From an uncultured Holophagaceae bacterium (lineage in GTDB: Bacteria; Acidobacteriota; Holophagae; Holophagales; Holophagaceae): a stretch of DNA of 54,297 nucleotides. How positions within the stretch are numbered: position 1 is the first letter of the stretch; each line of letters opens with the position of its first letter. The stretch lies in contig CAIOFF010000069.1 of the NCBI GenBank assembly GCA_903857495.1, positions 1 through 54,297 on the forward strand. The letters run 5' to 3'. The notes under the pieces were generated by a model that saw only the letters and a program-made list of their open reading frames with translations, ran no database searches and had not been told where the DNA came from. Made by a program: the position numbers and the translations under genes. This document shows positions 1 to 54,297 of the stretch, one piece after another.

Positions 1-1
1 A

Positions 2-82
2 ACCGGTGAGGAACAGTGAGGAACGGTGAGACTGCCACGAGCTAAGGCTCTTTCTCACCGGCCCTCACCGTTCCTCACCGGT
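2..82. repeat. Inverted periodic repeat, GTGAGG core
   Basis: Two 29-nt arms face each other: 2-30 on the plus strand and 54-82 as its reverse complement, matching at 26 of 29 positions, with 23 nt between them. Each arm consists of about three units of 10 nt sharing the core GGTGAGGAAC or a close variant. The transcript of either strand could form a long hairpin. No gene overlaps it. It is the first member in this window of a family of arms with a common plan but different cores. Whether a further copy lies left of the window cannot be seen. Confidence 0.85.
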
Positions 83-343
83 CCATCAGCTTTTTTGTCC
101 GGACCATGTGCCGCAAGGGAGATGTCCCTGAGCCAGGGATGATCTGGTCCGGGTGCTGAGCCCCAATGCGCAGAGCACCTTCCATCAGGCGCCCCGCGTT
201 GGCACACGCTATTCCGCGATGAACCTTCCTTTGTGCCCTTTGTGCCCTTTGTGGTTAATTTTTCATTTCCTTTTGTGGTTGGCCTCAGTGCCTGAAGCCC
301 GCAGCCCAGGTGCCCGAGCGGCCGATCCCCATCATCTTTGTGG
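83..343. other. Gene-free gap with one periodic repeat arm
   Basis: No convincing gene is visible; the open frames here are low-complexity, repeat-derived translations. At 228-258 there is one periodic arm, three times CCTTTGTG at 10-nt spacing followed by GTGGTTAA (plus-strand sense), the pattern of the other intergenic arms with core CAAAGG. Shorter copies of TTTTGTGGTT and TTTGTGGTTA occur at about 271-280 and 334-344; the last one touches the stop codon of the methyltransferase that ends at 344. The rest holds nothing I recognise. Confidence 0.6.
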
Positions 344-958
344 TTACCGGTTGTCGAGCCGCCGCGCCACGGCCAGGAAGACGGGATAGCGTCGGCTGTC
401 CTTCTCGACCTCGCAGACGGTCTCGAGGCGGATGTCGTGAAAACCGGCCTGGGTAAGCTGCGCCCGGAAGGCTTCGCGGTCGAAGCCCCGGTGCACCTCG
501 GCCTCGGGGCCGTGGAAGGAGCCATCCTCGGCCTCCAGGTCCGCCAGGGCCACCCAGCCGCCGGGGGCCAAAACCTCGTGGAAGCGGCGCAGGATGCCCT
601 GGGTGTCGGGAATGTGGTGCAGGGTCATGAGGCTGCACACGAGGTCATGGCGGGCCTCGGGCTCGGGCTCGGCCTCCGCCAGCAGGTCCAGCCGCACCGG
701 TGTCATGTTCGCCGCCCCGGCCGCGGCGATCTTGGCGCGGAGCACCGCCAGCATCCCTTCGGAGGTGTCCGCCAGGGTCACCCAGGCGGCCTGGGGCTGC
801 AGGGCGAACCCCAGCAGGCCCGTGCCGCACCCGTATTCGAGGACCCGCAGACCCGCCAGGGGTACGGCCTGGGCGATGGCCCTGCCCACCGTCAGGGCCC
901 GCGCCACCTTGGCGGGATCCTGGTCCCAGGTTGCGGCCCTGGCGTCGAACTCAGTCAT
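344..958 (-). CDS. Class I SAM-dependent methyltransferase
   Basis: This 204-residue protein has the Rossmann-fold SAM-binding motif I at residues 38-47 (VLEYGCGTG), an acidic loop near residue 64 (LADTSEGM) and the motif IV/post-motif region around SLMTLHHIPD, all typical of class I methyltransferases acting on small molecules. It is a soluble cytoplasmic enzyme; the substrate cannot be told from the sequence. The ATG at 958 follows GGGAG at 5-nt spacing, which supports this start. It is divergent from the haem-motif membrane protein with only 32 nt between the two starts, so the two promoters must overlap the neighbouring genes or each other. The 3' end abuts a repeat-rich gap. Confidence 0.85.
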   Translation of the reverse strand: MTEFDARAATWDQDPAKVARALTVGRAIAQAVPLAGLRVLEYGCGTGLLGFALQPQAAWVTLADTSEGMLAVLRAKIAAAGAANMTPVRLDLLAEAEPEPEARHDLVCSLMTLHHIPDTQGILRRFHEVLAPGGWVALADLEAEDGSFHGPEAEVHRGFDREAFRAQLTQAGFHDIRLETVCEVEKDSRRYPVFLAVARRLDNR

Positions 959-990
959 GCGGTCTCCCTTGAAGCACCTACCATGGTCCC

Positions 991-1644
991 ATGTCCTCCC
1001 TGGTCCCCCCGTCGCCGAAGCGCCTTTCCATCACGCTCGCCCTGGCGGGACTGCTCCTGCTGTTCACTCTGACGCTGCTCCTGGTGGGCCTGCGGGAACT
1101 GCTGCCCACCGAGCGGCCGCCGGCGAACTCCCGGCTGCGGGCCGTGCTGGAGGGCTCCATGGCCGTGAACACCAGCCCCTCGGAACGGGAACGGGTCCGG
1201 TTCTGGCTGGCCGCCGGTGCCATGCAGGAGGGCCTCCCTGCGGTGGAGGCGCTGGTGGCCAACAACTGCGCCAGCTGCCATGCCCCGGGAGGCGAATACC
1301 CCCGCGTCACCAGCCCCGAGGACCTGCGCCACCTGGCGCGGCTGGCCGAGCCCACGGCTGCGACGGGACACCTGCCGACCCGCCTGCTCCACCTGCTTGC
1401 CTTTCCGCTGGTGTTCCTTGCCTGCGGGGCTCTGCTGCTGCGGACCCGCTGGCCCCGGCGGCGGGGGCTGGTGGTCGCCTGTACGCTCGCCGTGGTCTTC
1501 AATGCCGCGCAGTGGTGGCTGGGCCAGGGACGGCCCGAGCTGCTGTGGCTCGCACGCACCGCGGCCGGTGGCCTGGCCCTGGCCCTGGCGTCGCTGGCCG
1601 GGGCGGTGCTGTGGGACCTCCGGACGGAGCCCCGCCGACGCTGA
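991..1644 (+). CDS. Membrane protein with one c-type haem motif
   Basis: The 217-residue product has an N-terminal membrane segment (about residues 12-34), a hydrophilic domain with a single CASCH haem-c attachment motif at residues 93-97, and three more hydrophobic stretches (about 128-150, 157-173, 186-208). The CxxCH motif implies that the hydrophilic domain is outside the cytoplasm and receives haem covalently. No distal methionine is evident within about 30 residues after the motif, so the sixth ligand is unclear. I do not recognise the family. A role as a small membrane-bound electron carrier or as a haem-binding sensor is possible. The ribosome site before ATG 991 is weak. Directly downstream begins a 434-bp inverted-repeat element. 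Confidence 0.7.
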   Translation: MSSLVPPSPKRLSITLALAGLLLLFTLTLLLVGLRELLPTERPPANSRLRAVLEGSMAVNTSPSERERVRFWLAAGAMQEGLPAVEALVANNCASCHAPGGEYPRVTSPEDLRHLARLAEPTAATGHLPTRLLHLLAFPLVFLACGALLLRTRWPRRRGLVVACTLAVVFNAAQWWLGQGRPELLWLARTAAGGLALALASLAGAVLWDLRTEPRRR

Positions 1645-1673
1645 TCTCAACTCGCATGTGAGTGTAATAAATT

Positions 1674-2107
1674 CCCGATTATCGGCCAGCTTCAGCCTGA
1701 AAAGCGGTCCACAGATGACGCAGATGCCGCGTCTCCACCCTTGGCCTTGCCGCCCTGGGCACCCGGTCCCTGCCGGTGATCAAGGCGATTGCACAGATGG
1801 GTGCCGACACCACCCGCAGGGGCCCGCCGGAGGCGGCTTCCGGCGGCGCCGGAAGTCATCCAGGGGCGCCCCGGCCGCGCGCTCAAGGGCACGGCAGCGG
1901 CGCCCCTGGATGGAGCCCCATGCTGACGCAGCGGCCCTCTCCCTGCAGTCAGGGACATCACTGGCAATGGCTCTGGTTTCGCGGCACTGCCCCGAAGCGT
2001 ACCCCGGCATCGGGCAGGTGGGTCGGCGCCCATCTGCGCAATCTGCGTCATCTGTGGTTCCACCTTTGATCTTGAATGGCTGGGGCTGAGCTTGGCCGAT
2101 AATCGGG
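1674..2107. repeat. 434-bp element with terminal inverted repeats
   Basis: Outer inverted repeats of 24 nt lie at 1674-1697 and 2084-2107 (21 of 24 positions match; both begin CCCGATTATCGGCCA when read inward). Inside them sit periodic arms with core CAGATG: the right arm at 2031-2060 is continuous, while the left arm is split into 1707-1726 and 1787-1810 by about 60 nt of unrelated sequence. A perfect 14-bp stem (1857-1870 with 1899-1912) occupies the middle. No credible gene is inside: the frames are short and in both strands encode the repeats. It has the shape of a non-autonomous mobile element or of a large structured RNA locus. It fills most of the gap between the haem-motif gene and the rubrerythrin-like gene. 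Confidence 0.8.
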
Positions 2108-2151
2108 CTTGCTCTTTCAATGCAAATCGGGATTGTCCAGCGGCCAATAGA

Positions 2152-2188
2152 CGCACCGCCAGGAACCCGGAGGCTGCCTGGCGGTGCG
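2152..2188 (-). terminator. Hairpin downstream of the rubrerythrin-like gene
   Basis: A perfect 12-bp stem, CGCACCGCCAGG at 2152-2163 with its complement at 2177-2188 and a 13-nt loop, lies 25 nt beyond the stop codon at 2214 on the minus strand. The sequence after the stem on that strand is TCTATTGG, not a clear T-run, so this may end transcription weakly or only protect the 3' end of the korAB-rubrerythrin mRNA. Confidence 0.6.
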
Positions 2189-2213
2189 GGGTTTGCTTAC
2201 GGTGGTGTCCCGC

Positions 2214-2738
2214 CTACTGGGCGGCGGGTTCGTCCACGAAGTCCTCATCAGAGAGGCCGCTGTCCGGGGGCAGCTTGGCCAGCTCGGCGGTGACGAGGTT
2301 GGTGTGGTGCACTTCCTCGTCGCGCAGCTCCTCGAAGAGGGCCTTCACGCCGGCATCCTTCAAGGCGGGCAGGGCCGCCACGAAGAAGGCGTGGGCCTTC
2401 ACCTCGGAGGCCAGGGCGGCTTTCATGGCCTGGCGCGGGCTCATGAAGGCGCGAGCCGCATCGAAGTCCGGGGCCTCGATGTCGTAGATCATCTCCCGGG
2501 TCACGGCCTTGGGCTCCGTGCCGAAGAGCGAGCTGCGCCGCGCGGCCAGTTCCTCGCCGTGCTTGGCTTCGTTCTGGGCCATGAGGCGGAAGAACGTGGC
2601 CGCCTCGGGGGTCCGGTGCTGTTCCATCTGCGCCGCGAAGTCCTCGTAGCGCTCCTGGGCCTCTTCCTCGATGAGGACGGCCAGATCGAGGGCGTCCTTC
2701 AGGGAGAGGCTCGCGTAGTCAATGCCGCGGGTGGTCAT
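2214..2738 (-). CDS. Rubrerythrin/ferritin-like di-iron protein
   Basis: A 174-residue, helix-rich protein with the spaced carboxylate/histidine pattern of the ferritin-like superfamily: EEEAQERY near residue 28, NEAKHGEEL near 57, EVKAHAFF near 112 and DEEVHH near 138. Such proteins bind a di-iron centre and usually reduce peroxide or handle iron. No C-terminal rubredoxin domain (paired CxxC) is present, so this is an erythrin-type short form. ATG 2738 follows GAGG at a good distance. It lies 11 nt after korB on the same strand, suggesting co-transcription and a role in protecting the oxygen-sensitive iron-sulfur enzyme KorAB, which is inference from position. Confidence 0.8.
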   Translation of the reverse strand: MTTRGIDYASLSLKDALDLAVLIEEEAQERYEDFAAQMEQHRTPEAATFFRLMAQNEAKHGEELAARRSSLFGTEPKAVTREMIYDIEAPDFDAARAFMSPRQAMKAALASEVKAHAFFVAALPALKDAGVKALFEELRDEEVHHTNLVTAELAKLPPDSGLSDEDFVDEPAAQ

Positions 2739-2749
2739 CGGATCCTCTC

Positions 2750-3625
2750 TTACTTCTTGATGAAGAGGTCGAGGATGTTCTCCGCAGGAGGGGCATCCTT
2801 GGACAGCAGGGCCTGCCGCTCACGCACAAGACCATCGTAGGTGGGCGCCGGCTCGGGGTTGCGGTAGAACACGCCCAGGTGCAGCTTCTGGCCATAGTGC
2901 TGGGCCAGATCCATGGCGGCCAGACGGTCCGCGGGGTTGTGGCCCAGGGCCGTCAGGTTCTCGCTGATGGCCTTGAGGCCCTTGATCTGCTGGGCTTCTT
3001 CGCCGTAGGTGACACAGGGGGACTGGATGTTCACGAAGGCGAACCCGGGATAGCGGATGGCCTCCTCGATGGTGGCCGCCATGCCCGCCAGGTCCGTGGG
3101 CGAGGCCTGGGCCACAAAGCCCGCGCCGTAGGCCAGCACGTAGAGCAGCGGGTTCACCGGCTCTTCGAGGCTGCCGTAGCGGGAGGTGCAGGTGGTGCGC
3201 CCCTTCTGCGACGTGGGGGACAGCTGCCCCTTGGTGAGGCCGTAGATCTGGTTGTCCATCACGATGTAGGTGATGTCCATGTTGCGCCGGATCAGGTGGG
3301 CGATGTGCCCGCCGCCGATGGAAAAGCCGTCGCCGTCGCCGCCGGCGGCCAGCACCAGCAGGTCGGGGTTGGCCAGCTTGATGCCCTGGGCGATGGGGAG
3401 CGAGCGGCCGTGGACGCTGTTGAAGCCATAGGCCGTGGTGTAGCCGGGAATGCGGCTGGAGCAGCCGATGCCCGACACGAAGGCGATCTCATGGGGCGGG
3501 CGACCAATGGCGGCCAGGGCGCGGTAGATGCCCTGGACCACGGAGAAGTCACCGCAACCGGGGCACCAGATGGGCTTGAGGTCGCTCTTATAGTCTTTCG
3601 CTTGGTATTCGCAGGTTGCGCTCAT
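2750..3625 (-). CDS. korB: 2-oxoacid:ferredoxin oxidoreductase, beta subunit
   Basis: The 291-residue subunit carries the thiamine diphosphate site (AAGGDGDGFSIGGGH, with the GDGD motif) and cysteines of a 4Fe-4S cluster (WCPGCG, GIGCSS, SPCVTYGE). With the alpha/gamma subunit encoded just upstream it oxidises a 2-oxoacid such as 2-oxoglutarate with CoA, reducing ferredoxin. The length fits the two-subunit KorAB type. The frame is open to a GTG at 3637 that overlaps the korA stop (GTGA), but ATG 3625 has GAGG six bases upstream and gives the usual N-terminus, so I chose it. Substrate preference (2-oxoglutarate versus pyruvate) cannot be settled from sequence alone. Confidence 0.93.
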   Translation of the reverse strand: MSATCEYQAKDYKSDLKPIWCPGCGDFSVVQGIYRALAAIGRPPHEIAFVSGIGCSSRIPGYTTAYGFNSVHGRSLPIAQGIKLANPDLLVLAAGGDGDGFSIGGGHIAHLIRRNMDITYIVMDNQIYGLTKGQLSPTSQKGRTTCTSRYGSLEEPVNPLLYVLAYGAGFVAQASPTDLAGMAATIEEAIRYPGFAFVNIQSPCVTYGEEAQQIKGLKAISENLTALGHNPADRLAAMDLAQHYGQKLHLGVFYRNPEPAPTYDGLVRERQALLSKDAPPAENILDLFIKK

Positions 3626-3633
3626 GGTGGACC

Positions 3634-5424
3634 TCACTCCTGGGGCTGAAGCTGGCCCTCGTGGCTGCGCTGCAGCTCCGAGAGGAGACGATGGAGAGCC
3701 TCGACGATGTCGGTGGGCAGGAAGGGGTTGGCACCGCTGCGGGCGAGGGACTGGACGCCCTTGGGCAGGTCGATGTGCATGCGGAGCAGCTTGAAGGTCT
3801 GGGCCAGGTGGGTCTGCTCGACGATCAGGCCCCTCTGCACGGACCGGAAGAACTCATTGTAGATGCCCTCCGCCACCGGATAGAGCAGGTAGGGGACCAT
3901 GAGCTTCACGTTGATGCCCTCGGCCTGAGCCATCTCCAGGGCCTCGCGGCAGACACCAGCAACGCTGCCCCAGGCCAGGATGGCGATGGGCGCATCGGGG
4001 TTGCCGGTCACTTCGAACAGGTCCTTGCGCTCCTTCAGCGGATCGAACTTCTTGGTGCGCTTGTCGTTCATGCGCTGGTGGACCGAGCCGCTGTTGGTCG
4101 GCGCGCCGGACTCCACGTGCTCGATGCCGGAGGCCAGGTAGGTGCCGCCGAGCATGCCCGGGTGGCTGATGGGGCTGATATGGTTGTCCGTCTGTTTGAA
4201 GCGCTTGTAGTCCACCAGATCCGTGCCCGTGGGCACCACCCGGTTGATGATCTTGAACTGGGAGGTGTCGATGGGATCGAGCGTTTCCTTGCGCGAGGCG
4301 ATCTCCTGGTCGGAGAGGACGATCACGGGCGTCTGGTAGTACTCGGCGATGTTGAAGGCCTCGATGGTGATGCGGAAGGTGTCGGCCACGGAGGTGGGGG
4401 CCAGGACCGGCCGGATCACGTCGCCGTGGGCTGAGAAGGCCGCTGCGAAGAGATCGGACTGCTCGGTCTTGGTGGGCAGGCCGGTGGAGGGGCCGCCGCG
4501 CTGGACGTCCACGATCACCAGGGGCAACTCGGCGATGCTGGCGAGGCCCATCATCTCGGACTTGAGGGAGAGGCCGGGGCCGCTGGTGGCAGTCATGGCC
4601 TTGGTGCCTGCGAAGGAGGCACCCACGGCCGCGCCGATGCCGGCGATCTCGTCCTCGGCCTGCAGCACCGCGCCGTTGTACTTCCAGACGTGGTCCGTGA
4701 AGAACTGCATCACCTCGGTGGAGGGGGTGATGGGGTAGCCGCCGAAGAAGCGGCAGCCCGCAAAGATCGCCGCTGCGGCGCACATGTCGTTGCCGTCGGT
4801 GATGAGCTTGACCTGGCCTTTGGTGGCCGAGGCCGCGACGTTCATGCTGACCTTGAGCGGGTGCTCCATGGCGAAGGCGCGGCCCGCGTCGAAGGCGCGC
4901 TGGTTGGCGTCCACCAGCTCCTCGCCCTTCTTGGCCAGCTTCTTCCGGATGCCCTTCATCACGGCGACGGCGCCGATGCCGAACCAGCCGGCGATGAGAC
5001 CCAGCACCACGGTGTTCTTGGCGCGCTCGGTGCCGGCGGTGGCCTTGGCCATCTCGGCGATGGGCACCGCGATCACCTGCAGCGGCGTCACGCCCACCAG
5101 GGGAATGTCCGCCTCGAGGATCTTGGTGGCGGCCTCGTAGATCACCACGGTGTTGCCGCTCACGGGCAGCTCCGCGCCGAACTTGAGGAAGTCATCCCAG
5201 TTCAGGGCCACAGCCACGTCAAGGTTGCCGCCGGGGTTGAGGATGGGGGTCGTGCTGATGCGCACGCGGCAGGAGGACTCGCCGCCGCGGATCTGCGAGC
5301 CGAAGCTCTTGGTCATGACCCCGTGGTATCCCTCGGCGGCCGCGGCCTGCAGCAATGAATCACCGGCGGAGACGATGCCATCTCCTCCCGAACCGGCCAT
5401 TCCGAAGACTAGATCCTTGCGCAT
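3634..5424 (-). CDS. korA: 2-oxoacid:ferredoxin oxidoreductase, fused gamma-alpha subunit
   Basis: The 596-residue protein is a fusion: an N-terminal gamma domain (residues about 1-190, with GSGGDGIVSAG and SQIRGGESSC) and an alpha domain (about 200-560, with GYPITPSTE and the ATSGPGLSL and QRGGPSTGLPTK motifs that contact thiamine diphosphate and substrate). It pairs with KorB, whose gene follows immediately. The frame extends 23 codons further upstream, but ATG 5424 has GGAGG five bases before it. Upstream is a 160-bp gap to fabD that probably contains the promoter; a 14-bp palindrome GGCTGCGCGCAGCC lies there at about 5467-5480 and could be an operator or a hairpin. Confidence 0.93.
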   Translation of the reverse strand: MRKDLVFGMAGSGGDGIVSAGDSLLQAAAAEGYHGVMTKSFGSQIRGGESSCRVRISTTPILNPGGNLDVAVALNWDDFLKFGAELPVSGNTVVIYEAATKILEADIPLVGVTPLQVIAVPIAEMAKATAGTERAKNTVVLGLIAGWFGIGAVAVMKGIRKKLAKKGEELVDANQRAFDAGRAFAMEHPLKVSMNVAASATKGQVKLITDGNDMCAAAAIFAGCRFFGGYPITPSTEVMQFFTDHVWKYNGAVLQAEDEIAGIGAAVGASFAGTKAMTATSGPGLSLKSEMMGLASIAELPLVIVDVQRGGPSTGLPTKTEQSDLFAAAFSAHGDVIRPVLAPTSVADTFRITIEAFNIAEYYQTPVIVLSDQEIASRKETLDPIDTSQFKIINRVVPTGTDLVDYKRFKQTDNHISPISHPGMLGGTYLASGIEHVESGAPTNSGSVHQRMNDKRTKKFDPLKERKDLFEVTGNPDAPIAILAWGSVAGVCREALEMAQAEGINVKLMVPYLLYPVAEGIYNEFFRSVQRGLIVEQTHLAQTFKLLRMHIDLPKGVQSLARSGANPFLPTDIVEALHRLLSELQRSHEGQLQPQE

Positions 5425-5584
5425 GAGCACCTCCAGGCTGGGAGTGGATGAGGGATGGCGAGATGGCTGCGCGCAGCCCAACATCCCACACACGAAACCG
5501 TGATCGCGGCGTTTATTTACCCTAACGTTGAAGGGCGTTGCTTTCCATCACACCTTCCCCGGAAACCAGCCTCCCAGGGGGGTG

Positions 5585-6523
5585 TCAGCCCAGCTGAGTC
5601 AGGTCCTCGGGGGCGCCCAGACTCAGGGCGGTCACCTCCAGGCCCCGTTCCTTGGCCTGCCGCTTGACCAGACCCGCCAGGACCTTGCCGGGACCCAGCT
5701 CCAGGAAGGTGGTCACGCCCTGGTCCAGGAGCAGGTCCAGGGTGGACTGCCAGCGCACCGCACCGGGAATTTGGCGCACCAGGCCGTCCCGCAGGGCCTC
5801 GGGCTCGGCCACGGCGGCGGCGTCCACGTTGTTCACCAGGGGACAGAGGGGCGCCCGGAAGCTCAGGTTGCGGAGGACCGGCTCCATGTGGGCCTGGGCT
5901 GGGCCCATGAGGGGGGAGTGGAACGGGGCGCTCACGGGCAGTTTCATGGCCTTCCGGCACCCCCGGGCCTTCACGGCCTCCAGGGCTGCGTCCACGGCCT
6001 CGGCGTGCCCGGCGATGACGATCTGCCCGGGGCCATTGAAGTTGGCGGGCACCACAATCTTGCCGGTGGCGGCCTGGGCCTCGGCGCAGCTGGCCTCCAC
6101 GTCCGCCTGGCTCATGCTCAGGATGGCTGCCATGGCACCCACGCCCACGGGTACGGCCACCTGCATGGCCCGGCCGCGCTCACGCACCGTGCGGACCGCG
6201 TCCTGAAAGTCGAGGGCGCCCAGGGCCACCAGGGCGCTGTATTCGCCCAGGGAGTGGCCGGCGGCGAAGTCGGGGCGCGGCAGTCGGTCGCCCAGGGCCC
6301 GCACCACCATGATGCTGTGGGTCAGGATGGCGGGCTGAGTGTGCTCCGTGAGCTTGAGGGTCTCCTCCGGCCCTTCGGCCATCAGCGCCGACAGGGCGAA
6401 CCCCAGGGCCGCATCGGCCTCCTGGAGCACGGCTCGGGCCGCCGGTTCCGCCGCGGCGAGCGCCATCCCCATGCCCACCGCCTGGGACCCCTGCCCCGGA
6501 AACAGCCAAGCCACCTTGCCCAT
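5585..6523 (-). CDS. fabD: Malonyl-CoA:ACP transacylase
   Basis: FabD moves the malonyl group from CoA to acyl carrier protein to supply fatty-acid elongation in the cytoplasm. The 312-residue protein shows the N-terminal FPGQGSQ motif, the nucleophile serine in GHSLGEYSA (about residue 92), the catalytic histidine in SAPFHSPLM (about residue 200) and the C-terminal LGPGKVLAGL motif. Length is normal. The frame opens four codons earlier, but ATG 6523 preceded by GGAGGG at about 5 nt is the better start. It follows plsX across a 169-bp gap filled by an inverted periodic repeat, so it may have its own promoter. Confidence 0.95.
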   Translation of the reverse strand: MGKVAWLFPGQGSQAVGMGMALAAAEPAARAVLQEADAALGFALSALMAEGPEETLKLTEHTQPAILTHSIMVVRALGDRLPRPDFAAGHSLGEYSALVALGALDFQDAVRTVRERGRAMQVAVPVGVGAMAAILSMSQADVEASCAEAQAATGKIVVPANFNGPGQIVIAGHAEAVDAALEAVKARGCRKAMKLPVSAPFHSPLMGPAQAHMEPVLRNLSFRAPLCPLVNNVDAAAVAEPEALRDGLVRQIPGAVRWQSTLDLLLDQGVTTFLELGPGKVLAGLVKRQAKERGLEVTALSLGAPEDLTQLG

Positions 6524-6559
6524 GGAACCCTCCATTCTGTCCTACTCTTCAGAAGAAAT

Positions 6560-6666
6560 AACTACTCTCGCAGAGGGTCGCGGAGATAGCTGAGAGCGCT
6601 GAGGGCAGCACCTTGAGTAAGCCTCTGCAGCCTCTGCCTTCTCGTCCTTTCTCCGCGAGAGTTGTT
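6560..6666. repeat. Inverted periodic repeat, CAGAGG/CGGAGA core
   Basis: The left arm (6560-6608) begins AACTACTCTCGCAGAG and continues as roughly 9-nt units (GGTCGCGGAGA, TAGCTGAGAG, CGCTGAGGG). The right arm (6622-6666) read on the other strand begins AACAACTCTCGCGGAG, matching 14 of the first 16 positions. Only about 13 nt separate the arms. The element occupies most of the plsX-fabD gap. It follows the same plan as the other periodic repeats in this window, with a different core, and could fold into a long imperfect hairpin in the plsX transcript. Confidence 0.8.
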
Positions 6667-6692
6667 CATCTTTTCCCTGCCCTTGAACGCGC

Positions 6693-7718
6693 TTAGTCCT
6701 GGGGCAGCAGGAGGGCGACGCGCTCCTGGATGCGCTGGTGCAGGTTGTGCTCGGCGGCGCGGAGGGCGGCGCGGATGGCGTTGCGCACGGCCTTGGCGTC
6801 GCTGCGGCCGTGGCCGATGATGCTCACGCCCTTCACGCCCAGCAGCGGGGCCCCGCCGTATTCCGAGTAGTCCAGCTTCTTCTTGAAGCTCTTCATGGCG
6901 GGCTTGGCCAGCAGGCCTGCGAACTTGGTCAGGGCGCTCTGCATGAAGCTCTCGCGCAGGCCGGAGATGATGCCCTCCGCCAGGGCCTCGCTGGACTTGA
7001 GCACGATGTTGCCCACGAACCCGTCGCATGCGATGACGTCGAAGCCGCCGTTCCAGATGTCCCGCCCCTCGGCGTTGCCCTCGAAGTTGATCTCCATCTG
7101 CCGCAGCATGGCGGAGGCGTCCTTGGTCACGTCCGTGCCCTTGCCGTCCTCTTCGCCCACGCTGAGGATGCCCACCCGGGGCCGCTCCAGACCCAGCACC
7201 TCTTCGGCGTAGACCGAGCCCATGACCGCGAACTGGGCGATGTGGACCGCGCGGCAGTCCACGTTGGCGCCCACGTCCAGCAGCACCGTGGGGGTGCCCT
7301 TCATGTTGGGCAGGACGCTGGCCAGGGCGGGCCGGTCCACGCCGTCGAGCTTGCCGATCACCAGGCTGGAGGCCACCATGGCAGCCCCGGTGTGACCCAT
7401 GGACACGACGCCGTGGGCCCGCCCCTCGCGGACCAGCTGCGCGGCCACCCGGATGGAGCTATCCTTTTTCTCCTTGAGGATGCAGGTGGCCTTGTCCTCC
7501 ATCCCCACGGTGTGGAAGGCGTGCACCAGTTCCACGCGCGCCATGAGGGCCGGGGTGAAGCCGTGCTTCGCCAGCTCGGGGCGGATCACGCCCTCATTGC
7601 CCACCAGGAACAGGTGGAGCCCGGGCCAGGCCTCAAGAGCCTCCCGGGCGCCCTGCAAAGTGGCATGGGGGGCAAAATCCCCCCCCATGACATCCAGTGC
7701 AATGCGGTGGCTGTCCAC
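6693..7718 (-). CDS. plsX: Phosphate acyltransferase PlsX
   Basis: PlsX converts acyl-ACP to acyl phosphate, the donor for glycerol-3-phosphate acylation in phospholipid synthesis; it is a peripheral membrane enzyme. The 341-residue protein starts with the family hallmark IALDVMGGDFAPH and contains MGHTGAAMVAS and ACDGFVGNIVLK motifs in the expected order. The start is GTG 7718, 10 nt after the rpmF stop, with no strong ribosome site, suggesting translational coupling to rpmF. The rpmF-plsX-fab order is conserved in many bacteria; fabH is not between plsX and fabD here. Confidence 0.95.
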   Translation of the reverse strand: MDSHRIALDVMGGDFAPHATLQGAREALEAWPGLHLFLVGNEGVIRPELAKHGFTPALMARVELVHAFHTVGMEDKATCILKEKKDSSIRVAAQLVREGRAHGVVSMGHTGAAMVASSLVIGKLDGVDRPALASVLPNMKGTPTVLLDVGANVDCRAVHIAQFAVMGSVYAEEVLGLERPRVGILSVGEEDGKGTDVTKDASAMLRQMEINFEGNAEGRDIWNGGFDVIACDGFVGNIVLKSSEALAEGIISGLRESFMQSALTKFAGLLAKPAMKSFKKKLDYSEYGGAPLLGVKGVSIIGHGRSDAKAVRNAIRAALRAAEHNLHQRIQERVALLLPQD

Positions 7719-7728
7719 CGAAGTGTTC

Positions 7729-7914
7729 TTAGGCCGTCGCGGCGACGCGGACGGCCAGCTTGCCGCGGTAGAAGCCGCAGCTGGGGCACACGCGGTGCGG
7801 CAGCTTGGGCGTCTGGCAGTTCGGGCAGGTGCTGGCGCTCATGACCTCGAGCGAGTCATGGGTGCGCCGGCGGTCGCGGCGGGCCTTGGAATGGCGGCGC
7901 TTGGGATTCGGCAT
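7729..7914 (-). CDS. rpmF: Large ribosomal subunit protein bL32
   Basis: A 61-residue basic protein with the bL32 N-terminus (MPNPKRRHSKARRDRRR) and the zinc-binding cysteine set CPNC and CPSCG (residues about 30-46). It is a component of the 50S subunit. ATG 7914 has AGGAG six bases upstream. All four cysteines are kept, so this is the zinc-dependent form. It lies between yceD and plsX, the common bacterial arrangement. Confidence 0.97.
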   Translation of the reverse strand: MPNPKRRHSKARRDRRRTHDSLEVMSASTCPNCQTPKLPHRVCPSCGFYRGKLAVRVAATA

Positions 7915-7958
7915 GGCTTGCTCCTAGGGGTAGAACACAAAGTTCCAGGTTAAGGGGT

Positions 7959-8492
7959 TCAGGATTGCGGGTCCAGCTTGATTCCCGCCAGGGCCTTGGC
8001 AAGGGCCTGATTGAGGGCGGAAGGGGTGGTGGAAGTCTCGGGCTGGCAGTGGCAGGGGCCCTTGTTCCAGTTCTTGCCGCAGGTGGGGCAGAGCCCCTGG
8101 CAGTTTTCAGTGCAGAGAGGATGCATGGGCGCCTGGAGCTCGAACTGCTCGCGCACCAGCTCCGCCTCGTCCAGGGTGTCCTCGGGCAGGAAGACCACGT
8201 CGAGATCCTGGGAGCCCAGCGTGTGGCAGCCCCGAGCCACCAGCTCCGCATCCTTGCTGCCCAGGAACTGGCTCTCGACCGTCAGGGGCCGATCCAGGTG
8301 AGCCAGGCAGCGGCTGCAGGCGCCCTGCCACACGGCCTGACCCTTCACCTCGAGGAACACGTCGCCATCCGAAGCCAGGGCGAAGACGGACCAGGCGAGG
8401 TCCCGCAAGGACACATCCCCTTCCAGCGCCAGCTGTTCCGTGGTGCCGGTCAGGCGGAGGCCCTCCTGGGGCAGCTTGTAGAGGTGGATCAC
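7959..8492 (-). CDS. yceD: YceD family (DUF177) protein
   Basis: The 177-residue protein matches the DUF177/YceD family by position directly before rpmF and by sequence: CSRCL in the first half and a cysteine-rich tail (CTENCQGLCPTCGKNWN, CHC) that probably binds zinc. In other bacteria and plants the family is needed for 23S rRNA accumulation and ribosome assembly. The reading frame is open further upstream, but GTG 8492 overlaps the stop of the preceding pilin-like gene (GTGA) and begins a normal N-terminus, VIHLYKLPQEG, so translation is probably coupled to that gene. Confidence 0.85.
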   Translation of the reverse strand: MIHLYKLPQEGLRLTGTTEQLALEGDVSLRDLAWSVFALASDGDVFLEVKGQAVWQGACSRCLAHLDRPLTVESQFLGSKDAELVARGCHTLGSQDLDVVFLPEDTLDEAELVREQFELQAPMHPLCTENCQGLCPTCGKNWNKGPCHCQPETSTTPSALNQALAKALAGIKLDPQS

Positions 8493-8986
8493 TTCTTGGC
8501 TCCGCCGTCGGCGGGCGCACCGCCGGCCTTGGGGCCGCTCACGGGCGAGGAGCTCGTCGCACCCTGGCCAGGCGTGCGGGTGATGGGACCGGCATCCTCG
8601 GGGTTGGCCGGGTCGCCACCGCACTTCAGCTCGTAGTCGAGCCGGGTGGACTTGCCCTCGTAGGGCTGACCAAAGGGATCCTGGGCGGACATGCCCGCCT
8701 TGATGAGATTGCCCTTCACCAGGAGCGAGTTGCCGTCCACCATGGCGTCATAGCTGCCGAAATCAGGGTAGTGGCCGCTCCTGAGGTAGAACTGGTCAAG
8801 GCCCTCGGCCACGATCTTCAGGTCATCCTGGGCCTTGAGGTAGCGGGCCTGGGCCGAGTGCTTGCGATACTGGGAGAACCCCAGGGTCCCCAGCACGGCG
8901 ATGATCATCATGGCCACCAGCAGTTCCAGAAGCGAGAAGCCACGGCTCTTCAGGCGGGACTTGCGGCGGGCGGGAGCGGGGGTCAT
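8489..8986 (-). CDS. Type IV pilin/pseudopilin-like protein
   Basis: From ATG 8986 the product has 165 residues: a basic leader (ARRKSRLKSRG), the prepilin peptidase site G|FSLLELL with glutamate at position 5 of the mature protein, and a hydrophobic helix (LVAMMIIAVLG), followed by a globular domain with two glycine/proline-rich stretches at the end. This is the signature of type IV pilins and type II secretion pseudopilins. The frame is open to 9079, and a strong AAGGAGG lies just before ATG 9079/9076/9070, which would add 28-31 residues before the leader; I prefer 8986 on family grounds. It follows the PilR-like gene, and its stop overlaps the yceD start. Confidence 0.75.
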   Translation of the reverse strand: MTPAPARRKSRLKSRGFSLLELLVAMMIIAVLGTLGFSQYRKHSAQARYLKAQDDLKIVAEGLDQFYLRSGHYPDFGSYDAMVDGNSLLVKGNLIKAGMSAQDPFGQPYEGKSTRLDYELKCGGDPANPEDAGPITRTPGQGATSSSPVSGPKAGGAPADGGAKK

Positions 8987-9075
8987 GGTCGGGATCCGGG
9001 AAAAGGGCTCGGCGGTGGTGCACCCGAGCGTTCCAGTGTGCCTGGAATGGCTGAAAAAGCAAGCATTCATGGGCA

Positions 9076-10530
9076 TCATGCCTCCTTTGAGCTTTCGGTT
9101 CCCCCGGAGTCTTCCACCACCGGCGCGGGGAAGTCCCCCGGCCAGGGAAAGTCTGTGGGCAGGGCGTCCAGACCCCCCAGCTCGGCAAGCCAGTAGCGAT
9201 AGGCGCGGAAGCTCATGCCGAGCCGCTTGCCCGCCTTGGTCTTGACGCCGCCCACCTCGTCCAGGGCCCGCCGGAGGAAGTAGCCCTTCATGGCCTGGAC
9301 CCAGGCCTCCAGGTCGAAGCCCTCCGCAGGGATGGCCAGGGGCGCCCCCCGCTCCCCGGTTCCCGCCCCGCTGGCCAGGCCGAAGCCCTCGGGCAGCAGG
9401 TCCCGGGTGATGGGGCCGCCGGGATTGAGCGCCACGCAGCGCTCCATGAGGTTCTCCAGCTCCCGCACGTTGCCCGGGAACCGGTAGGTGAGCAGCTGGC
9501 CCATGGCCTCAGGGTGCAGCTGCATGGGGGCCTTGCCCAGCTTGTGGCAGAAGCGGCGGATGAAGTGCTCAGCCAGGACCGGCAGGTCCTCCGGCCGGTC
9601 CCGCAGGGGCGGCATCTGGATCTGCAGGATGTTGACCCGATAAAAGAGGTCCTCACGGAAGGCGCCGGACTCGGCCCGGGCGCGCAGGTCCCGGTTGGTG
9701 GCGGCGATGACCCGCACATCCACGGACCGCTCCTCCGTGGCGCCCAGGCGACGGACCTTCCGCTCCTGGAGCACCCGGAGCAGCTTCACCTGGAGCGGCA
9801 GCGGCAGCTCGCCGATCTCGTCCAGGAAGAGGATGCCGCCGCCCGCCTCCTCGAAGAGGCCGCGCTTCAGGGCGCTGGCCCCGGTGAAGGCGCCCTTCTC
9901 GAAGCCGAACAGCTCGCTCTCCAGCAGGGCCTCGGGCAGCGCGCCGCAGTTGATGGGTACGAAGGGTCCCTTGGCCCGGTCCGAGTAGCGATGGATGAGC
10001 CGGGCCACCACCTCCTTGCCCGTGCCGCTCTCGCCGGTGAGCAGCACCGTGGTGTCGGCCCGGGAGACCTTCCCGATGAGGGCATTGATCTTGCGCATCA
10101 TCGGGCCCACGCCCACCAGCTCGCCCAGGTCCTGGGGTGGCGGTGCCTCGGGCTCGGCCGCGGCCAGCAGCCCCTTCAAGGTGGCGATGAGGTCCTCGTG
10201 CTTGAAAGGCTTGGTGATGAAGTCCACCGCCCCCTGGTTCAGGGCCTGAACGGTGGTCTCCGTAGTGGCGTAGGCGGTCATGATGACCACCGGCGTCTCC
10301 AGAGCCTGCTCCTTCATCCAGGTGAGCAGCTCGATGCCGGAGCCATCCTTGAGCTTGAGGTCCGAGAGCACTCCGTCGAAGGTGGCCTCCCGCAGGGCCC
10401 GCTGGGCTTCCTGGATGCCCGGGGTGGCCTCGCACTGGAACCCTGCCCCCTCCAGGGCCAGGGTGAGCACCTCCCGGAGGCTGGGTTCATCCTCTACCAG
10501 CAGGATCCGTTGGGTCGAGGCAAGAGACAT
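9076..10530 (-). CDS. Sigma-54-dependent response regulator, PilR/NtrC type
   Basis: The 484-residue protein has a receiver domain (residues about 8-120, phospho-acceptor aspartate in LSDLKLKDG), an AAA+ domain (about 140-375) with Walker A GESGTGKE, the sigma-54-contacting loop GAFTGA and the [13 protein letters not shown] segment, and a C-terminal region (about 410-460) ending in an HTH-like helix pair ([19 protein letters not shown]) as in PilR. It activates sigma-54 promoters when phosphorylated. Adjacency to a prepilin gene supports a pilus role. No partner histidine kinase lies beside it; the upstream gene is divergent. Confidence 0.88.
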
Positions 10531-10627
10531 GGCAACCTGTGAGTGGGACGCGCTGGATCAGCCATCCTATCCTGAACCCATCTCCGGCCCGCATCCATTC
10601 CGAAGTCAAGCCCTCCCCTGGAGTCCT

Positions 10628-11731
10628 GTGAAACACGTCGTGTTCGCCCACCGGAAGCTGTCCTTCGGGGGCGGCGAGCGGGTGCTCATCGAGCAGGTGG
10701 CGGCGCTGGCCGAGCTGCCCGTCAAGGTGACCGTGCTCTTCCGGAAGGAGCCGGGCAGGCGGGACATCGAGCCGGAGCTGCGGGCCCGGAACCCGAACGT
10801 GGCGGAAGTGGTCCACCTGCCCGGAGCCCTGGGCGCCTTCCGCTGGCTCTGGCGGACCCAGCCCAACCTGCTGGTACTCTGCAACCACAAGGGGGTGCAG
10901 CGGGCCCTGCCCTGGCTGGCCCGGCTGGGCCTACGGCTGCCCACGGTGCTCACCCTCCACGAGCACTACGAGCGCCACCTGCGCAAGTACCGGGGCGTCC
11001 GTAACCTCGTGGACCGCTGGCTCTGCACCTACGACTTCACGGCCGCGGTCCGGGAGCACCTCAGCGGCGCCCCCTGCAGCATCATCCACCCCCTCTATCC
11101 GCGGCCCGAGGCGGCCGCCACCACCCTGGCGGAGCGGCAGGCTGCCCGGCGGCAGCTGGGTCTGCCCGAGGACGCCACCGTGGTGGGCTACGTGGGGCAG
11201 ATTGACGCCCGCAAGGATCCCCTGGGCGTGGTCCGCTTCGCCGAGGCTCTCGGCCCGGTCCACCTGCTCTTCGCGGGGCGGGAGGACACCGCCACCGCAG
11301 CCGACCTGGCGACCCGCCTGGCGACCTCACCCCTGCGGAACCGCACCCTGCGCCTGGGGCCCCAGGCCGACCTCGGCCCCGCCTTTGCCGCCCTCGACCT
11401 CTATGTGATGACCAGCAAGAACGAAGGCTTCTTCCCCCTGGCCCTCATCGAGGCCCTGGAGCGCGGTGTGCCCGTGCTGGCGCCCAGCGTCGGCGGCATC
11501 GGCACCGTCGTCCGGGACGGCGAGGGGGCCTTCCTCATCCCCAAGCCCGATGACCGACACCCCATCGACGAGGCCCTGCTGGTGGCCGCCGCGGACCGCC
11601 TCAGGCCGCTGCTGGCCGACCCCGCGGCCTGGGAGGACCAGCGCCGACAGGCCCACGCCTTTGGCACCGCCCTCACCCGCGGCTATGACGCCGCCGCGGC
11701 CTTCCGCGAGGCGGTGGCGCCATGGCTGTGA
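10628..11731 (+). CDS. Glycosyltransferase family 4
   Basis: A 367-residue GT4 (GT-B fold) enzyme. The N-terminal half has the nucleotide-sugar transferase start VFAHRKLSFGGGERV; the C-terminal half has VGYVGQIDARKDP and the E-x7-E pattern in SKNEGFFPLALIEALERG. It transfers a sugar from a nucleotide donor, here probably to the lipopolysaccharide core, given the GT9 gene and hldD downstream. The frame opens far upstream but GTG 10628, with GGAG four bases before it, gives the family N-terminus. Its stop TGA (11729-11731) overlaps a GTG at 11728 that begins the first copy of the GT9 5' repeat. Confidence 0.88.
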   Translation: MKHVVFAHRKLSFGGGERVLIEQVAALAELPVKVTVLFRKEPGRRDIEPELRARNPNVAEVVHLPGALGAFRWLWRTQPNLLVLCNHKGVQRALPWLARLGLRLPTVLTLHEHYERHLRKYRGVRNLVDRWLCTYDFTAAVREHLSGAPCSIIHPLYPRPEAAATTLAERQAARRQLGLPEDATVVGYVGQIDARKDPLGVVRFAEALGPVHLLFAGREDTATAADLATRLATSPLRNRTLRLGPQADLGPAFAALDLYVMTSKNEGFFPLALIEALERGVPVLAPSVGGIGTVVRDGEGAFLIPKPDDRHPIDEALLVAAADRLRPLLADPAAWEDQRRQAHAFGTALTRGYDAAAAFREAVAPWL

Positions 11732-11907
11732 CCCCCCGCCACGCGACTTGGCTGCGCTTCCCCAGGTTCGTCGGCGATGACGGGGCCCCCTCCGCGATCG
11801 CAAGCCAGAGGCGCAGCGGGAGCGAGAGGACGCGACTTGATGTCGCGTCCTCTCGGGGCGGTAGTCCGAGGCGAGCCTTGCCCGTTGCGCGCGGGAGGCG
11901 GTCGTGA
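11728..11907 (+). pseudogene. First truncated GT9 5' copy plus insert E1
   Basis: Reading from GTG 11728 gives the 17-residue GT9 start (VTPRHATWLRFPRFVGD) running into about 42 residues encoded by insert E1, rich in arginine and serine, then TGA at 11905-11907. The TGA overlaps the next GTG (GTGA). An alternative ATG at 11722 adds two residues. As a protein it is not a working glycosyltransferase. The seven synonymous differences from copies 2 and 3 suggest this copy was once the true start of a selected gene. Confidence 0.65.
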
Positions 11908-12083
11908 TCCCCCGCCACGCCACCTGGCTCCGCTTCCCGCGGTTTGTGGGCGATGACGGGGCCCCCTCCGCGATCGCAAGCCAGAGGCGCAGCGGGAGCG
12001 GGAGGACGCGACTTGATGTCGCGTCCGATCGGGGCGGTAGTCCGAGGCGAGCCTTGCCCGTTGCGCGCGGGAGGCGGTCGTGA
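11904..12083 (+). pseudogene. Second truncated GT9 5' copy plus insert E2
   Basis: Same build as the first copy: GTG 11904, 17 GT9 residues, the insert-encoded tail, and TGA at 12081-12083 overlapping the GTG of the full gene. GGGAGG at the end of E1 provides its ribosome site. Its 52-nt R part is identical to that of the full-length gene. If translated, ribosomes would be handed to the full gene by stop/start overlap. Confidence 0.65.
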
Positions 12084-13051
12084 TCCCCCGCCACGCCACC
12101 TGGCTCCGCTTCCCGCGGTTTGTGGGCGATGCCGCCATGCAGCTGCCGGTGCTGCGGCTGCTGCGGCAGCTCGGCGAGGGCCCCCTGGTGGTCTGGGGAC
12201 CGAAGACCACCGTGGGCCTGGTGGAGGACACCTGGTTCTGCGATGCCACCCTGCCCGACGTGGGCAAGCCTGGCCCCCTGGCCATGGCCCGGGTGCTGCG
12301 GGAACACAAGGCGGCCCGGAGCATCCACTTCCCGAAGTCCCTGCGCCCGGCCCTGGCGGCCTGGCTGGCACGGGTGCCCGAGCGCATCGGCGTGGACGAG
12401 AGCCTCGCCGGCCCGTTCAACACCCACAGCGGGCCCTTCTGGGACGCACCGGGTCCCTTCCTCCTGCGCTACCACGCGGTGCTGCAGCGGCGCTGGCCGG
12501 ACCTGCCCCCCATGCCCTTCGCGGACTTCGATCCGGGCGTGGCCGTGGACCTGCCCGGGCAGCCCCACCTCTGCCTCATGCCCGGGTCCACCTGGCCCTC
12601 CAAGGCCTGGCCCGTGGCCCACTACCGGACCCTGCTGCTGCGGGCCCGGGCGGAGGGCTTCGCTGTGGCGGTGCTGGGCACCCCGGACGAGGCGGCCACC
12701 TGCGCGGCGGTAGCCGGCAGCGAGGGCATCAACCTCTGCGGCCGCACCACCCTGAAGGAAGCCGCGGCCTGGATGCGGGCCGCCACGGCGGTGCTGGGCA
12801 ATGACTCGGGCCTCAGCCATCTGGCCGCCGCCTGCGGCGTCCCGGTGCTGGCCCTCTACGGCGCCACGGATCCCGGGGGCTCCACCCCCTGGGGACCCCA
12901 CAGCCGGGGGCTCCGCAAGGAGGGGGTGCCCTGCGCGCCCTGCTTCAAGCCCGCCTGCTTCACCCCGGGGCACCCCTGCCTGGAAGACATCGGACCGGAG
13001 CAGGTCTGGACCGAGCTGCTGGCGACCCTGCCGGTGCCTCCAGGTCCCTGA
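12080..13051 (+). CDS. Heptosyltransferase-like glycosyltransferase family 9
   Basis: A 323-residue GT9 enzyme. The N-terminal domain begins RHATWLRFPRFVGDAAM, the acceptor-side start typical of ADP-heptose:LPS transferases; the C-terminal domain has MPGSTWPSKAWP and the donor-binding run GNDSGLSHLAAACGVPVLAL followed by GATDPGGSTPWGP. It likely adds heptose to the inner LPS core in the cytoplasm; hldD, which makes the donor, lies 2 kb downstream. The GTG 12080 start with GGGAGG five bases upstream comes entirely from the repeat insert. Without the array the gene would have begun at 11728, overlapping the GT4 stop. Confidence 0.9.
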   Translation: MIPRHATWLRFPRFVGDAAMQLPVLRLLRQLGEGPLVVWGPKTTVGLVEDTWFCDATLPDVGKPGPLAMARVLREHKAARSIHFPKSLRPALAAWLARVPERIGVDESLAGPFNTHSGPFWDAPGPFLLRYHAVLQRRWPDLPPMPFADFDPGVAVDLPGQPHLCLMPGSTWPSKAWPVAHYRTLLLRARAEGFAVAVLGTPDEAATCAAVAGSEGINLCGRTTLKEAAAWMRAATAVLGNDSGLSHLAAACGVPVLALYGATDPGGSTPWGPHSRGLRKEGVPCAPCFKPACFTPGHPCLEDIGPEQVWTELLATLPVPPGP

Positions 13052-13114
13052 GGGCCCGCGCGAGCCGGGACTGGGGCTAGAATCGGGGAGCCCTTCTTCT
13101 GCGAGGTCATCTTG

Positions 13115-14080
13115 ATGCGCTTCCGGCACGTGCTCCCCTTCCTGGTCCCCGCCCTGCTGCTGGCCCAGGCTCCCACCATCACCTTCGACAAGACGCACCA
13201 CAACTTCGGCCGCATCACGCCGGACCGGAAGGTCGCAGCCAAGTACCACGTGACGAACACCGGCAACGCCTTCCTGAACATCACCCAGCTGCGTCCGGCC
13301 TGCGGCTGCACCTACACCATGCTGGGCAAGTGGTCCCTGGCCCCGGGCGAGGCCACGGACATCGAAGCCACCTTCGACCCCAAGGGCATGCGGGGCGCGG
13401 TGCGGAAGTCCATCACGGTGGTCTCGGACGACCCCAAGAACCAGGCGGCCAGCCTGACGCTTGAAGCGGAGGTGGTCCAGGAGATCATGCCGTCTGTGGA
13501 GACGGTCTACTTCTTCCAGGCGCCCAAGTCCACCACGACCCGCAGCGTGGTCCGCTACGCCACCGGCAACGGTGAGCCCGTGCAGATCGTGGACGTGAAG
13601 GCCCCGGGCGCGGCGTTCCTCACCTTCACCCACCGGGCAGAGGGCAAGGACCAGGTGCTGGAGGTCGTGCTGGATGGCCGCAAGGTGCCCACCGGCCAGC
13701 TGCGCGGCGTCGAGCAGGCCACGGTGCGCTTCACGAACCCTCGGCTGGCTCAGCTGGCCCTGAACATCCAGTGGGATCTGAAGCCGTCGATCCTTGCCAC
13801 CCCTGCGGAGCTGGTCTTCCAGGATGCGGCCGGGAAGGATCTGCGCCAGAAGCTGAACCTCAAGCAGGCCGACGGCCGGGCCTTCCGCGTGACCTCCGCC
13901 CAGCCCTCCCTGGCAGGCATGCGGGTGGAGGGCCTGAACCAGAAGGCCGGCGCCCAGGACCTGACCGTGGTCCTGCCCGCCTCCCTCAAGCCCGGCCGCT
14001 ACAACGAGCTGCTGGTGCTGGCCACGGACGATCCCGATCAGCCCGAGTTGACGGTTCGCGTCGTCGCCATCCTAAAATAG
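13115..14080 (+). CDS. Secreted DUF1573-domain protein
   Basis: The 321-residue product starts with a signal peptide (RFRHVLPFLVPALLLAQA, cleavage near residue 18) and continues with an immunoglobulin-like DUF1573 domain: HNFGRI, NTGNAFLNI and the hallmark PACGCT near residue 65. A second similar region may follow, ending in a repeat-like C-terminal part. Such domains bind at the cell surface or periplasm, but no enzymatic role is known to me. ATG 13115 is preceded by GAGG at 8 nt; a TTG one codon earlier is unlikely. It is separated from the GT9 gene by 63 nt. Confidence 0.8.
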   Translation: MRFRHVLPFLVPALLLAQAPTITFDKTHHNFGRITPDRKVAAKYHVTNTGNAFLNITQLRPACGCTYTMLGKWSLAPGEATDIEATFDPKGMRGAVRKSITVVSDDPKNQAASLTLEAEVVQEIMPSVETVYFFQAPKSTTTRSVVRYATGNGEPVQIVDVKAPGAAFLTFTHRAEGKDQVLEVVLDGRKVPTGQLRGVEQATVRFTNPRLAQLALNIQWDLKPSILATPAELVFQDAAGKDLRQKLNLKQADGRAFRVTSAQPSLAGMRVEGLNQKAGAQDLTVVLPASLKPGRYNELLVLATDDPDQPELTVRVVAILK

Positions 14081-14103
14081 CCCCCCCGGGTTAGCCTGGA
14101 GGG

Positions 14104-15054
14104 ATGCCGCAATCCCAGCGTTCCCACCTGACCGCCGTCCTGGCCCTCGCGGCCATCGCGCTGGTGTGGGCGGGCGGCTTTCCGGCGGCCAAGTATTCCC
14201 TGCAGGCGGGTCTGTCCGTCGGCGCCCTGCTGAGCATCCGCTTCGCCATCGGCGCCGCCGGGCTGGGCTTCATGCTGCTGCTCCTGAAGATCCCCATCCG
14301 CCGGCAGGACGCCCTGGATGGGCTCTGGCTGGGCCTGATCCTGGTCACCCTGTTCTGGCTCCAGACCGACGGCCTGCGCTTCACCAGCACCTCGAAGTCC
14401 GGCTTCATCACCGGCCTCTACGTGATCTTCACGCCCATCGTGGCCCTGCTGGTGGGCGATCGGCTGCGGCTCTTCCATGGCCTGGGCGCCCTGGTGGCCC
14501 TGGCCGGCCTGACCCTCCTGGTGCGCGAGCCCGGCGCCGCCTGGGGCGGCTGGAACCGGGGCGACTCGGAGACCCTGCTGGCGGCCATCCTCTGCGGCTT
14601 CCACATCGTCATGACCGGACACTTCTCCCGCCGGTCCTCGGGCTGGGTGCTGGCCTTCATGCAGGTGGCCGTGACCGGGGCCGTGTCCCTGGTCATCACC
14701 CTCGCCCTGCCCACCCCCTACGGCTTCCAGAGCGCCGGCCCGGCCCTCGCGCAGCCAGGCACCTGGGTGGCCCTTGGCTTCATGGGGTTGCTGGCGACGA
14801 CCCTGGCCTTCTACGTGCAGAGCACCTTCCAGTCGCGGGTGGGCGCCACGGAGTGCGGCGTGATCTTCTCCATGGAACCCGTCTGGACGGCGCTGCTGGC
14901 CATCAGCGGCTGGGTGCCGGGCATCCGGGAGCACCTCAGCCCGGTCCAGTTCCTGGGGGGCGGCCTCATCCTCGCGGCCACTTTCGTGGCGGAGCTGGGT
15001 CCGAGGCTGCTGCGCAAGGCCGCGGCCACCGAGACCGAGGAGCCCATCGGATAG
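14104..15054 (+). CDS. EamA-family (DMT superfamily) transporter
   Basis: A 316-residue inner-membrane protein with ten predicted hydrophobic helices in two related halves, as in the drug/metabolite transporter superfamily. Motifs include LVWAGGFPAAKYSL in helix 1 and the second-half segment FYVQSTFQSRVGATECGVIF then SMEPVWTALLA. Substrates of such carriers range from amino acids to nucleotide sugars; the sequence does not tell. GGAGGG lies right at the ATG, giving a very short spacing. It sits 23 nt after the DUF1573 gene and 31 nt before hldD, probably in the same transcript. Confidence 0.85.
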   Translation: MPQSQRSHLTAVLALAAIALVWAGGFPAAKYSLQAGLSVGALLSIRFAIGAAGLGFMLLLLKIPIRRQDALDGLWLGLILVTLFWLQTDGLRFTSTSKSGFITGLYVIFTPIVALLVGDRLRLFHGLGALVALAGLTLLVREPGAAWGGWNRGDSETLLAAILCGFHIVMTGHFSRRSSGWVLAFMQVAVTGAVSLVITLALPTPYGFQSAGPALAQPGTWVALGFMGLLATTLAFYVQSTFQSRVGATECGVIFSMEPVWTALLAISGWVPGIREHLSPVQFLGGGLILAATFVAELGPRLLRKAAATETEEPIG

Positions 15055-15085
15055 CCGCTATCCTGGTTGTGACAGAGGAGTCTTC

Positions 15086-16024
15086 ATGTTCATCGTCACG
15101 GGCGGCGCGGGATTCGTGGGCAGCAACCTGGTGCGGGAGCTGAACCGGCGCGGGCACACCGACATCCTCCTGGTGGACAACCTCACCCGGGGCGAGAAGT
15201 CCCGGAACCTGGCGGATCTGACGATCTCCGACTACATGGACAAGCGGGAGTTCCGCGCCCGGCTCGACGCCTTCACGCTAGACCTGAACCCGGAGGCCGT
15301 GTTCCACAACGGCGCCTGCTCGGACACCATGGAGGCCGACGGCCGCTACATGATGGAGAACAACTTCGGGGACTCCCGGGCCCTGCTCCACTGGTGCCTG
15401 GCCCGGAAGGTGCCGCTGGTCTACGCGAGCAGCGCGGCCACCTACGGCGCGAGCTCGGACTTCGAGCCGGTGCCGAGGAACGAAGGCCCCCTGAACGTCT
15501 ACGGCTACTCGAAGCTGGCCTTCGACCAGCACGTGCGCAGCCTGATGCCCGCCATCCAGAGTCCCGTGGTGGGCCTGCGCTACTTCAACGTGTTCGGCCC
15601 CCGGGAGCACCACAAGGGCCGCATGATGTCCGTGCTCCACCAGCTGCTGCGCCAGCTCAAGGAGGAGGGCGCCTGCCGCCTCTTCCGCGGCACCGAGGGC
15701 TACGGGGACGGTGAGCAGCAGCGGGACTTCATCTTTGTCGGCGACATCGTTGCCATCAACCTCCACTTCGGTGCCGGGGGCATGGCCAAGGCCATCGTGA
15801 ACGCAGGCACCGGCCGGGCCCGCAGCTTCAACGACATCGCGAAGACCCTCATCGCCCACCTGGGCCGGGGCCGCATCGACTACATCCCCTTCCCCGACGA
15901 GCTGCGCGGCAAGTATCAGAGCTTCACCCAGGCCGATGTCCGCAGCCTGCGCGCGGCCGGGTACACCGCCCCCTTCACCGAGCTCGAAGCCGGCATTGCC
16001 GCGACCCTGGCCGAGCTCAGCTAG
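15086..16024 (+). CDS. hldD: ADP-L-glycero-D-manno-heptose 6-epimerase
   Basis: HldD (RfaD) converts ADP-D-glycero-D-manno-heptose to the L,D form used for LPS inner-core synthesis, with bound NADP. The 312-residue protein begins with the Rossmann motif GGAGFVGSN, has the extended SDR catalytic set (SSAATYG and YGYSK), and contains the HldD-specific stretches NGACSDTMEADG and YFNVFGPREHHKG. ATG 15086 follows GAGGAG at 5 nt. Length is normal. It converges with the response-regulator gene, with only 7 nt between the two stops and no obvious terminator. Confidence 0.95.
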   Translation: MFIVTGGAGFVGSNLVRELNRRGHTDILLVDNLTRGEKSRNLADLTISDYMDKREFRARLDAFTLDLNPEAVFHNGACSDTMEADGRYMMENNFGDSRALLHWCLARKVPLVYASSAATYGASSDFEPVPRNEGPLNVYGYSKLAFDQHVRSLMPAIQSPVVGLRYFNVFGPREHHKGRMMSVLHQLLRQLKEEGACRLFRGTEGYGDGEQQRDFIFVGDIVAINLHFGAGGMAKAIVNAGTGRARSFNDIAKTLIAHLGRGRIDYIPFPDELRGKYQSFTQADVRSLRAAGYTAPFTELEAGIAATLAELS

Positions 16025-16031
16025 GACTCGC

Positions 16032-17198
16032 TCACTCCATCCGGTCGAGGATCACCAGGGTGACGTCGTCCACGAAGGGCACGGGGCTGTTGAAGGCCCG
16101 GGTCTGGGCGATCACCACGTCCGCGGACTCCTCGGCTCCGGCGGGCAGCTCCGCGCAGATGCGGCGCAGCCCGGCCTCCTCCAGCATGGAGCGGTCCTCC
16201 CGCTCCACCTCGACCAGACCGTCCGTGTAGAGCACCAGCCGATCGCCGGGCAGGAACTCGGACTCGTGCTCGCTGAAGGGCAGCTGCGGATCCAGGCCCA
16301 GCATGAAGCCCTTGCCCCTCAGCACCTCGGAGCGCTGGAGCCCACCCCGGCTGCCGCCGACGATGCGGAACGGCGCGCAGTGGCCGGCCACCACGTAGCG
16401 CAGCCGGTTGGTGAGCGGATCGAGCCGGCCCAGCCAGGCCGTGGCGAACTGCTCGGCCAGGGTGGAGCGGCAGAGGTCCTCGTTCATGCCCTCGGCCCAG
16501 TCCAGGGGGCCGCCGCCCAGGCGCACCTGGTTCTCGAAGGAGGTCTTCACCATGGCGGAGATCAGGGCCGCGGTGACGCCATGGCCACTCACGTCGGCAA
16601 TCATCATGCCGGTGCAGCCCCCGGGCAGCTGCACCACGGCATAGATGTCGCCGCCGATGCCCGCCGCCGGCAGGTAGCGGTGGGTGTAGCGCGCGCCGGT
16701 CACCTCGCCGGGGAGCTTGGGCAGCAGACCCATCTGGAGGGCTGCGGCCAGCTCCATCTCCTCCTGCACCCGCTGCTGGAAGGAGGTCAGCTCCTTGTTC
16801 TGGCGCTTGATCTCCTTCTGCATCTCGATGAGGCGGAAGGTGGAGTCCACCTTCGCCAGCACCTCCTGCGCGTGGAAGGGCTTGGGGATCATGTCGTCGG
16901 CGCCCAGGGCGAGGCCGCCGATGCGCGAGGCGGTGCCGTCCAGGGCCGAGAGGATGATGAAGTAGATGTCGCGGGTGGCCGGATTCGACTTGACGCGCTT
17001 GCACAGCTCATCACCGGGCAGCTCGGGCATCCGCAGGTCGGAGATGATGAGATCGGGCCGCGAGCGGTCCATCTCGGCCAGGGCCTCCAGGCCGTTGCCT
17101 GCGGTCAGGACCTGATAGCCCGCCCGCTTGAGGTAGAAGCTGAGGATGTCCCGGATGGGGGCTTCATCATCCACCACCAGGACCAGGCCCTTGGCCAT
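16032..17198 (-). CDS. Response regulator with PP2C-type phosphatase output
   Basis: The 388-residue protein joins a receiver domain (residues 1-125; aspartate in LIISDLRMPELPG, lysine in IPKPF), a coiled-coil linker (about 128-165) and an RsbU/SpoIIE-like phosphatase domain (about 175-388; GIGGDIYAV, ADVSGHGVTAALISAMVK, LYTDGLVEVE). Phosphatases of this kind dephosphorylate STAS-domain antagonists and so release anti-sigma or other partner-switching proteins. The adjacent upstream gene encodes such a STAS protein 13 nt away, which makes a direct partnership likely. No anti-sigma kinase is nearby. Confidence 0.9.
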   Translation of the reverse strand: MAKGLVLVVDDEAPIRDILSFYLKRAGYQVLTAGNGLEALAEMDRSRPDLIISDLRMPELPGDELCKRVKSNPATRDIYFIILSALDGTASRIGGLALGADDMIPKPFHAQEVLAKVDSTFRLIEMQKEIKRQNKELTSFQQRVQEEMELAAALQMGLLPKLPGEVTGARYTHRYLPAAGIGGDIYAVVQLPGGCTGMMIADVSGHGVTAALISAMVKTSFENQVRLGGGPLDWAEGMNEDLCRSTLAEQFATAWLGRLDPLTNRLRYVVAGHCAPFRIVGGSRGGLQRSEVLRGKGFMLGLDPQLPFSEHESEFLPGDRLVLYTDGLVEVEREDRSMLEEAGLRRICAELPAGAEESADVVIAQTRAFNSPVPFVDDVTLVILDRME

Positions 17199-17211
17199 GG
17201 TGAGGCGCGTC

Positions 17212-17550
17212 TCAGGAGCCGCGGAGGGCGTCCTGCTCCGTGGCGAAGATGGAGAAATAGTTGGTCAGGTTGGTCTGGTCGAAGGTCTTCTTCACCGTCG
17301 CGGGCAGGCAGCACAGGTGCAGCTTGCCACCGGACTTGTCCACGCTGTTGCGCGCGGCCACCAGCAGACCGAGGCCCGAGGAGTCGATGAAGCTGACGCC
17401 CTCCAGGTTGATCGCCAGGAGCTTGGGCTGCACCGTGGCCACGGTCTCGCGGATCACGTCCCTAAGCTGCGCGGTCACCTCGAAATTGACCTTGCCCTGG
17501 ATGGACACGACCGACGCGTTGCCTTCTTGGCGCGTCTGGATGTTCAACAT
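17212..17550 (-). CDS. STAS-domain anti-sigma factor antagonist
   Basis: A 112-residue single-domain STAS protein of the SpoIIAA/RsbV type. The phosphorylatable serine is in the motif FIDSSGLGLLVAARN (about residue 57). Phosphorylation by an anti-sigma kinase would inactivate it and the neighbouring PP2C phosphatase would restore it. ATG 17550 follows GGAGG and overlaps the stop of the upstream gene (TGTTGA), indicating translational coupling of the three genes 18713-16032. Confidence 0.92.
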   Translation of the reverse strand: MLNIQTRQEGNASVVSIQGKVNFEVTAQLRDVIRETVATVQPKLLAINLEGVSFIDSSGLGLLVAARNSVDKSGGKLHLCCLPATVKKTFDQTNLTNYFSIFATEQDALRGS

Positions 17551-18713
17551 GGATCCTCCTGAAGAATTCCCCTGAGCACTCTTCGCCGCGCGGCATCCCG
17601 CTGGCGCTGTTTGTATTCCGAATGTGATGCCGGACCCGAAAGTGAGCTCTGAAACCCTGATTGTTCCATTACTTGGACTTCATGTGCGAAGAAGAAAGTA
17701 AATTCCTCCTGATCCCGGAGCAAGTCCGGAATGCCGGCAAGGTCGGATAATTCCGTGTCCCCCATGGTCTGGAGCCGGTCCTGCAGGATCTCCAGAGCCC
17801 GGGTGGCAGGACTTGGCAGGCGCACCAGGGTGCGGGCTGTGAACTGGATTGCAGCGTAATCCTTGCTGGAGAAGGGGTTCTTCTCCTTGCCCTGGGCCTT
17901 CATGGACAGGGAATGGCTCAGGGCGCGCCGCTCGGCGGGGTCCATGTCCTGGAGGCAGAAGGCTGGCGGCAGCTCCTCCATCCACGCCTGGAGGGCCTCC
18001 ATGTCGATCATGAGGTTCCGGCTCCGGCTGGGCTTGATGTGGGTAGGCATGAGCACGTGGTGGTCCAGCAGGAACCGGATGACCATGAGCACGCCCAGGT
18101 GGTCCTCGGCCACCAGCCGGATGCCGATCTGGTCATAGATGGTCTCCGCCACGTTCTCGGGCTTGTGGAGCATCTTGAGCAGCATGGAAACGCGGTCCTT
18201 GTTCTCCTTGCGCTCCACGGCCACCAAGGGCACCTCGTAGGCTCCCCGCAGGCACCAGCGATCCTCCTCGCAGACCAGGAACTGGTCGTAGCGACTGAAG
18301 ACCTGGTGCTGGATCTCCGGCAGGTAGCGCAGGTTCACGTTGTGGTCCACGTGGAAGAGCGTGTGCATGAGCCGGAGGATGGCGCAGGACCAGCGCGCCC
18401 GCAGGTCCTGGGGACGCTCCGAGGCCCAGACCAAAAGGTCCAGGGGATCCTGGAGATCCATCACTTCCAGGGGCACGTGGAGCTCGGTCCCGTCCAGGAT
18501 CACGCCCTCCAGGAAGTCCACAGCATCCTCGTAGACCCGCAGCACGGCAGCCCGCTGGACCGGCACCGCCATGTCATAGCCGTAGTTCAGCGCGAAGGAC
18601 CAGGCCTCATCCGGCGACTGGATGCGGAGCCCGTCCAGATCGATGGGCGAGCCTCCCCCGAGGATCAGCTGAGTGACCTCCAGGGGCATGGGGAACAACG
18701 CGAGGTTTTTCAT
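17544..18713 (-). CDS. Unrecognised protein, possible RelA/SpoT-like core
   Basis: The product (389 residues from ATG 18713; 402 from ATG 18752) is soluble, acidic and without signal peptide. I do not recognise it with certainty; it may belong to the TIGR04552-type proteins. A central stretch (ERKENKDRVSMLLKML, then ETIYDQIGIRLV) resembles the RelA/SpoT synthetase pattern of a basic R-x-K-x-x-S-x-x-x-K helix followed by D-x-x-G-x-R-h-V, so a nucleotidyltransferase fold is conceivable. The 18752 start sits directly on the T-run of the atp terminator with no ribosome site, so I chose 18713. It overlaps and probably feeds the STAS/PP2C pair, hinting at a stress-signalling role. Confidence 0.6.
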   Translation of the reverse strand: MKNLALFPMPLEVTQLILGGGSPIDLDGLRIQSPDEAWSFALNYGYDMAVPVQRAAVLRVYEDAVDFLEGVILDGTELHVPLEVMDLQDPLDLLVWASERPQDLRARWSCAILRLMHTLFHVDHNVNLRYLPEIQHQVFSRYDQFLVCEEDRWCLRGAYEVPLVAVERKENKDRVSMLLKMLHKPENVAETIYDQIGIRLVAEDHLGVLMVIRFLLDHHVLMPTHIKPSRSRNLMIDMEALQAWMEELPPAFCLQDMDPAERRALSHSLSMKAQGKEKNPFSSKDYAAIQFTARTLVRLPSPATRALEILQDRLQTMGDTELSDLAGIPDLLRDQEEFTFFFAHEVQVMEQSGFQSSLSGPASHSEYKQRQRDAARRRVLRGILQEDPC

Positions 18714-18752
18714 GACTTCCAGATTCTCTATCGGGCCGATAACGGAAAGCAT

Positions 18753-18786
18753 AAAAAAACGGGGCGCCCGGTCAAAGGGCGCCCCG
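18753..18786 (-). terminator. Rho-independent terminator after atpE
   Basis: On the minus strand a perfect 10-bp GC stem (CGGGGCGCCC, 18777-18786 with 18760-18769) and a 7-nt loop are followed by seven T residues (18753-18759). It lies 16 nt beyond the atpE stop and should end the nuo-atp transcription unit. Confidence 0.93.
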
Positions 18787-18802
18787 CAGGAACCGGATCT
18801 GC

Positions 18803-19099
18803 CTACTTGATGGCGAAGGCGGCGACGAGCACGTAGATCACGAGGGCCTCGATGAGGGCCAGGCCGATGATCATGGTGGTGCGGATGTTACCGGCAGCCT
18901 GGGGGTTGCGGGCGACGCCTTCGCAGGCGGCCATCACAGCCTTGCCCTGACCCAGACCGCAGCCGGCGGCGGCGATGGCGAGGGAGAGGTGAGCGACGTA
19001 CTGGCCTTCGAAGAGGCTCTTCTGCACGACGGGGGCGCCCTGGGCGAACGCAACGGCAGCCAGGGTGAAGAGGAAGGCGGTGGTGAGGAACTTCTTCAT
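18803..19099 (-). CDS. atpE: F-type ATP synthase subunit c
   Basis: The 98-residue subunit forms the proton-carrying c-ring. It starts with a signal-peptide-like segment (KKFLTTAFLFTLAAVAFAQ) before the usual two helices: helix 1 with the glycine-rich AIAAAGCGLGQGKA and helix 2 with the ion-binding glutamate in ALIEALVIYVL (about residue 85). Alanine-leucine after the glutamate, rather than serine-threonine, argues for H+ rather than Na+. ATG 19099 has AGGAG seven bases upstream; an in-frame start at 19198 is unlikely. The signal peptide would be removed to leave a normal-length subunit. Confidence 0.93.
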   Translation of the reverse strand: MKKFLTTAFLFTLAAVAFAQGAPVVQKSLFEGQYVAHLSLAIAAAGCGLGQGKAVMAACEGVARNPQAAGNIRTTMIIGLALIEALVIYVLVAAFAIK

Positions 19100-19194
19100 G
19101 GTGGTGCTCCTGTGAGGTTGTCCCAGGGGTTCGGAATCCCCAGAACGGTTAGAAAGTTTTTTCGAGCGGAAATCGCTGCGCGATTTCCGAAGGC

Positions 19195-19926
19195 TCAATG
19201 CTCGTGGGAAACCGCGCCGCTCAGGTAGATCGTGGTCAGCATCGTGAACACGAAGGTCTGGATCAGGCCGAAGAACAGGCCGAGGAACATCATGGGCACC
19301 GGCAGCAGGATCGGCATCAGGCCGAAGAAGATGCCCGCCACCACGTGCTCACCAGCGATGTTGCCGAAGAGACGGAGGGAGTGGCTGAGGATGCGGCTGA
19401 GCAGGCCCAGGATCTCCAGGGGGAACAGCAGCGGGGCCAGCCACCAGATGGGCCCCATGAAGTGCGCCCAATACTTGAGGAAGCCCTGCTCCCGCATGCC
19501 ATGGAAGTTGTAGTAGCCAAAGACCACCAGCGCGGAGCCGAGGGTGATGTTCCAGTTGCTGGTGCCAGGGCTCAGGGCCGGGATCAGGCCGAAGAAATTA
19601 TTGAAGAAGACGAACAGCGCCATGGTGCCGATGAATGGCAGGTACCGCTCGCCGTGGTGGGCGATGTTGTCGTTGATCATCTCCTTGAGACCCTCGACGA
19701 CGCCCTCGAAGACCTGCTGCAGGGGGCCGGGGATGCGGGCCAGGTTCTTGCGGACCAGGGCCGTGATGAGCATGGCCGTGAGGGCCGCCAGAGCCGCGTT
19801 CAGCAGGTGGTCATAGCGCTCCAGAACCGACAGGGGCGCCCCATGGGCGAAGCCGAGCCAGGCATGCCGGGAGAGTCCCAGGACCTGGGTGAGCCATTGG
19901 GCGAGCAGCGATGCGTGATGTTCCAT
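19195..19926 (-). CDS. atpB: F-type ATP synthase subunit a
   Basis: The 243-residue subunit forms the proton half-channels next to the c-ring. It has about six membrane helices; the essential arginine is in SHSLRLFGNIAGEH (about residue 180), and the last helices (GLIQTFVFTMLTTIYL) carry the conserved glutamine/threonine pattern. It lies 12 nt after atpI and 95 nt before atpE. The genes for b, delta and the F1 subunits are not in this window, so the F-ATPase genes are split. Confidence 0.95.
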   Translation of the reverse strand: MEHHASLLAQWLTQVLGLSRHAWLGFAHGAPLSVLERYDHLLNAALAALTAMLITALVRKNLARIPGPLQQVFEGVVEGLKEMINDNIAHHGERYLPFIGTMALFVFFNNFFGLIPALSPGTSNWNITLGSALVVFGYYNFHGMREQGFLKYWAHFMGPIWWLAPLLFPLEILGLLSRILSHSLRLFGNIAGEHVVAGIFFGLMPILLPVPMMFLGLFFGLIQTFVFTMLTTIYLSGAVSHEH

Positions 19927-19938
19927 CTCGGTCAGACC

Positions 19939-20340
19939 TCAATCAGGCGGGGTGTCTTCGGGTTTCTCGAAGCCCAGACGCAGGGCCTCGAGGAGAATGC
20001 CGGCCACGAAGAGAAGGACCCCCAGGGCCAGCGGTAAGGCTTCCGCCGGGTATAGGGCTATCATCCCACGCAACACCAGTGCGATCAACGCCAGTTTGCC
20101 CAGGGACAGGAACCCGTAGACCCACCGGAGGCGGACCGAGGGGGTCAGCATCCGGCCGGTCAGTACCCGATGCAGCCCCCAGAAGCCGAAGCTGGTCAGG
20201 CCGCCCACTCCGAAGGCCAGGGCAGCGGTCCAGGAGCGGAACAGCCCCCACAGGAGCAGGCCCAGGAGGCCCACCACCAGCATGGCCTGGGTGATCCGCC
20301 GCAGGTGGTGCTCACCCTCACCCATGGGGATCTTTGCCAT
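19939..20340 (-). CDS. atpI: ATP synthase subunit I-like membrane protein
   Basis: A 133-residue protein with four hydrophobic stretches (about residues 17-33, 37-55, 72-92, 99-118), the size, topology and position of AtpI, which helps assemble the c-ring. Sequence similarity across this family is weak, so the call leans on context between atpZ and atpB. The ATG at 20340 overlaps the end of atpZ by 23 nt; ATG 20325 is an alternative with an 8-nt overlap. Confidence 0.75.
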   Translation of the reverse strand: MAKIPMGEGEHHLRRITQAMLVVGLLGLLLWGLFRSWTAALAFGVGGLTSFGFWGLHRVLTGRMLTPSVRLRWVYGFLSLGKLALIALVLRGMIALYPAEALPLALGVLLFVAGILLEALRLGFEKPEDTPPD

Positions 20341-20614
20341 CTGGTTGATTCGCCTCCAGCTTGCGCAGCTCCTCCGCGTCCCGCCGGGCCATGCGCCGGT
20401 TCAGCTTGTAGAGCTCCCAGAAGGCCGCGCCGATGCCCCAGATGAGGCCCACCCACTGCCCCCGGACGGGGTTGCCAAACCACCCGCCGATCCAGCGGCC
20501 CAGGAAGAAGCCCAGGGCGATGCAGAGTGGAAAGGAGATGCCCAGGGACATCAGGTCCCCCCAGAGCGCCCGCTCCCCGGGATCCGCGTCTTCCTTGCCC
20601 GGCTTCAGGATCAC
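20318..20614 (-). CDS. atpZ: AtpZ/AtpI family protein
   Basis: The 98-residue protein has two membrane segments joined by a short loop (SLGISFPLCIALGFFLGRWI and GQWVGLIWGIGAAFWELYKL), the build of AtpZ/AtpQ proteins that precede atpI in many bacteria and act in assembly or ion supply of the F0 part. The start is GTG 20614 with GGGAG six bases upstream. Only 16 nt separate this start from the large hairpin that follows nuoN, leaving no room for a separate promoter between them. Confidence 0.8.
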   Translation of the reverse strand: MILKPGKEDADPGERALWGDLMSLGISFPLCIALGFFLGRWIGGWFGNPVRGQWVGLIWGIGAAFWELYKLNRRMARRDAEELRKLEANQPDGKDPHG

Positions 20615-20630
20615 CCGTCACTCCCATGAA

Positions 20631-20666
20631 AGACTTAAGGCGCGGGTGGCCCCGCGCCTTAAGTCT
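20631..20666 (-). terminator. Hairpin between nuoN and atpZ
   Basis: A perfect 16-bp stem (20631-20646 with 20651-20666) and a 4-nt loop lie 24 nt after the nuoN stop and 16 nt before the atpZ start. On the minus strand the stem is followed by TTTCATGG, a weak T-tract. It could be a partial terminator or an RNA processing/stability element setting the ratio of nuo to atp expression. Confidence 0.75.
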
Positions 20667-20690
20667 AAGTCAGGAAACGCTGGATACGAC

Positions 20691-22154
20691 CTAGGCTAGG
20701 AAGATCTTGCCAGCCCAGTCCAGCAGCCAGGGGCCGAAGGCCGTGCCGACCAGGACCAGGATGCAGGCCAGGGTCACGATGAACACGGAGGCGGCGCCCA
20801 TGGGGATGGCCTCACCTTCGGGCTCGCGGAAGTACATCTGGCTGACCACGCCCAGGTAGTAGTAGGCGCTCACGGCACTGGTCAGCAGGGCGAGCACGGT
20901 CAGGGTGACGTAGCCCTGCTCGATGGCCAGCTTGAACAGGTAGAACTTCCCGAAGAAGCCCACCAGCGGAGGGATGCCCGCCAGGCTCAGGAGGAACACC
21001 ATCATGGCGAAGGCCAGCACCGGGCGCTTGCGACCGAGGCCCTTGAAGTCCTCGATGCGCTCACCCTCACCCTGGCCCTGCAGGTAGATCACCACGGCGA
21101 AGGCGCCGGTGTTCATGACGATGTAGATGGCCATGTAGAGCCAGACCGCCTGGGCGCCTGCCTGGGGGTCGCCCGACAGCACGCCCAGCAGCATGTAGCC
21201 CACGTGGGCGATGCTGGAGTAGGCGAGCAGGCGCTTCATGCTCTGCTGGTTCACCGCCGCGATGTTGCCGAGGATCATGCTCGCGCCGGCAATGTAGCTC
21301 AGCGGCAACACCCAGTCGCTGGACACCCCGTGGAAGCCCGTACCGAAGACTCGCAGGATGGCAGCCAGGCCGGCGGCCTTGGGAGCCGTGGCCATGAGGG
21401 TGGTGATGGGGGTCGGAGCACCCTCGTAAGCGTCGGGTGACCACATGTGGAAGGGCACCGCGGCCACCTTGAAGCCCATGCCCACCAGCACCATCAGCAC
21501 CCCGGAGAAGACCAGCAGGCTGCTGGACTTGGGTGCGAGGGCCAGGGCCTGGTTCAGGTCCGCCAGGTTGGTGGTCGTGCCGCCGGCCGCCCCGTAGAGC
21601 AGGCTGATGCCGTAGACGAGGATGCCGCTGGAGAAGGCCCCCAGCAGGAAATACTTCATGCCGGCTTCCACGCTGGTGGCGCGGTCCCGCAGGTAGGCCA
21701 CCAGGATGTAGATGCAGATGGCCATGAGCTCGACGCTGAAGTAGATCGAGATCAGGTCGGAGGCGCCGCAGAGGAAGAGCATGCCCGAGAGGGAGAACAG
21801 GATCAGGGCGTAATACTCCACGGTCTGCTGCTTCAGGCTGTCCAGCAGCCTTACGCTCAGGGCCACGGCCCCGGCGCAGCCGAGCACGCAGAGCATCTGG
21901 AAGCCCCGGGTGAGACCGTCCATGCGGAACATGCGGGAGAAGCCCTCACCTTCCGTGGTCCGGGTCACCAGCACGGCGGTGATGGCGAGCACCAGCAGCG
22001 TGATGGGCGCCCACTTGTGCTTCTCGGCCCGACTGAACATCAGGTCCCCGGGCCAGAGCATGAGCGTGGCCACGGTCATCAGGAAGAGTTGGGGCAGGAT
22101 CAGATGCGTGTCCCGAAGGAGCGCATCCAGAAGCCCCTGAGAGAAGCCGGTCAT
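20691..22154 (-). CDS. nuoN: NADH-quinone oxidoreductase-type complex I subunit N
   Basis: NuoN is one of the three antiporter-like proton-pumping subunits. The 487-residue protein has about 14 membrane helices, the lysine-bearing helix in VAAVPFHMWSPDAYEGAP and the conserved YSSIAHVGYMLLG segment. Length is normal. Its ATG overlaps the nuoM stop (ATGA). It is the last gene of the nuo cluster; a large hairpin follows. Confidence 0.95.
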   Translation of the reverse strand: MTGFSQGLLDALLRDTHLILPQLFLMTVATLMLWPGDLMFSRAEKHKWAPITLLVLAITAVLVTRTTEGEGFSRMFRMDGLTRGFQMLCVLGCAGAVALSVRLLDSLKQQTVEYYALILFSLSGMLFLCGASDLISIYFSVELMAICIYILVAYLRDRATSVEAGMKYFLLGAFSSGILVYGISLLYGAAGGTTTNLADLNQALALAPKSSSLLVFSGVLMVLVGMGFKVAAVPFHMWSPDAYEGAPTPITTLMATAPKAAGLAAILRVFGTGFHGVSSDWVLPLSYIAGASMILGNIAAVNQQSMKRLLAYSSIAHVGYMLLGVLSGDPQAGAQAVWLYMAIYIVMNTGAFAVVIYLQGQGEGERIEDFKGLGRKRPVLAFAMMVFLLSLAGIPPLVGFFGKFYLFKLAIEQGYVTLTVLALLTSAVSAYYYLGVVSQMYFREPEGEAIPMGAASVFIVTLACILVLVGTAFGPWLLDWAGKIFLA

Positions 22155-23842
22155 TGGTGCCCCCCTCCCTGGGCTGGTGCGCCATGGGCGGGCTCAGCGT
22201 GGGGCGCGGCATGGCCTGCAGGAGCAGCCTCATGGCCAGCGGGAGCGGCATCGTGGTGGGCGGCCGGGGCGGCCATGCCCTGCATGCCGAGCTTGGCGGC
22301 GATGGCCTGCTTGACAGCCAGATCCTGGGCGGCGTGGAAGCCGGGGGTGACCTGCTCGACCAGCTTGCGCACCGGGGCATCCATGACAGCCATGATCGGT
22401 CCGGGATAGAGGCCGATCCAGAAGGCGGCGACAACCAGCGGGGCGAAGTAGAGGATCTCGCGCAGGTTGAGGTCTTCCATCTTCTCGTTCACCTCGGTGA
22501 TGGGGCCGAACATGACGCGCTGGAACATCCAGAGCATGTAGGCGGCGCCGAGGATGATGCCGAGGGTGGCGACCACCGCGGCCCAGGGGAAGGCCTGGAA
22601 GGAGCCCATGAGGATGACGCCCTCACCGATGAAGCCATTGAGCAGCGGGAGGCCGATGCTGCTCATGGTCATGATCATGAAGATGGTGGCGAAGATCGGC
22701 ATACTCTTCGAGAGTCCGCCAAAGTCCGCGATCATGCGGGTGTGCCGGCGCTCGTAGACGATGCCCACCGCGAGGAAGAGCCCGCTGGTGCTGATGCCGT
22801 GGTTGATCATCTGGAACAGGCCGCCCTTGATGCCGTAGGGATTCAGGGCGAACAGGCCGAGCATGCAGAGGCCGAGGTGGCTCACGGAGGAGTAGGCCAC
22901 CAGCTTCTTCATGTCCTTCTGGATCATGGCCACCAGGGCGCCATAGATGATGCCGATCAGGGACAGGCCGATGAACCAGGGCAGCAGCTCCTTGGTGGCG
23001 GTGGGCATGATGGGCAGCAGGAAGCGCACGAAGCCGTAGGTCCCCATCTTCAGGAGGATGGCGGCGAGGATGACGGAACCGGCCGTGGGCGCCTGCACGT
23101 GGGCATCCGGCAGCCAGGTATGGAAGGGGAACATCGGCACCTTGATGGCGAAGCCGACAAAGAAGGCCAGGGCCATGAGGGTCTGATAGCTCTTGCTCTG
23201 CTGGGCGATGACTGGAGCCATGGCCTGGAAGCTGGCCAGGGAGAAGTCGTAGACGCCCGTGGTCTGGTGCTGGAGGAAGTAGATGGCGAGCAGCGCGACC
23301 AGCATCAGGACGGAACCGGCCAGGGTGTAGAGGAAGAGCTTGATGGCCGCGTAGAGCTTCTGGGGGCCGCCCCAGATGGCGATGAGGAAATACATCGGAA
23401 CGAGCATCACTTCCCAGAACAGGTAGAAGAGGAACATGTCCTGGGTGATGAAGACGCCGAGCATGGCGGTCTGCAGCACCAGCATCCAGATGTAGTACTC
23501 CTTGTGGCGCTCGAGGATGGCGCTGAAGGAACAGGCGATCGCGATGGGCCCGATGAAGGTCGTCAGCAGCCAGAGCAGGAGGCTGATGCCGTCCATGCCC
23601 ACGCTGAACTTGACGCCCAGGGCGGGGATCCAGTTCCAGGCGCCGGCCCACTGGACCGCGTCGCTGGCCCGGTCATAGCCGAACCAGAAGGGCAGGCTCA
23701 GCAGCAGGCTGGCGATCATGATCAGGAGCGAGCCGATCTCGAAGACCCGGCGCTGGTCCTTGGGCACGAGGAGCAGGACCAACGCGCCCAGGACGGGCAG
23801 GAAGGTCGCCACCAGCATCAGTGTCGTGTTTGCGGTGAACAT
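22151..23842 (-). CDS. nuoM: Complex I subunit M
   Basis: A 563-residue antiporter-like membrane subunit with the key stretches FPFHTWLPDAHVQAPTAGSV and YSSVSHLGLCMLGLFAL. ATG 23842 has GGAG five bases upstream; the frame opens five codons earlier without support. The last 40 or so residues are a tail of alanine, proline, glycine and seven histidines, absent from typical NuoM and likely disordered. It lies 21 nt after nuoL. Confidence 0.95.
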   Translation of the reverse strand: MFTANTTLMLVATFLPVLGALVLLLVPKDQRRVFEIGSLLIMIASLLLSLPFWFGYDRASDAVQWAGAWNWIPALGVKFSVGMDGISLLLWLLTTFIGPIAIACSFSAILERHKEYYIWMLVLQTAMLGVFITQDMFLFYLFWEVMLVPMYFLIAIWGGPQKLYAAIKLFLYTLAGSVLMLVALLAIYFLQHQTTGVYDFSLASFQAMAPVIAQQSKSYQTLMALAFFVGFAIKVPMFPFHTWLPDAHVQAPTAGSVILAAILLKMGTYGFVRFLLPIMPTATKELLPWFIGLSLIGIIYGALVAMIQKDMKKLVAYSSVSHLGLCMLGLFALNPYGIKGGLFQMINHGISTSGLFLAVGIVYERRHTRMIADFGGLSKSMPIFATIFMIMTMSSIGLPLLNGFIGEGVILMGSFQAFPWAAVVATLGIILGAAYMLWMFQRVMFGPITEVNEKMEDLNLREILYFAPLVVAAFWIGLYPGPIMAVMDAPVRKLVEQVTPGFHAAQDLAVKQAIAAKLGMQGMAAPAAHHDAAPAGHEAAPAGHAAPHAEPAHGAPAQGGGHQ

Positions 23843-23863
23843 GGGGACTCCAACCAATGAGGA

Positions 23864-26188
23864 CTAGGCGATGAATTTCCAGAAGGCGAACACGAGGAAG
23901 CCGATGAACATCACGAAGGCGTAGTGCTGGACCCGGCCTGTCTGAAGGCCGCGGAAGACTGCGCTGGTTTCCTGCACCATGTATTCGACGAGGTCGACGC
24001 TGCCGTCGATCAGATACTCGTCCACCCAGTGCATGAGGTTGGCCCAGATCAGGGTCACGCGGGCCGCCCCGTTCACCATGCCGTCCACCACCCAGGTGTC
24101 GAAGCTCCAGAGCTGGGCGGAGAAGCGCTTGAGGGGCTCGATGATCGCCGCATCGTAGAACTCGTCCACGTAGTATTTGGCGTTCACCCAACGGAACAGG
24201 TTCGGGAAGCGGGCGACGAAGGCCTTGGGGCGGCTCCAGGTGGGATCGATCTTGTACATCCACCAGGCCAGGAGCATGGCACCGGGGGCCCAGATCAGGG
24301 TGGCCCAGGCCATGAGGCCATACTCCATGGCGGGCGGGATGTGCTCACCGTGGTGGGGGGCCGACACCTGGTAGAGCAGTGGCTCGATCCACTTGCTGAA
24401 CAGGTCCGCCGGTACGATGGGCAGGATGCGGTGCAGACTCTCGGGGTAGTTCAGGAAGCCGCCGACCACGGCAAGAGTCGCCAGGGTGGCCACGGGCAGC
24501 CACATGCGCCAGGAGACCTCCGCAGGTCCATGGCCGTGGGCTTCGTGCGTGTCGTGGGCCGCGGCGTGGGCGTGGGCATCGTGGCCGTGCGCATCATGGC
24601 CATGATCGTCATGGGCTGCGCCGTGGTCGTCCCCGTGGCCGTGGGCCTCAGAGGGGACGCTCAGCCCATGCGGATCATGCCCGGCTCCCCGGTATTCGCC
24701 GTAGAAGGTCATGGCGATGAGCCGGGTCATGTAGAAGGCGGTGCAGAAGGCGCCGAGCATGCCCAGGATCCAGGCCACCAGGTTCAGGGTGGGGCCCGTG
24801 TAGTGGCCGTGCTGGTACCAGCCCTCGAACACCTTCCAGAGGATCTCGTCCTTCGAGAAGAAGCCGGAGAAGGGGAAGATGCCGGCAATGGCGAAGGTGG
24901 CCATGATCATGCTCATGGCCGTGATGGGCATGAGCTTCTTGAGGCCACCCATGTTGCGCATGTCCTGCTCGTGGTGGCAGGCGGCGATCACCGCTCCGGA
25001 TCCGAGGAAGAGGCTGGCCTTGAAGAAGGCGTGGGTGAAGACGTGGAACATGCCGGCGCTGAAGGCCCCGGCGCCCATGCCCATGAACATGAAGCCCAGC
25101 TGGGACACGGTGGAGTATGCCAGCACCTTCTTGATGTCGTACTGGGCGAGGCCCATGGTGGCGGCGACGAAGGCGGTGAGGGACCCGAAGGCCAGCACCA
25201 CGGCCAGGGCCATCGGGGCGTTCACGTAGATGAAGTTCAGGCGGGTGATCATGTAGAGGCCGCTGGTCACCATGGTCGCGGCATGGATCAGGGCGGACAC
25301 GGGCGTCGGACCGGCCATTGCATCGGGGAGCCACACATACAGGGGGATCTGCGCGGACTTGCCCATGGCGCCCACGAAGAGGCAGCAGCCGATGAGGTTG
25401 AACCACCAGGTCGGCGAGGCGGTGTGCCCGTAGAGGGTGATGAGCGGCAGGTTGGCGACCTCGCGGACCGAGCCCATCAGGGTGTCGTAGTCAAGGCTGC
25501 CGAAGACCTGGAAGATCAGGAAGAACCCGATCATGAAGCCGAAGTCGCCGATGCGGTTGGTGACGAAAGCCTTCTTGCCCGCGGCGGCGGCGAACTCCTT
25601 CTCGAAGTAGAAGCCGATCAGCAGGTAGGAGCAGAGGCCCACCCCCTCCCAGCCCAGGAACATCATCATGATGTTGGCGCCCAGCACCAGGTTCAGCATG
25701 CTGAACACGAACAGGTTCAGGTAGGCCATGAACCGGTAGTAGCGGCCGTCGTTGCGTTCCTCGGCCATGTAGCCGGTGCTGAAGAGGTGGATGAGGAAGC
25801 CTGCGCCGGAGACCAGGAGGGCCATGCAGCCGCTCAGGACGTCGAACTTGTAGGCCCACTCGATCTTGTAGGTGCTCATCCCGCCCAGCACGTGGGCGCC
25901 GCCCACGTTGAACCAGGTCCAGAGGCTCTGGTGCAGGGAGCGGCCCTCAGGGGGCATCCCGATCAGCTGGATGAAGTGCCACAGGGTGAGGAGGAAGGCG
26001 AGGCCCACGCTGCCGAGGGCGAAGAAGTCCACCACCGCGGTGTTCCGCAGCTTGCGGCCGCTGAGGCCGTTGATGAGGAACCCGAAGAAGGGCAGGAAGG
26101 GGATCAGCCAGAGCAGGCTGCTCGGCTGGGAGGCGGCGGTCGCCGCGGCGTGCGCCAGGGTCATGTCGGCACTCATGATCGTCGTCAT
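23864..26188 (-). CDS. nuoL: Complex I subunit L
   Basis: NuoL is the distal antiporter-like subunit with the long lateral helix. The 774-residue protein shows QIPLYVWLPDAMAGPTPVSA, HAATMVTSG and YSTVSQLGFMFMGMG. Between the antiporter core and the C-terminal helices it has a histidine-rich insertion (coded about 24521-24690), with about 16 histidines in 55 residues, not usual in NuoL. The start is ATG 26188, which overlaps the nuoK stop (ATGA); ATG 26176 is an alternative. The open frame continues to 26389 but that part overlaps nuoK and is not NuoL-like. Confidence 0.95.
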   Translation of the reverse strand: MTTIMSADMTLAHAAATAASQPSSLLWLIPFLPFFGFLINGLSGRKLRNTAVVDFFALGSVGLAFLLTLWHFIQLIGMPPEGRSLHQSLWTWFNVGGAHVLGGMSTYKIEWAYKFDVLSGCMALLVSGAGFLIHLFSTGYMAEERNDGRYYRFMAYLNLFVFSMLNLVLGANIMMMFLGWEGVGLCSYLLIGFYFEKEFAAAAGKKAFVTNRIGDFGFMIGFFLIFQVFGSLDYDTLMGSVREVANLPLITLYGHTASPTWWFNLIGCCLFVGAMGKSAQIPLYVWLPDAMAGPTPVSALIHAATMVTSGLYMITRLNFIYVNAPMALAVVLAFGSLTAFVAATMGLAQYDIKKVLAYSTVSQLGFMFMGMGAGAFSAGMFHVFTHAFFKASLFLGSGAVIAACHHEQDMRNMGGLKKLMPITAMSMIMATFAIAGIFPFSGFFSKDEILWKVFEGWYQHGHYTGPTLNLVAWILGMLGAFCTAFYMTRLIAMTFYGEYRGAGHDPHGLSVPSEAHGHGDDHGAAHDDHGHDAHGHDAHAHAAAHDTHEAHGHGPAEVSWRMWLPVATLATLAVVGGFLNYPESLHRILPIVPADLFSKWIEPLLYQVSAPHHGEHIPPAMEYGLMAWATLIWAPGAMLLAWWMYKIDPTWSRPKAFVARFPNLFRWVNAKYYVDEFYDAAIIEPLKRFSAQLWSFDTWVVDGMVNGAARVTLIWANLMHWVDEYLIDGSVDLVEYMVQETSAVFRGLQTGRVQHYAFVMFIGFLVFAFWKFIA

Positions 26189-26487
26189 CCCTTCAGCAGG
26201 TTGATGTCGTCCACCTGGACGGTGTCGCGCTTGCGGTAGAGGGCCACCACCAGCGCGAGGCCCACGGCCACCTCGGCCGCGGCGAAGCCCATGACCAGCA
26301 GGGCGAAGGCCTGGCCGGAGACGGACCCGCTGTGGCGGGCGAAGGCGATGAAGTTCAGGTTGGCGGCATTGAGCATGAGCTCTACGCACATGAGGATCAC
26401 CAGGGCGTTGCGGCGGATGAGCACGCCGGCGATGCCGATGGAGAACAGCGCGAAGGAGATGAGGAGGACCGCGTTGAGGTTGACCAT
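26185..26487 (-). CDS. nuoK: Complex I subunit K
   Basis: A 100-residue membrane subunit with three helices and the conserved glutamates in LMCVELMLNAANL and GFAAAEVAVGLAL that form part of the proton path. ATG 26487 overlaps the nuoJ stop by one base (TGATG) and has GGAG eight bases upstream; a GTG one codon earlier is possible. Confidence 0.95.
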   Translation of the reverse strand: MVNLNAVLLISFALFSIGIAGVLIRRNALVILMCVELMLNAANLNFIAFARHSGSVSGQAFALLVMGFAAAEVAVGLALVVALYRKRDTVQVDDINLLKG

Positions 26488-27038
26488 CACACCCGCTCCG
26501 TCTTGGCCAGCACCACGGCGCCCACCAGGGCGACCAGCAGCACCACGCTGAGGATCTCGAAAGGCAGCAGGTAGCCCGCGAAGAGGCCCCGGCTCACGGC
26601 CTGGGCGTTCTGCTGGGCGACGTTGAGGCCCTGGGCCAGATTCTCCGGAAGCTTCAGGGCCTGGGGAGAAGCCGCGCCGAAGATGACCTTGCGGAACACT
26701 GCCGAGAAGGCGGCGACACCCAGCAGCACCGCGCCGATGGCGTAGCGGGACTGGAGCTGGAAGACCTCCTTCTCCTTGGCCTTGGTCACCTCGACGAGCA
26801 TGACCACGAAGAGGAAGAGCACCACGATGCCCCCGGCGTAGACCAGGATCTGCGCCATGCCCAGGAACTCGGCCTCCAGGGCGAGGAAGCAGCCGGCGAT
26901 GCAGAGCATCGCGAAGAGGAAGGCCAGCACGCTGTGCACGGCGCTCCGGGAGGCCACCACCACGGCGGCGCCGCCCAGGGCCATGACGCCAAAGATGGCG
27001 AACATGTTCCGGCCGATCGTTTCGATGAAATGTTCCAT
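26487..27038 (-). CDS. nuoJ: Complex I subunit J
   Basis: A 183-residue membrane subunit with five helices, including the LVYAGGIVVLFLFVVML segment that contains the pi-bulge helix characteristic of NuoJ and VEVTKAKEKE after it. It lies between nuoI and nuoK in the conserved order. Confidence 0.94.
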   Translation of the reverse strand: MEHFIETIGRNMFAIFGVMALGGAAVVVASRSAVHSVLAFLFAMLCIAGCFLALEAEFLGMAQILVYAGGIVVLFLFVVMLVEVTKAKEKEVFQLQSRYAIGAVLLGVAAFSAVFRKVIFGAASPQALKLPENLAQGLNVAQQNAQAVSRGLFAGYLLPFEILSVVLLVALVGAVVLAKTERV

Positions 27039-27070
27039 GGGGCGTCCTCGGGTTGCTCGGAAGATGGGGG

Positions 27071-27574
27071 TCAGTCGTCAGCCACGCTGAACTTGCCCAC
27101 GGGAGAGGGCTCGAACATGTTCTGGCTCAGCCCCTCCATGCCCAGCGAGAAGTCCTCCCGGTTGTAGGTGGCCAACTCGAACTGGTGATTCAGGATGATG
27201 GAGTCGAAGCCGCAGCTTTCCACGCAGAACTCGCAGAAGATGCAGCGCTCCATCTCGAAGTCGTAGCGCACGGGATAGGGCATCTTGCGCCCTTCCTTCT
27301 TGCCCTTCTCGATGGTGATGACCTGGGTGGGGCAGATCTTCTCGCAGGCCAGGCAGCACACGCACTTGATCTCGCCCTGCTCATCCTTCAGCAGCGTGAG
27401 GCGGCCGCGGTAGCGGGGCTGGACCTTGGCCACCACCTCGGGGTATTCCGAGACGATGTGGAAGGGCACCTTCCGGCGGTTGGCCGTGAAGAACACCTTG
27501 CAGAAGTGCTTGCCGGTGATGGCCAGGCCCTTGGCGATGTCGGAGGGGATCAGGGTCCTCAAGAACTTGTTCAT
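27071..27574 (-). CDS. nuoI: Complex I subunit I (2x4Fe-4S)
   Basis: A 167-residue ferredoxin-like subunit on the membrane-facing side of the peripheral arm. Two cluster motifs are complete: CVCCLACEKICP (about residue 68) and CIFCEFCVESC (about 115). ATG 27574 has AAGGGG six bases upstream; a TTG at 27604 is unlikely since it overlaps the end of nuoH. In a complex without NuoEFG, this subunit or an attached donor is a likely entry site for electrons. Confidence 0.95.
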   Translation of the reverse strand: MNKFLRTLIPSDIAKGLAITGKHFCKVFFTANRRKVPFHIVSEYPEVVAKVQPRYRGRLTLLKDEQGEIKCVCCLACEKICPTQVITIEKGKKEGRKMPYPVRYDFEMERCIFCEFCVESCGFDSIILNHQFELATYNREDFSLGMEGLSQNMFEPSPVGKFSVADD

Positions 27575-27584
27575 GGACGGCCCC

Positions 27585-28745
27585 TTAGACGGCGCAGCGG
27601 ACAAAGGCCGCGAGCAGGAGGTTGACCAGCGCCAGGGGGATCAGATACTTCCAGGCCACGCTCATGACCTGGTCATACCGGTAGCGGGGGATGGTGCCGC
27701 GGACCCAGATGTAGGTGAACAACAGGAAGATGATCTTCGCCACGAAGAAGATGGCGTGGGGCCCGGCGATCCAGGCGCCCGCGGGCAGGAGCTTGTTGAC
27801 CAGGCCCTGCAGGCCGAAAGGCAGCAGCCAGGAGCCGCCCAGGAAGAAGCCCGCAGCCAGCGCGCTGACGACGGTCATGTTGATGTACTCGGCCAGGTAG
27901 AAGAAGCCGAACTTCATGCCTGAATATTCCGTGTGGAAGCCTGCCACCAGCTCGTTCTCGGCCTCGGGCATGTCGAAGGGCAGGCGGTTGGTCTCGGCGA
28001 AGCCGCAGGTCAGGTAGATCAGGAAGCCGAAGACCTGGGGCACCAGACCCCAGGCGGAGGTGCCCGTCGCCATGCGCTGCGCCATCTCGCCGAAGTTGAG
28101 GCTGCCCGTGAGGACCACCGGGGCCAGCAGGCTGATGGCCAGAGGCACTTCGTAGCTGACCATCTGGGCTGCGCTGCGCAGGCCGCCCAGCAGGGGATAC
28201 TTGGAGTTGGACGCCCAGCCCGCCAGGACGATGCCGTAGACGCCGACGCTGGCCACACCCAGGATCCAGAGCAGGCCCACGTTGATGTCGGCGATGCCGC
28301 CGGAAACCGGCAGGCCCGCGAGGCCCGGGAACCAGGAGGGGAACACGAAGAAGGTGCCCGGCACGAAGGAGATGGCGGCGAACACGACCACCGCCGAGAC
28401 CATGCTCAGGGCCGGGGCGATGAAGAACACGAACTTGTCGGCCTTGGCAGGGATGATGTCTTCCTTGAGGATCAGCTTCAGCACGTCGGCCAGGAGGCCC
28501 GGGATGCCGCGCCAGTAGGACAGCACCGGGATGCGACCCCACTTCCACATGCCGCGGTTCATCCAGCCGGTGACGCCGATGTGGCCGCTGGCCACGCGGG
28601 TGGAGCCCAGGCGCTGCTGGATATGGCCCAGCACCTTGCGCTCGGCGAACACGGTGAGAGGCACCACCACGAAGACGAAGAGCACGACCAGCACGCACTG
28701 GATGAGCGTGATCGCGATGGACTGGAGGAGGGTCGGAGTCGGCAT
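27585..28745 (-). CDS. nuoH: Complex I subunit H
   Basis: A 386-residue membrane subunit that links the quinone site to the proton-pumping arm. Typical segments are FAERKVLGHIQQRLG, KLILKEDIIPAKAD, and FAETNRLPFDMPEAENELV followed by GFHTEYSGMKFGFFYLAEY. Length is slightly above average owing to a loop around residues 130-155 (FFVFPSWFPGLAGLPV). It follows nuoD after 19 nt. Confidence 0.95.
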   Translation of the reverse strand: MPTPTLLQSIAITLIQCVLVVLFVFVVVPLTVFAERKVLGHIQQRLGSTRVASGHIGVTGWMNRGMWKWGRIPVLSYWRGIPGLLADVLKLILKEDIIPAKADKFVFFIAPALSMVSAVVVFAAISFVPGTFFVFPSWFPGLAGLPVSGGIADINVGLLWILGVASVGVYGIVLAGWASNSKYPLLGGLRSAAQMVSYEVPLAISLLAPVVLTGSLNFGEMAQRMATGTSAWGLVPQVFGFLIYLTCGFAETNRLPFDMPEAENELVAGFHTEYSGMKFGFFYLAEYINMTVVSALAAGFFLGGSWLLPFGLQGLVNKLLPAGAWIAGPHAIFFVAKIIFLLFTYIWVRGTIPRYRYDQVMSVAWKYLIPLALVNLLLAAFVRCAV

Positions 28746-28764
28746 GGCTGTTGATCCTCGTCGG

Positions 28765-29865
28765 CTAGCGGTCGATCTCGCCGAGCACGATGTCCAGGGT
28801 CCCGATCGCGGCGACGATGTCGGCGATCAGGCCACCCTCGGCCATCTTGGGCAGGGACTGGAGGTTGATGAAGCCGGGCGCCCGGACGTGGAAGCGGTAG
28901 GGATTGGTGGAGCCCTTCTCGCCGACGAGGTAGTAGCCGAGCTCGCCCTTGGGGGCTTCGGTGGCGTGGTAGACCTCGTTGACCTCGGGCTTCAGGATCT
29001 TGGGGATCTTGGCCATGACAGGCCCTTCGGGCATGCCGTCGAGGCACTGCTGGATGATGCGGGCGCTCTGCCGCATCTCCGCCATGCGCACCAGGTACCG
29101 GGCATAGGTGTCGGCCGCGGTCTCGGTGGGCACCTCGAAGTCCATCTCGGCGTAGGCAGCGTAGGGGAACGCCTTGCGGATGTCGTAGGGCACGCCGGCG
29201 GCTCGCAGAACGGGACCGGTGACCCCCAGGGCAATGGCGTCCTCGGCGCTGAGCATGGCCACGCCAACGGTGCGCTTCTTCCAGATGCGGTTCTCGCTGA
29301 GCAGGTTCTCGTATTCCTCGAGGCAGGTGGGGAACTTGGCCAGGAACTTCCGGGCCATCTTCTCGAAGCCCGGAGGCATATCCTCGCGCAGGCCGCCGAT
29401 GCGGAAGGCCGTGGTGGTGAGGCGGGAGCCGCAGAAGGCCTCGTTCATGTCGAGGATGTCTTCGCGCTCACGGAAGGCGTAGAGGAAGACCGTCATCGCG
29501 CCGATGTCCAGGGCGTGGGTCGCCAGCCAGATCAGGTGCGACGCCAGGCGGTTGAACTCGTTCAGCAGCGTGCGGATGTACTGGGCGCGCCGGGGCACCG
29601 TGATGCCGAAGAGCTTCTCGTTGGCCTCGGCCCAGCCGAGGTTGTTGGCCACCGCGGAGCAGTAGTCCATGCGATCGGTCCAGACCTGGCCCTGGAAGAA
29701 GGTCTGGTTCTCGCAGATCTTCTCGACGCCCCGGTGCAGGTAGCCGATGACCGGCTTGCAGTGCGTGATGGTCTCGCCGTCGAGCCGCAGCTTCACCCGG
29801 AGCACGCCGTGCGTGGACGGGTGCTGCGGGCCCAGGTTGATCTCCATTTCCTCGTTCTTGAACAC
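28765..29865 (-). CDS. nuoD: Complex I subunit D (49 kDa)
   Basis: The 366-residue subunit forms the quinone-binding cavity with NuoB and derives from the [NiFe]-hydrogenase large subunit. Visible hallmarks are NLGPQHPSTHGVLR with the quinone-site histidine, GYLHRGVEKICE, and the C-terminal APKGELGYYLV and LIADIVAAIGTLDIVLGEIDR (split here only by position). It is separate from NuoC rather than fused. It starts nine nt after the nuoC stop. Confidence 0.96.
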   Translation of the reverse strand: MFKNEEMEINLGPQHPSTHGVLRVKLRLDGETITHCKPVIGYLHRGVEKICENQTFFQGQVWTDRMDYCSAVANNLGWAEANEKLFGITVPRRAQYIRTLLNEFNRLASHLIWLATHALDIGAMTVFLYAFREREDILDMNEAFCGSRLTTTAFRIGGLREDMPPGFEKMARKFLAKFPTCLEEYENLLSENRIWKKRTVGVAMLSAEDAIALGVTGPVLRAAGVPYDIRKAFPYAAYAEMDFEVPTETAADTYARYLVRMAEMRQSARIIQQCLDGMPEGPVMAKIPKILKPEVNEVYHATEAPKGELGYYLVGEKGSTNPYRFHVRAPGFINLQSLPKMAEGGLIADIVAAIGTLDIVLGEIDR

Positions 29866-29874
29866 CGTCCGCTC

Positions 29875-30753
29875 CTAGTCCGCCTTGGGTTGCTTCAGGT
29901 TGATGCCCAGCTGGCCGGCCTTCTGGAGGGCGATGCGCTCAATCATGCCGCCCCGGTCTTCCCGGAAGGCGATGTCGCGCTGACCCCAGCCCACCACGGG
30001 GTAGTCCTTGCGCAGGGCGTGGCCCTCCCAGTCATCGGGGCAGAGGATGCGGGTCATGTCCGGGTGGTTCGCGAACGCGATGCCCAGCATGTCGAAGATC
30101 TCGCGCTCCATCCAGTTGGCGCTCGGATAGACCGAACAGGCGCTCTCGGGCACGAAGCCCTCGGGCACGAGGATCCGGAGCCGCAGGCGCTTCCGGCGGC
30201 TGATGCTGGTCAGGTGGTAGACCACGCTGTAGGCGAAGTCGCTGGCCGCGGGGTAGTGGGTGGCCGACTGGTCCGCGAGCATCTCGTAGTGGAGGTCCTC
30301 GCGATCCCGGCAGAGGAGCAGGGCCTCATGGAGGGCGCCCTTCTCGATCTGGCAGGTCAGCTCGCCGGCCTGCTCGAAGATCTCCTGGACCTTGGCACCG
30401 AGCAGCTCCTGGAGCAGCAGCAGGTCGGCATCCTTCGCCTCCTGGGGCCAGGGTGTCTTCAGGTCGTTGTCGTCCTTGCGGGGCACCGGCCGCACAGGGG
30501 GCTTGGGAGCGTCCTTGCCGTCGGCCTCGGCCTTGGCCTTGGCGGTCTCATAGTCCGCCTGCATCTTCTTCCACTTGGCCTCATCGGCCTCAGCGGCGGC
30601 CTTCACTTCAGCCAGATAGGTGCGGTAGCTCGGCAGGGGCACCGTCTTGGGCATCACCACCTGCCGCTGGGGCGAGGCGGCGTAGTCGTAGACATAGGGT
30701 CCCGCAGGGGCCTCCGGCACTTCGGGGGCCTGGGGGATGATCGGTTCCGTCAT
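29875..30753 (-). CDS. nuoC: Complex I subunit C (30 kDa) with N-terminal extension
   Basis: The C-terminal two thirds match NuoC: YPAASDFAYSVVYHLTSI, PSANWMEREIFDMLGI and CPDDWEGHALRKDYPV. The first 110 residues or so are extra: a proline-rich start and a charged, alanine/lysine/glutamate-rich segment likely to form a coiled coil (about residues 48-82). The usual subunit is near 200 residues; this one has 292. Its ATG overlaps the nuoB stop (TGATG). Confidence 0.92.
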   Translation of the reverse strand: MTEPIIPQAPEVPEAPAGPYVYDYAASPQRQVVMPKTVPLPSYRTYLAEVKAAAEADEAKWKKMQADYETAKAKAEADGKDAPKPPVRPVPRKDDNDLKTPWPQEAKDADLLLLQELLGAKVQEIFEQAGELTCQIEKGALHEALLLCRDREDLHYEMLADQSATHYPAASDFAYSVVYHLTSISRRKRLRLRILVPEGFVPESACSVYPSANWMEREIFDMLGIAFANHPDMTRILCPDDWEGHALRKDYPVVGWGQRDIAFREDRGGMIERIALQKAGQLGINLKQPKAD

Positions 30754-31262
30754 CAGCCGACCTCCTCGAAGATGTCCTTGTACCGGTCAGCCAGGCTGCT
30801 GGTCATGATCTTGTCCTGCAGCTTCATGAACCCGTAGATGAGCGACTCGGGCCGGGGAGGGCAGCCGGGGATGAAGACATCGACCGGGATGATCTTGTCC
30901 ACGCCCTGGATGGTGTGGTACGAGTCGAAGGGCCCGCCGGCGGTGGCGCAGGAGCCCATGGCAATCACCCACTTGGGCTCGGGCATCTGGTCGTAGAGGG
31001 TCTTGATCACCGGGGCCATCTTGTAGGTGACGGTGCCGGCGATGATCATCAGGTCCGCCTGGCGGGGGGTGGCGCGGAAGATGCCGGCCCCGAAGCGGTC
31101 AAAGTCGAAGCGGCTGGCGCCGGCGGCCATCATCTCGATGGCGCAGCAGGCCAGGCCGAAGGTCACGGGCCACACGCTGGTGGCGCGGGACCAGTTCATG
31201 ACCTTCTCCACCTTGGTGGTGATGAGGATCTGCTCGAAGGCGGAGGGCTGCATTACTCCCAT
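30753..31262 (-). CDS. nuoB: Complex I subunit B (N2 cluster)
   Basis: The 169-residue subunit binds the terminal 4Fe-4S cluster N2 that reduces quinone. The cluster cysteines are in [18 protein letters not shown] and PGCPPRPE, and [20 protein letters not shown] is conserved. ATG 31262 (GGGAG seven bases upstream) overlaps the end of nuoA by 10 nt; ATG 31253 is an alternative. The frame extends to 31481 but that part lies inside nuoA. Confidence 0.96.
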
Positions 31263-31606
31263 GTGAGGGCTCCCTTGGACCAGATGTAGCCGTAGCCGAA
31301 CAGCAGCAGGAAGAGGAAGAGGCCGAACTCGATGAAGCCGAAGATCGCCAGTTCCTTCATCTGGATCGCCCAGGGCATGAGGAACACCGTTTCCACGTCG
31401 AACACGAGGAACATCACGGCCACCAGGTAGTAGCGCACCGAGAACTTGGACCTCGCCTCGGACGTGGGCGTGACGCCGCACTCATAGGACGAATATTTCG
31501 CCGCACTTGGCCAGTTAGGCCGCAGCAGCCACGACAAATTCCAGATGATGATCGGCAGGGCCACTGCTACCAGTATCAGCAGCAGGATGGACGCGTACCC
31601 ACGCAT
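31253..31606 (-). CDS. nuoA: Complex I subunit A
   Basis: A 117-residue subunit with three membrane helices and the conserved loop [20 protein letters not shown], whose cysteine lies at the quinone channel mouth, and [12 protein letters not shown] in helix 2. ATG 31606 follows GGAGG at 4 nt. It is the first gene of nuoABCDHIJKLMN; nuoE, nuoF and nuoG are absent from the cluster. Confidence 0.95.
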
Positions 31607-31625
31607 GGAGCCTCCAGGACCAGTC

Positions 31626-31655
31626 ATTGTGGAGCCTCGGTCCCACTAAGGTCAA
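31626..31655 (-). promoter_or_regulatory. Possible nuo operon promoter
   Basis: On the minus strand TTGACC (31650-31655) and CACAAT (31626-31631) are 18 nt apart, a fair match to a sigma-70 -35/-10 pair. It would give a very short leader before the nuoA ribosome site. The call is tentative. Confidence 0.3.
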
Positions 31656-31740
31656 CGCTCGAAGCCAACCCGGCCATCCTTTGTGACCCATGCCCTATTC
31701 TCAGCCATCCTCCCGGCCTCCGATCCGGTAGGATGCTTGC

Positions 31741-33372
31741 ATGTCCGTGCCGAACCCCCCGAGCCCCGCCGATTCCGCCGAGGCAGCCGATCGCGCCTTG
31801 ACCGACTTCAAGCCGGCCAAGGAGCTCTACCCCACCCTCGACCTCACCCGTGAGCCGGTGGACTTCGCGCTGTTCCAGGCCCTGCCCCTCGACCTGATGT
31901 TCAAGCACCACTTCGTGCCGGTGCAGGAGCGGGATGGCGCCCTCTGGCTGGCCATGGCCGACCCCCTGGATATTCCCACCCAGGACATGCTGCGCCAAAG
32001 CCTCAAGCGACCTCTGCGCTTCGCCGGGGCCCCCCTGGCCCAGATCCAGGAAGTGCTCAAGAAGTCCGAGAGCGGACAGAAGGTCATGGACGAGGCCGGC
32101 GAGGCCCTCAAGGTCCAGGTGCTCCATGAAGAGGACTGGGACGACGAGGTCCTGGACCTCGAGCGCCTGACCGACAAGGACGAGGCCCCCATCGTCCGCC
32201 TGGTGGACACCACGATCTTCAACGCCCTCCAGCGCCGCGCCTCCGACATCCACCTCGAGACCACAGCCACGGGCTTCCAGATCAAGTACCGCATCGACGG
32301 CAGCCTCTACTCCGCCGCCGACCCCATCGACCGGCGCTTCGCCTCCCCCATCATCAGCCGCATCAAGGTCATGTCCGAGCTGGACATCGCTGAGAAGCGG
32401 AAGCCCCAGGACGGCCGCTTCAAGCTCAAGGTGCGGGGCCGGGCCATCGACTTCCGCGTCAGCATCATGCCCACCATCCACGGCGAGGACGCGGTCATCC
32501 GCATCCTCGACAAGGAGAACCTCACCGAGGAATTCCAGTCGCTCACTTTGGAAATCCTTGGTTTTTCTGATCACGAGCTGAAGCGGCTTCGCCGTTTCGC
32601 CCATGAGCCCTATGGCATGTTCCTGGTGACGGGCCCCACGGGCTCCGGCAAGACCACCACCCTCTACGCGGTGCTCAGCGAGATCAGGACGCCCGAGGAC
32701 AAGATCATCACCATCGAGGACCCCGTCGAGTACCAGCTCGAAGGCGTCACCCAGATCCCCGTCAACGAGAAGAAGGGCCTGACCTTCGCCCTGGGCCTGC
32801 GGTCCATCCTCCGCCACGACCCCGACAAGATCCTGGTGGGTGAGATCCGCGATCCCGAGACCGCCCAGATCGCCATCCAGTCGGCGCTGACGGGCCACCT
32901 GGTGTTCACCACGGTCCATGCCAACAACGTCCTGGACGTGCTGGGCCGCTTCCAGCACATGGGCGTCGAGGTCTACAACTTCGTCTCGTCCCTGAACTGC
33001 ATCCTGGCCCAGCGGCTCATCCGCGTCCTCTGCCCCAAGTGCAAGCGGCCGGCCCCCCCGCCGACGGCCCAGGAGCTGGAAGAGAATGACGTCGACGCGG
33101 CGTGGCTGAGTGGTGCCAAGCTGTTCGACCGTGTGGGCTGCGTGGACTGCCACGGCACCGGCTTCCGGGGCCGGCAGGCCATCATCGAGTTCATGGGCCT
33201 CAACGATGAGCTGCGCGAGCTGCTCATCCAGCGCGCTCCGGTCCGCGAGGTCAAGGCCGCGGCCCGACGCGGGGGCATGCAGTTCCTGCGGGACAGCGCC
33301 CTCGAGAAGGTGCGGCTGGGTCTCACCACCTTCGCCGAGATCAACAAGGTCACCTTCCGCGACGGCGCCTGA
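31741..33372 (+). CDS. GspE/PilB-type secretion or pilus ATPase
   Basis: The 543-residue cytoplasmic hexameric ATPase powers pilus or pseudopilus assembly. Domains: N1-type region (residues about 20-110), N2 (about 150-290, RRASDIHLE and DGRFKLK), ATPase core (about 295-450: Walker A GPTGSGKTTT, Asp box DPDKILVGEIRD, His box TTVHANN) and a zinc knuckle with four cysteines (CPKC and CVDC, near 427 and 462). The zinc element favours GspE/PilB over PilT. No other pilus genes are adjacent. Its stop touches the convergent kinase stop with no gap (TGATCA). Confidence 0.9.
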   Translation: MSVPNPPSPADSAEAADRALTDFKPAKELYPTLDLTREPVDFALFQALPLDLMFKHHFVPVQERDGALWLAMADPLDIPTQDMLRQSLKRPLRFAGAPLAQIQEVLKKSESGQKVMDEAGEALKVQVLHEEDWDDEVLDLERLTDKDEAPIVRLVDTTIFNALQRRASDIHLETTATGFQIKYRIDGSLYSAADPIDRRFASPIISRIKVMSELDIAEKRKPQDGRFKLKVRGRAIDFRVSIMPTIHGEDAVIRILDKENLTEEFQSLTLEILGFSDHELKRLRRFAHEPYGMFLVTGPTGSGKTTTLYAVLSEIRTPEDKIITIEDPVEYQLEGVTQIPVNEKKGLTFALGLRSILRHDPDKILVGEIRDPETAQIAIQSALTGHLVFTTVHANNVLDVLGRFQHMGVEVYNFVSSLNCILAQRLIRVLCPKCKRPAPPPTAQELEENDVDAAWLSGAKLFDRVGCVDCHGTGFRGRQAIIEFMGLNDELRELLIQRAPVREVKAAARRGGMQFLRDSALEKVRLGLTTFAEINKVTFRDGA

Positions 33373-36300
33373 TCAGGCGTCCTTGCCCCGCAGCACCCCC
33401 TCCAGATGCGCCTTCAGCTCCTCCAGGCTGAAGGGCTTCGCCAGGATGCTGGCCGCAGGGGTGCCCGCCACCAGCTCGGCGGCCTGCGGGGTGGCCCGAC
33501 CCGTGGCCAGGACCACCGGCAGCTCTGCCCGCAGCTGGCGCAGCAGGGGCAGTGTCCCCGCCCCCCCCAGGCCCGGCATGTTCAGGTCCAGGATCACCAG
33601 GTCAAAGGGCGCTCCGGTCTCCAGCAGCGCCAGGGCCGCCTCTCCCGAATCGACGGCCTCCGGCGCGTGCCCCAGGGTCTCCAGCAAGGTGCAGAGGCTC
33701 AGCTGCAGCAGGTCATCGTCATCCACCACCAGCACCCGCAGCGACCGGGCCTTGGGGGAAGGCGGCTCGGCCACGGGATCGGAGTCCAGCTCCCGCGCCG
33801 CCGCCGGCAGCTGGATCGTGATGCAGGTGCCCACACCCTCGGTGCTGTGCAGGGCCAGGTGCCCGCGATGGGATTTCACGGTGCCATAGACGATCGAGAG
33901 TCCCAGCCCCGTGCCCTTGCCCTGGGGCTTGGTGGTGAAGAACGGGTCCATGGCCCTGGCCATCACCTCCGGAGGCATCCCCAGGCCTGAGTCCTGGATC
34001 TCCAGTTCTACCAGCGTGGGCCCGGCGTTCCGGGTCCGCAGCGTGAGGGTGCCACCCTCGGGCATGGCATCCACCGCGTTCACGCAGAGGTTCATCAGGG
34101 CGTGACCCAGGGCGGCGGGATCCCCCAGGACCGGGGCCAGGCCCGGGTCGAGCTCCATCTCGAGGCGGACCCGCTGCAGGGTGGTGTGCTCCAGCAGGGC
34201 CGTCTGCTCCCGCACGACCTCGTTCAGGTTGACGAGCCGCTCCTCGGTGATGCCCTGCCGGGCGAAGCCCAGCAGCCCCTGCACCAGCGTCCGGCCCCGG
34301 AGACAGGCCTTGGTGATGGTCTCCATGCTGCGCTGCTGGGAGGAGCCCTGGGGCGCCAGGGTCTCCTGGATCGAGGACAGGGCCATGATGGCCCCCAGCA
34401 CGTTGTTCATGTCATGGGCCACGCCGCCAGCAAGGCTCCCCAGGCTCTCCATCTTCTGCGCCCGCTGGAACTGCTGCTCCAGGTCCCGGCGCTCGGCCTC
34501 AAGGCGCTTTCGGTCGGAGATGTCCCGGAAGGTGACGATGCCGTAGAGCAGCTCACCCCGGTCGTCATAGAAGGGAACCCCACTGTAAGAGCCGTGGAAC
34601 GGTTCGTCGGCGTCCTTCACCTTCATGGACACTTCGTATTCCGTGAACCGTTCGCCCCGCAGCACCCGGGAGGAGGGTCGTTCCGCCAGCGCCAGGTCGC
34701 GGTCCCCGGAGCGGAGCCACTCGACCAGGGCCAGGGTCCCGGCCTGATTCGTGGGGGGGATCAGTCCCCACCGCTCCCAGATCTCGTGCGTAGAGCGGTT
34801 TGCCAGGATGACCCGCCCCTCGGGGTCGTAGAGCACCAGGCCCTCGTTCAGGTTGGAAAGGATCGCCTCGTCGCGCAGGGCCAGCTGCCGCTGGGCTTCC
34901 TCGCTGCTCCGCAGCGCCTCCTCGGCCCGCTTCCGCGCGGTCACGTCCCGGACATAGACCACGAACTGTCCAGTGTCCGGCAGGTGGGTGGCAGACACCT
35001 CCACAGGCAGGGTCGTGCCATCCCTCCGCCGGTGGACGGACTCGAAGAGGTCCGAGCCCTTCTGGAGGATCAGCGCGAAGTGGGCCCGGGTTTCCACCGG
35101 GCTCTCCACCGCCTCCAGGTCACCCGGGGCCTTGCCCAGCAGCTCTTCCCGGGCATATCCCAGCATGAGGCAGGCCGCGTCGTTGACTTCCAGGATCCGG
35201 CCCTGGGCATCCAGCAGCCAGACCGCATCCATGGCCGTGCGCAGCATGCTGAGGTGCTGGGCCTGGCTAGCGAGAAGCGCCGCCTCCGCCTGCTTGCGCT
35301 TGGAGACGTCCACGAAGGACACCAGCACCCGCGCCCAGGTGTCCTCGAAGCCCGGCTGGATCCGCACGCTGGTATCCAGCACCAGAGACCTGCCCTCTAG
35401 GTCGGCGAGCGGCACCTCGCCCCGGAAGAACCCGCCACCCTCCGCCAGGGTCAGGATCTCCTCCCGGAACAGCTCCAGGGACTCGGGCGTGAAGAAGGCC
35501 GGCAGCCTGGGCGCCCCCGCCTCCCGCACGAGGATGCCCAGGGCCTGGGCGCTGGCCCGGTTGACCGCCAGGATGCGGACCAGGCCCGCCAAGCCTGCGA
35601 CCTGCTCGGGATGGGCCTCCAGGAAAGCGCGCAGGCCGGTCCCGTGCGTGTCGCGCAGGCGGTCCATGGCCTGCTTGAGGTCGGAGAAGTCCTCTTCGGA
35701 GATGCCGATGGGGGCATGGTCGAAGAGGGCGCGGTAGCGGCCCTCGCTGCCGAGGAGCTCCTGCTCGGTGCGCTTCTTCTCCGCGACCTCCCAGGCCAGG
35801 TCCGCGAACTGCTGGACCGTCTCCACATCCCTTGGACCGTAGGGGTCGGGCTTGTTGCCCACCCCCAGCAACGCGACGATGCGCCCCCCGCGCAGCACGG
35901 GCACCACCAGCTCCCGCAGCACCTGCGCGTGGCCCTCCGGCAGGCCCTTGCGATGGGGGAGGCTGGGATAGTCGTTGTGGATGACCGGCACCCCCTGCCG
36001 GACCGCGTCCACCCAGACCCCGGCCTGACTCACCGGGTAGTGGAGGCCGTGGCCCTCGGCCCGACAGAAGTCTCGGCCCGTACGCGTGCTCCAGGCTTGG
36101 AGGGTGAGGGTCTCCTGGTCCGGGTCCATGAAGTGGTAGAAGCCGACGCAGCTGCCCGTCAGGAGCTCAGCCTCGTCCAGGGTGGCCCGCAGGATGGCCT
36201 CCAGCGTGGCTGTGGCGGCCAGCTCCCCGATACGGGTCCGGGCCGCCAGGATGGCCTGGGCATAGTAAGCCTCGGTGCGATCCTCGAAGGTCAGCAGCCA

Positions 36301-36657
36301 GCCGCCCTCAGCCAAGGCCGTAGCTGAATACTCCAGCCAGGCATGGACCCCATCCTCCCAGCCCAGCCCGACCATGGCCCGTTCCACCGGGGTGCCCCGG
36401 CCCAGGCTCGGTGTGCCGGGGAAGTCCTCCGGGGCCAGAGACTTCCCTCCTTCGGCCAGCAGCCTGCAATCCGTCCGGAACAGGCCTTGGCTCAGGAGGC
36501 CACCCCGGTCCTGCCGAAGCAGACCCTGGGCCACGCCATTGGCCTCGATCACCCGGCCCGCGCCATCCAGCAGCACGATCCCCTGGGGCAGCGCCTCCAG
36601 CAACGGATCCCACCCCTGGCGAGCAGGAGACCTGGGGTTCTGGACCGGTTCAGACAT
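33373..36657 (-). CDS. Hybrid sensor histidine kinase with PAS and GAF domains
   Basis: A 1094-residue soluble kinase without membrane segments. Order: PAS (about residues 20-130), GAF (about 155-290), three further PAS regions (about 300-450, 455-580, 590-720), a coiled linker, HisKA with H-box GGVAHDMNNVLGAI (about 745-760), HATPase (about 850-960, DSGLGMPPEV, GKGTGLGLSIVYG) and a C-terminal receiver (about 975-1094; aspartate in VILDLNMPG, lysine in LAKPF). It should sense an intracellular ligand through GAF/PAS and pass phosphate to its own receiver. No output protein is adjacent. Confidence 0.92.
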   Translation of the reverse strand: MSEPVQNPRSPARQGWDPLLEALPQGIVLLDGAGRVIEANGVAQGLLRQDRGGLLSQGLFRTDCRLLAEGGKSLAPEDFPGTPSLGRGTPVERAMVGLGWEDGVHAWLEYSATALAEGGWLLTFEDRTEAYYAQAILAARTRIGELAATATLEAILRATLDEAELLTGSCVGFYHFMDPDQETLTLQAWSTRTGRDFCRAEGHGLHYPVSQAGVWVDAVRQGVPVIHNDYPSLPHRKGLPEGHAQVLRELVVPVLRGGRIVALLGVGNKPDPYGPRDVETVQQFADLAWEVAEKKRTEQELLGSEGRYRALFDHAPIGISEEDFSDLKQAMDRLRDTHGTGLRAFLEAHPEQVAGLAGLVRILAVNRASAQALGILVREAGAPRLPAFFTPESLELFREEILTLAEGGGFFRGEVPLADLEGRSLVLDTSVRIQPGFEDTWARVLVSFVDVSKRKQAEAALLASQAQHLSMLRTAMDAVWLLDAQGRILEVNDAACLMLGYAREELLGKAPGDLEAVESPVETRAHFALILQKGSDLFESVHRRRDGTTLPVEVSATHLPDTGQFVVYVRDVTARKRAEEALRSSEEAQRQLALRDEAILSNLNEGLVLYDPEGRVILANRSTHEIWERWGLIPPTNQAGTLALVEWLRSGDRDLALAERPSSRVLRGERFTEYEVSMKVKDADEPFHGSYSGVPFYDDRGELLYGIVTFRDISDRKRLEAERRDLEQQFQRAQKMESLGSLAGGVAHDMNNVLGAIMALSSIQETLAPQGSSQQRSMETITKACLRGRTLVQGLLGFARQGITEERLVNLNEVVREQTALLEHTTLQRVRLEMELDPGLAPVLGDPAALGHALMNLCVNAVDAMPEGGTLTLRTRNAGPTLVELEIQDSGLGMPPEVMARAMDPFFTTKPQGKGTGLGLSIVYGTVKSHRGHLALHSTEGVGTCITIQLPAAARELDSDPVAEPPSPKARSLRVLVVDDDDLLQLSLCTLLETLGHAPEAVDSGEAALALLETGAPFDLVILDLNMPGLGGAGTLPLLRQLRAELPVVLATGRATPQAAELVAGTPAASILAKPFSLEELKAHLEGVLRGKDA

Positions 36658-36734
36658 GGGACACGCGGAGGAGATCCTGCCCCCCTCCTATCGGATCAGG
36701 CGACCTCTTGATGAATTTAGAGTTGCTTAGATTA

Positions 36735-36784
36735 AGAGTGCCTAACAAAACCCCACGGAGCCGCGGAGTTTTGTTAGGCACTCT
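36735..36784 (-). terminator. Long perfect hairpin after the ABC exporter gene
   Basis: A perfect 17-bp stem, AGAGTGCCTAACAAAAC at 36735-36751 with its complement at 36768-36784, overlaps the last bases of the ABC transporter gene. The 16-nt loop (CCCACGGAGCCGCGGA) is itself a two-unit periodic repeat like those in other gaps. There is no T-run, so a terminator role is uncertain; it may equally be a repeat element. Confidence 0.65.
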
Positions 36785-38534
36785 AAGCCCCCCGCACCAG
36801 CTCCCGCTCCAGGCTCTGCAGCTTCCGCAACCGGGCGAAGAGCCCCGGCTGGGCGGCCAGGGCTTCCGGCGTGCCCAGCTGGACCATGCGGCCCTCCTCC
36901 AACACGAGCACCCGGGCGCAGGTCTCGGCCACGAACACGCGGTGGGTGGCCACCAGGAGGGTGGACTTCCCCAGGAAGCCGCGCAAATTCTCCAGGATCC
37001 GGCTCTCCGTCTCGGCGTCCACCGCCGAGAGGGCGTCATCGAGCAGCAGCAGCCGGGGGCGGCGGAGCAGGGCCCGGGCCAGGGCCGTGCGCTGACGCTC
37101 GCCCCCGCTGAGGATCACGCCCCGCTCGCCGACCACGGTGTCCAGGCCGTCAGGCAGCCGGCGGATCAGGTCGTCCATGGCCACCACCCGGGCGATCTCC
37201 CAGATCTCATCCTCGGTGGCCTCGGGCCGCCCCATGGCCAGGTTGACGCGCAGGGTGTCCGAGAACAGAAAGGCATCCTGGGGCACCCAGCCGAGCCCCG
37301 CCCAGTGGCGGCGCAGGTTGGCGTCAGTCAGGGGCTCGCCGTCCACCCGCATCTGGCCGGACTGGGGCTCACGGAGCCCCGCCAGGACCTGCAGCAGCAG
37401 GGTCTTGCCGGAGCCGATGCCGCCCACCACCGCGAGGCTGTCCCCGGGCGCCAGGCTTAGATCGAGAGGCCCGAGGCCCCGGCCCGTCTCGAAGCGGTGG
37501 GTGACCCCCTCCAGTGCCAGGGCCGCGGGGGTCTCCGGCAGGGTGATGGGTTCCGCGGGCGGCAGGGGGCGCTCGGGGCTGTGCAGCAGGTAGTCCAGGC
37601 GCTCCTGCCCCGCCCGAGCCCGCTGGAACAGGTTCGCGGACCAGCCCATGCTCATGACCGGCCAGGCGAGGGCCACCAGAAACCCCGTGAAGGCCGTGAG
37701 GTCACCCAGGGTCAGGGTGCCCTGCACCACCAGGGCGCCGCCGTAGGCCACCAGCACCAGCGCCGAGGCGCCGCTCATGAAGGCCGACAGGGGCGCGTAG
37801 GCGCTGAAGATCACGGACTGCTTCATGCTCAGGGACGCGTGGCGCCGGCTGAGGGTGTCGAACTGCGCCACCCGGGCCGCCTCCAGCCCGAAGGCCTGCA
37901 CAACCCGCTCGCCGCTGATGGTCTCGTGGCTGAAGGTGGACAGGGCCGCGAAGGCGAGCTGCAGCTTCTGCTGCACCAGGTGGCTCCACTTGCCGATGAC
38001 ATAGAAGCCCATGGCCAGGAAGGAGAAGGGCAGCATCACCGCCAGGGTGAGCCGCCAGTTGGTGTGGAACATCAGGCCCAGGGTCACGGGCAGGATGGAC
38101 AGCACCTGCAGGAAGCTCATGAGGCCTGGGCCGGTGGCCATGCGCACCGTGCCCACGTCGTCCCCGACCCGGGACATGAGGTCGCCCACCCGCTGCCGCT
38201 CGTAGAAGGCGAAGGGCCGCGCCAGCAGGAACCCGTAGAGGGACTCGCGCTGCTCCCGCTCCACCTCGCGGCTGAGGCCGATGAGCGTGTTGCGCATGAG
38301 GTAGCGCCCGACGCCCGCCGTGGCGGTGAACACCAGCATCCAGGCCAGGTAGACCCGGGAGCCGTGCCAGTCCTGGTGCTCCAGGGCGTTCACTGCCCGG
38401 CCGGACCAGTAGGGCACCACCGAAGCCGCCACGCTGCACCAGACCGTGGCCAGCAGGCCCCAGTGGAGGGTGCGCCGGTGGCGGGCCATCAGAGGCCACC
38501 ACCACCAAAGCGTCGACTTCGAAAGATCTGCCAA
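36783..38534 (-). CDS. ABC exporter half-transporter, MdlA/YheI-like
   Basis: A 583-residue fusion of a six-helix membrane domain (about residues 20-310) and an ATPase domain (about 340-583) with Walker A GGIGSGKT, signature LSGGERQRTALARAL, Walker B LLLLDD and H-loop ATHR. The residue after the Walker B aspartate is aspartate, not the catalytic glutamate (DDALSAVD), as in the degenerate half of heterodimeric exporters such as MdlAB/YheIH. No consensus partner gene is next to it. The start is TTG 38534, supported by GGAGG five bases upstream; the longer frame to 38978 overlaps the divergent binding-protein gene and is not transporter-like. Confidence 0.88.
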   Translation of the reverse strand: MADLSKSTLWWWWPLMARHRRTLHWGLLATVWCSVAASVVPYWSGRAVNALEHQDWHGSRVYLAWMLVFTATAGVGRYLMRNTLIGLSREVEREQRESLYGFLLARPFAFYERQRVGDLMSRVGDDVGTVRMATGPGLMSFLQVLSILPVTLGLMFHTNWRLTLAVMLPFSFLAMGFYVIGKWSHLVQQKLQLAFAALSTFSHETISGERVVQAFGLEAARVAQFDTLSRRHASLSMKQSVIFSAYAPLSAFMSGASALVLVAYGGALVVQGTLTLGDLTAFTGFLVALAWPVMSMGWSANLFQRARAGQERLDYLLHSPERPLPPAEPITLPETPAALALEGVTHRFETGRGLGPLDLSLAPGDSLAVVGGIGSGKTLLLQVLAGLREPQSGQMRVDGEPLTDANLRRHWAGLGWVPQDAFLFSDTLRVNLAMGRPEATEDEIWEIARVVAMDDLIRRLPDGLDTVVGERGVILSGGERQRTALARALLRRPRLLLLDDALSAVDAETESRILENLRGFLGKSTLLVATHRVFVAETCARVLVLEEGRMVQLGTPEALAAQPGLFARLRKLQSLERELVRGA

Positions 38535-38663
38535 CGGGTCCTCCCCCCCGCAATCAGAGTAGCAACACCCATCCGACCCTGCCGATAGATCTGGACAGGG
38601 TCCGATTGGCCTTTCCCTGGCGCACGGTCTGACGCATCTTCGGGGTTCTTCCCGGATCCCCCC

Positions 38664-40016
38664 ATGCGCCACCTCCTGCAGGTCCTCACCCTGGCCCTTG
38701 CCGCCCTGCTCGCCCCCGCCCAGGTGGTAGAGGAGTCCCTCCAGGCCGACCCCGGCCCCCTGGACTTCATCCAGGGAGACAGCTACGAGCAGTGGCTCCT
38801 CCAGTCCCTGGCGGGGGACGCGCTGGTGGGCATCCGGCCCGACGGAACGCTGACGCCGCGCCTGGCCACCGCCTGGACCCGGCAGCCGGACGGCACCCTC
38901 AGCTTCACCCTGCGCCCGGACGCCCGGTTCGCGGACGGCAGCGTGGTCAGCGCCGGGGATGTGCTCTGGACCTTCCACGAGCTCCAGCGCAACCCGCAGG
39001 CCAGCGCCACCAAGCGGGCCATCCTCGCCGGCGCCGAGTTCGGCGAGCGCCAGGGCCGCCCCTGGCTCCGCTCACCCAAGCCCCCGGGACGGCTGCTCCT
39101 GGAGCTGGCCCGGGTGCCCATCGCCCAGCGGGGCCAGCCCGGGCAGGGCTCTGGCCCCTTCGCCTTCCACCGGGAGCCCGGCGCCTGGGTCTTCACCCGG
39201 CGGGAGCACTTCCTGCGGCCGGGCATCGACGGCCTCCGCTTCCGCCTGCTGCCCGATCCCACCGCGGTCCAGACCGCGCTCCGCAAGGGCTGGCTGACGC
39301 TCGGTGCGCCCCTGGCTGCTCCCGAGGCCGAGCCGCCCTCCACCCACCGCCGCCTGACCCAGCCCTTGCATGCGCAGTTCGTGGTCTGGAGCCGCCTGGG
39401 TCCGGGTCCGCTGCGGCTGCTGGAGCGCTGGCGACGGGACGCCTTCCCCGCCCGGCTCCTGGGTCGGAATGCGCGGCCCAGCCGGGGCCTCTGGCCCGAG
39501 ACCCTGGGCTTCCCGGTGCGGAGCATCCAGGCGGAGCGCACACCCCCGCCGCCCGCGCAGCTGGTGCTGCACCACGCGGCCGGCGACGCCGCCCTCGAGC
39601 GCCTGCTCCTGGCCCTCCGAGAGCGGGCGCGGCGGGACGGCTGCGACCTCCGCCTGCGGCCCCTGGAGCAGGGCCTGCTCCAGGGGCGGCTCCAGAAGGG
39701 CGACTTCCAGCTGGCGGGCTCGGTGGTGGTCTTCGAGCCCCAGCCCTGGGCGGTCCTGGAATACCTGGAACCCGGCGGACCCATGAACTTCACCGGCTGG
39801 CGCCATGCGCGGCTGGAGGCCCTGACCGCCCGCCTCCGCCAGCCCGGCGACGCGGCCTGGGAGGAACTGCAAGCCCTCTGGTCCCGGGAGCCTGCGGCCT
39901 TGCCCCTCCTGGATTTCCAGAGCGTCATCTGGGTGGACCGGCGGCTCCAGGTGGAACCCAGCCCCATGGGCCTCTACCTGCACACACCGGGAGCCGCGGG
40001 GTGGCGCTGGCGATGA
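38664..40016 (+). CDS. Peptide/solute-binding protein, SBP family 5
   Basis: The 450-residue product has a signal peptide (RHLLQVLTLALAALLAPAQ) and family-5 binding-protein features: GDALVGIRPDGTLTPRLA, then the conserved block ARFADGSVVSAGDVLWTFHE and NFTGWRHARLEAL near the end. It would capture peptides or similar solutes in the periplasm. It is about 50-80 residues shorter than DppA/OppA, with some loops missing. Its stop overlaps the first permease ATG (ATGA). It is divergent from the ABC exporter, about 130 nt between the starts. Confidence 0.82.
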   Translation: MRHLLQVLTLALAALLAPAQVVEESLQADPGPLDFIQGDSYEQWLLQSLAGDALVGIRPDGTLTPRLATAWTRQPDGTLSFTLRPDARFADGSVVSAGDVLWTFHELQRNPQASATKRAILAGAEFGERQGRPWLRSPKPPGRLLLELARVPIAQRGQPGQGSGPFAFHREPGAWVFTRREHFLRPGIDGLRFRLLPDPTAVQTALRKGWLTLGAPLAAPEAEPPSTHRRLTQPLHAQFVVWSRLGPGPLRLLERWRRDAFPARLLGRNARPSRGLWPETLGFPVRSIQAERTPPPPAQLVLHHAAGDAALERLLLALRERARRDGCDLRLRPLEQGLLQGRLQKGDFQLAGSVVVFEPQPWAVLEYLEPGGPMNFTGWRHARLEALTARLRQPGDAAWEELQALWSREPAALPLLDFQSVIWVDRRLQVEPSPMGLYLHTPGAAGWRWR

Positions 40017-40654
40017 GCCGACTGCTGCAGGGCCTGGGGATCTGGGGCCTCGGCCTGGCTCTGGCCCTGACCCTCCCGGGCTCGGCCTGGAAGGCGGCGG
40101 CCCCGCCGGCCTTCCCTTGGGCGGCCCTTGGTCCTGCGGCCCTGGCCACCGCCAGCCTCGCCCTCCTGGCGCCGCTGCTGGTCTGGCGCGGCGGCCCGGC
40201 CCTGGCCTCGCGGCGGTCCCTGGCGCTGCTGGAGGCGCCCCCAGAGCTGCTCTGGGCCGCGCTGCTGCTGGCCCTGTGGCCCCCGGCCTGGGGACCCCCG
40301 GCCCGGATGGCCTGGCTGCTGGCCTTCCTCGCCGCCGCCCTGCCCGGCGAGGTCCGCTGGCTCGCCCAGGCCCTGCCCGGGGAGCACCCCCTCCCACGGG
40401 CCTGGGGCGAGCGGGCCACGCGGCGCGTGCGGTGGCTGGTGCTGAGGCGGCTGGGGGTGCGCTGGCTTGCGGCCCGCCTGCCCGTCTGGCTCACGGCCAC
40501 CCTGGTGCTGGAGCGAATGCTGGGGGTGCCCGGCCTCGGCACGGACTGGCTGACCCGGGTGGCGGGCCGGGATCACCGTGGCCTGGCGATCTGGGTGGGG
40601 GTCCTGGCCGGCCTCTGGCTCCTGACCCGGCCCTGGCAGCGGGAGGTGACGTGA
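40013..40654 (+). CDS. Small DppB-type ABC permease
   Basis: A 213-residue membrane protein whose C-terminal part has the DppB-like pattern VLERMLGVPGLGTDWLTRVAG-RD-HRGLAIW, the end of the permease domain. The N-terminal half is hydrophobic but not clearly conserved, and the usual 300-plus-residue DppB is much longer. It may be a reduced permease of this lineage. ATG 40013 overlaps the binding-protein stop; its own stop overlaps the next gene's GTG. An ATP-binding partner is not in the cluster. Confidence 0.7.
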   Translation: MSRLLQGLGIWGLGLALALTLPGSAWKAAAPPAFPWAALGPAALATASLALLAPLLVWRGGPALASRRSLALLEAPPELLWAALLLALWPPAWGPPARMAWLLAFLAAALPGEVRWLAQALPGEHPLPRAWGERATRRVRWLVLRRLGVRWLAARLPVWLTATLVLERMLGVPGLGTDWLTRVAGRDHRGLAIWVGVLAGLWLLTRPWQREVT

Positions 40655-41406
40655 GCACCGTCTGGCGGCTGGCTTTCCTCGCGGCCCTGCTGCTGCCGGA
40701 CCTGGCCCTGGAGCCCTTCCGGGGCGGCCAGCCGGGCAGCCTCCGCCACCTCCTCGGCACCGACGAGCTGGGCCGGGACGCCCTGCTGCGGCTGCTGCTG
40801 GCCGCGGCGCGGAGCCTGGGCTTCGCCAGCGCCTGTGCCCTGCTGGCCCTGGCCCTGGGCACGCTGCTGGCCTGGCCCGGCCGCTGCCTCGCCGGGGCCT
40901 GGTCCGCCCTGCGCGGCCTGCCGCCCCTGCTCTTCCTGCTGCCCCTGGCCGCCGCCGCGGGAGGCCTCGACCCCCTGCCCCTGGGGCTGCTGCTGGGAGC
41001 CCTGCTGGCGCCGCACCTGGAGCCGGCCCTCCGCACCCGGGTGGACCTCTTCCGGCGCTCCCCCGCCTGGGCCGCGGAGCGGACCCTGGGGGCGGCGTGG
41101 CCTTCGATCCTGCGCCGCTGGGCCCCCTACGGCTGGCAGCAGGTTGCCGCGCTCTTTCCCAGCGCCTGGCTGGCGGCCCTCTGGGGCGAAGCCACCCTGG
41201 GCGCCCTGGGGCTGGGGCCAGGGCCGGGCCACGACAGCCTGGGCCGCCTGCTCGCCGAAGAGCTCCCCCGCCTCAGCACCGACCCCACCCCCCTCGCCAG
41301 CGCCGCCCTCGCCACCGTGTTGCTCCTCGCCGCCCTGAGCGCGCCGAGTGGGGAAGAAAAATATAGGATCCACCACGAAGGCACGAAGACGCGAAGAAAA
41401 GCCTAG
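40651..41406 (+). CDS. Small DppC-type ABC permease with repeat-coded C-terminus
   Basis: A 251-residue membrane protein with the DppC signature GTDELGRDALLRLLLAAARS and an ALGLGPGPGHDSLGRLLAEE segment like the EAA-loop region. The start is GTG 40651, overlapping the preceding stop (GTGA). The last helix ends near ALSAPSGEEK; the remaining residues (RIHHEGTKTRRKA) are coded by the left arm of a periodic repeat element, so the original stop was probably lost or replaced by the element. As with its partner, no ATPase gene is adjacent. Confidence 0.72.
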   Translation: MSTVWRLAFLAALLLPDLALEPFRGGQPGSLRHLLGTDELGRDALLRLLLAAARSLGFASACALLALALGTLLAWPGRCLAGAWSALRGLPPLLFLLPLAAAAGGLDPLPLGLLLGALLAPHLEPALRTRVDLFRRSPAWAAERTLGAAWPSILRRWAPYGWQQVAALFPSAWLAALWGEATLGALGLGPGPGHDSLGRLLAEELPRLSTDPTPLASAALATVLLLAALSAPSGEEKYRIHHEGTKTRRKA

Positions 41407-41488
41407 AAGTTGGGGTGAAGGCGCTGGGGCCAGGCCCCATCTATCAACCCATTCCTGCACTTCTTCGTGTCTTCGTGCCTTCGTGGTG
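41371..41488. repeat. Inverted periodic repeat, ACGAAG core
   Basis: Arms of 28 nt at 41371-41398 and 41461-41488 match at 27 of 28 positions in inverted orientation. Each arm holds three 9-nt units with core ACGAAG preceded by CACC. The 62-nt interior contains a perfect hairpin TGGGGCC-A-GGCCCCA (41425-41439) flanked by GTTG/CAAC. The left arm lies inside the 3' end of the permease gene; the right arm ends 35 nt before the desulfidase stop. It could serve as a bidirectional terminator between these convergent genes. Confidence 0.92.
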
Positions 41489-41522
41489 AATCGGTTGCTC
41501 TTTCCCTGACCCTTCGGGGAGT

Positions 41523-42782
41523 TCAGGGCCTTCCCAGCTTGGCCTGCATGATGTCGAGGATCTCGGTGTCGGCGCCGGCCATGCCGCGCTGGGCGAGGCG
41601 GCCCAGGTTCTCGAGGGAGGCTGCGCCCCCGGCGCCCACGATGCCGTCCGTGGCGGGGATGCCGAAGCCCGCCAGGGCCAGGCTGGCCGAGCGGAAGGCC
41701 GCCTCCACGCCGGTCATGGCCTTCATGGCGCAGCCGACCTTGGCGCCATCGCAGATGAGCCCGGCCAGGTTGCCCACCATGTTCTGGATGGCCAGATCCA
41801 GCTGGGCCGGCCCGCCGCCGCCCAGGTGCACCAGCCCCGCCGCGATGCCGATGCCCGCGGCGTTGGAGGCGCCGCACACCGCCGACAGGGTGCCCAGCCG
41901 CTGGGTCGTGGCCGTGGTGAAGAGGCAGGCCAGGGCCAGGGCCTCCTCGATGCGCGCCTCGGGATGGCCCTGCTCCCGCGCCCACAGGCCCAGGGCCACG
42001 GCCACGGTGATGCCCTTGTTGCCGGAACCCGCCAGGGACATGACCGTGAGCGGCTCGCCGGACATGCGGCCCAGCACCCCAGCGCTCACCAGCCGCGGGA
42101 TGCGCAGCCAGGGTTCGCTCCCCGGCGGCGGCACGAAGCCCGCCGGGAAGTGATCCACCGAGTGCTCGGCCATGGCCAGGTTGAGGGCCAGACCCTCCCG
42201 CAGCCGGGTCCGGTCGGCCTCGGTCAGGGTGCCCGCCAGGGCCACCAGGTCTGCCAGGGACATGGCCCCCACCTGCTCGCGCACGGAGTCCGCCGCCCCG
42301 GCGCCCGCCGCGGCCAGGGGCACCGGCACCGCCACGCCGTTGGCCTCCAGGCAGACCAGCCGCGTGTGTTCCTGCTCCAGCACCGCCCGGCCCGCGCCAC
42401 CCGCGCCGACCACCGTGCAGCTGATGTAGAGCTCCGTGCGGGTCGCGTCCACCTCCACCTGGAGCGACTCCAGGGTGAGCAACCGAGCCGCCTGCGCCCG
42501 TGCCTCCGGGGTGACCGTTTCGAAGATCTGCAAGGCTGGCGAGGGATCCGGCAGCACGGCCCCCAGGGCCAGGGCCCATAGCACGCCTGACTGGTGGTCG
42601 CTGTTGGGGATGCCCACCGCGTGGCAGTTCTTGTAGGTGCGGGCATCCAGCACCAGCTGCACCGACCGCGGGCTGCCCCCGGCCTGCTCGGCGGCGAGGC
42701 AGGCCGCGTAGGCCACCGCAGCAGGCTCCGTGCAGCCCAGCGCGGGCTTCCATTCGGCGGACAGATACTCAGTTAGGTTCAT
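41523..42782 (-). CDS. L-cysteine desulfidase family (UPF0597)
   Basis: The 419-residue protein matches the UPF0597/CyuA family related to the alpha chain of iron-sulfur serine dehydratase. Such enzymes release sulfide and ammonia from cysteine using a 4Fe-4S cluster. Visible features: ALGCTEPAAVAYAA near the N-terminus, AGSGNKGITVAVAL, ATTQRLGTLSAVCGASNAAG and DGAKVGCAMK, which include the conserved cysteines. ATG 42782 has GAGG six bases before it; the frame opens 61 codons further upstream through repeat sequence. Whether it prefers cysteine or serine is not shown. Confidence 0.85.
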   Translation of the reverse strand: MNLTEYLSAEWKPALGCTEPAAVAYAACLAAEQAGGSPRSVQLVLDARTYKNCHAVGIPNSDHQSGVLWALALGAVLPDPSPALQIFETVTPEARAQAARLLTLESLQVEVDATRTELYISCTVVGAGGAGRAVLEQEHTRLVCLEANGVAVPVPLAAAGAGAADSVREQVGAMSLADLVALAGTLTEADRTRLREGLALNLAMAEHSVDHFPAGFVPPPGSEPWLRIPRLVSAGVLGRMSGEPLTVMSLAGSGNKGITVAVALGLWAREQGHPEARIEEALALACLFTTATTQRLGTLSAVCGASNAAGIGIAAGLVHLGGGGPAQLDLAIQNMVGNLAGLICDGAKVGCAMKAMTGVEAAFRSASLALAGFGIPATDGIVGAGGAASLENLGRLAQRGMAGADTEILDIMQAKLGRP

Positions 42783-42864
42783 GCGCAACCTCGGCAAGCC
42801 ATTCTCCCCGAATCGGCCCCTGCCCCCGGTCACAGTCAGCAGCACCCCCCAGGAGCAAAGGCGG

Positions 42865-42892
42865 AACCACAGATGACGCCGATGGGCGCAGA
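42865..42892 (+). repeat. Single periodic arm, CAGATG-type core
   Basis: AACCACAGATGACGCCGATG and the following GGGCGCAGA match the CAGATG-family arms at 1707-1726 and 2031-2060, 40 kb away. No inverted partner is seen nearby. It lies in the cysteine-desulfidase upstream gap. Confidence 0.75.
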
Positions 42893-42928
42893 CCCGCATC
42901 GGAACGTGGGTTGAGACTCTATCTATCT

Positions 42929-43195
42929 GGTTCTTCGGGGATTCCCGGGAAAGAAGAACCGCCAACGGCAGAGGAAACAGAGGGTGCCGACCGACCCCTG
43001 CAAGCGCCCGCTTTCGGCGGCTGTGGGCAGTTATCCCCGTTCATCCGTTTTTATCCCCGTCCAAATGCGCTTGTTGTTGAACCTTCGGCCTGGCATTCCG
43101 TCCCAGAAAGCAAAAGCATGACGGGGATCAATGGGATGGACGGGGACGCCTGCAAGTGCGTGGCCGATAATCATCCCGGGAATCCCGGAAGAACC
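42929..43195. repeat. 267-bp element with nested inverted repeats
   Basis: Outer inverted repeats of 22 nt (42929-42950 and 43174-43195) match at 21 positions and read GGTTCTTC then GGGATTCCCGGGA inward. Inside are periodic arms with core GGGGAT: 43031-43070 and, inverted, 43116-43150. TGGCCGATAATC at 43161-43172, next to the right terminus, is identical to 12 nt at the end of the 434-bp element near 2092. No gene is inside. Same nested plan as the 434-bp element, with different sequences. Confidence 0.82.
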
Positions 43196-43201
43196 ATTTA
43201 A

Positions 43202-43245
43202 TTATCAGCTTTTATCGGTGTTCATCGGTGGCAATAAATGCTTTT
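43202..43245 (+). repeat. Periodic arm, TCGGTG core, copy 1
   Basis: TTATCAGCTTTTATCGGTG followed by TTCATCGGTGG and AATGCTTTT. A second, direct copy with one more 10-nt unit lies at 46201-46254. It begins seven bases after the 267-bp element. From here to bcp (43365) nothing else is recognised apart from the probable bcp promoter region. Confidence 0.85.
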
Positions 43246-43364
43246 TTGTCGACCGCCCTGCCGACCCACCCCATCCCCTGCGCCTTCGGGGATTTCAACC
43301 TTCTGGTCGGTGGTTACCCCACAGCCGGGTTTCCTTTTCCTGTTCCAACCCCTAAGCTGCCTCC

Positions 43365-43835
43365 ATGAGCGCACTCACCGGCAAACCCATTCCCGCTTTC
43401 TCCCTGCAGGACGACCAGGGCGCCACAGTCACGGCCAAGGACCTCGAGGGTCACTGGACCGTGCTCTATGCCTACCCCAAGGACAGCACCCCCGGCTGCA
43501 CCACCGAGTCCTGCGACTTCCGCGACAACCTGGCCCGGGTGCAGTCCCTGGGCGCCCAGGTCTACGGCATCAGCCGCGACAGCCTGAAGAGCCACCTGAA
43601 CTTCATCGCCAAGCAGAGCCTGACCTTCCCCCTGCTCTCCGACCCCGACTGCGCCCTGCTTACCCCCCTCGGCGCCTTCGGCAAGAAGATCATGTACGGC
43701 AAAGAAGTGCAGGGCATCATCCGCAGCACCTTCCTCATCGACCCCAAGGGCGTCATCCGCCACGTCTGGCCCAAAGTCAGCGTGAAGGGGCACGTGCAGG
43801 AGGTCCTGGAGGTTCTCGCGGGCCTAAAGGCCTGA
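43365..43835 (+). CDS. bcp: Thiol peroxidase of the Bcp (PrxQ) family
   Basis: A 156-residue peroxiredoxin that reduces hydroperoxides with thioredoxin. The peroxidatic cysteine is in PKDSTPGCTTESCDFRD, with the resolving cysteine five residues later, typical of Bcp. Length is normal. It is followed after 1 nt by the Sel1-repeat gene, probably one transcript. Confidence 0.95.
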   Translation: MSALTGKPIPAFSLQDDQGATVTAKDLEGHWTVLYAYPKDSTPGCTTESCDFRDNLARVQSLGAQVYGISRDSLKSHLNFIAKQSLTFPLLSDPDCALLTPLGAFGKKIMYGKEVQGIIRSTFLIDPKGVIRHVWPKVSVKGHVQEVLEVLAGLKA

Positions 43836-43836
43836 C

Positions 43837-44628
43837 GTGAATTGGGCCTATCTCGGCGTTGCCGCACTGCTCCCGCTGATCGTGGCGATGGGCGCAGCCC
43901 TGGCGGCGGGAGCCGTCAAGGCCATCCGGCTGAACCAGCTGGGTGGCTCCAGCCGGGCGGCCTTGGCTCGGCTGATCACGACCATGACCATCACCTTCCT
44001 GGCCGCCTTCTGCCTCTTCGGAGCCTGGGAAGCGAGGACCACCCTCGGCGGCCTGGCCCGAGTGGCCCTGGGCCGCCCCCAGGATCAGCGGGCCATGGGC
44101 CAGCTGCGTTCCCACGGCGAGGGGTTCCTCAAGAAGGATCCCGCCAAGGCGGTCCAGTGGTTCCAACAGGCCGCTACCGGCGGTGATGCCGAATCCCAGC
44201 TGTTGCTGGCCAGGGCCGTGTTGCATGGCCAAGGCCTTGCAAAGGATCCCGCAGCGGCGCTCCGCTGGGCCCAGGCCGCCGCAGATCAGGGGCATCCGGA
44301 TGCCATGGTCCTCGCTGGGGATCTGCTCGCCCCCAGCGACCCTCTGGCTGCCAACAGGCGCTATGGCCAAGCCCTGGCTGCCCTCCAGGACCGCGCCCAC
44401 CAGCGGGACGCCCCGGCCTGCTTGTCCTATGGGTTGTTGCTCTGCTCGGGTAAGGGAACACCCAAGGACCTTGTCGAGGGTTTGGCCTGGATGCTCACGG
44501 CCCGGAAGCTGGGGCTCAGCCCCTTCATGGGGGTCATCGTCCAGTTGCAGGAAGCAGGACTGACACCATCCCAGCGCGACGAGGCGGCCCAGCGTGCTAC
44601 TGCGATCCAGTCGACCCTCGGGCGCTGA
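43837..44628 (+). CDS. Membrane-anchored Sel1-repeat protein
   Basis: The 263-residue protein has two N-terminal membrane segments (about residues 5-26 and 45-66) and then Sel1/TPR-like repeats: DPAKAVQWFQQAATGGDAES, LHGQGLAKDPAAALRWAQAA and GKGTPKDLVEGLAWMLTARK. Sel1 repeats form alpha-solenoids that bind other proteins. No enzymatic domain is present. The GTG 43837 start lies right behind the bcp stop. It converges with fabI, with two bases between the stops. Confidence 0.8.
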   Translation: MNWAYLGVAALLPLIVAMGAALAAGAVKAIRLNQLGGSSRAALARLITTMTITFLAAFCLFGAWEARTTLGGLARVALGRPQDQRAMGQLRSHGEGFLKKDPAKAVQWFQQAATGGDAESQLLLARAVLHGQGLAKDPAAALRWAQAAADQGHPDAMVLAGDLLAPSDPLAANRRYGQALAALQDRAHQRDAPACLSYGLLLCSGKGTPKDLVEGLAWMLTARKLGLSPFMGVIVQLQEAGLTPSQRDEAAQRATAIQSTLGR

Positions 44629-44630
44629 CT

Positions 44631-45410
44631 TCACCCCGCCATGATGCTGAAGCCGCCGTCCACGTAGAGCACCTGGCCGGTGATGCCGCGGCCCATATCG
44701 CTGACCAGGAACACACCGGCGTCGCCCACTTCGAGCTGGTCGGTGTCCTTCTGCAGCGGGGTGTGGGATCGGTGGTGTTTGAGCTTGGTGCCGATCCCCG
44801 GAATGGCCGAGGCGGCCAGGGTCTTGATGGGACCAGCGGAGATCGCGTTCACGCGGATGCCCTGGGGACCCAGGTCCGCGGCAAGGTAGCGCACGCTGGC
44901 TTCCAGGGCGGCCTTGGCCACGCCCATCACGTTGTAGCCGGGCACCACCCGCTCGGCCCCCAGGTAACTGAGGGTGACGATGGAGCCACCCTCGGGCATG
45001 AGGGGCTGGGCGGCATGGCTGACTGCCGCCAGGGAGTAGGCGCTGATGTCATGGGCCACGCGGAAGTCCTCGCGGCTGGTGTCCACGAAGCGGCCCTCCA
45101 GCGCATGGCGGGGGGCAAAGGCCACGGCGTGCACCACGAAGTCGAGCTTGCCCCACTTCTTGCGGATCTCGTCGAAGGCCATGACGATCTGGCTATCGCT
45201 GCCCACATCCATGGGCAGGAGCAGGGGGTTCTTCAGGTCAGCCGCCAGCTCGTGGACGTTCTCCCCGAGGCGCTCATTCTGGTAGGTCAGACAGAGCTGG
45301 GCACCGGCCTCGGACACTCGCTGGGCGATGCCCCAGGCGATGGACCGCTTGTTGGCCACACCGATGATGAGCCCCCGCTTGCCTTCCAACAACCCGCCCT
45401 TGACCACCAT
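44631..45410 (-). CDS. fabI: Enoyl-[acyl-carrier-protein] reductase
   Basis: FabI performs the last reduction of fatty-acid elongation with NADH. The 259-residue protein has the FabI-type cofactor motif GVANKRSIAWGIA, the Y-x6-K catalytic pair in GYNVMGVAKAALE and ISAGPIKTLAASAI, the substrate-binding loop. ATG 45410 follows GGAGG at 7 nt. It is not near the fabD/plsX cluster. This type is the usual triclosan target. Confidence 0.95.
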   Translation of the reverse strand: MVVKGGLLEGKRGLIIGVANKRSIAWGIAQRVSEAGAQLCLTYQNERLGENVHELAADLKNPLLLPMDVGSDSQIVMAFDEIRKKWGKLDFVVHAVAFAPRHALEGRFVDTSREDFRVAHDISAYSLAAVSHAAQPLMPEGGSIVTLSYLGAERVVPGYNVMGVAKAALEASVRYLAADLGPQGIRVNAISAGPIKTLAASAIPGIGTKLKHHRSHTPLQKDTDQLEVGDAGVFLVSDMGRGITGQVLYVDGGFSIMAG

Positions 45411-45515
45411 GCGATTTCCTCCGAAGTCGTTTCGAAACAGTCACCCAGGATACCCGTGAACCTCGCGTCGCGACCATACCCAGGGTCAGGTGTCTGCCTT
45501 GAGGAACGCGCCGGA

Positions 45516-45833
45516 TCAGAATCCCGTCAGCAGCAGGTCCATGGCCGCAAGAATCTCCGCGCGATGGGCGGCGAGGTCCCCGACCACGGGCCCCAGCTCC
45601 CGCAGCGGGATGCCCGCCAGCTCCGGCACCACCGCTACCAGGGGCTGGCCCTGGAACGGCAGCACGGGACACAGCCGGGTGAGTGGGGGTCCTCCCGCCT
45701 CCAGCTGCCGGTAGAGGGGCACCACCAGCCGGGTGCCCAGCTGGGAGAACACGTCGGATTGCACGTCCACCAGGAAGGGCACGGTGGCGCGGGTCCTCGA
45801 ATTCAGGTTCTGATGGACTGAGTAGGCCACCAT
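45516..45833 (-). CDS. ccdB: CcdB-type toxin
   Basis: A 105-residue protein of CcdB length and pattern: AYSVHQNLNSRTRATVPFLV at the N-terminus, PLTRLCPVLPFQGQPLVA in the middle and AAMDLLLTGF at the end, where CcdB has its gyrase-contacting tryptophan-glycine-isoleucine; here the end is leucine-threonine-glycine-phenylalanine. CcdB poisons DNA gyrase unless bound by CcdA. Its ATG overlaps the ccdA stop (TGATG). Confidence 0.88.
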   Translation of the reverse strand: MVAYSVHQNLNSRTRATVPFLVDVQSDVFSQLGTRLVVPLYRQLEAGGPPLTRLCPVLPFQGQPLVAVVPELAGIPLRELGPVVGDLAAHRAEILAAMDLLLTGF

Positions 45834-46078
45834 CAGAAGGACCGGAGGCCGTCGCTGAAGACCCCCGCGGCCTCGACCCGCTGGTTGTAGGTGGCGATGG
45901 CGGCCTGGTTCTCCTCGGCCCAGCCCTCCGCCAGCCGGGCACTGACGGCATAGGCCAGGGCCTCCTCCGCCACCGCCGACAGGTTCAGGCCCAGGTCCTT
46001 CCCCGCCTGGAGCAAGTCCGCGTCCAGGCTGAGGTTCACGGGCCGCTTGGTGCCTTCCCTGCGGTTGCCACCGGACAT
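45833..46078 (-). CDS. ccdA: CcdA-type antitoxin
   Basis: An 81-residue protein with an N-terminal ribbon-helix-helix (KRPVNLSLDADLLQAGKDLG, then NLSAVAEEAL) for DNA binding and a C-terminal region (EENQAAIATYNQRVEAAGVF) that neutralises CcdB. ATG 46078 has GGAGG four bases upstream; the frame opens six codons earlier without support. A palindrome over its promoter is a probable autoregulatory site. Confidence 0.9.
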   Translation of the reverse strand: MSGGNRREGTKRPVNLSLDADLLQAGKDLGLNLSAVAEEALAYAVSARLAEGWAEENQAAIATYNQRVEAAGVFSDGLRSF

Positions 46079-46087
46079 ACAGCCTCC

Positions 46088-46132
46088 ACAAATCATGCGC
46101 CTATTCTATGCGCATGATTTGTGCGCTATCAA
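46088..46132 (-). promoter_or_regulatory. ccdAB promoter with palindromic operator
   Basis: On the minus strand TTGATA (46127-46132) and TAGAAT (46103-46108) are 18 nt apart, a good sigma-70 pair. Perfect 13-bp inverted arms (ACAAATCATGCGC, 46088-46100 and 46110-46122) flank the -10 box, ten bases before the ccdA start. This is the layout expected for repression by a ribbon-helix-helix CcdA/CcdB complex. Confidence 0.8.
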
Positions 46133-46200
46133 GCCAATTTTCATCCGTCAAGAATTTAGCGGCCCACATCACCAGCAATAGATTCTTTTCATCTCTTTCT

Positions 46201-46254
46201 TTATCAGCTTTTAATCAGCACTTATCGGTGTTCATCGGTGGTTAAAATGCTTTT
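46201..46254 (+). repeat. Periodic arm, TCGGTG core, copy 2
   Basis: A direct copy of the arm at 43202-43245, but with an additional unit (ATCAGCACTT) inserted after TTATCAGCTTTTA. The two copies end identically in ATCGGTGTTCATCGGTGG and then AATGCTTTT after a short variable spacer. It precedes the TPR gene by about 60 nt. Confidence 0.85.
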
Positions 46255-46314
46255 CCCAACCTAGCCTGCTCAATAATCGGGTTCTACTGGTTGCCTCCCA
46301 GGTCCCGGACCCCC

Positions 46315-47391
46315 ATGCTCCCCTTCGCCGCCCCTCTGCTTCTCCTTCAGCTCCAGGCCCCAGACCCGGCCTTCCGGGCGGACCTGGATGCCGGGCGCTA
46401 CCTCGCGGTGCTGGCGGAGTCCTCTCGGCGGGTGGGGCAGAACCCCCGCGATGCCGCAGCCCTGGCGGCCCGGTCCCAGGCTCTGTCCAGCCTGCAGCGC
46501 TTCGGCGAGGCCCTAGCCGACGCGGACCGGGCGCTGCAGGTGAACCCCCGGCTCGCGGACGCCCTGCTGGCCCGGGGCCTGGCCCGGGCGGGCCAGGCCA
46601 TCCGGCAGCGGGACCTGGGTGCCCTGAGAGAGGCCCTCGGCGCCCTGGATGATCTGCGGGCCGCCACCGAGGCCGATCCGAGCCTAGCTCCGGCCTGGAC
46701 GAGCCTGGGCCTGGCCTACGAGCTGCTGCCGGGCCTCCTGGGCGGCTCCACGCGCAAGGCCCTCCAGTGCGCCGACCACCTAGCTCGCCTCGTCCCGGCC
46801 CGGGGGGAGCTGCTGCGCGCCCTAATCCTTGTGGAAGAGGGCCGCTGGCGGGACGCGGAGCCCGCCTTCCAGCGGGCCCTGGCCCTGGCTCCGGGTGACC
46901 CCGAGGTCGTCGCCCAGTGGCTGGACGCCCTGGACAGTCGCCCCGCCAAGAAGGCCCTGGGCGAGGCCGGGAAGAACGCCCGCCTCCTGGCCGAGGCCGC
47001 TCGGCTGCTGCCCAGCATCCGCACCCACGCCCAGGCCGTGACCGCCGTCAGCGACGCCTACCTGCACGCCGGCCAGCCCGAAACCGCCTGGCAGGTCCTC
47101 CAGGAGGCCCTACCCCACGCCGACGCTCCCAGCCTCCTGCGCCTGCAACTAGGCAAGGTCGCCGCCGTCAGCGGCCTCCACCGGACCGAAGGCCTGGCTG
47201 CCCTGGACCAGGTCCTCCGCGAGCCCCTCGAAGGCGGCACCGCCGGCCTCCCCGGCGCCTGGTGGCGCAGAGGGCAGATCCTGATGGACCTCGGCCGAAA
47301 CGACGAAGCCCTGAGGGCCGCGCAGAAAGCCCTCGAATTGGATCCAAGGCACCGGGGGGCAAAAGCACTATTAGAAGCTATCGGGAAGTAA
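46315..47391 (+). CDS. Secreted TPR-repeat protein
   Basis: The 358-residue product starts with a short signal peptide (LPFAAPLLLLQLQA) and consists mostly of TPR-like helical pairs, e.g. LQRFGEALADADRALQVNP, WRDAEPAFQRALALAPGDP and GRNDEALRAAQKALELDPRH. It is alanine/leucine/arginine-rich and has no catalytic motif, so it is probably a periplasmic scaffold protein. The frame starts eight codons upstream at a TTG, but ATG 46315 gives the signal peptide. It marks the edge between the GC-rich backbone and the AT-rich cluster that follows. Confidence 0.78.
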   Translation: MLPFAAPLLLLQLQAPDPAFRADLDAGRYLAVLAESSRRVGQNPRDAAALAARSQALSSLQRFGEALADADRALQVNPRLADALLARGLARAGQAIRQRDLGALREALGALDDLRAATEADPSLAPAWTSLGLAYELLPGLLGGSTRKALQCADHLARLVPARGELLRALILVEEGRWRDAEPAFQRALALAPGDPEVVAQWLDALDSRPAKKALGEAGKNARLLAEAARLLPSIRTHAQAVTAVSDAYLHAGQPETAWQVLQEALPHADAPSLLRLQLGKVAAVSGLHRTEGLAALDQVLREPLEGGTAGLPGAWWRRGQILMDLGRNDEALRAAQKALELDPRHRGAKALLEAIGK

Positions 47392-47547
47392 CCAATCGGG
47401 CTTTCCATCCAGTGGTTCTAATACCTCTACAATTTTAGTATAATCAAATACGCCGCATATCGATATATTTCATTATAATTTCACGGTTATTATTCACAAT
47501 AAATCATGCATTCTTATATTGAAGTTAATATAACTTTATGATCATAA

Positions 47548-48564
47548 TCACGGGACTATATTTCTGCGCCCAAGAAGTCCTCGCTGACCGTGCCTTATTG
47601 CTAAGTAGATGAGTTTCAACCTCATGAAAACTTTGCGATAATTACGAAATAAAACGCATGCAAGAATAATTAAATAAATTGAATATATAGTTGTATTTAA
47701 AATTACAATAACCATATTTGTTGATTTATTTAGAAAAATTCTATTACGTGCCGAATAATATATTCTATCCTCATTAGCATTGGGAGAAACAAACATATTC
47801 CCGTTCGGCCACGAGGTATCGATATCTAATATGACAGAGTCACTGCAATTATAAATAATCGCCTGTTGATTCAAAAAGCGCTCACTGTACTCAATGTCAT
47901 CCATATCCACAAAGAGTTCAGACATGGGGTACCCAACTGCAATCAACCATGATGAGTGGAAAAAGAATCCTCCGTATAAAGCGCAGTCTAATTTATCTAA
48001 TGTGGTTTCATCAAGATCATTTGATGGCTTTGCTGAAAATATATTTTTAAATTTTGTTAGAATATCTTTAAAGTGAAACCCTAAAAATGAGTTTGGGGGA
48101 AGCGATTTTACAACGCGATAACAATCCTTTTCTTGGTTGTTGCTATAACTAATTCTTCTGCTAAGGAGACAATTAGTGGGCACATTACCCAAGTAATAAT
48201 AATTTTTAATTAGAGCTTCTAATGCATTAAATATGGGCTTATTGTCATCATCCAACAGCCATATAAAATCGTAATCTAGTTCTGCAGCACGCTCTAACCC
48301 AGATCTAAATCCACCCGCGGAACCTCTATTTTCAAGAAGATCTATGCATTCAATACAATTACCATGAATATCAATATATTTTGCAATGCCTATTTTTGTT
48401 TCATCTCCAGAGCCATTATCTACTACAATCAATTTACCTACACCCATGCCTAATACAGCTTCGATCACCTGTTTCAATAAATGCAATCGATTCCCGTAAG
48501 TAACGGTAATAACACATGTTCTTAAAAAATATGATTGATATTCGAAATCACCCATTGAACTCAT
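47548..48564 (-). CDS. Glycosyltransferase family 2, AT-rich gene
   Basis: A 338-residue GT-A enzyme: VITVTYGNRLHLLKQVIEA at the start, VVDNGSGDE, the DxD-type LLDDDNKPI and ENRGSAGGFRSGLERA, as in galactofuranosyl- and rhamnosyl-transferases. A hydrophobic segment near residue 290-310 may hold it at the membrane. It is strikingly AT-rich in codon use (many AAT, ATA, TTA) compared with all genes before 47391. It is the last gene of the minus-strand cluster and its start overlaps the methyltransferase end. Confidence 0.85.
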   Translation of the reverse strand: MSSMGDFEYQSYFLRTCVITVTYGNRLHLLKQVIEAVLGMGVGKLIVVDNGSGDETKIGIAKYIDIHGNCIECIDLLENRGSAGGFRSGLERAAELDYDFIWLLDDDNKPIFNALEALIKNYYYLGNVPTNCLLSRRISYSNNQEKDCYRVVKSLPPNSFLGFHFKDILTKFKNIFSAKPSNDLDETTLDKLDCALYGGFFFHSSWLIAVGYPMSELFVDMDDIEYSERFLNQQAIIYNCSDSVILDIDTSWPNGNMFVSPNANEDRIYYSARNRIFLNKSTNMVIVILNTTIYSIYLIILACVLFRNYRKVFMRLKLIYLAIRHGQRGLLGRRNIVP

Positions 48565-49628
48565 ATAGATTTTTTCGCGGTTATAGTAATGAATTCTCGA
48601 AATTTTGATATATGTAATGCTTGACGTTCTGCATTGGCAACTTCTCGCCGGCTTTGTTTCGTTAATTTAAGATGACCCCAGGGATTTCTGCCATTTACGA
48701 CAGCCTCACTTGCGAAAAAAGTCATAGCACATAATGGCCGCCATGGTTGGATTTGAATGTCAACGAACCCAATCGATTCCAGCAATTGTTGTAGTGAACT
48801 ATGTGTAAATAAGACCAAGTGGCGAGGAGGTTCTAGGCCACGCCAATGAGCACCAAAGCGGACGTGCCCTAAAGCCTCAAGATTAGGGGTTTCAATCCAA
48901 ATTAAGGCATCCCTTTTAAGAAGGCGGTAACAGGAGCGAAGAACAGAATGTGGATCGTGAACGTGCTCGAGCATATGGCTCAATGTAATCATATCAAATG
49001 CATCTGCCATCGAATTGAGTACCTCCACACCCCCAAGGCGCACGTCCAGCCCGCGACTACGGGCAACCACGACAGCCTCGGGGTCAGGATCTACGCCGAG
49101 TACGTCCCAACCGCCACTGCGCGCCAAGGTTAGAAATTTACCATTCCCGCAGCCAAGATCTAATAGTCGTCGGCCTTCAGACACCCTGGGGAGATGGCGC
49201 ATTTCGGCATCAAGCAGAGCCCGCCGACCAGGCAACAACCGTGTAACCCATTTGCCTAAAGCTATAGCAGGATATTCATGGGTGCCATAGCAGTGATTAA
49301 GATACCCATTACCCAGCGCTTTGCGCAGACGATTCAAGCCTCCAATTGGTATGCCGCTATCCAAATGAGTGAAATAGTTCTTGTAGGCAATATGGATCGT
49401 TTCCGGCGATGGGCGTGGGTCGAGGTAAGCACTGCCACAGGCCTCACACCTATGGAGCATCCATTCTCCGGGCGCGCAGGAAAAAAGTTGATCACGCAGT
49501 CCAGAATATAAAATATGCCTTCGCAAATCTCCACAAACAGGGCACCCATTTACTTCTTCTAGCCCTCCGGTTGGCCAACTAGGCGATTCCTGGTTGACTA
49601 ATTCATCAGGAAGTTGCTCTGCGGACAT
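48561..49628 (-). CDS. SAM methyltransferase with N-terminal zinc-type motif
   Basis: A 355-residue protein with an N-terminal four-cysteine pattern (CPVCGD and CEACGSAYLDPRP), followed by a methyltransferase domain (LLDLGCGNGKFLTLA near residue 160, MITLSHMLEHVHDP). This arrangement is common in proteins that methylate sugars or lipid-linked glycans in polysaccharide loci. ATG 49628 with GGAG ten bases upstream is preferred to ATG 49658. It overlaps the GT2 gene by four bases (ATGA). Confidence 0.82.
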   Translation of the reverse strand: MSAEQLPDELVNQESPSWPTGGLEEVNGCPVCGDLRRHILYSGLRDQLFSCAPGEWMLHRCEACGSAYLDPRPSPETIHIAYKNYFTHLDSGIPIGGLNRLRKALGNGYLNHCYGTHEYPAIALGKWVTRLLPGRRALLDAEMRHLPRVSEGRRLLDLGCGNGKFLTLARSGGWDVLGVDPDPEAVVVARSRGLDVRLGGVEVLNSMADAFDMITLSHMLEHVHDPHSVLRSCYRLLKRDALIWIETPNLEALGHVRFGAHWRGLEPPRHLVLFTHSSLQQLLESIGFVDIQIQPWRPLCAMTFFASEAVVNGRNPWGHLKLTKQSRREVANAERQALHISKFREFITITAKKSI

Positions 49629-49711
49629 ATTCAGCCGTCTCCGAATCACTAGAATCATGCGAAGTGAAGTTAAATTTTATTTATTATCGAATTAGACTTG
49701 GCTCCACAACC

Positions 49712-51256
49712 TCACGCACGCCACTTCGCATAGGATTTAAAGAATAATCTTTCCTCCTGGTTCAATCCAACCCGCCAAAGCAGCGTCAGAGACATCACCA
49801 TCGAGGCAACTCTGATTCCTGTATCAAGTTGTGGATTGTTTGCCAGGAGACCCCAACTCATGGCCCTGGCTGCGACAAGCGGAAGCAGGGCTGACCCTGG
49901 GATAAGTATGCCACGCCGGAGGAATACTGATGTGTCGACCCGAAACCTGGAACATCGGGGCAGATAAACCCAGAGATGCGCTGCCACACCCACCAGTCCA
50001 CCTAAGACTGTACCCCAAGCAACACCCACGGCACCAAAGGCCATCCCAAGCAGCACACTTGCCACTAGATTTGAAAAGCCTTCGGCCAGGGGGCCTCCCA
50101 TGATTTTGTGGTGGTCTCCCGTTCCGATAACCACAAAAACAAATGGGATCATAGATAATCGGATTATCGTGCCTAAAAGCAATATGTCAAAAAACCTCAT
50201 CACCCAGATTTCATAAAAAGGGCCGATGTATAGGCCAATCATGGATGGGACTATTGCCACACAGAACGCTGATAGTAGCGTCAGTAGAGCAATGTTCAAC
50301 CTAGTGCCCCGGAGAAGAACTTGTCCCAATGCCGCTTGGTCGCCCCTGCCCTCCAATACCGCACTGGCTGGCATTAAAACCTGGAAGATTGCCGACTGAA
50401 ATCCGGTAAGGAGGGATAGCAGGCCCGCCGCAATCCCAAATGCACCTACCATAGGGAAGTCCAACCATGCAACCAATAGCAGATCAAGGCCGGACACCAA
50501 CAGCAGCGCAAAACTCCAGACAGTTAGTGCAGTGCAAAAATTCAAAAGTATACGGAATGCGCTACGGTCAACGCAAGCGGCAGATAGGCGGAGTGAACCC
50601 CCAAATCGAACTCCGACAAATGCCTGTACGGCATAAGTGATGAGATTCACGGACGCAAAGGTTTTTGCAATAACAACAAGATCGCCCCTAGCAAGGACAG
50701 CAATTACTATGCCCATCCCAATGAGGAGGCGGCTTGTCAGATGAATAGCGGCTGGGACCTCATTTCGTTGAAGGCCTATAAAAATGCCACTAAATACAGT
50801 AAATGGGAGACCCAGAGCCATTGAACCCCCGACCCATGCGAGTGCAGTTCGGGCCTGAGGATACAAGGCTGTGGGAACTTTGGGGAAGAAGAATGAAAAT
50901 TTCCAGATCACAAATACGATGAGTAACCATCCAAGGATAACCGCCCCACATAGGATGGCCGTCGCCGTGGACACGATTCTGTCGCGTTGGCGATGATCTT
51001 CTCCTTCATGTTCGCGGGCCACAAATCGCCCAACAGCCGTCTGTAGACCAAAATTCAGCAAGTCTACATAGGCGCCAACCTGAAGGATTAATACCCATGT
51101 GCTGTAAGTGTCTTGCTCCAAATAACGGACCAGGATCGGTGGAAGAACAACCGCAAGTATGGCCCCCGAAGCCCCACTAGCGATGTTCGCGACCGCATTC
51201 TTGACCAGTGTCCAACGGGCGAGCGGATCGGCCACTTTGAATGATACTGAAGACAT
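49712..51256 (-). CDS. Polysaccharide flippase (Wzx/MOP family)
   Basis: The 514-residue membrane protein has 12-14 hydrophobic helices and the N-terminal pattern KNAVANIASGASGAILAVVL and GLQTAVGRFVARE of lipid-linked oligosaccharide flippases. It probably moves undecaprenyl-linked O-units across the inner membrane. ATG 51256 is chosen over TTG 51286. Base composition is lower in GC than the left part of the window. No polymerase (Wzy) gene is visible within the window. Confidence 0.83.
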   Translation of the reverse strand: MSSVSFKVADPLARWTLVKNAVANIASGASGAILAVVLPPILVRYLEQDTYSTWVLILQVGAYVDLLNFGLQTAVGRFVAREHEGEDHRQRDRIVSTATAILCGAVILGWLLIVFVIWKFSFFFPKVPTALYPQARTALAWVGGSMALGLPFTVFSGIFIGLQRNEVPAAIHLTSRLLIGMGIVIAVLARGDLVVIAKTFASVNLITYAVQAFVGVRFGGSLRLSAACVDRSAFRILLNFCTALTVWSFALLLVSGLDLLLVAWLDFPMVGAFGIAAGLLSLLTGFQSAIFQVLMPASAVLEGRGDQAALGQVLLRGTRLNIALLTLLSAFCVAIVPSMIGLYIGPFYEIWVMRFFDILLLGTIIRLSMIPFVFVVIGTGDHHKIMGGPLAEGFSNLVASVLLGMAFGAVGVAWGTVLGGLVGVAAHLWVYLPRCSRFRVDTSVFLRRGILIPGSALLPLVAARAMSWGLLANNPQLDTGIRVASMVMSLTLLWRVGLNQEERLFFKSYAKWRA

Positions 51257-51511
51257 GTCTACAATCCCAGATACCGAGATAAACAAACTACGCCAATATA
51301 TATATATTCAGCGACACAAGAGGATCATCAGCACGGTTTGCCCACGATGACGACAACCGATGAATTCTGCCCTTCGAATAGGTCCAGCCCCCCTTGATCA
51401 CCATAGATTCAGCCATAAAGGTTCACCCCAGATCCATTTTAGAAAGAAGAGCGCGGATGTGCCTCAAGGAACGCATCCAATTCATGGAAATAACTACTCA
51501 TTTATTTTCTC

Positions 51512-52447
51512 CTATCTATCCAGGCCGCGCCTATTCAGGATTTGACTTTCCAACCGTCCTGTCTTGCCTAGGATTGCATGAAGAATTCCTAGAACCATGG
51601 CATAGACCTTTTTTATCTTAGAGGATTCGCTAAGCATGAAAGTGAGTAGCCTCCGAACCACAGGGATTACCATGGACAAGCCCCAGTTACCGCCACCTCC
51701 CTCGCAACGGCGCATCGGGAACATAAGCATGAAGTTCCTTGCCATGTAGTAGTAGCGCAAGGGGGAATAATTGTATGCAATCCAGTGGAATCCCATGAAG
51801 GTATGAATGGTGGGGAAGCCCAAGGAATGGATGAGTCCTACTGGTACCGAAACATAGTGGTGGTATCCAAGTGACTGGGTCCTCAGGCACATTTCGTGAT
51901 CGGTAAGGTCCACGAAGTAGTCCTCCCGATATCCACCCGCGCGCTCGAAAAGAGGTATGGGGACAAGGGTCCCGCTGGTAATCAGGAGGTCGACTGGGGC
52001 AAAGGACTTCCCGACACACTGGCCTTCAGAGATGAGTTGGGCCCCTGTGTGAGGGTCCCGGTAATTTGCGCCAACACAGCCCACGGATTGGTTGTCGACC
52101 ACATCATAGATCCTGGCATAGGTTTCCAGCAGTCCCTTCAGCGGATGGGTGTCCTGGTCAAAGGTCATGACAAAGCTGTAACCTTGGGCCGCCGCCCAGC
52201 GAAATCCTGTGTTGAGTGCGGCTCCTAGTCCCAAGTTCTCTTGGTTCTGATGCAGGGAAACGCCCTGCTTCAATCCTGCGGCTTCAACCACTCTTCGGGT
52301 TTCGCCAGTTGATGCATTGTCAACAAGTAGCACTTCGGATACCTCATCAAGGATGGCATCCAAATGATCGAGCAATGATTCGTCCGGAAAGTAACTGACG
52401 ACCACTGCAGACGTGTTCTGCCGACTAGGGCGTAATGCAAGGTCCAT
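51512..52447 (-). CDS. Rhamnosyltransferase-like glycosyltransferase family 2
   Basis: A 311-residue GT2 enzyme with VVVSYFPDESLLDHL, LVDNASTGE, NLGLGAALNTGFRWA and the catalytic DxD run MTFDQDTHP, closest by pattern to RfbF/WbbL rhamnosyltransferases. The C-terminus (YYMARNFMLMFP) is the usual membrane-near segment of these enzymes. Its ATG (52447) touches the stop of the membrane protein gene (TAAATG) so the two are co-transcribed. Confidence 0.87.
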   Translation of the reverse strand: MDLALRPSRQNTSAVVVSYFPDESLLDHLDAILDEVSEVLLVDNASTGETRRVVEAAGLKQGVSLHQNQENLGLGAALNTGFRWAAAQGYSFVMTFDQDTHPLKGLLETYARIYDVVDNQSVGCVGANYRDPHTGAQLISEGQCVGKSFAPVDLLITSGTLVPIPLFERAGGYREDYFVDLTDHEMCLRTQSLGYHHYVSVPVGLIHSLGFPTIHTFMGFHWIAYNYSPLRYYYMARNFMLMFPMRRCEGGGGNWGLSMVIPVVRRLLTFMLSESSKIKKVYAMVLGILHAILGKTGRLESQILNRRGLDR

Positions 52448-54124
52448 TTATAGGTCCAATAATCGGCGCTGGAAGGGGATATAGAAAGGCTGTGCCATGG
52501 GAGGAGTAGTTGGAATCCTGCCGCGTGAAGGGGCCAGCACTAACAAGATGGTTCCCGGTCCTGGCCCTTTGCCCTGAAGCGTAATCTTCCCCTTAGATAA
52601 GGAGAAGGGCTGACCGTCTTGAATCGGTTCTCCCCCGATTCTCCATTGCCAACCGGGAATACCCTTAAGGATGTATTTATCATCCCAGGGCACTGCCCAT
52701 GTCATTTCTAGGGTGCCACCAATTGACTTGGAGGATACCCCAACGACTCCTACTTGAGGATGGATAAGCGTCACGTGATTTCCCAACCACTCAGCATTCC
52801 CTTTGTTAAGTAGCATCTCTGTACGTCCGTTGCGAACAAAGACAGAGGCGTGTTCGGCTTCCCAGCGCCTCCACATCCCATCAGCGGCGCCACTTTGCAT
52901 GAAGGCACCTGTGGCGAAAGGGGCAGCATGGGGAGCAGGGCTCAGCATCCCCACGCCATCCACATAACTCCGCCCTGGACCAACCCAGGCTGATGCGTAG
53001 TTCATCAACTCGACCTGAGCTCCAATGGTTGGCGCCCTGAGGACGGGAAGTGCCCCCAACAAAGAGAAAAGTGCTGAACCGACAATTAAGCCCCTCATGA
53101 TTGGCACCTGAGCAGAGGGGAATGCCTCCTCAAGCCACTTTAGACCGCCCATCACCGAGGGCAGGACACCAGGGATGATGCATACGAAATGATATGGGAA
53201 AGCCCCAAAATAGAAAGCGCTGGAGGTTAGTGCCATCCAACCGACTACTTCCCAAATTCCCCATACGCCTTGTTCCTGCCGCACCCTTGCCATGCGAAGG
53301 AATAGCCCTAAGAATGCAAGCCCCCAGAAAGGCAAGCCCAACATAGTGACCTGTTGAAAATAGAATTTCCATGTCGAAGATATCCACCCCTGGTTTTCAC
53401 TTAGGGCTAGCGACATCGATGGAGTTCCTTGAACAATTTTGGCGCCGAAGTCCACAACATGGAGCACCCATCCTGCCAACCCAACGGTTATAACCACCAT
53501 AATTGTGGTCAAGAAAGCGTGTCCACCAATGTTCAACCACGTGCGAGGGGTGTGCCAACCTCGGTTTACCCAAAGTATCCCGATCAGCCAAACAAACCAG
53601 AAAAGGATTGTTTTGAAGGAAAGTAATATTCCGAGGGCCCAACAGAGGGAAATGATTATTCCTCTGAGTATTGGACGTTCCATCATGCGCAACCAAGCTA
53701 GGGTCGCGAGCAACATCAAGAGCAACACCAGACCGTCCGTGCGCATTTCCAGGACACGCTCACGAAAAGTAGGTTCCATCCACAGTAGAACGAGTCCAAG
53801 GATTCTACGGCCACAAGACCATTTTTCTGGCATCAGCCTAAAGAGGACCACCCCAATGCAGACCTGGACAGTGATGAAAAGTGTCCGGCCGAATAACCAA
53901 CTCCCTTCCAATTTCACAACGGGGGCTAAGACTAGGCCTGAAAATGGCTTAAATGGGTCCAATGGCTTCCCGGACAGAAGATCCCAGGACCTCCCCATCA
54001 GCCATGGTTCGTCCCAGGTGAGGCCTTGGGTCAGACTCAGATATACAATCCAAGCCGCGAAGCCGATCAGGAGAATCGCGCTCCATGGATTCTTGCGAGC
54101 ATGGAATACTAGGTCAGAGGTCAT
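52448..54124 (-). CDS. GT39-like polytopic membrane glycosyltransferase
   Basis: A 558-residue protein with about ten membrane helices in the first 370 residues and a soluble C-terminal domain (about 390-558). The first extracytoplasmic loop has TQGLTWDEPWLMGRSWDLL, with the acidic DE pair of GT39/GT83-type lipid-linked sugar transferases, and a second loop has EPTFRERVLEMRTD. It probably uses a polyprenyl-phosphate sugar outside the inner membrane. Family assignment is by topology and this motif only. It heads the minus-strand cluster as far as the window shows. Confidence 0.65.
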   Translation of the reverse strand: MTSDLVFHARKNPWSAILLIGFAAWIVYLSLTQGLTWDEPWLMGRSWDLLSGKPLDPFKPFSGLVLAPVVKLEGSWLFGRTLFITVQVCIGVVLFRLMPEKWSCGRRILGLVLLWMEPTFRERVLEMRTDGLVLLLMLLATLAWLRMMERPILRGIIISLCWALGILLSFKTILFWFVWLIGILWVNRGWHTPRTWLNIGGHAFLTTIMVVITVGLAGWVLHVVDFGAKIVQGTPSMSLALSENQGWISSTWKFYFQQVTMLGLPFWGLAFLGLFLRMARVRQEQGVWGIWEVVGWMALTSSAFYFGAFPYHFVCIIPGVLPSVMGGLKWLEEAFPSAQVPIMRGLIVGSALFSLLGALPVLRAPTIGAQVELMNYASAWVGPGRSYVDGVGMLSPAPHAAPFATGAFMQSGAADGMWRRWEAEHASVFVRNGRTEMLLNKGNAEWLGNHVTLIHPQVGVVGVSSKSIGGTLEMTWAVPWDDKYILKGIPGWQWRIGGEPIQDGQPFSLSKGKITLQGKGPGPGTILLVLAPSRGRIPTTPPMAQPFYIPFQRRLLDL

Positions 54125-54297
54125 ATCGCATCATGCCAGACCTTACTCAGTAACATCGTGTCTTTCCGGCAGCACTGCCTGACCCAACGGGAAGCAACGA
54201 ATTTGGCCAAATAGGGCGCACTTGAGTGTCTTCGACTCAACCCAAATTTGGCGAATTGGGGTCGCGGTCAGGCCGAACTGGGTGGGTGCGGATAGCT
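54125..54297. other. Right-end gap with partly inverted AT-rich motif
   Basis: No gene is seen. TTGAGT (54222-54227) and ACTCAA (54235-54240) form a 6-bp stem, flanked by similar segments AATTTGGCCAAATAGGG and CCAAATTTGGCGAATTGGGG. It may be a promoter region for the gene at 54124 or the edge of another repeat, cut by the window end. Confidence 0.4.

Follow-up and report, generated by a model that had tools for sequence, protein, structure and literature searches.

Results

A glycosyltransferase gene start present three times

The window, by which we mean the whole stretch of DNA analysed (54,297 nt; contig C69 of G000, a draft genome of 70 contigs), has Holophagaceae/Geothrix sequences as its nearest named records. 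It carries a GT9 (heptosyltransferase-like) gene, orthologues of which are present in 39 of 41 genomes, and the start of this gene lies in a tandem array at 11728-12131 (TRF and repeat search; period 176, 2.3 copies, score 731). The array has the order R1-E1-R2-E2-R3 with an exact spacing of 176 nt, where R is the first 52 nt of the GT9 gene and E a palindromic element, and the gene is whole from R3 (Table 1). The upstream glycosyltransferase gene terminates on the GTGA of R1. No difference separates R2 from R3 in their 52 nt. Between R1 and R2, 8 of the first 51 positions differ, and 7 of the 8 changed codons are synonymous. R1 does not appear to be an allele of a sampled relative, being at least 8 changes away from all 27 single-R alleles.

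The two inserts are 124 nt each and 98% identical. A preliminary description of this DNA had given both of them 14-bp palindrome arms; perfect arms of this length occur in the first insert only (11823-11836/11842-11855), and the second has a 9-bp core. The E1 hairpin (11823-11855) is lengthened by paired changes relative to that of E2 (11999-12031), which is the only notable difference between the two elements. The array itself and its spacing were as described, and so were the in-frame stop, GGGAGG and GTGA overlap: both R-E reading frames terminate on the GTGA of the next copy of R, with GGGAGG 5 nt ahead of its GTG (11893-11898, within P'1, for the first). The assignment of P', the stretch between E and the following R, is based on an inverted match, CGCGGGAGGCGG/CGCGGGAAGCGG in the window and -24 to +5 at the GT9 site of G005.

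Table 1. Features of the array at the GT9 gene start.
Feature	Coordinates	Strand	Remarks
R1, first copy of the GT9 gene start	11728-11779	+	The single R of congeners lacking E has the same upstream gene junction
E1, palindromic element core	11780-11866	+	Covariance model match G000:C69:11780-11866, 88.2 bits
Hairpin of E1, 14-bp arms	11823-11855		Inside E1
P'1, between E1 and R2	11867-11903	+	Probably R inverted across the insertion point and since diverged
R2, second copy of the GT9 gene start	11904-11955	+	
E2, second element core	11956-12042	+	Covariance model match, 100.2 bits; hairpin with 9-bp core
P'2, between E2 and R3	12043-12079	+	As P'1
R3, third copy of the GT9 gene start	12080-12131		Opens the intact GT9 gene
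Intact GT9 (heptosyltransferase-like) gene, 323 aa	12080-13051	+	PF01075, E=1e-35
R1-E1 open frame, 59 codons	11728-11907	+	Stop overlaps the R2 start
R2-E2 open frame, 59 codons	11904-12083	+	Stop overlaps the start of the full GT9 gene

The GT9 site in other species

Four other species have R-E-R at this position of their GT9 gene: G005, G006 (Geothrix sp. SG200), G014 and G018 (G. terrae SG184). The other congeners read, the nearest relatives included, have a single R. On the gene-body tree this trait needs 4 changes, with at least 3 gains or losses forced by well-supported branches. Chance is excluded for the array, because of this recurrence at one site in four other species and because E abuts direct repeats in the great majority of its sampled copies (see below). 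The draft state of G000 might suggest an assembly artefact, an objection that the preliminary description had raised against itself, or an ordinary local tandem duplication. However, E1 and E2, like R1 and R2, differ in sequence, and the same structure is present in named isolates, in genomes of 1-2 contigs, at many genes and in dozens of species. Recurrence in other species and in genomes of 1-2 contigs rules out a single tandem duplication or assembly error, and we give this explanation virtually no weight.

Across the five GT9 cases, the unit lengths are 176, 176, 176, 179 and 236. The frame is kept in all five species despite several indels, so that the R1-E frame always ends on an NTGA start (GTGA or ATGA). 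The conserved frame and NTGA ending are consistent with translational coupling, in which ribosomes leaving the upstream gene would travel along the R1-E frame as far as the following NTGA and, by termination-reinitiation, keep the GT9 gene expressed.

E is a genus-wide family at gene ends

The idea of a dispersed palindromic element that occurs inside gene starts was borne out, and uniqueness to this site is contradicted: a covariance model search found E in 37 of 37 genomes of the genus Geothrix, with 1-22 copies in each. E is about 85 nt long with covarying stems (10 of 18 pairs show changes on both sides in alignment A2), and its hairpin is preceded by GGAG. The model found no E in any of the 16 other genomes of the class searched, and one isolated match among 7 other genomes of the phylum. 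No Rfam family matched E over its gathering score, and a known RNA family was set aside as its identity on that account.

A direct repeat spanning E scored at least 12 in 55 of 58 sampled copies, the 95% quantile for random positions being 11, and the left repeat copy ended no more than 12 nt from the start of E in 53 of the 58, mostly exactly there. These adjoining repeats measure 26-238 nt and are, with few exceptions, termini of conserved genes, with the junction inside coding sequence: 36 of the 55 are 3' ends and 19 are 5' ends, a few of these assignments being uncertain where frame inference failed. The gene body is always on the right side of E. The targets, named from their translated ends rather than from family searches, include miaB, queE, rsmI, mutL (at both ends), recR, xerD and clpB, as well as genes for a MacB-like permease, a histidine kinase, a ybgC-like thioesterase and a GIY-YIG protein, and tRNA genes. 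Purely intergenic insertions are rare. At the GT9 site of G018 (L017) and at G006:C1:654098 (L043), which are two different genes, E itself contains a further, related palindrome of about 57-60 nt, lying at the same internal position.

About two thirds of sampled copies lie at gene 3' ends, where restart is irrelevant, and the proposal that the insert keeps the gene intact by its own restart signals is not supported in that form. What stands of it is that the sequence at GT9 agrees with stop/start coupling as a means of keeping the gene expressed; E is not simply the carrier of these signals, and the stretch with the ribosome-binding-like GGGAGG resembles a diverged inverted copy of R more than a fixed part of E. 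The wholeness of the gene is due to the duplicated gene end R, rather than to signals in E. The same distribution bears on the possibility that E-P'-R2 is a regulatory leader, an attenuator-like switch in which P' would pair with R1 or R2. P' is able to pair with either copy, and frame and NTGA coupling are conserved at GT9, but the 3' sites have the same polarity and most congeners lack E at any given gene; we consider such a role highly improbable.

The architecture is also found with other palindromes. A scan of 1.2 Mb of SG200 that was independent of E found 14 direct-repeat pairs with a gap of 70-260 nt, at least 9 of them R-palindrome-R at gene or tRNA ends, and unrelated, non-E palindromes share this arrangement. 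Three tRNA- or terminator-linked cases, L115 (G006:C1 154852), L137 (594628) and L167 (1186864), have inverted copies of 15-22 nt and are not matched by the E model. At miaB, E is present in 7 of 17 congeners, and a different palindromic insert, CTCGCGACC..GTGGGTCGCGGAGCGGAGTCC, follows codon 5 in two (L180 in G001, L175 in G015). This second insert type also repeats the gene start, which makes the miaB start a target of two families. An RERER array with a longer GC-rich unit and a 209-nt period (L057, G001:C5:72700-74900) belongs to a different sequence family.

An inverted arm often follows E

A segment that begins 2-4 nt after E is often the complement of target sequence on both sides of the insertion point; it typically reaches from +4 to +7 back through the junction into R, and the order is therefore direct - insert - inverted - direct. 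The own-target scores of 27 distinct sites total 251, compared with a maximum of 224.5 in 20,000 permutations (P<=5e-5), the arm being clear at only about a third of these sites. The best arms are those of L246 (25-nt match), miaB at L272 (17 of 19) and L274. The same arm lies beside non-E palindromes in SG200 (C1 positions 50921, 154852, 594628 and 1186864). The stretch between E and R2 is a duplicated upstream region at ybgC of G001/G033; as a general account this was rejected, an inverted copy of R fitting better at miaB, GT9 and other genes.

It is conceivable that E and its arm, as RNA or as single-stranded DNA, guide homing into gene ends and that R2 serves as a rescue copy supplied with the element. 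E would then be a non-coding selfish element whose target-complementary arm recognises gene ends and which carries or creates its own rescue copy, a natural counterpart of homing-with-rescue without a protein of its own. Such a guide would fit the covarying structured core and the complement that comes after it at a constant spacing and spans the insertion point, R2 is synonymously recoded relative to R1 at many sites, and at one site the arm tracks its target between two species (L246/L278). Over 80 ortholog pairs, however, the own arm-target fit is barely above that of cross pairs (19.1 vs 18.5), and self-targeting would be expected, given that R2, the intact target, is still matched by the arm. 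Homing by TnpB or reverse transcriptase was rejected because these helper proteins are too rare: among 18 congeners, TnpB (PF07282) is found only in G003 and G004 and reverse transcriptase (PF00078) in only 6, being absent from the E-rich G001, G016 and others. We rate guided homing as improbable, and the selfish element with its rescue copy likewise as a long shot.

History and probable spread of the sites

Ahead of R1, the ybgC sites match the native upstream sequence of E-less species, and the stretch between E and R2 is common to the E-bearing species and resembles that of G001/G033. These mixed upstream sequences point to a transfer of E-R2 by recombination, with an exchange inside R1. 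In G035 (L200) and G005 (L204), erosion at the ybgC-like gene has removed R1 together with part or all of E, and the post-E stretch still lies ahead of the start codon. Two near-complete genomes differ in copy number at the 3' end of a peptidase gene: G048 has RERER (L236, G048:C1) and G002 has RER (L237, G002:C1), with flanks that are about 95% identical. R copies from one genome are more alike than R copies from different genomes, which we read as concerted evolution.

Among 24 R-copy pairs, 18 of which differ, the changes are synonymous in 50 of 66 changed codons, compared with a neutral expectation of 24-29%; the P value, below 1e-14, is indicative only, R pairs not being independent and several species being counted per gene. 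The bias extends even to 3' ends, at which a detached copy is without a start codon. Gene conversion or recurrent exchange with functional alleles would account for it, and direct selection on the detached copy is another possible cause.

Candidate movers

E could also be a MITE whose transposase makes unusually long and variable target-site duplications, in which case R is a plain duplication and only insertions that overlap a gene end survive. Insertions of IS1549/IS1634 are known to be flanked by long direct repeats whose length varies, 8-514 bp (PMC2266710), a range that takes in those at E; at L283, R is 100% identical over 117 nt, 61 nt of which lie past the stop codon; and the ybgC duplication in G001/G033 includes upstream sequence. 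Intergenic insertions would be expected, yet they are rare, and neither the inverted arm nor the one-sided polarity is predicted. The IS1634 transposase (NF033559) is over the cut-off only in G000 and G003 among 16 congeners, the E-rich ones lacking it, and an IS1634 MITE was rejected because its transposase is too rare in the genus. We consider the MITE explanation unlikely, if a serious one. The IS1634-family transposases lie at L213 (G000:C29:103147) and L215 (G003:C213:15034). The ends of E, ACGGGGCCCC / GGGGGGTAGTC, pair only subterminally when set against each other alone. A RAYT-driven REP was rejected with the Y1 transposase (PF01797) found in 1 of 16 congeners only.

Discussion

Family, architecture, polarity, inverted complement, recurrence and frame conservation can all be read from the genomes compared. 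The explanation we favour, with confidence evenly balanced for and against, is that E, a palindrome, is mobile, that its insertion duplicates the gene end by template switching, and that recombination then spreads it. The arrival of E would be tied to gene-end copying and leave a truncated R1, then E and P', and an intact R2 that stays joined to the gene body, so that the host gene survives. Strand synthesis would turn back at the palindrome (hairpin-driven template switching), copy a short inverted stretch across the insertion point as P', then jump outside the gene end and copy it again as R2. Once formed, R-E-R could spread between species via homologous recombination, with gene conversion homogenising the R copies and unequal exchange producing RERER, as in the window. 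Mobility, template switching, recombination and translation are what we infer from these sequences, insertion itself from comparisons across species in a strain set without a very close E-bearing and E-less pair with identical flanks. The main fact against template switching is the fixed polarity of E relative to the gene interior, which random switching does not explain. The precise ends of E and its dispersal suggest a dedicated enzyme; the known movers tested do not fit.

Short palindromic repeats normally lie between genes, and E lives inside the ends of conserved, often essential genes. These genes nearly always remain whole, and E brings with it an inverted copy of its target, a combination that may represent an insertion route undescribed in the sources searched. 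The sites show how genes tolerate insertions, through duplicated ends and, where it applies, frame-preserving coupling. They offer dozens of natural before/after comparisons for testing the movement of a palindrome without an encoded transposase, and the G002/G048 peptidase sites are a natural pair for the study of copy-number change.

Comparison with known systems

We rate the E family as a kind of interspersed palindromic repeats and do not claim a new class, because most of the subscription literature lay outside our search. Within the sources searched, the combined architecture was not described, and a search that reached little of the subscription papers found no earlier account of repeats of this kind in Geothrix.

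Integrative elements with their att site in a gene end duplicate that end, keep an intact gene and have a fixed orientation. E sites share these properties, and synonymous differences as well, but E is about 85-124 nt without an integrase, and one E family uses many different genes. The palindromic elements of Rickettsia lie inside coding genes, in frame within the protein. E too is found inside coding genes; the Rickettsia elements are not known to duplicate the gene end. Like REP/RAYT sequences, E is a short GC-rich palindrome in many copies with GGAG before the hairpin; unlike them, it is not extragenic, its flanks are gene-end repeats, and the Y1 transposase occurs in only one of 16 congeners.

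Mycobacterial interspersed repetitive units (MIRUs) insert at start codons and carry an ORF coupled to the downstream gene at -4 (NTGA) spacing (PMC12548453). The likeness lies in short dispersed repeats at start codons, a coupled ORF and tandem copies that vary in number, and 5 of 5 R1-E ORFs end on NTGA, at the GT9 site only. MIRUs are found at start codons and not inside or behind genes, whereas E lies inside coding sequence, mostly at 3' ends and also in tRNA genes, with a duplicated gene end and an inverted arm. The long direct repeats of IS1549/IS1634 surround insertions of another kind: E is gene-free, few congeners have the transposase, and E sites carry an inverted arm.

Fold-back replication (ODIRA, tandem inversion duplication) produces direct - inverted - direct orders of kilobases with the turn at a palindrome (PMC4689423). 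E sites have the inverted copy between two direct copies, clear at the third of sites noted above, but they span tens of nucleotides and recur at gene ends. The turn in fold-back replication is a chance, short inverted repeat, whereas here a conserved, dispersed E occupies it in all 37 congeners.
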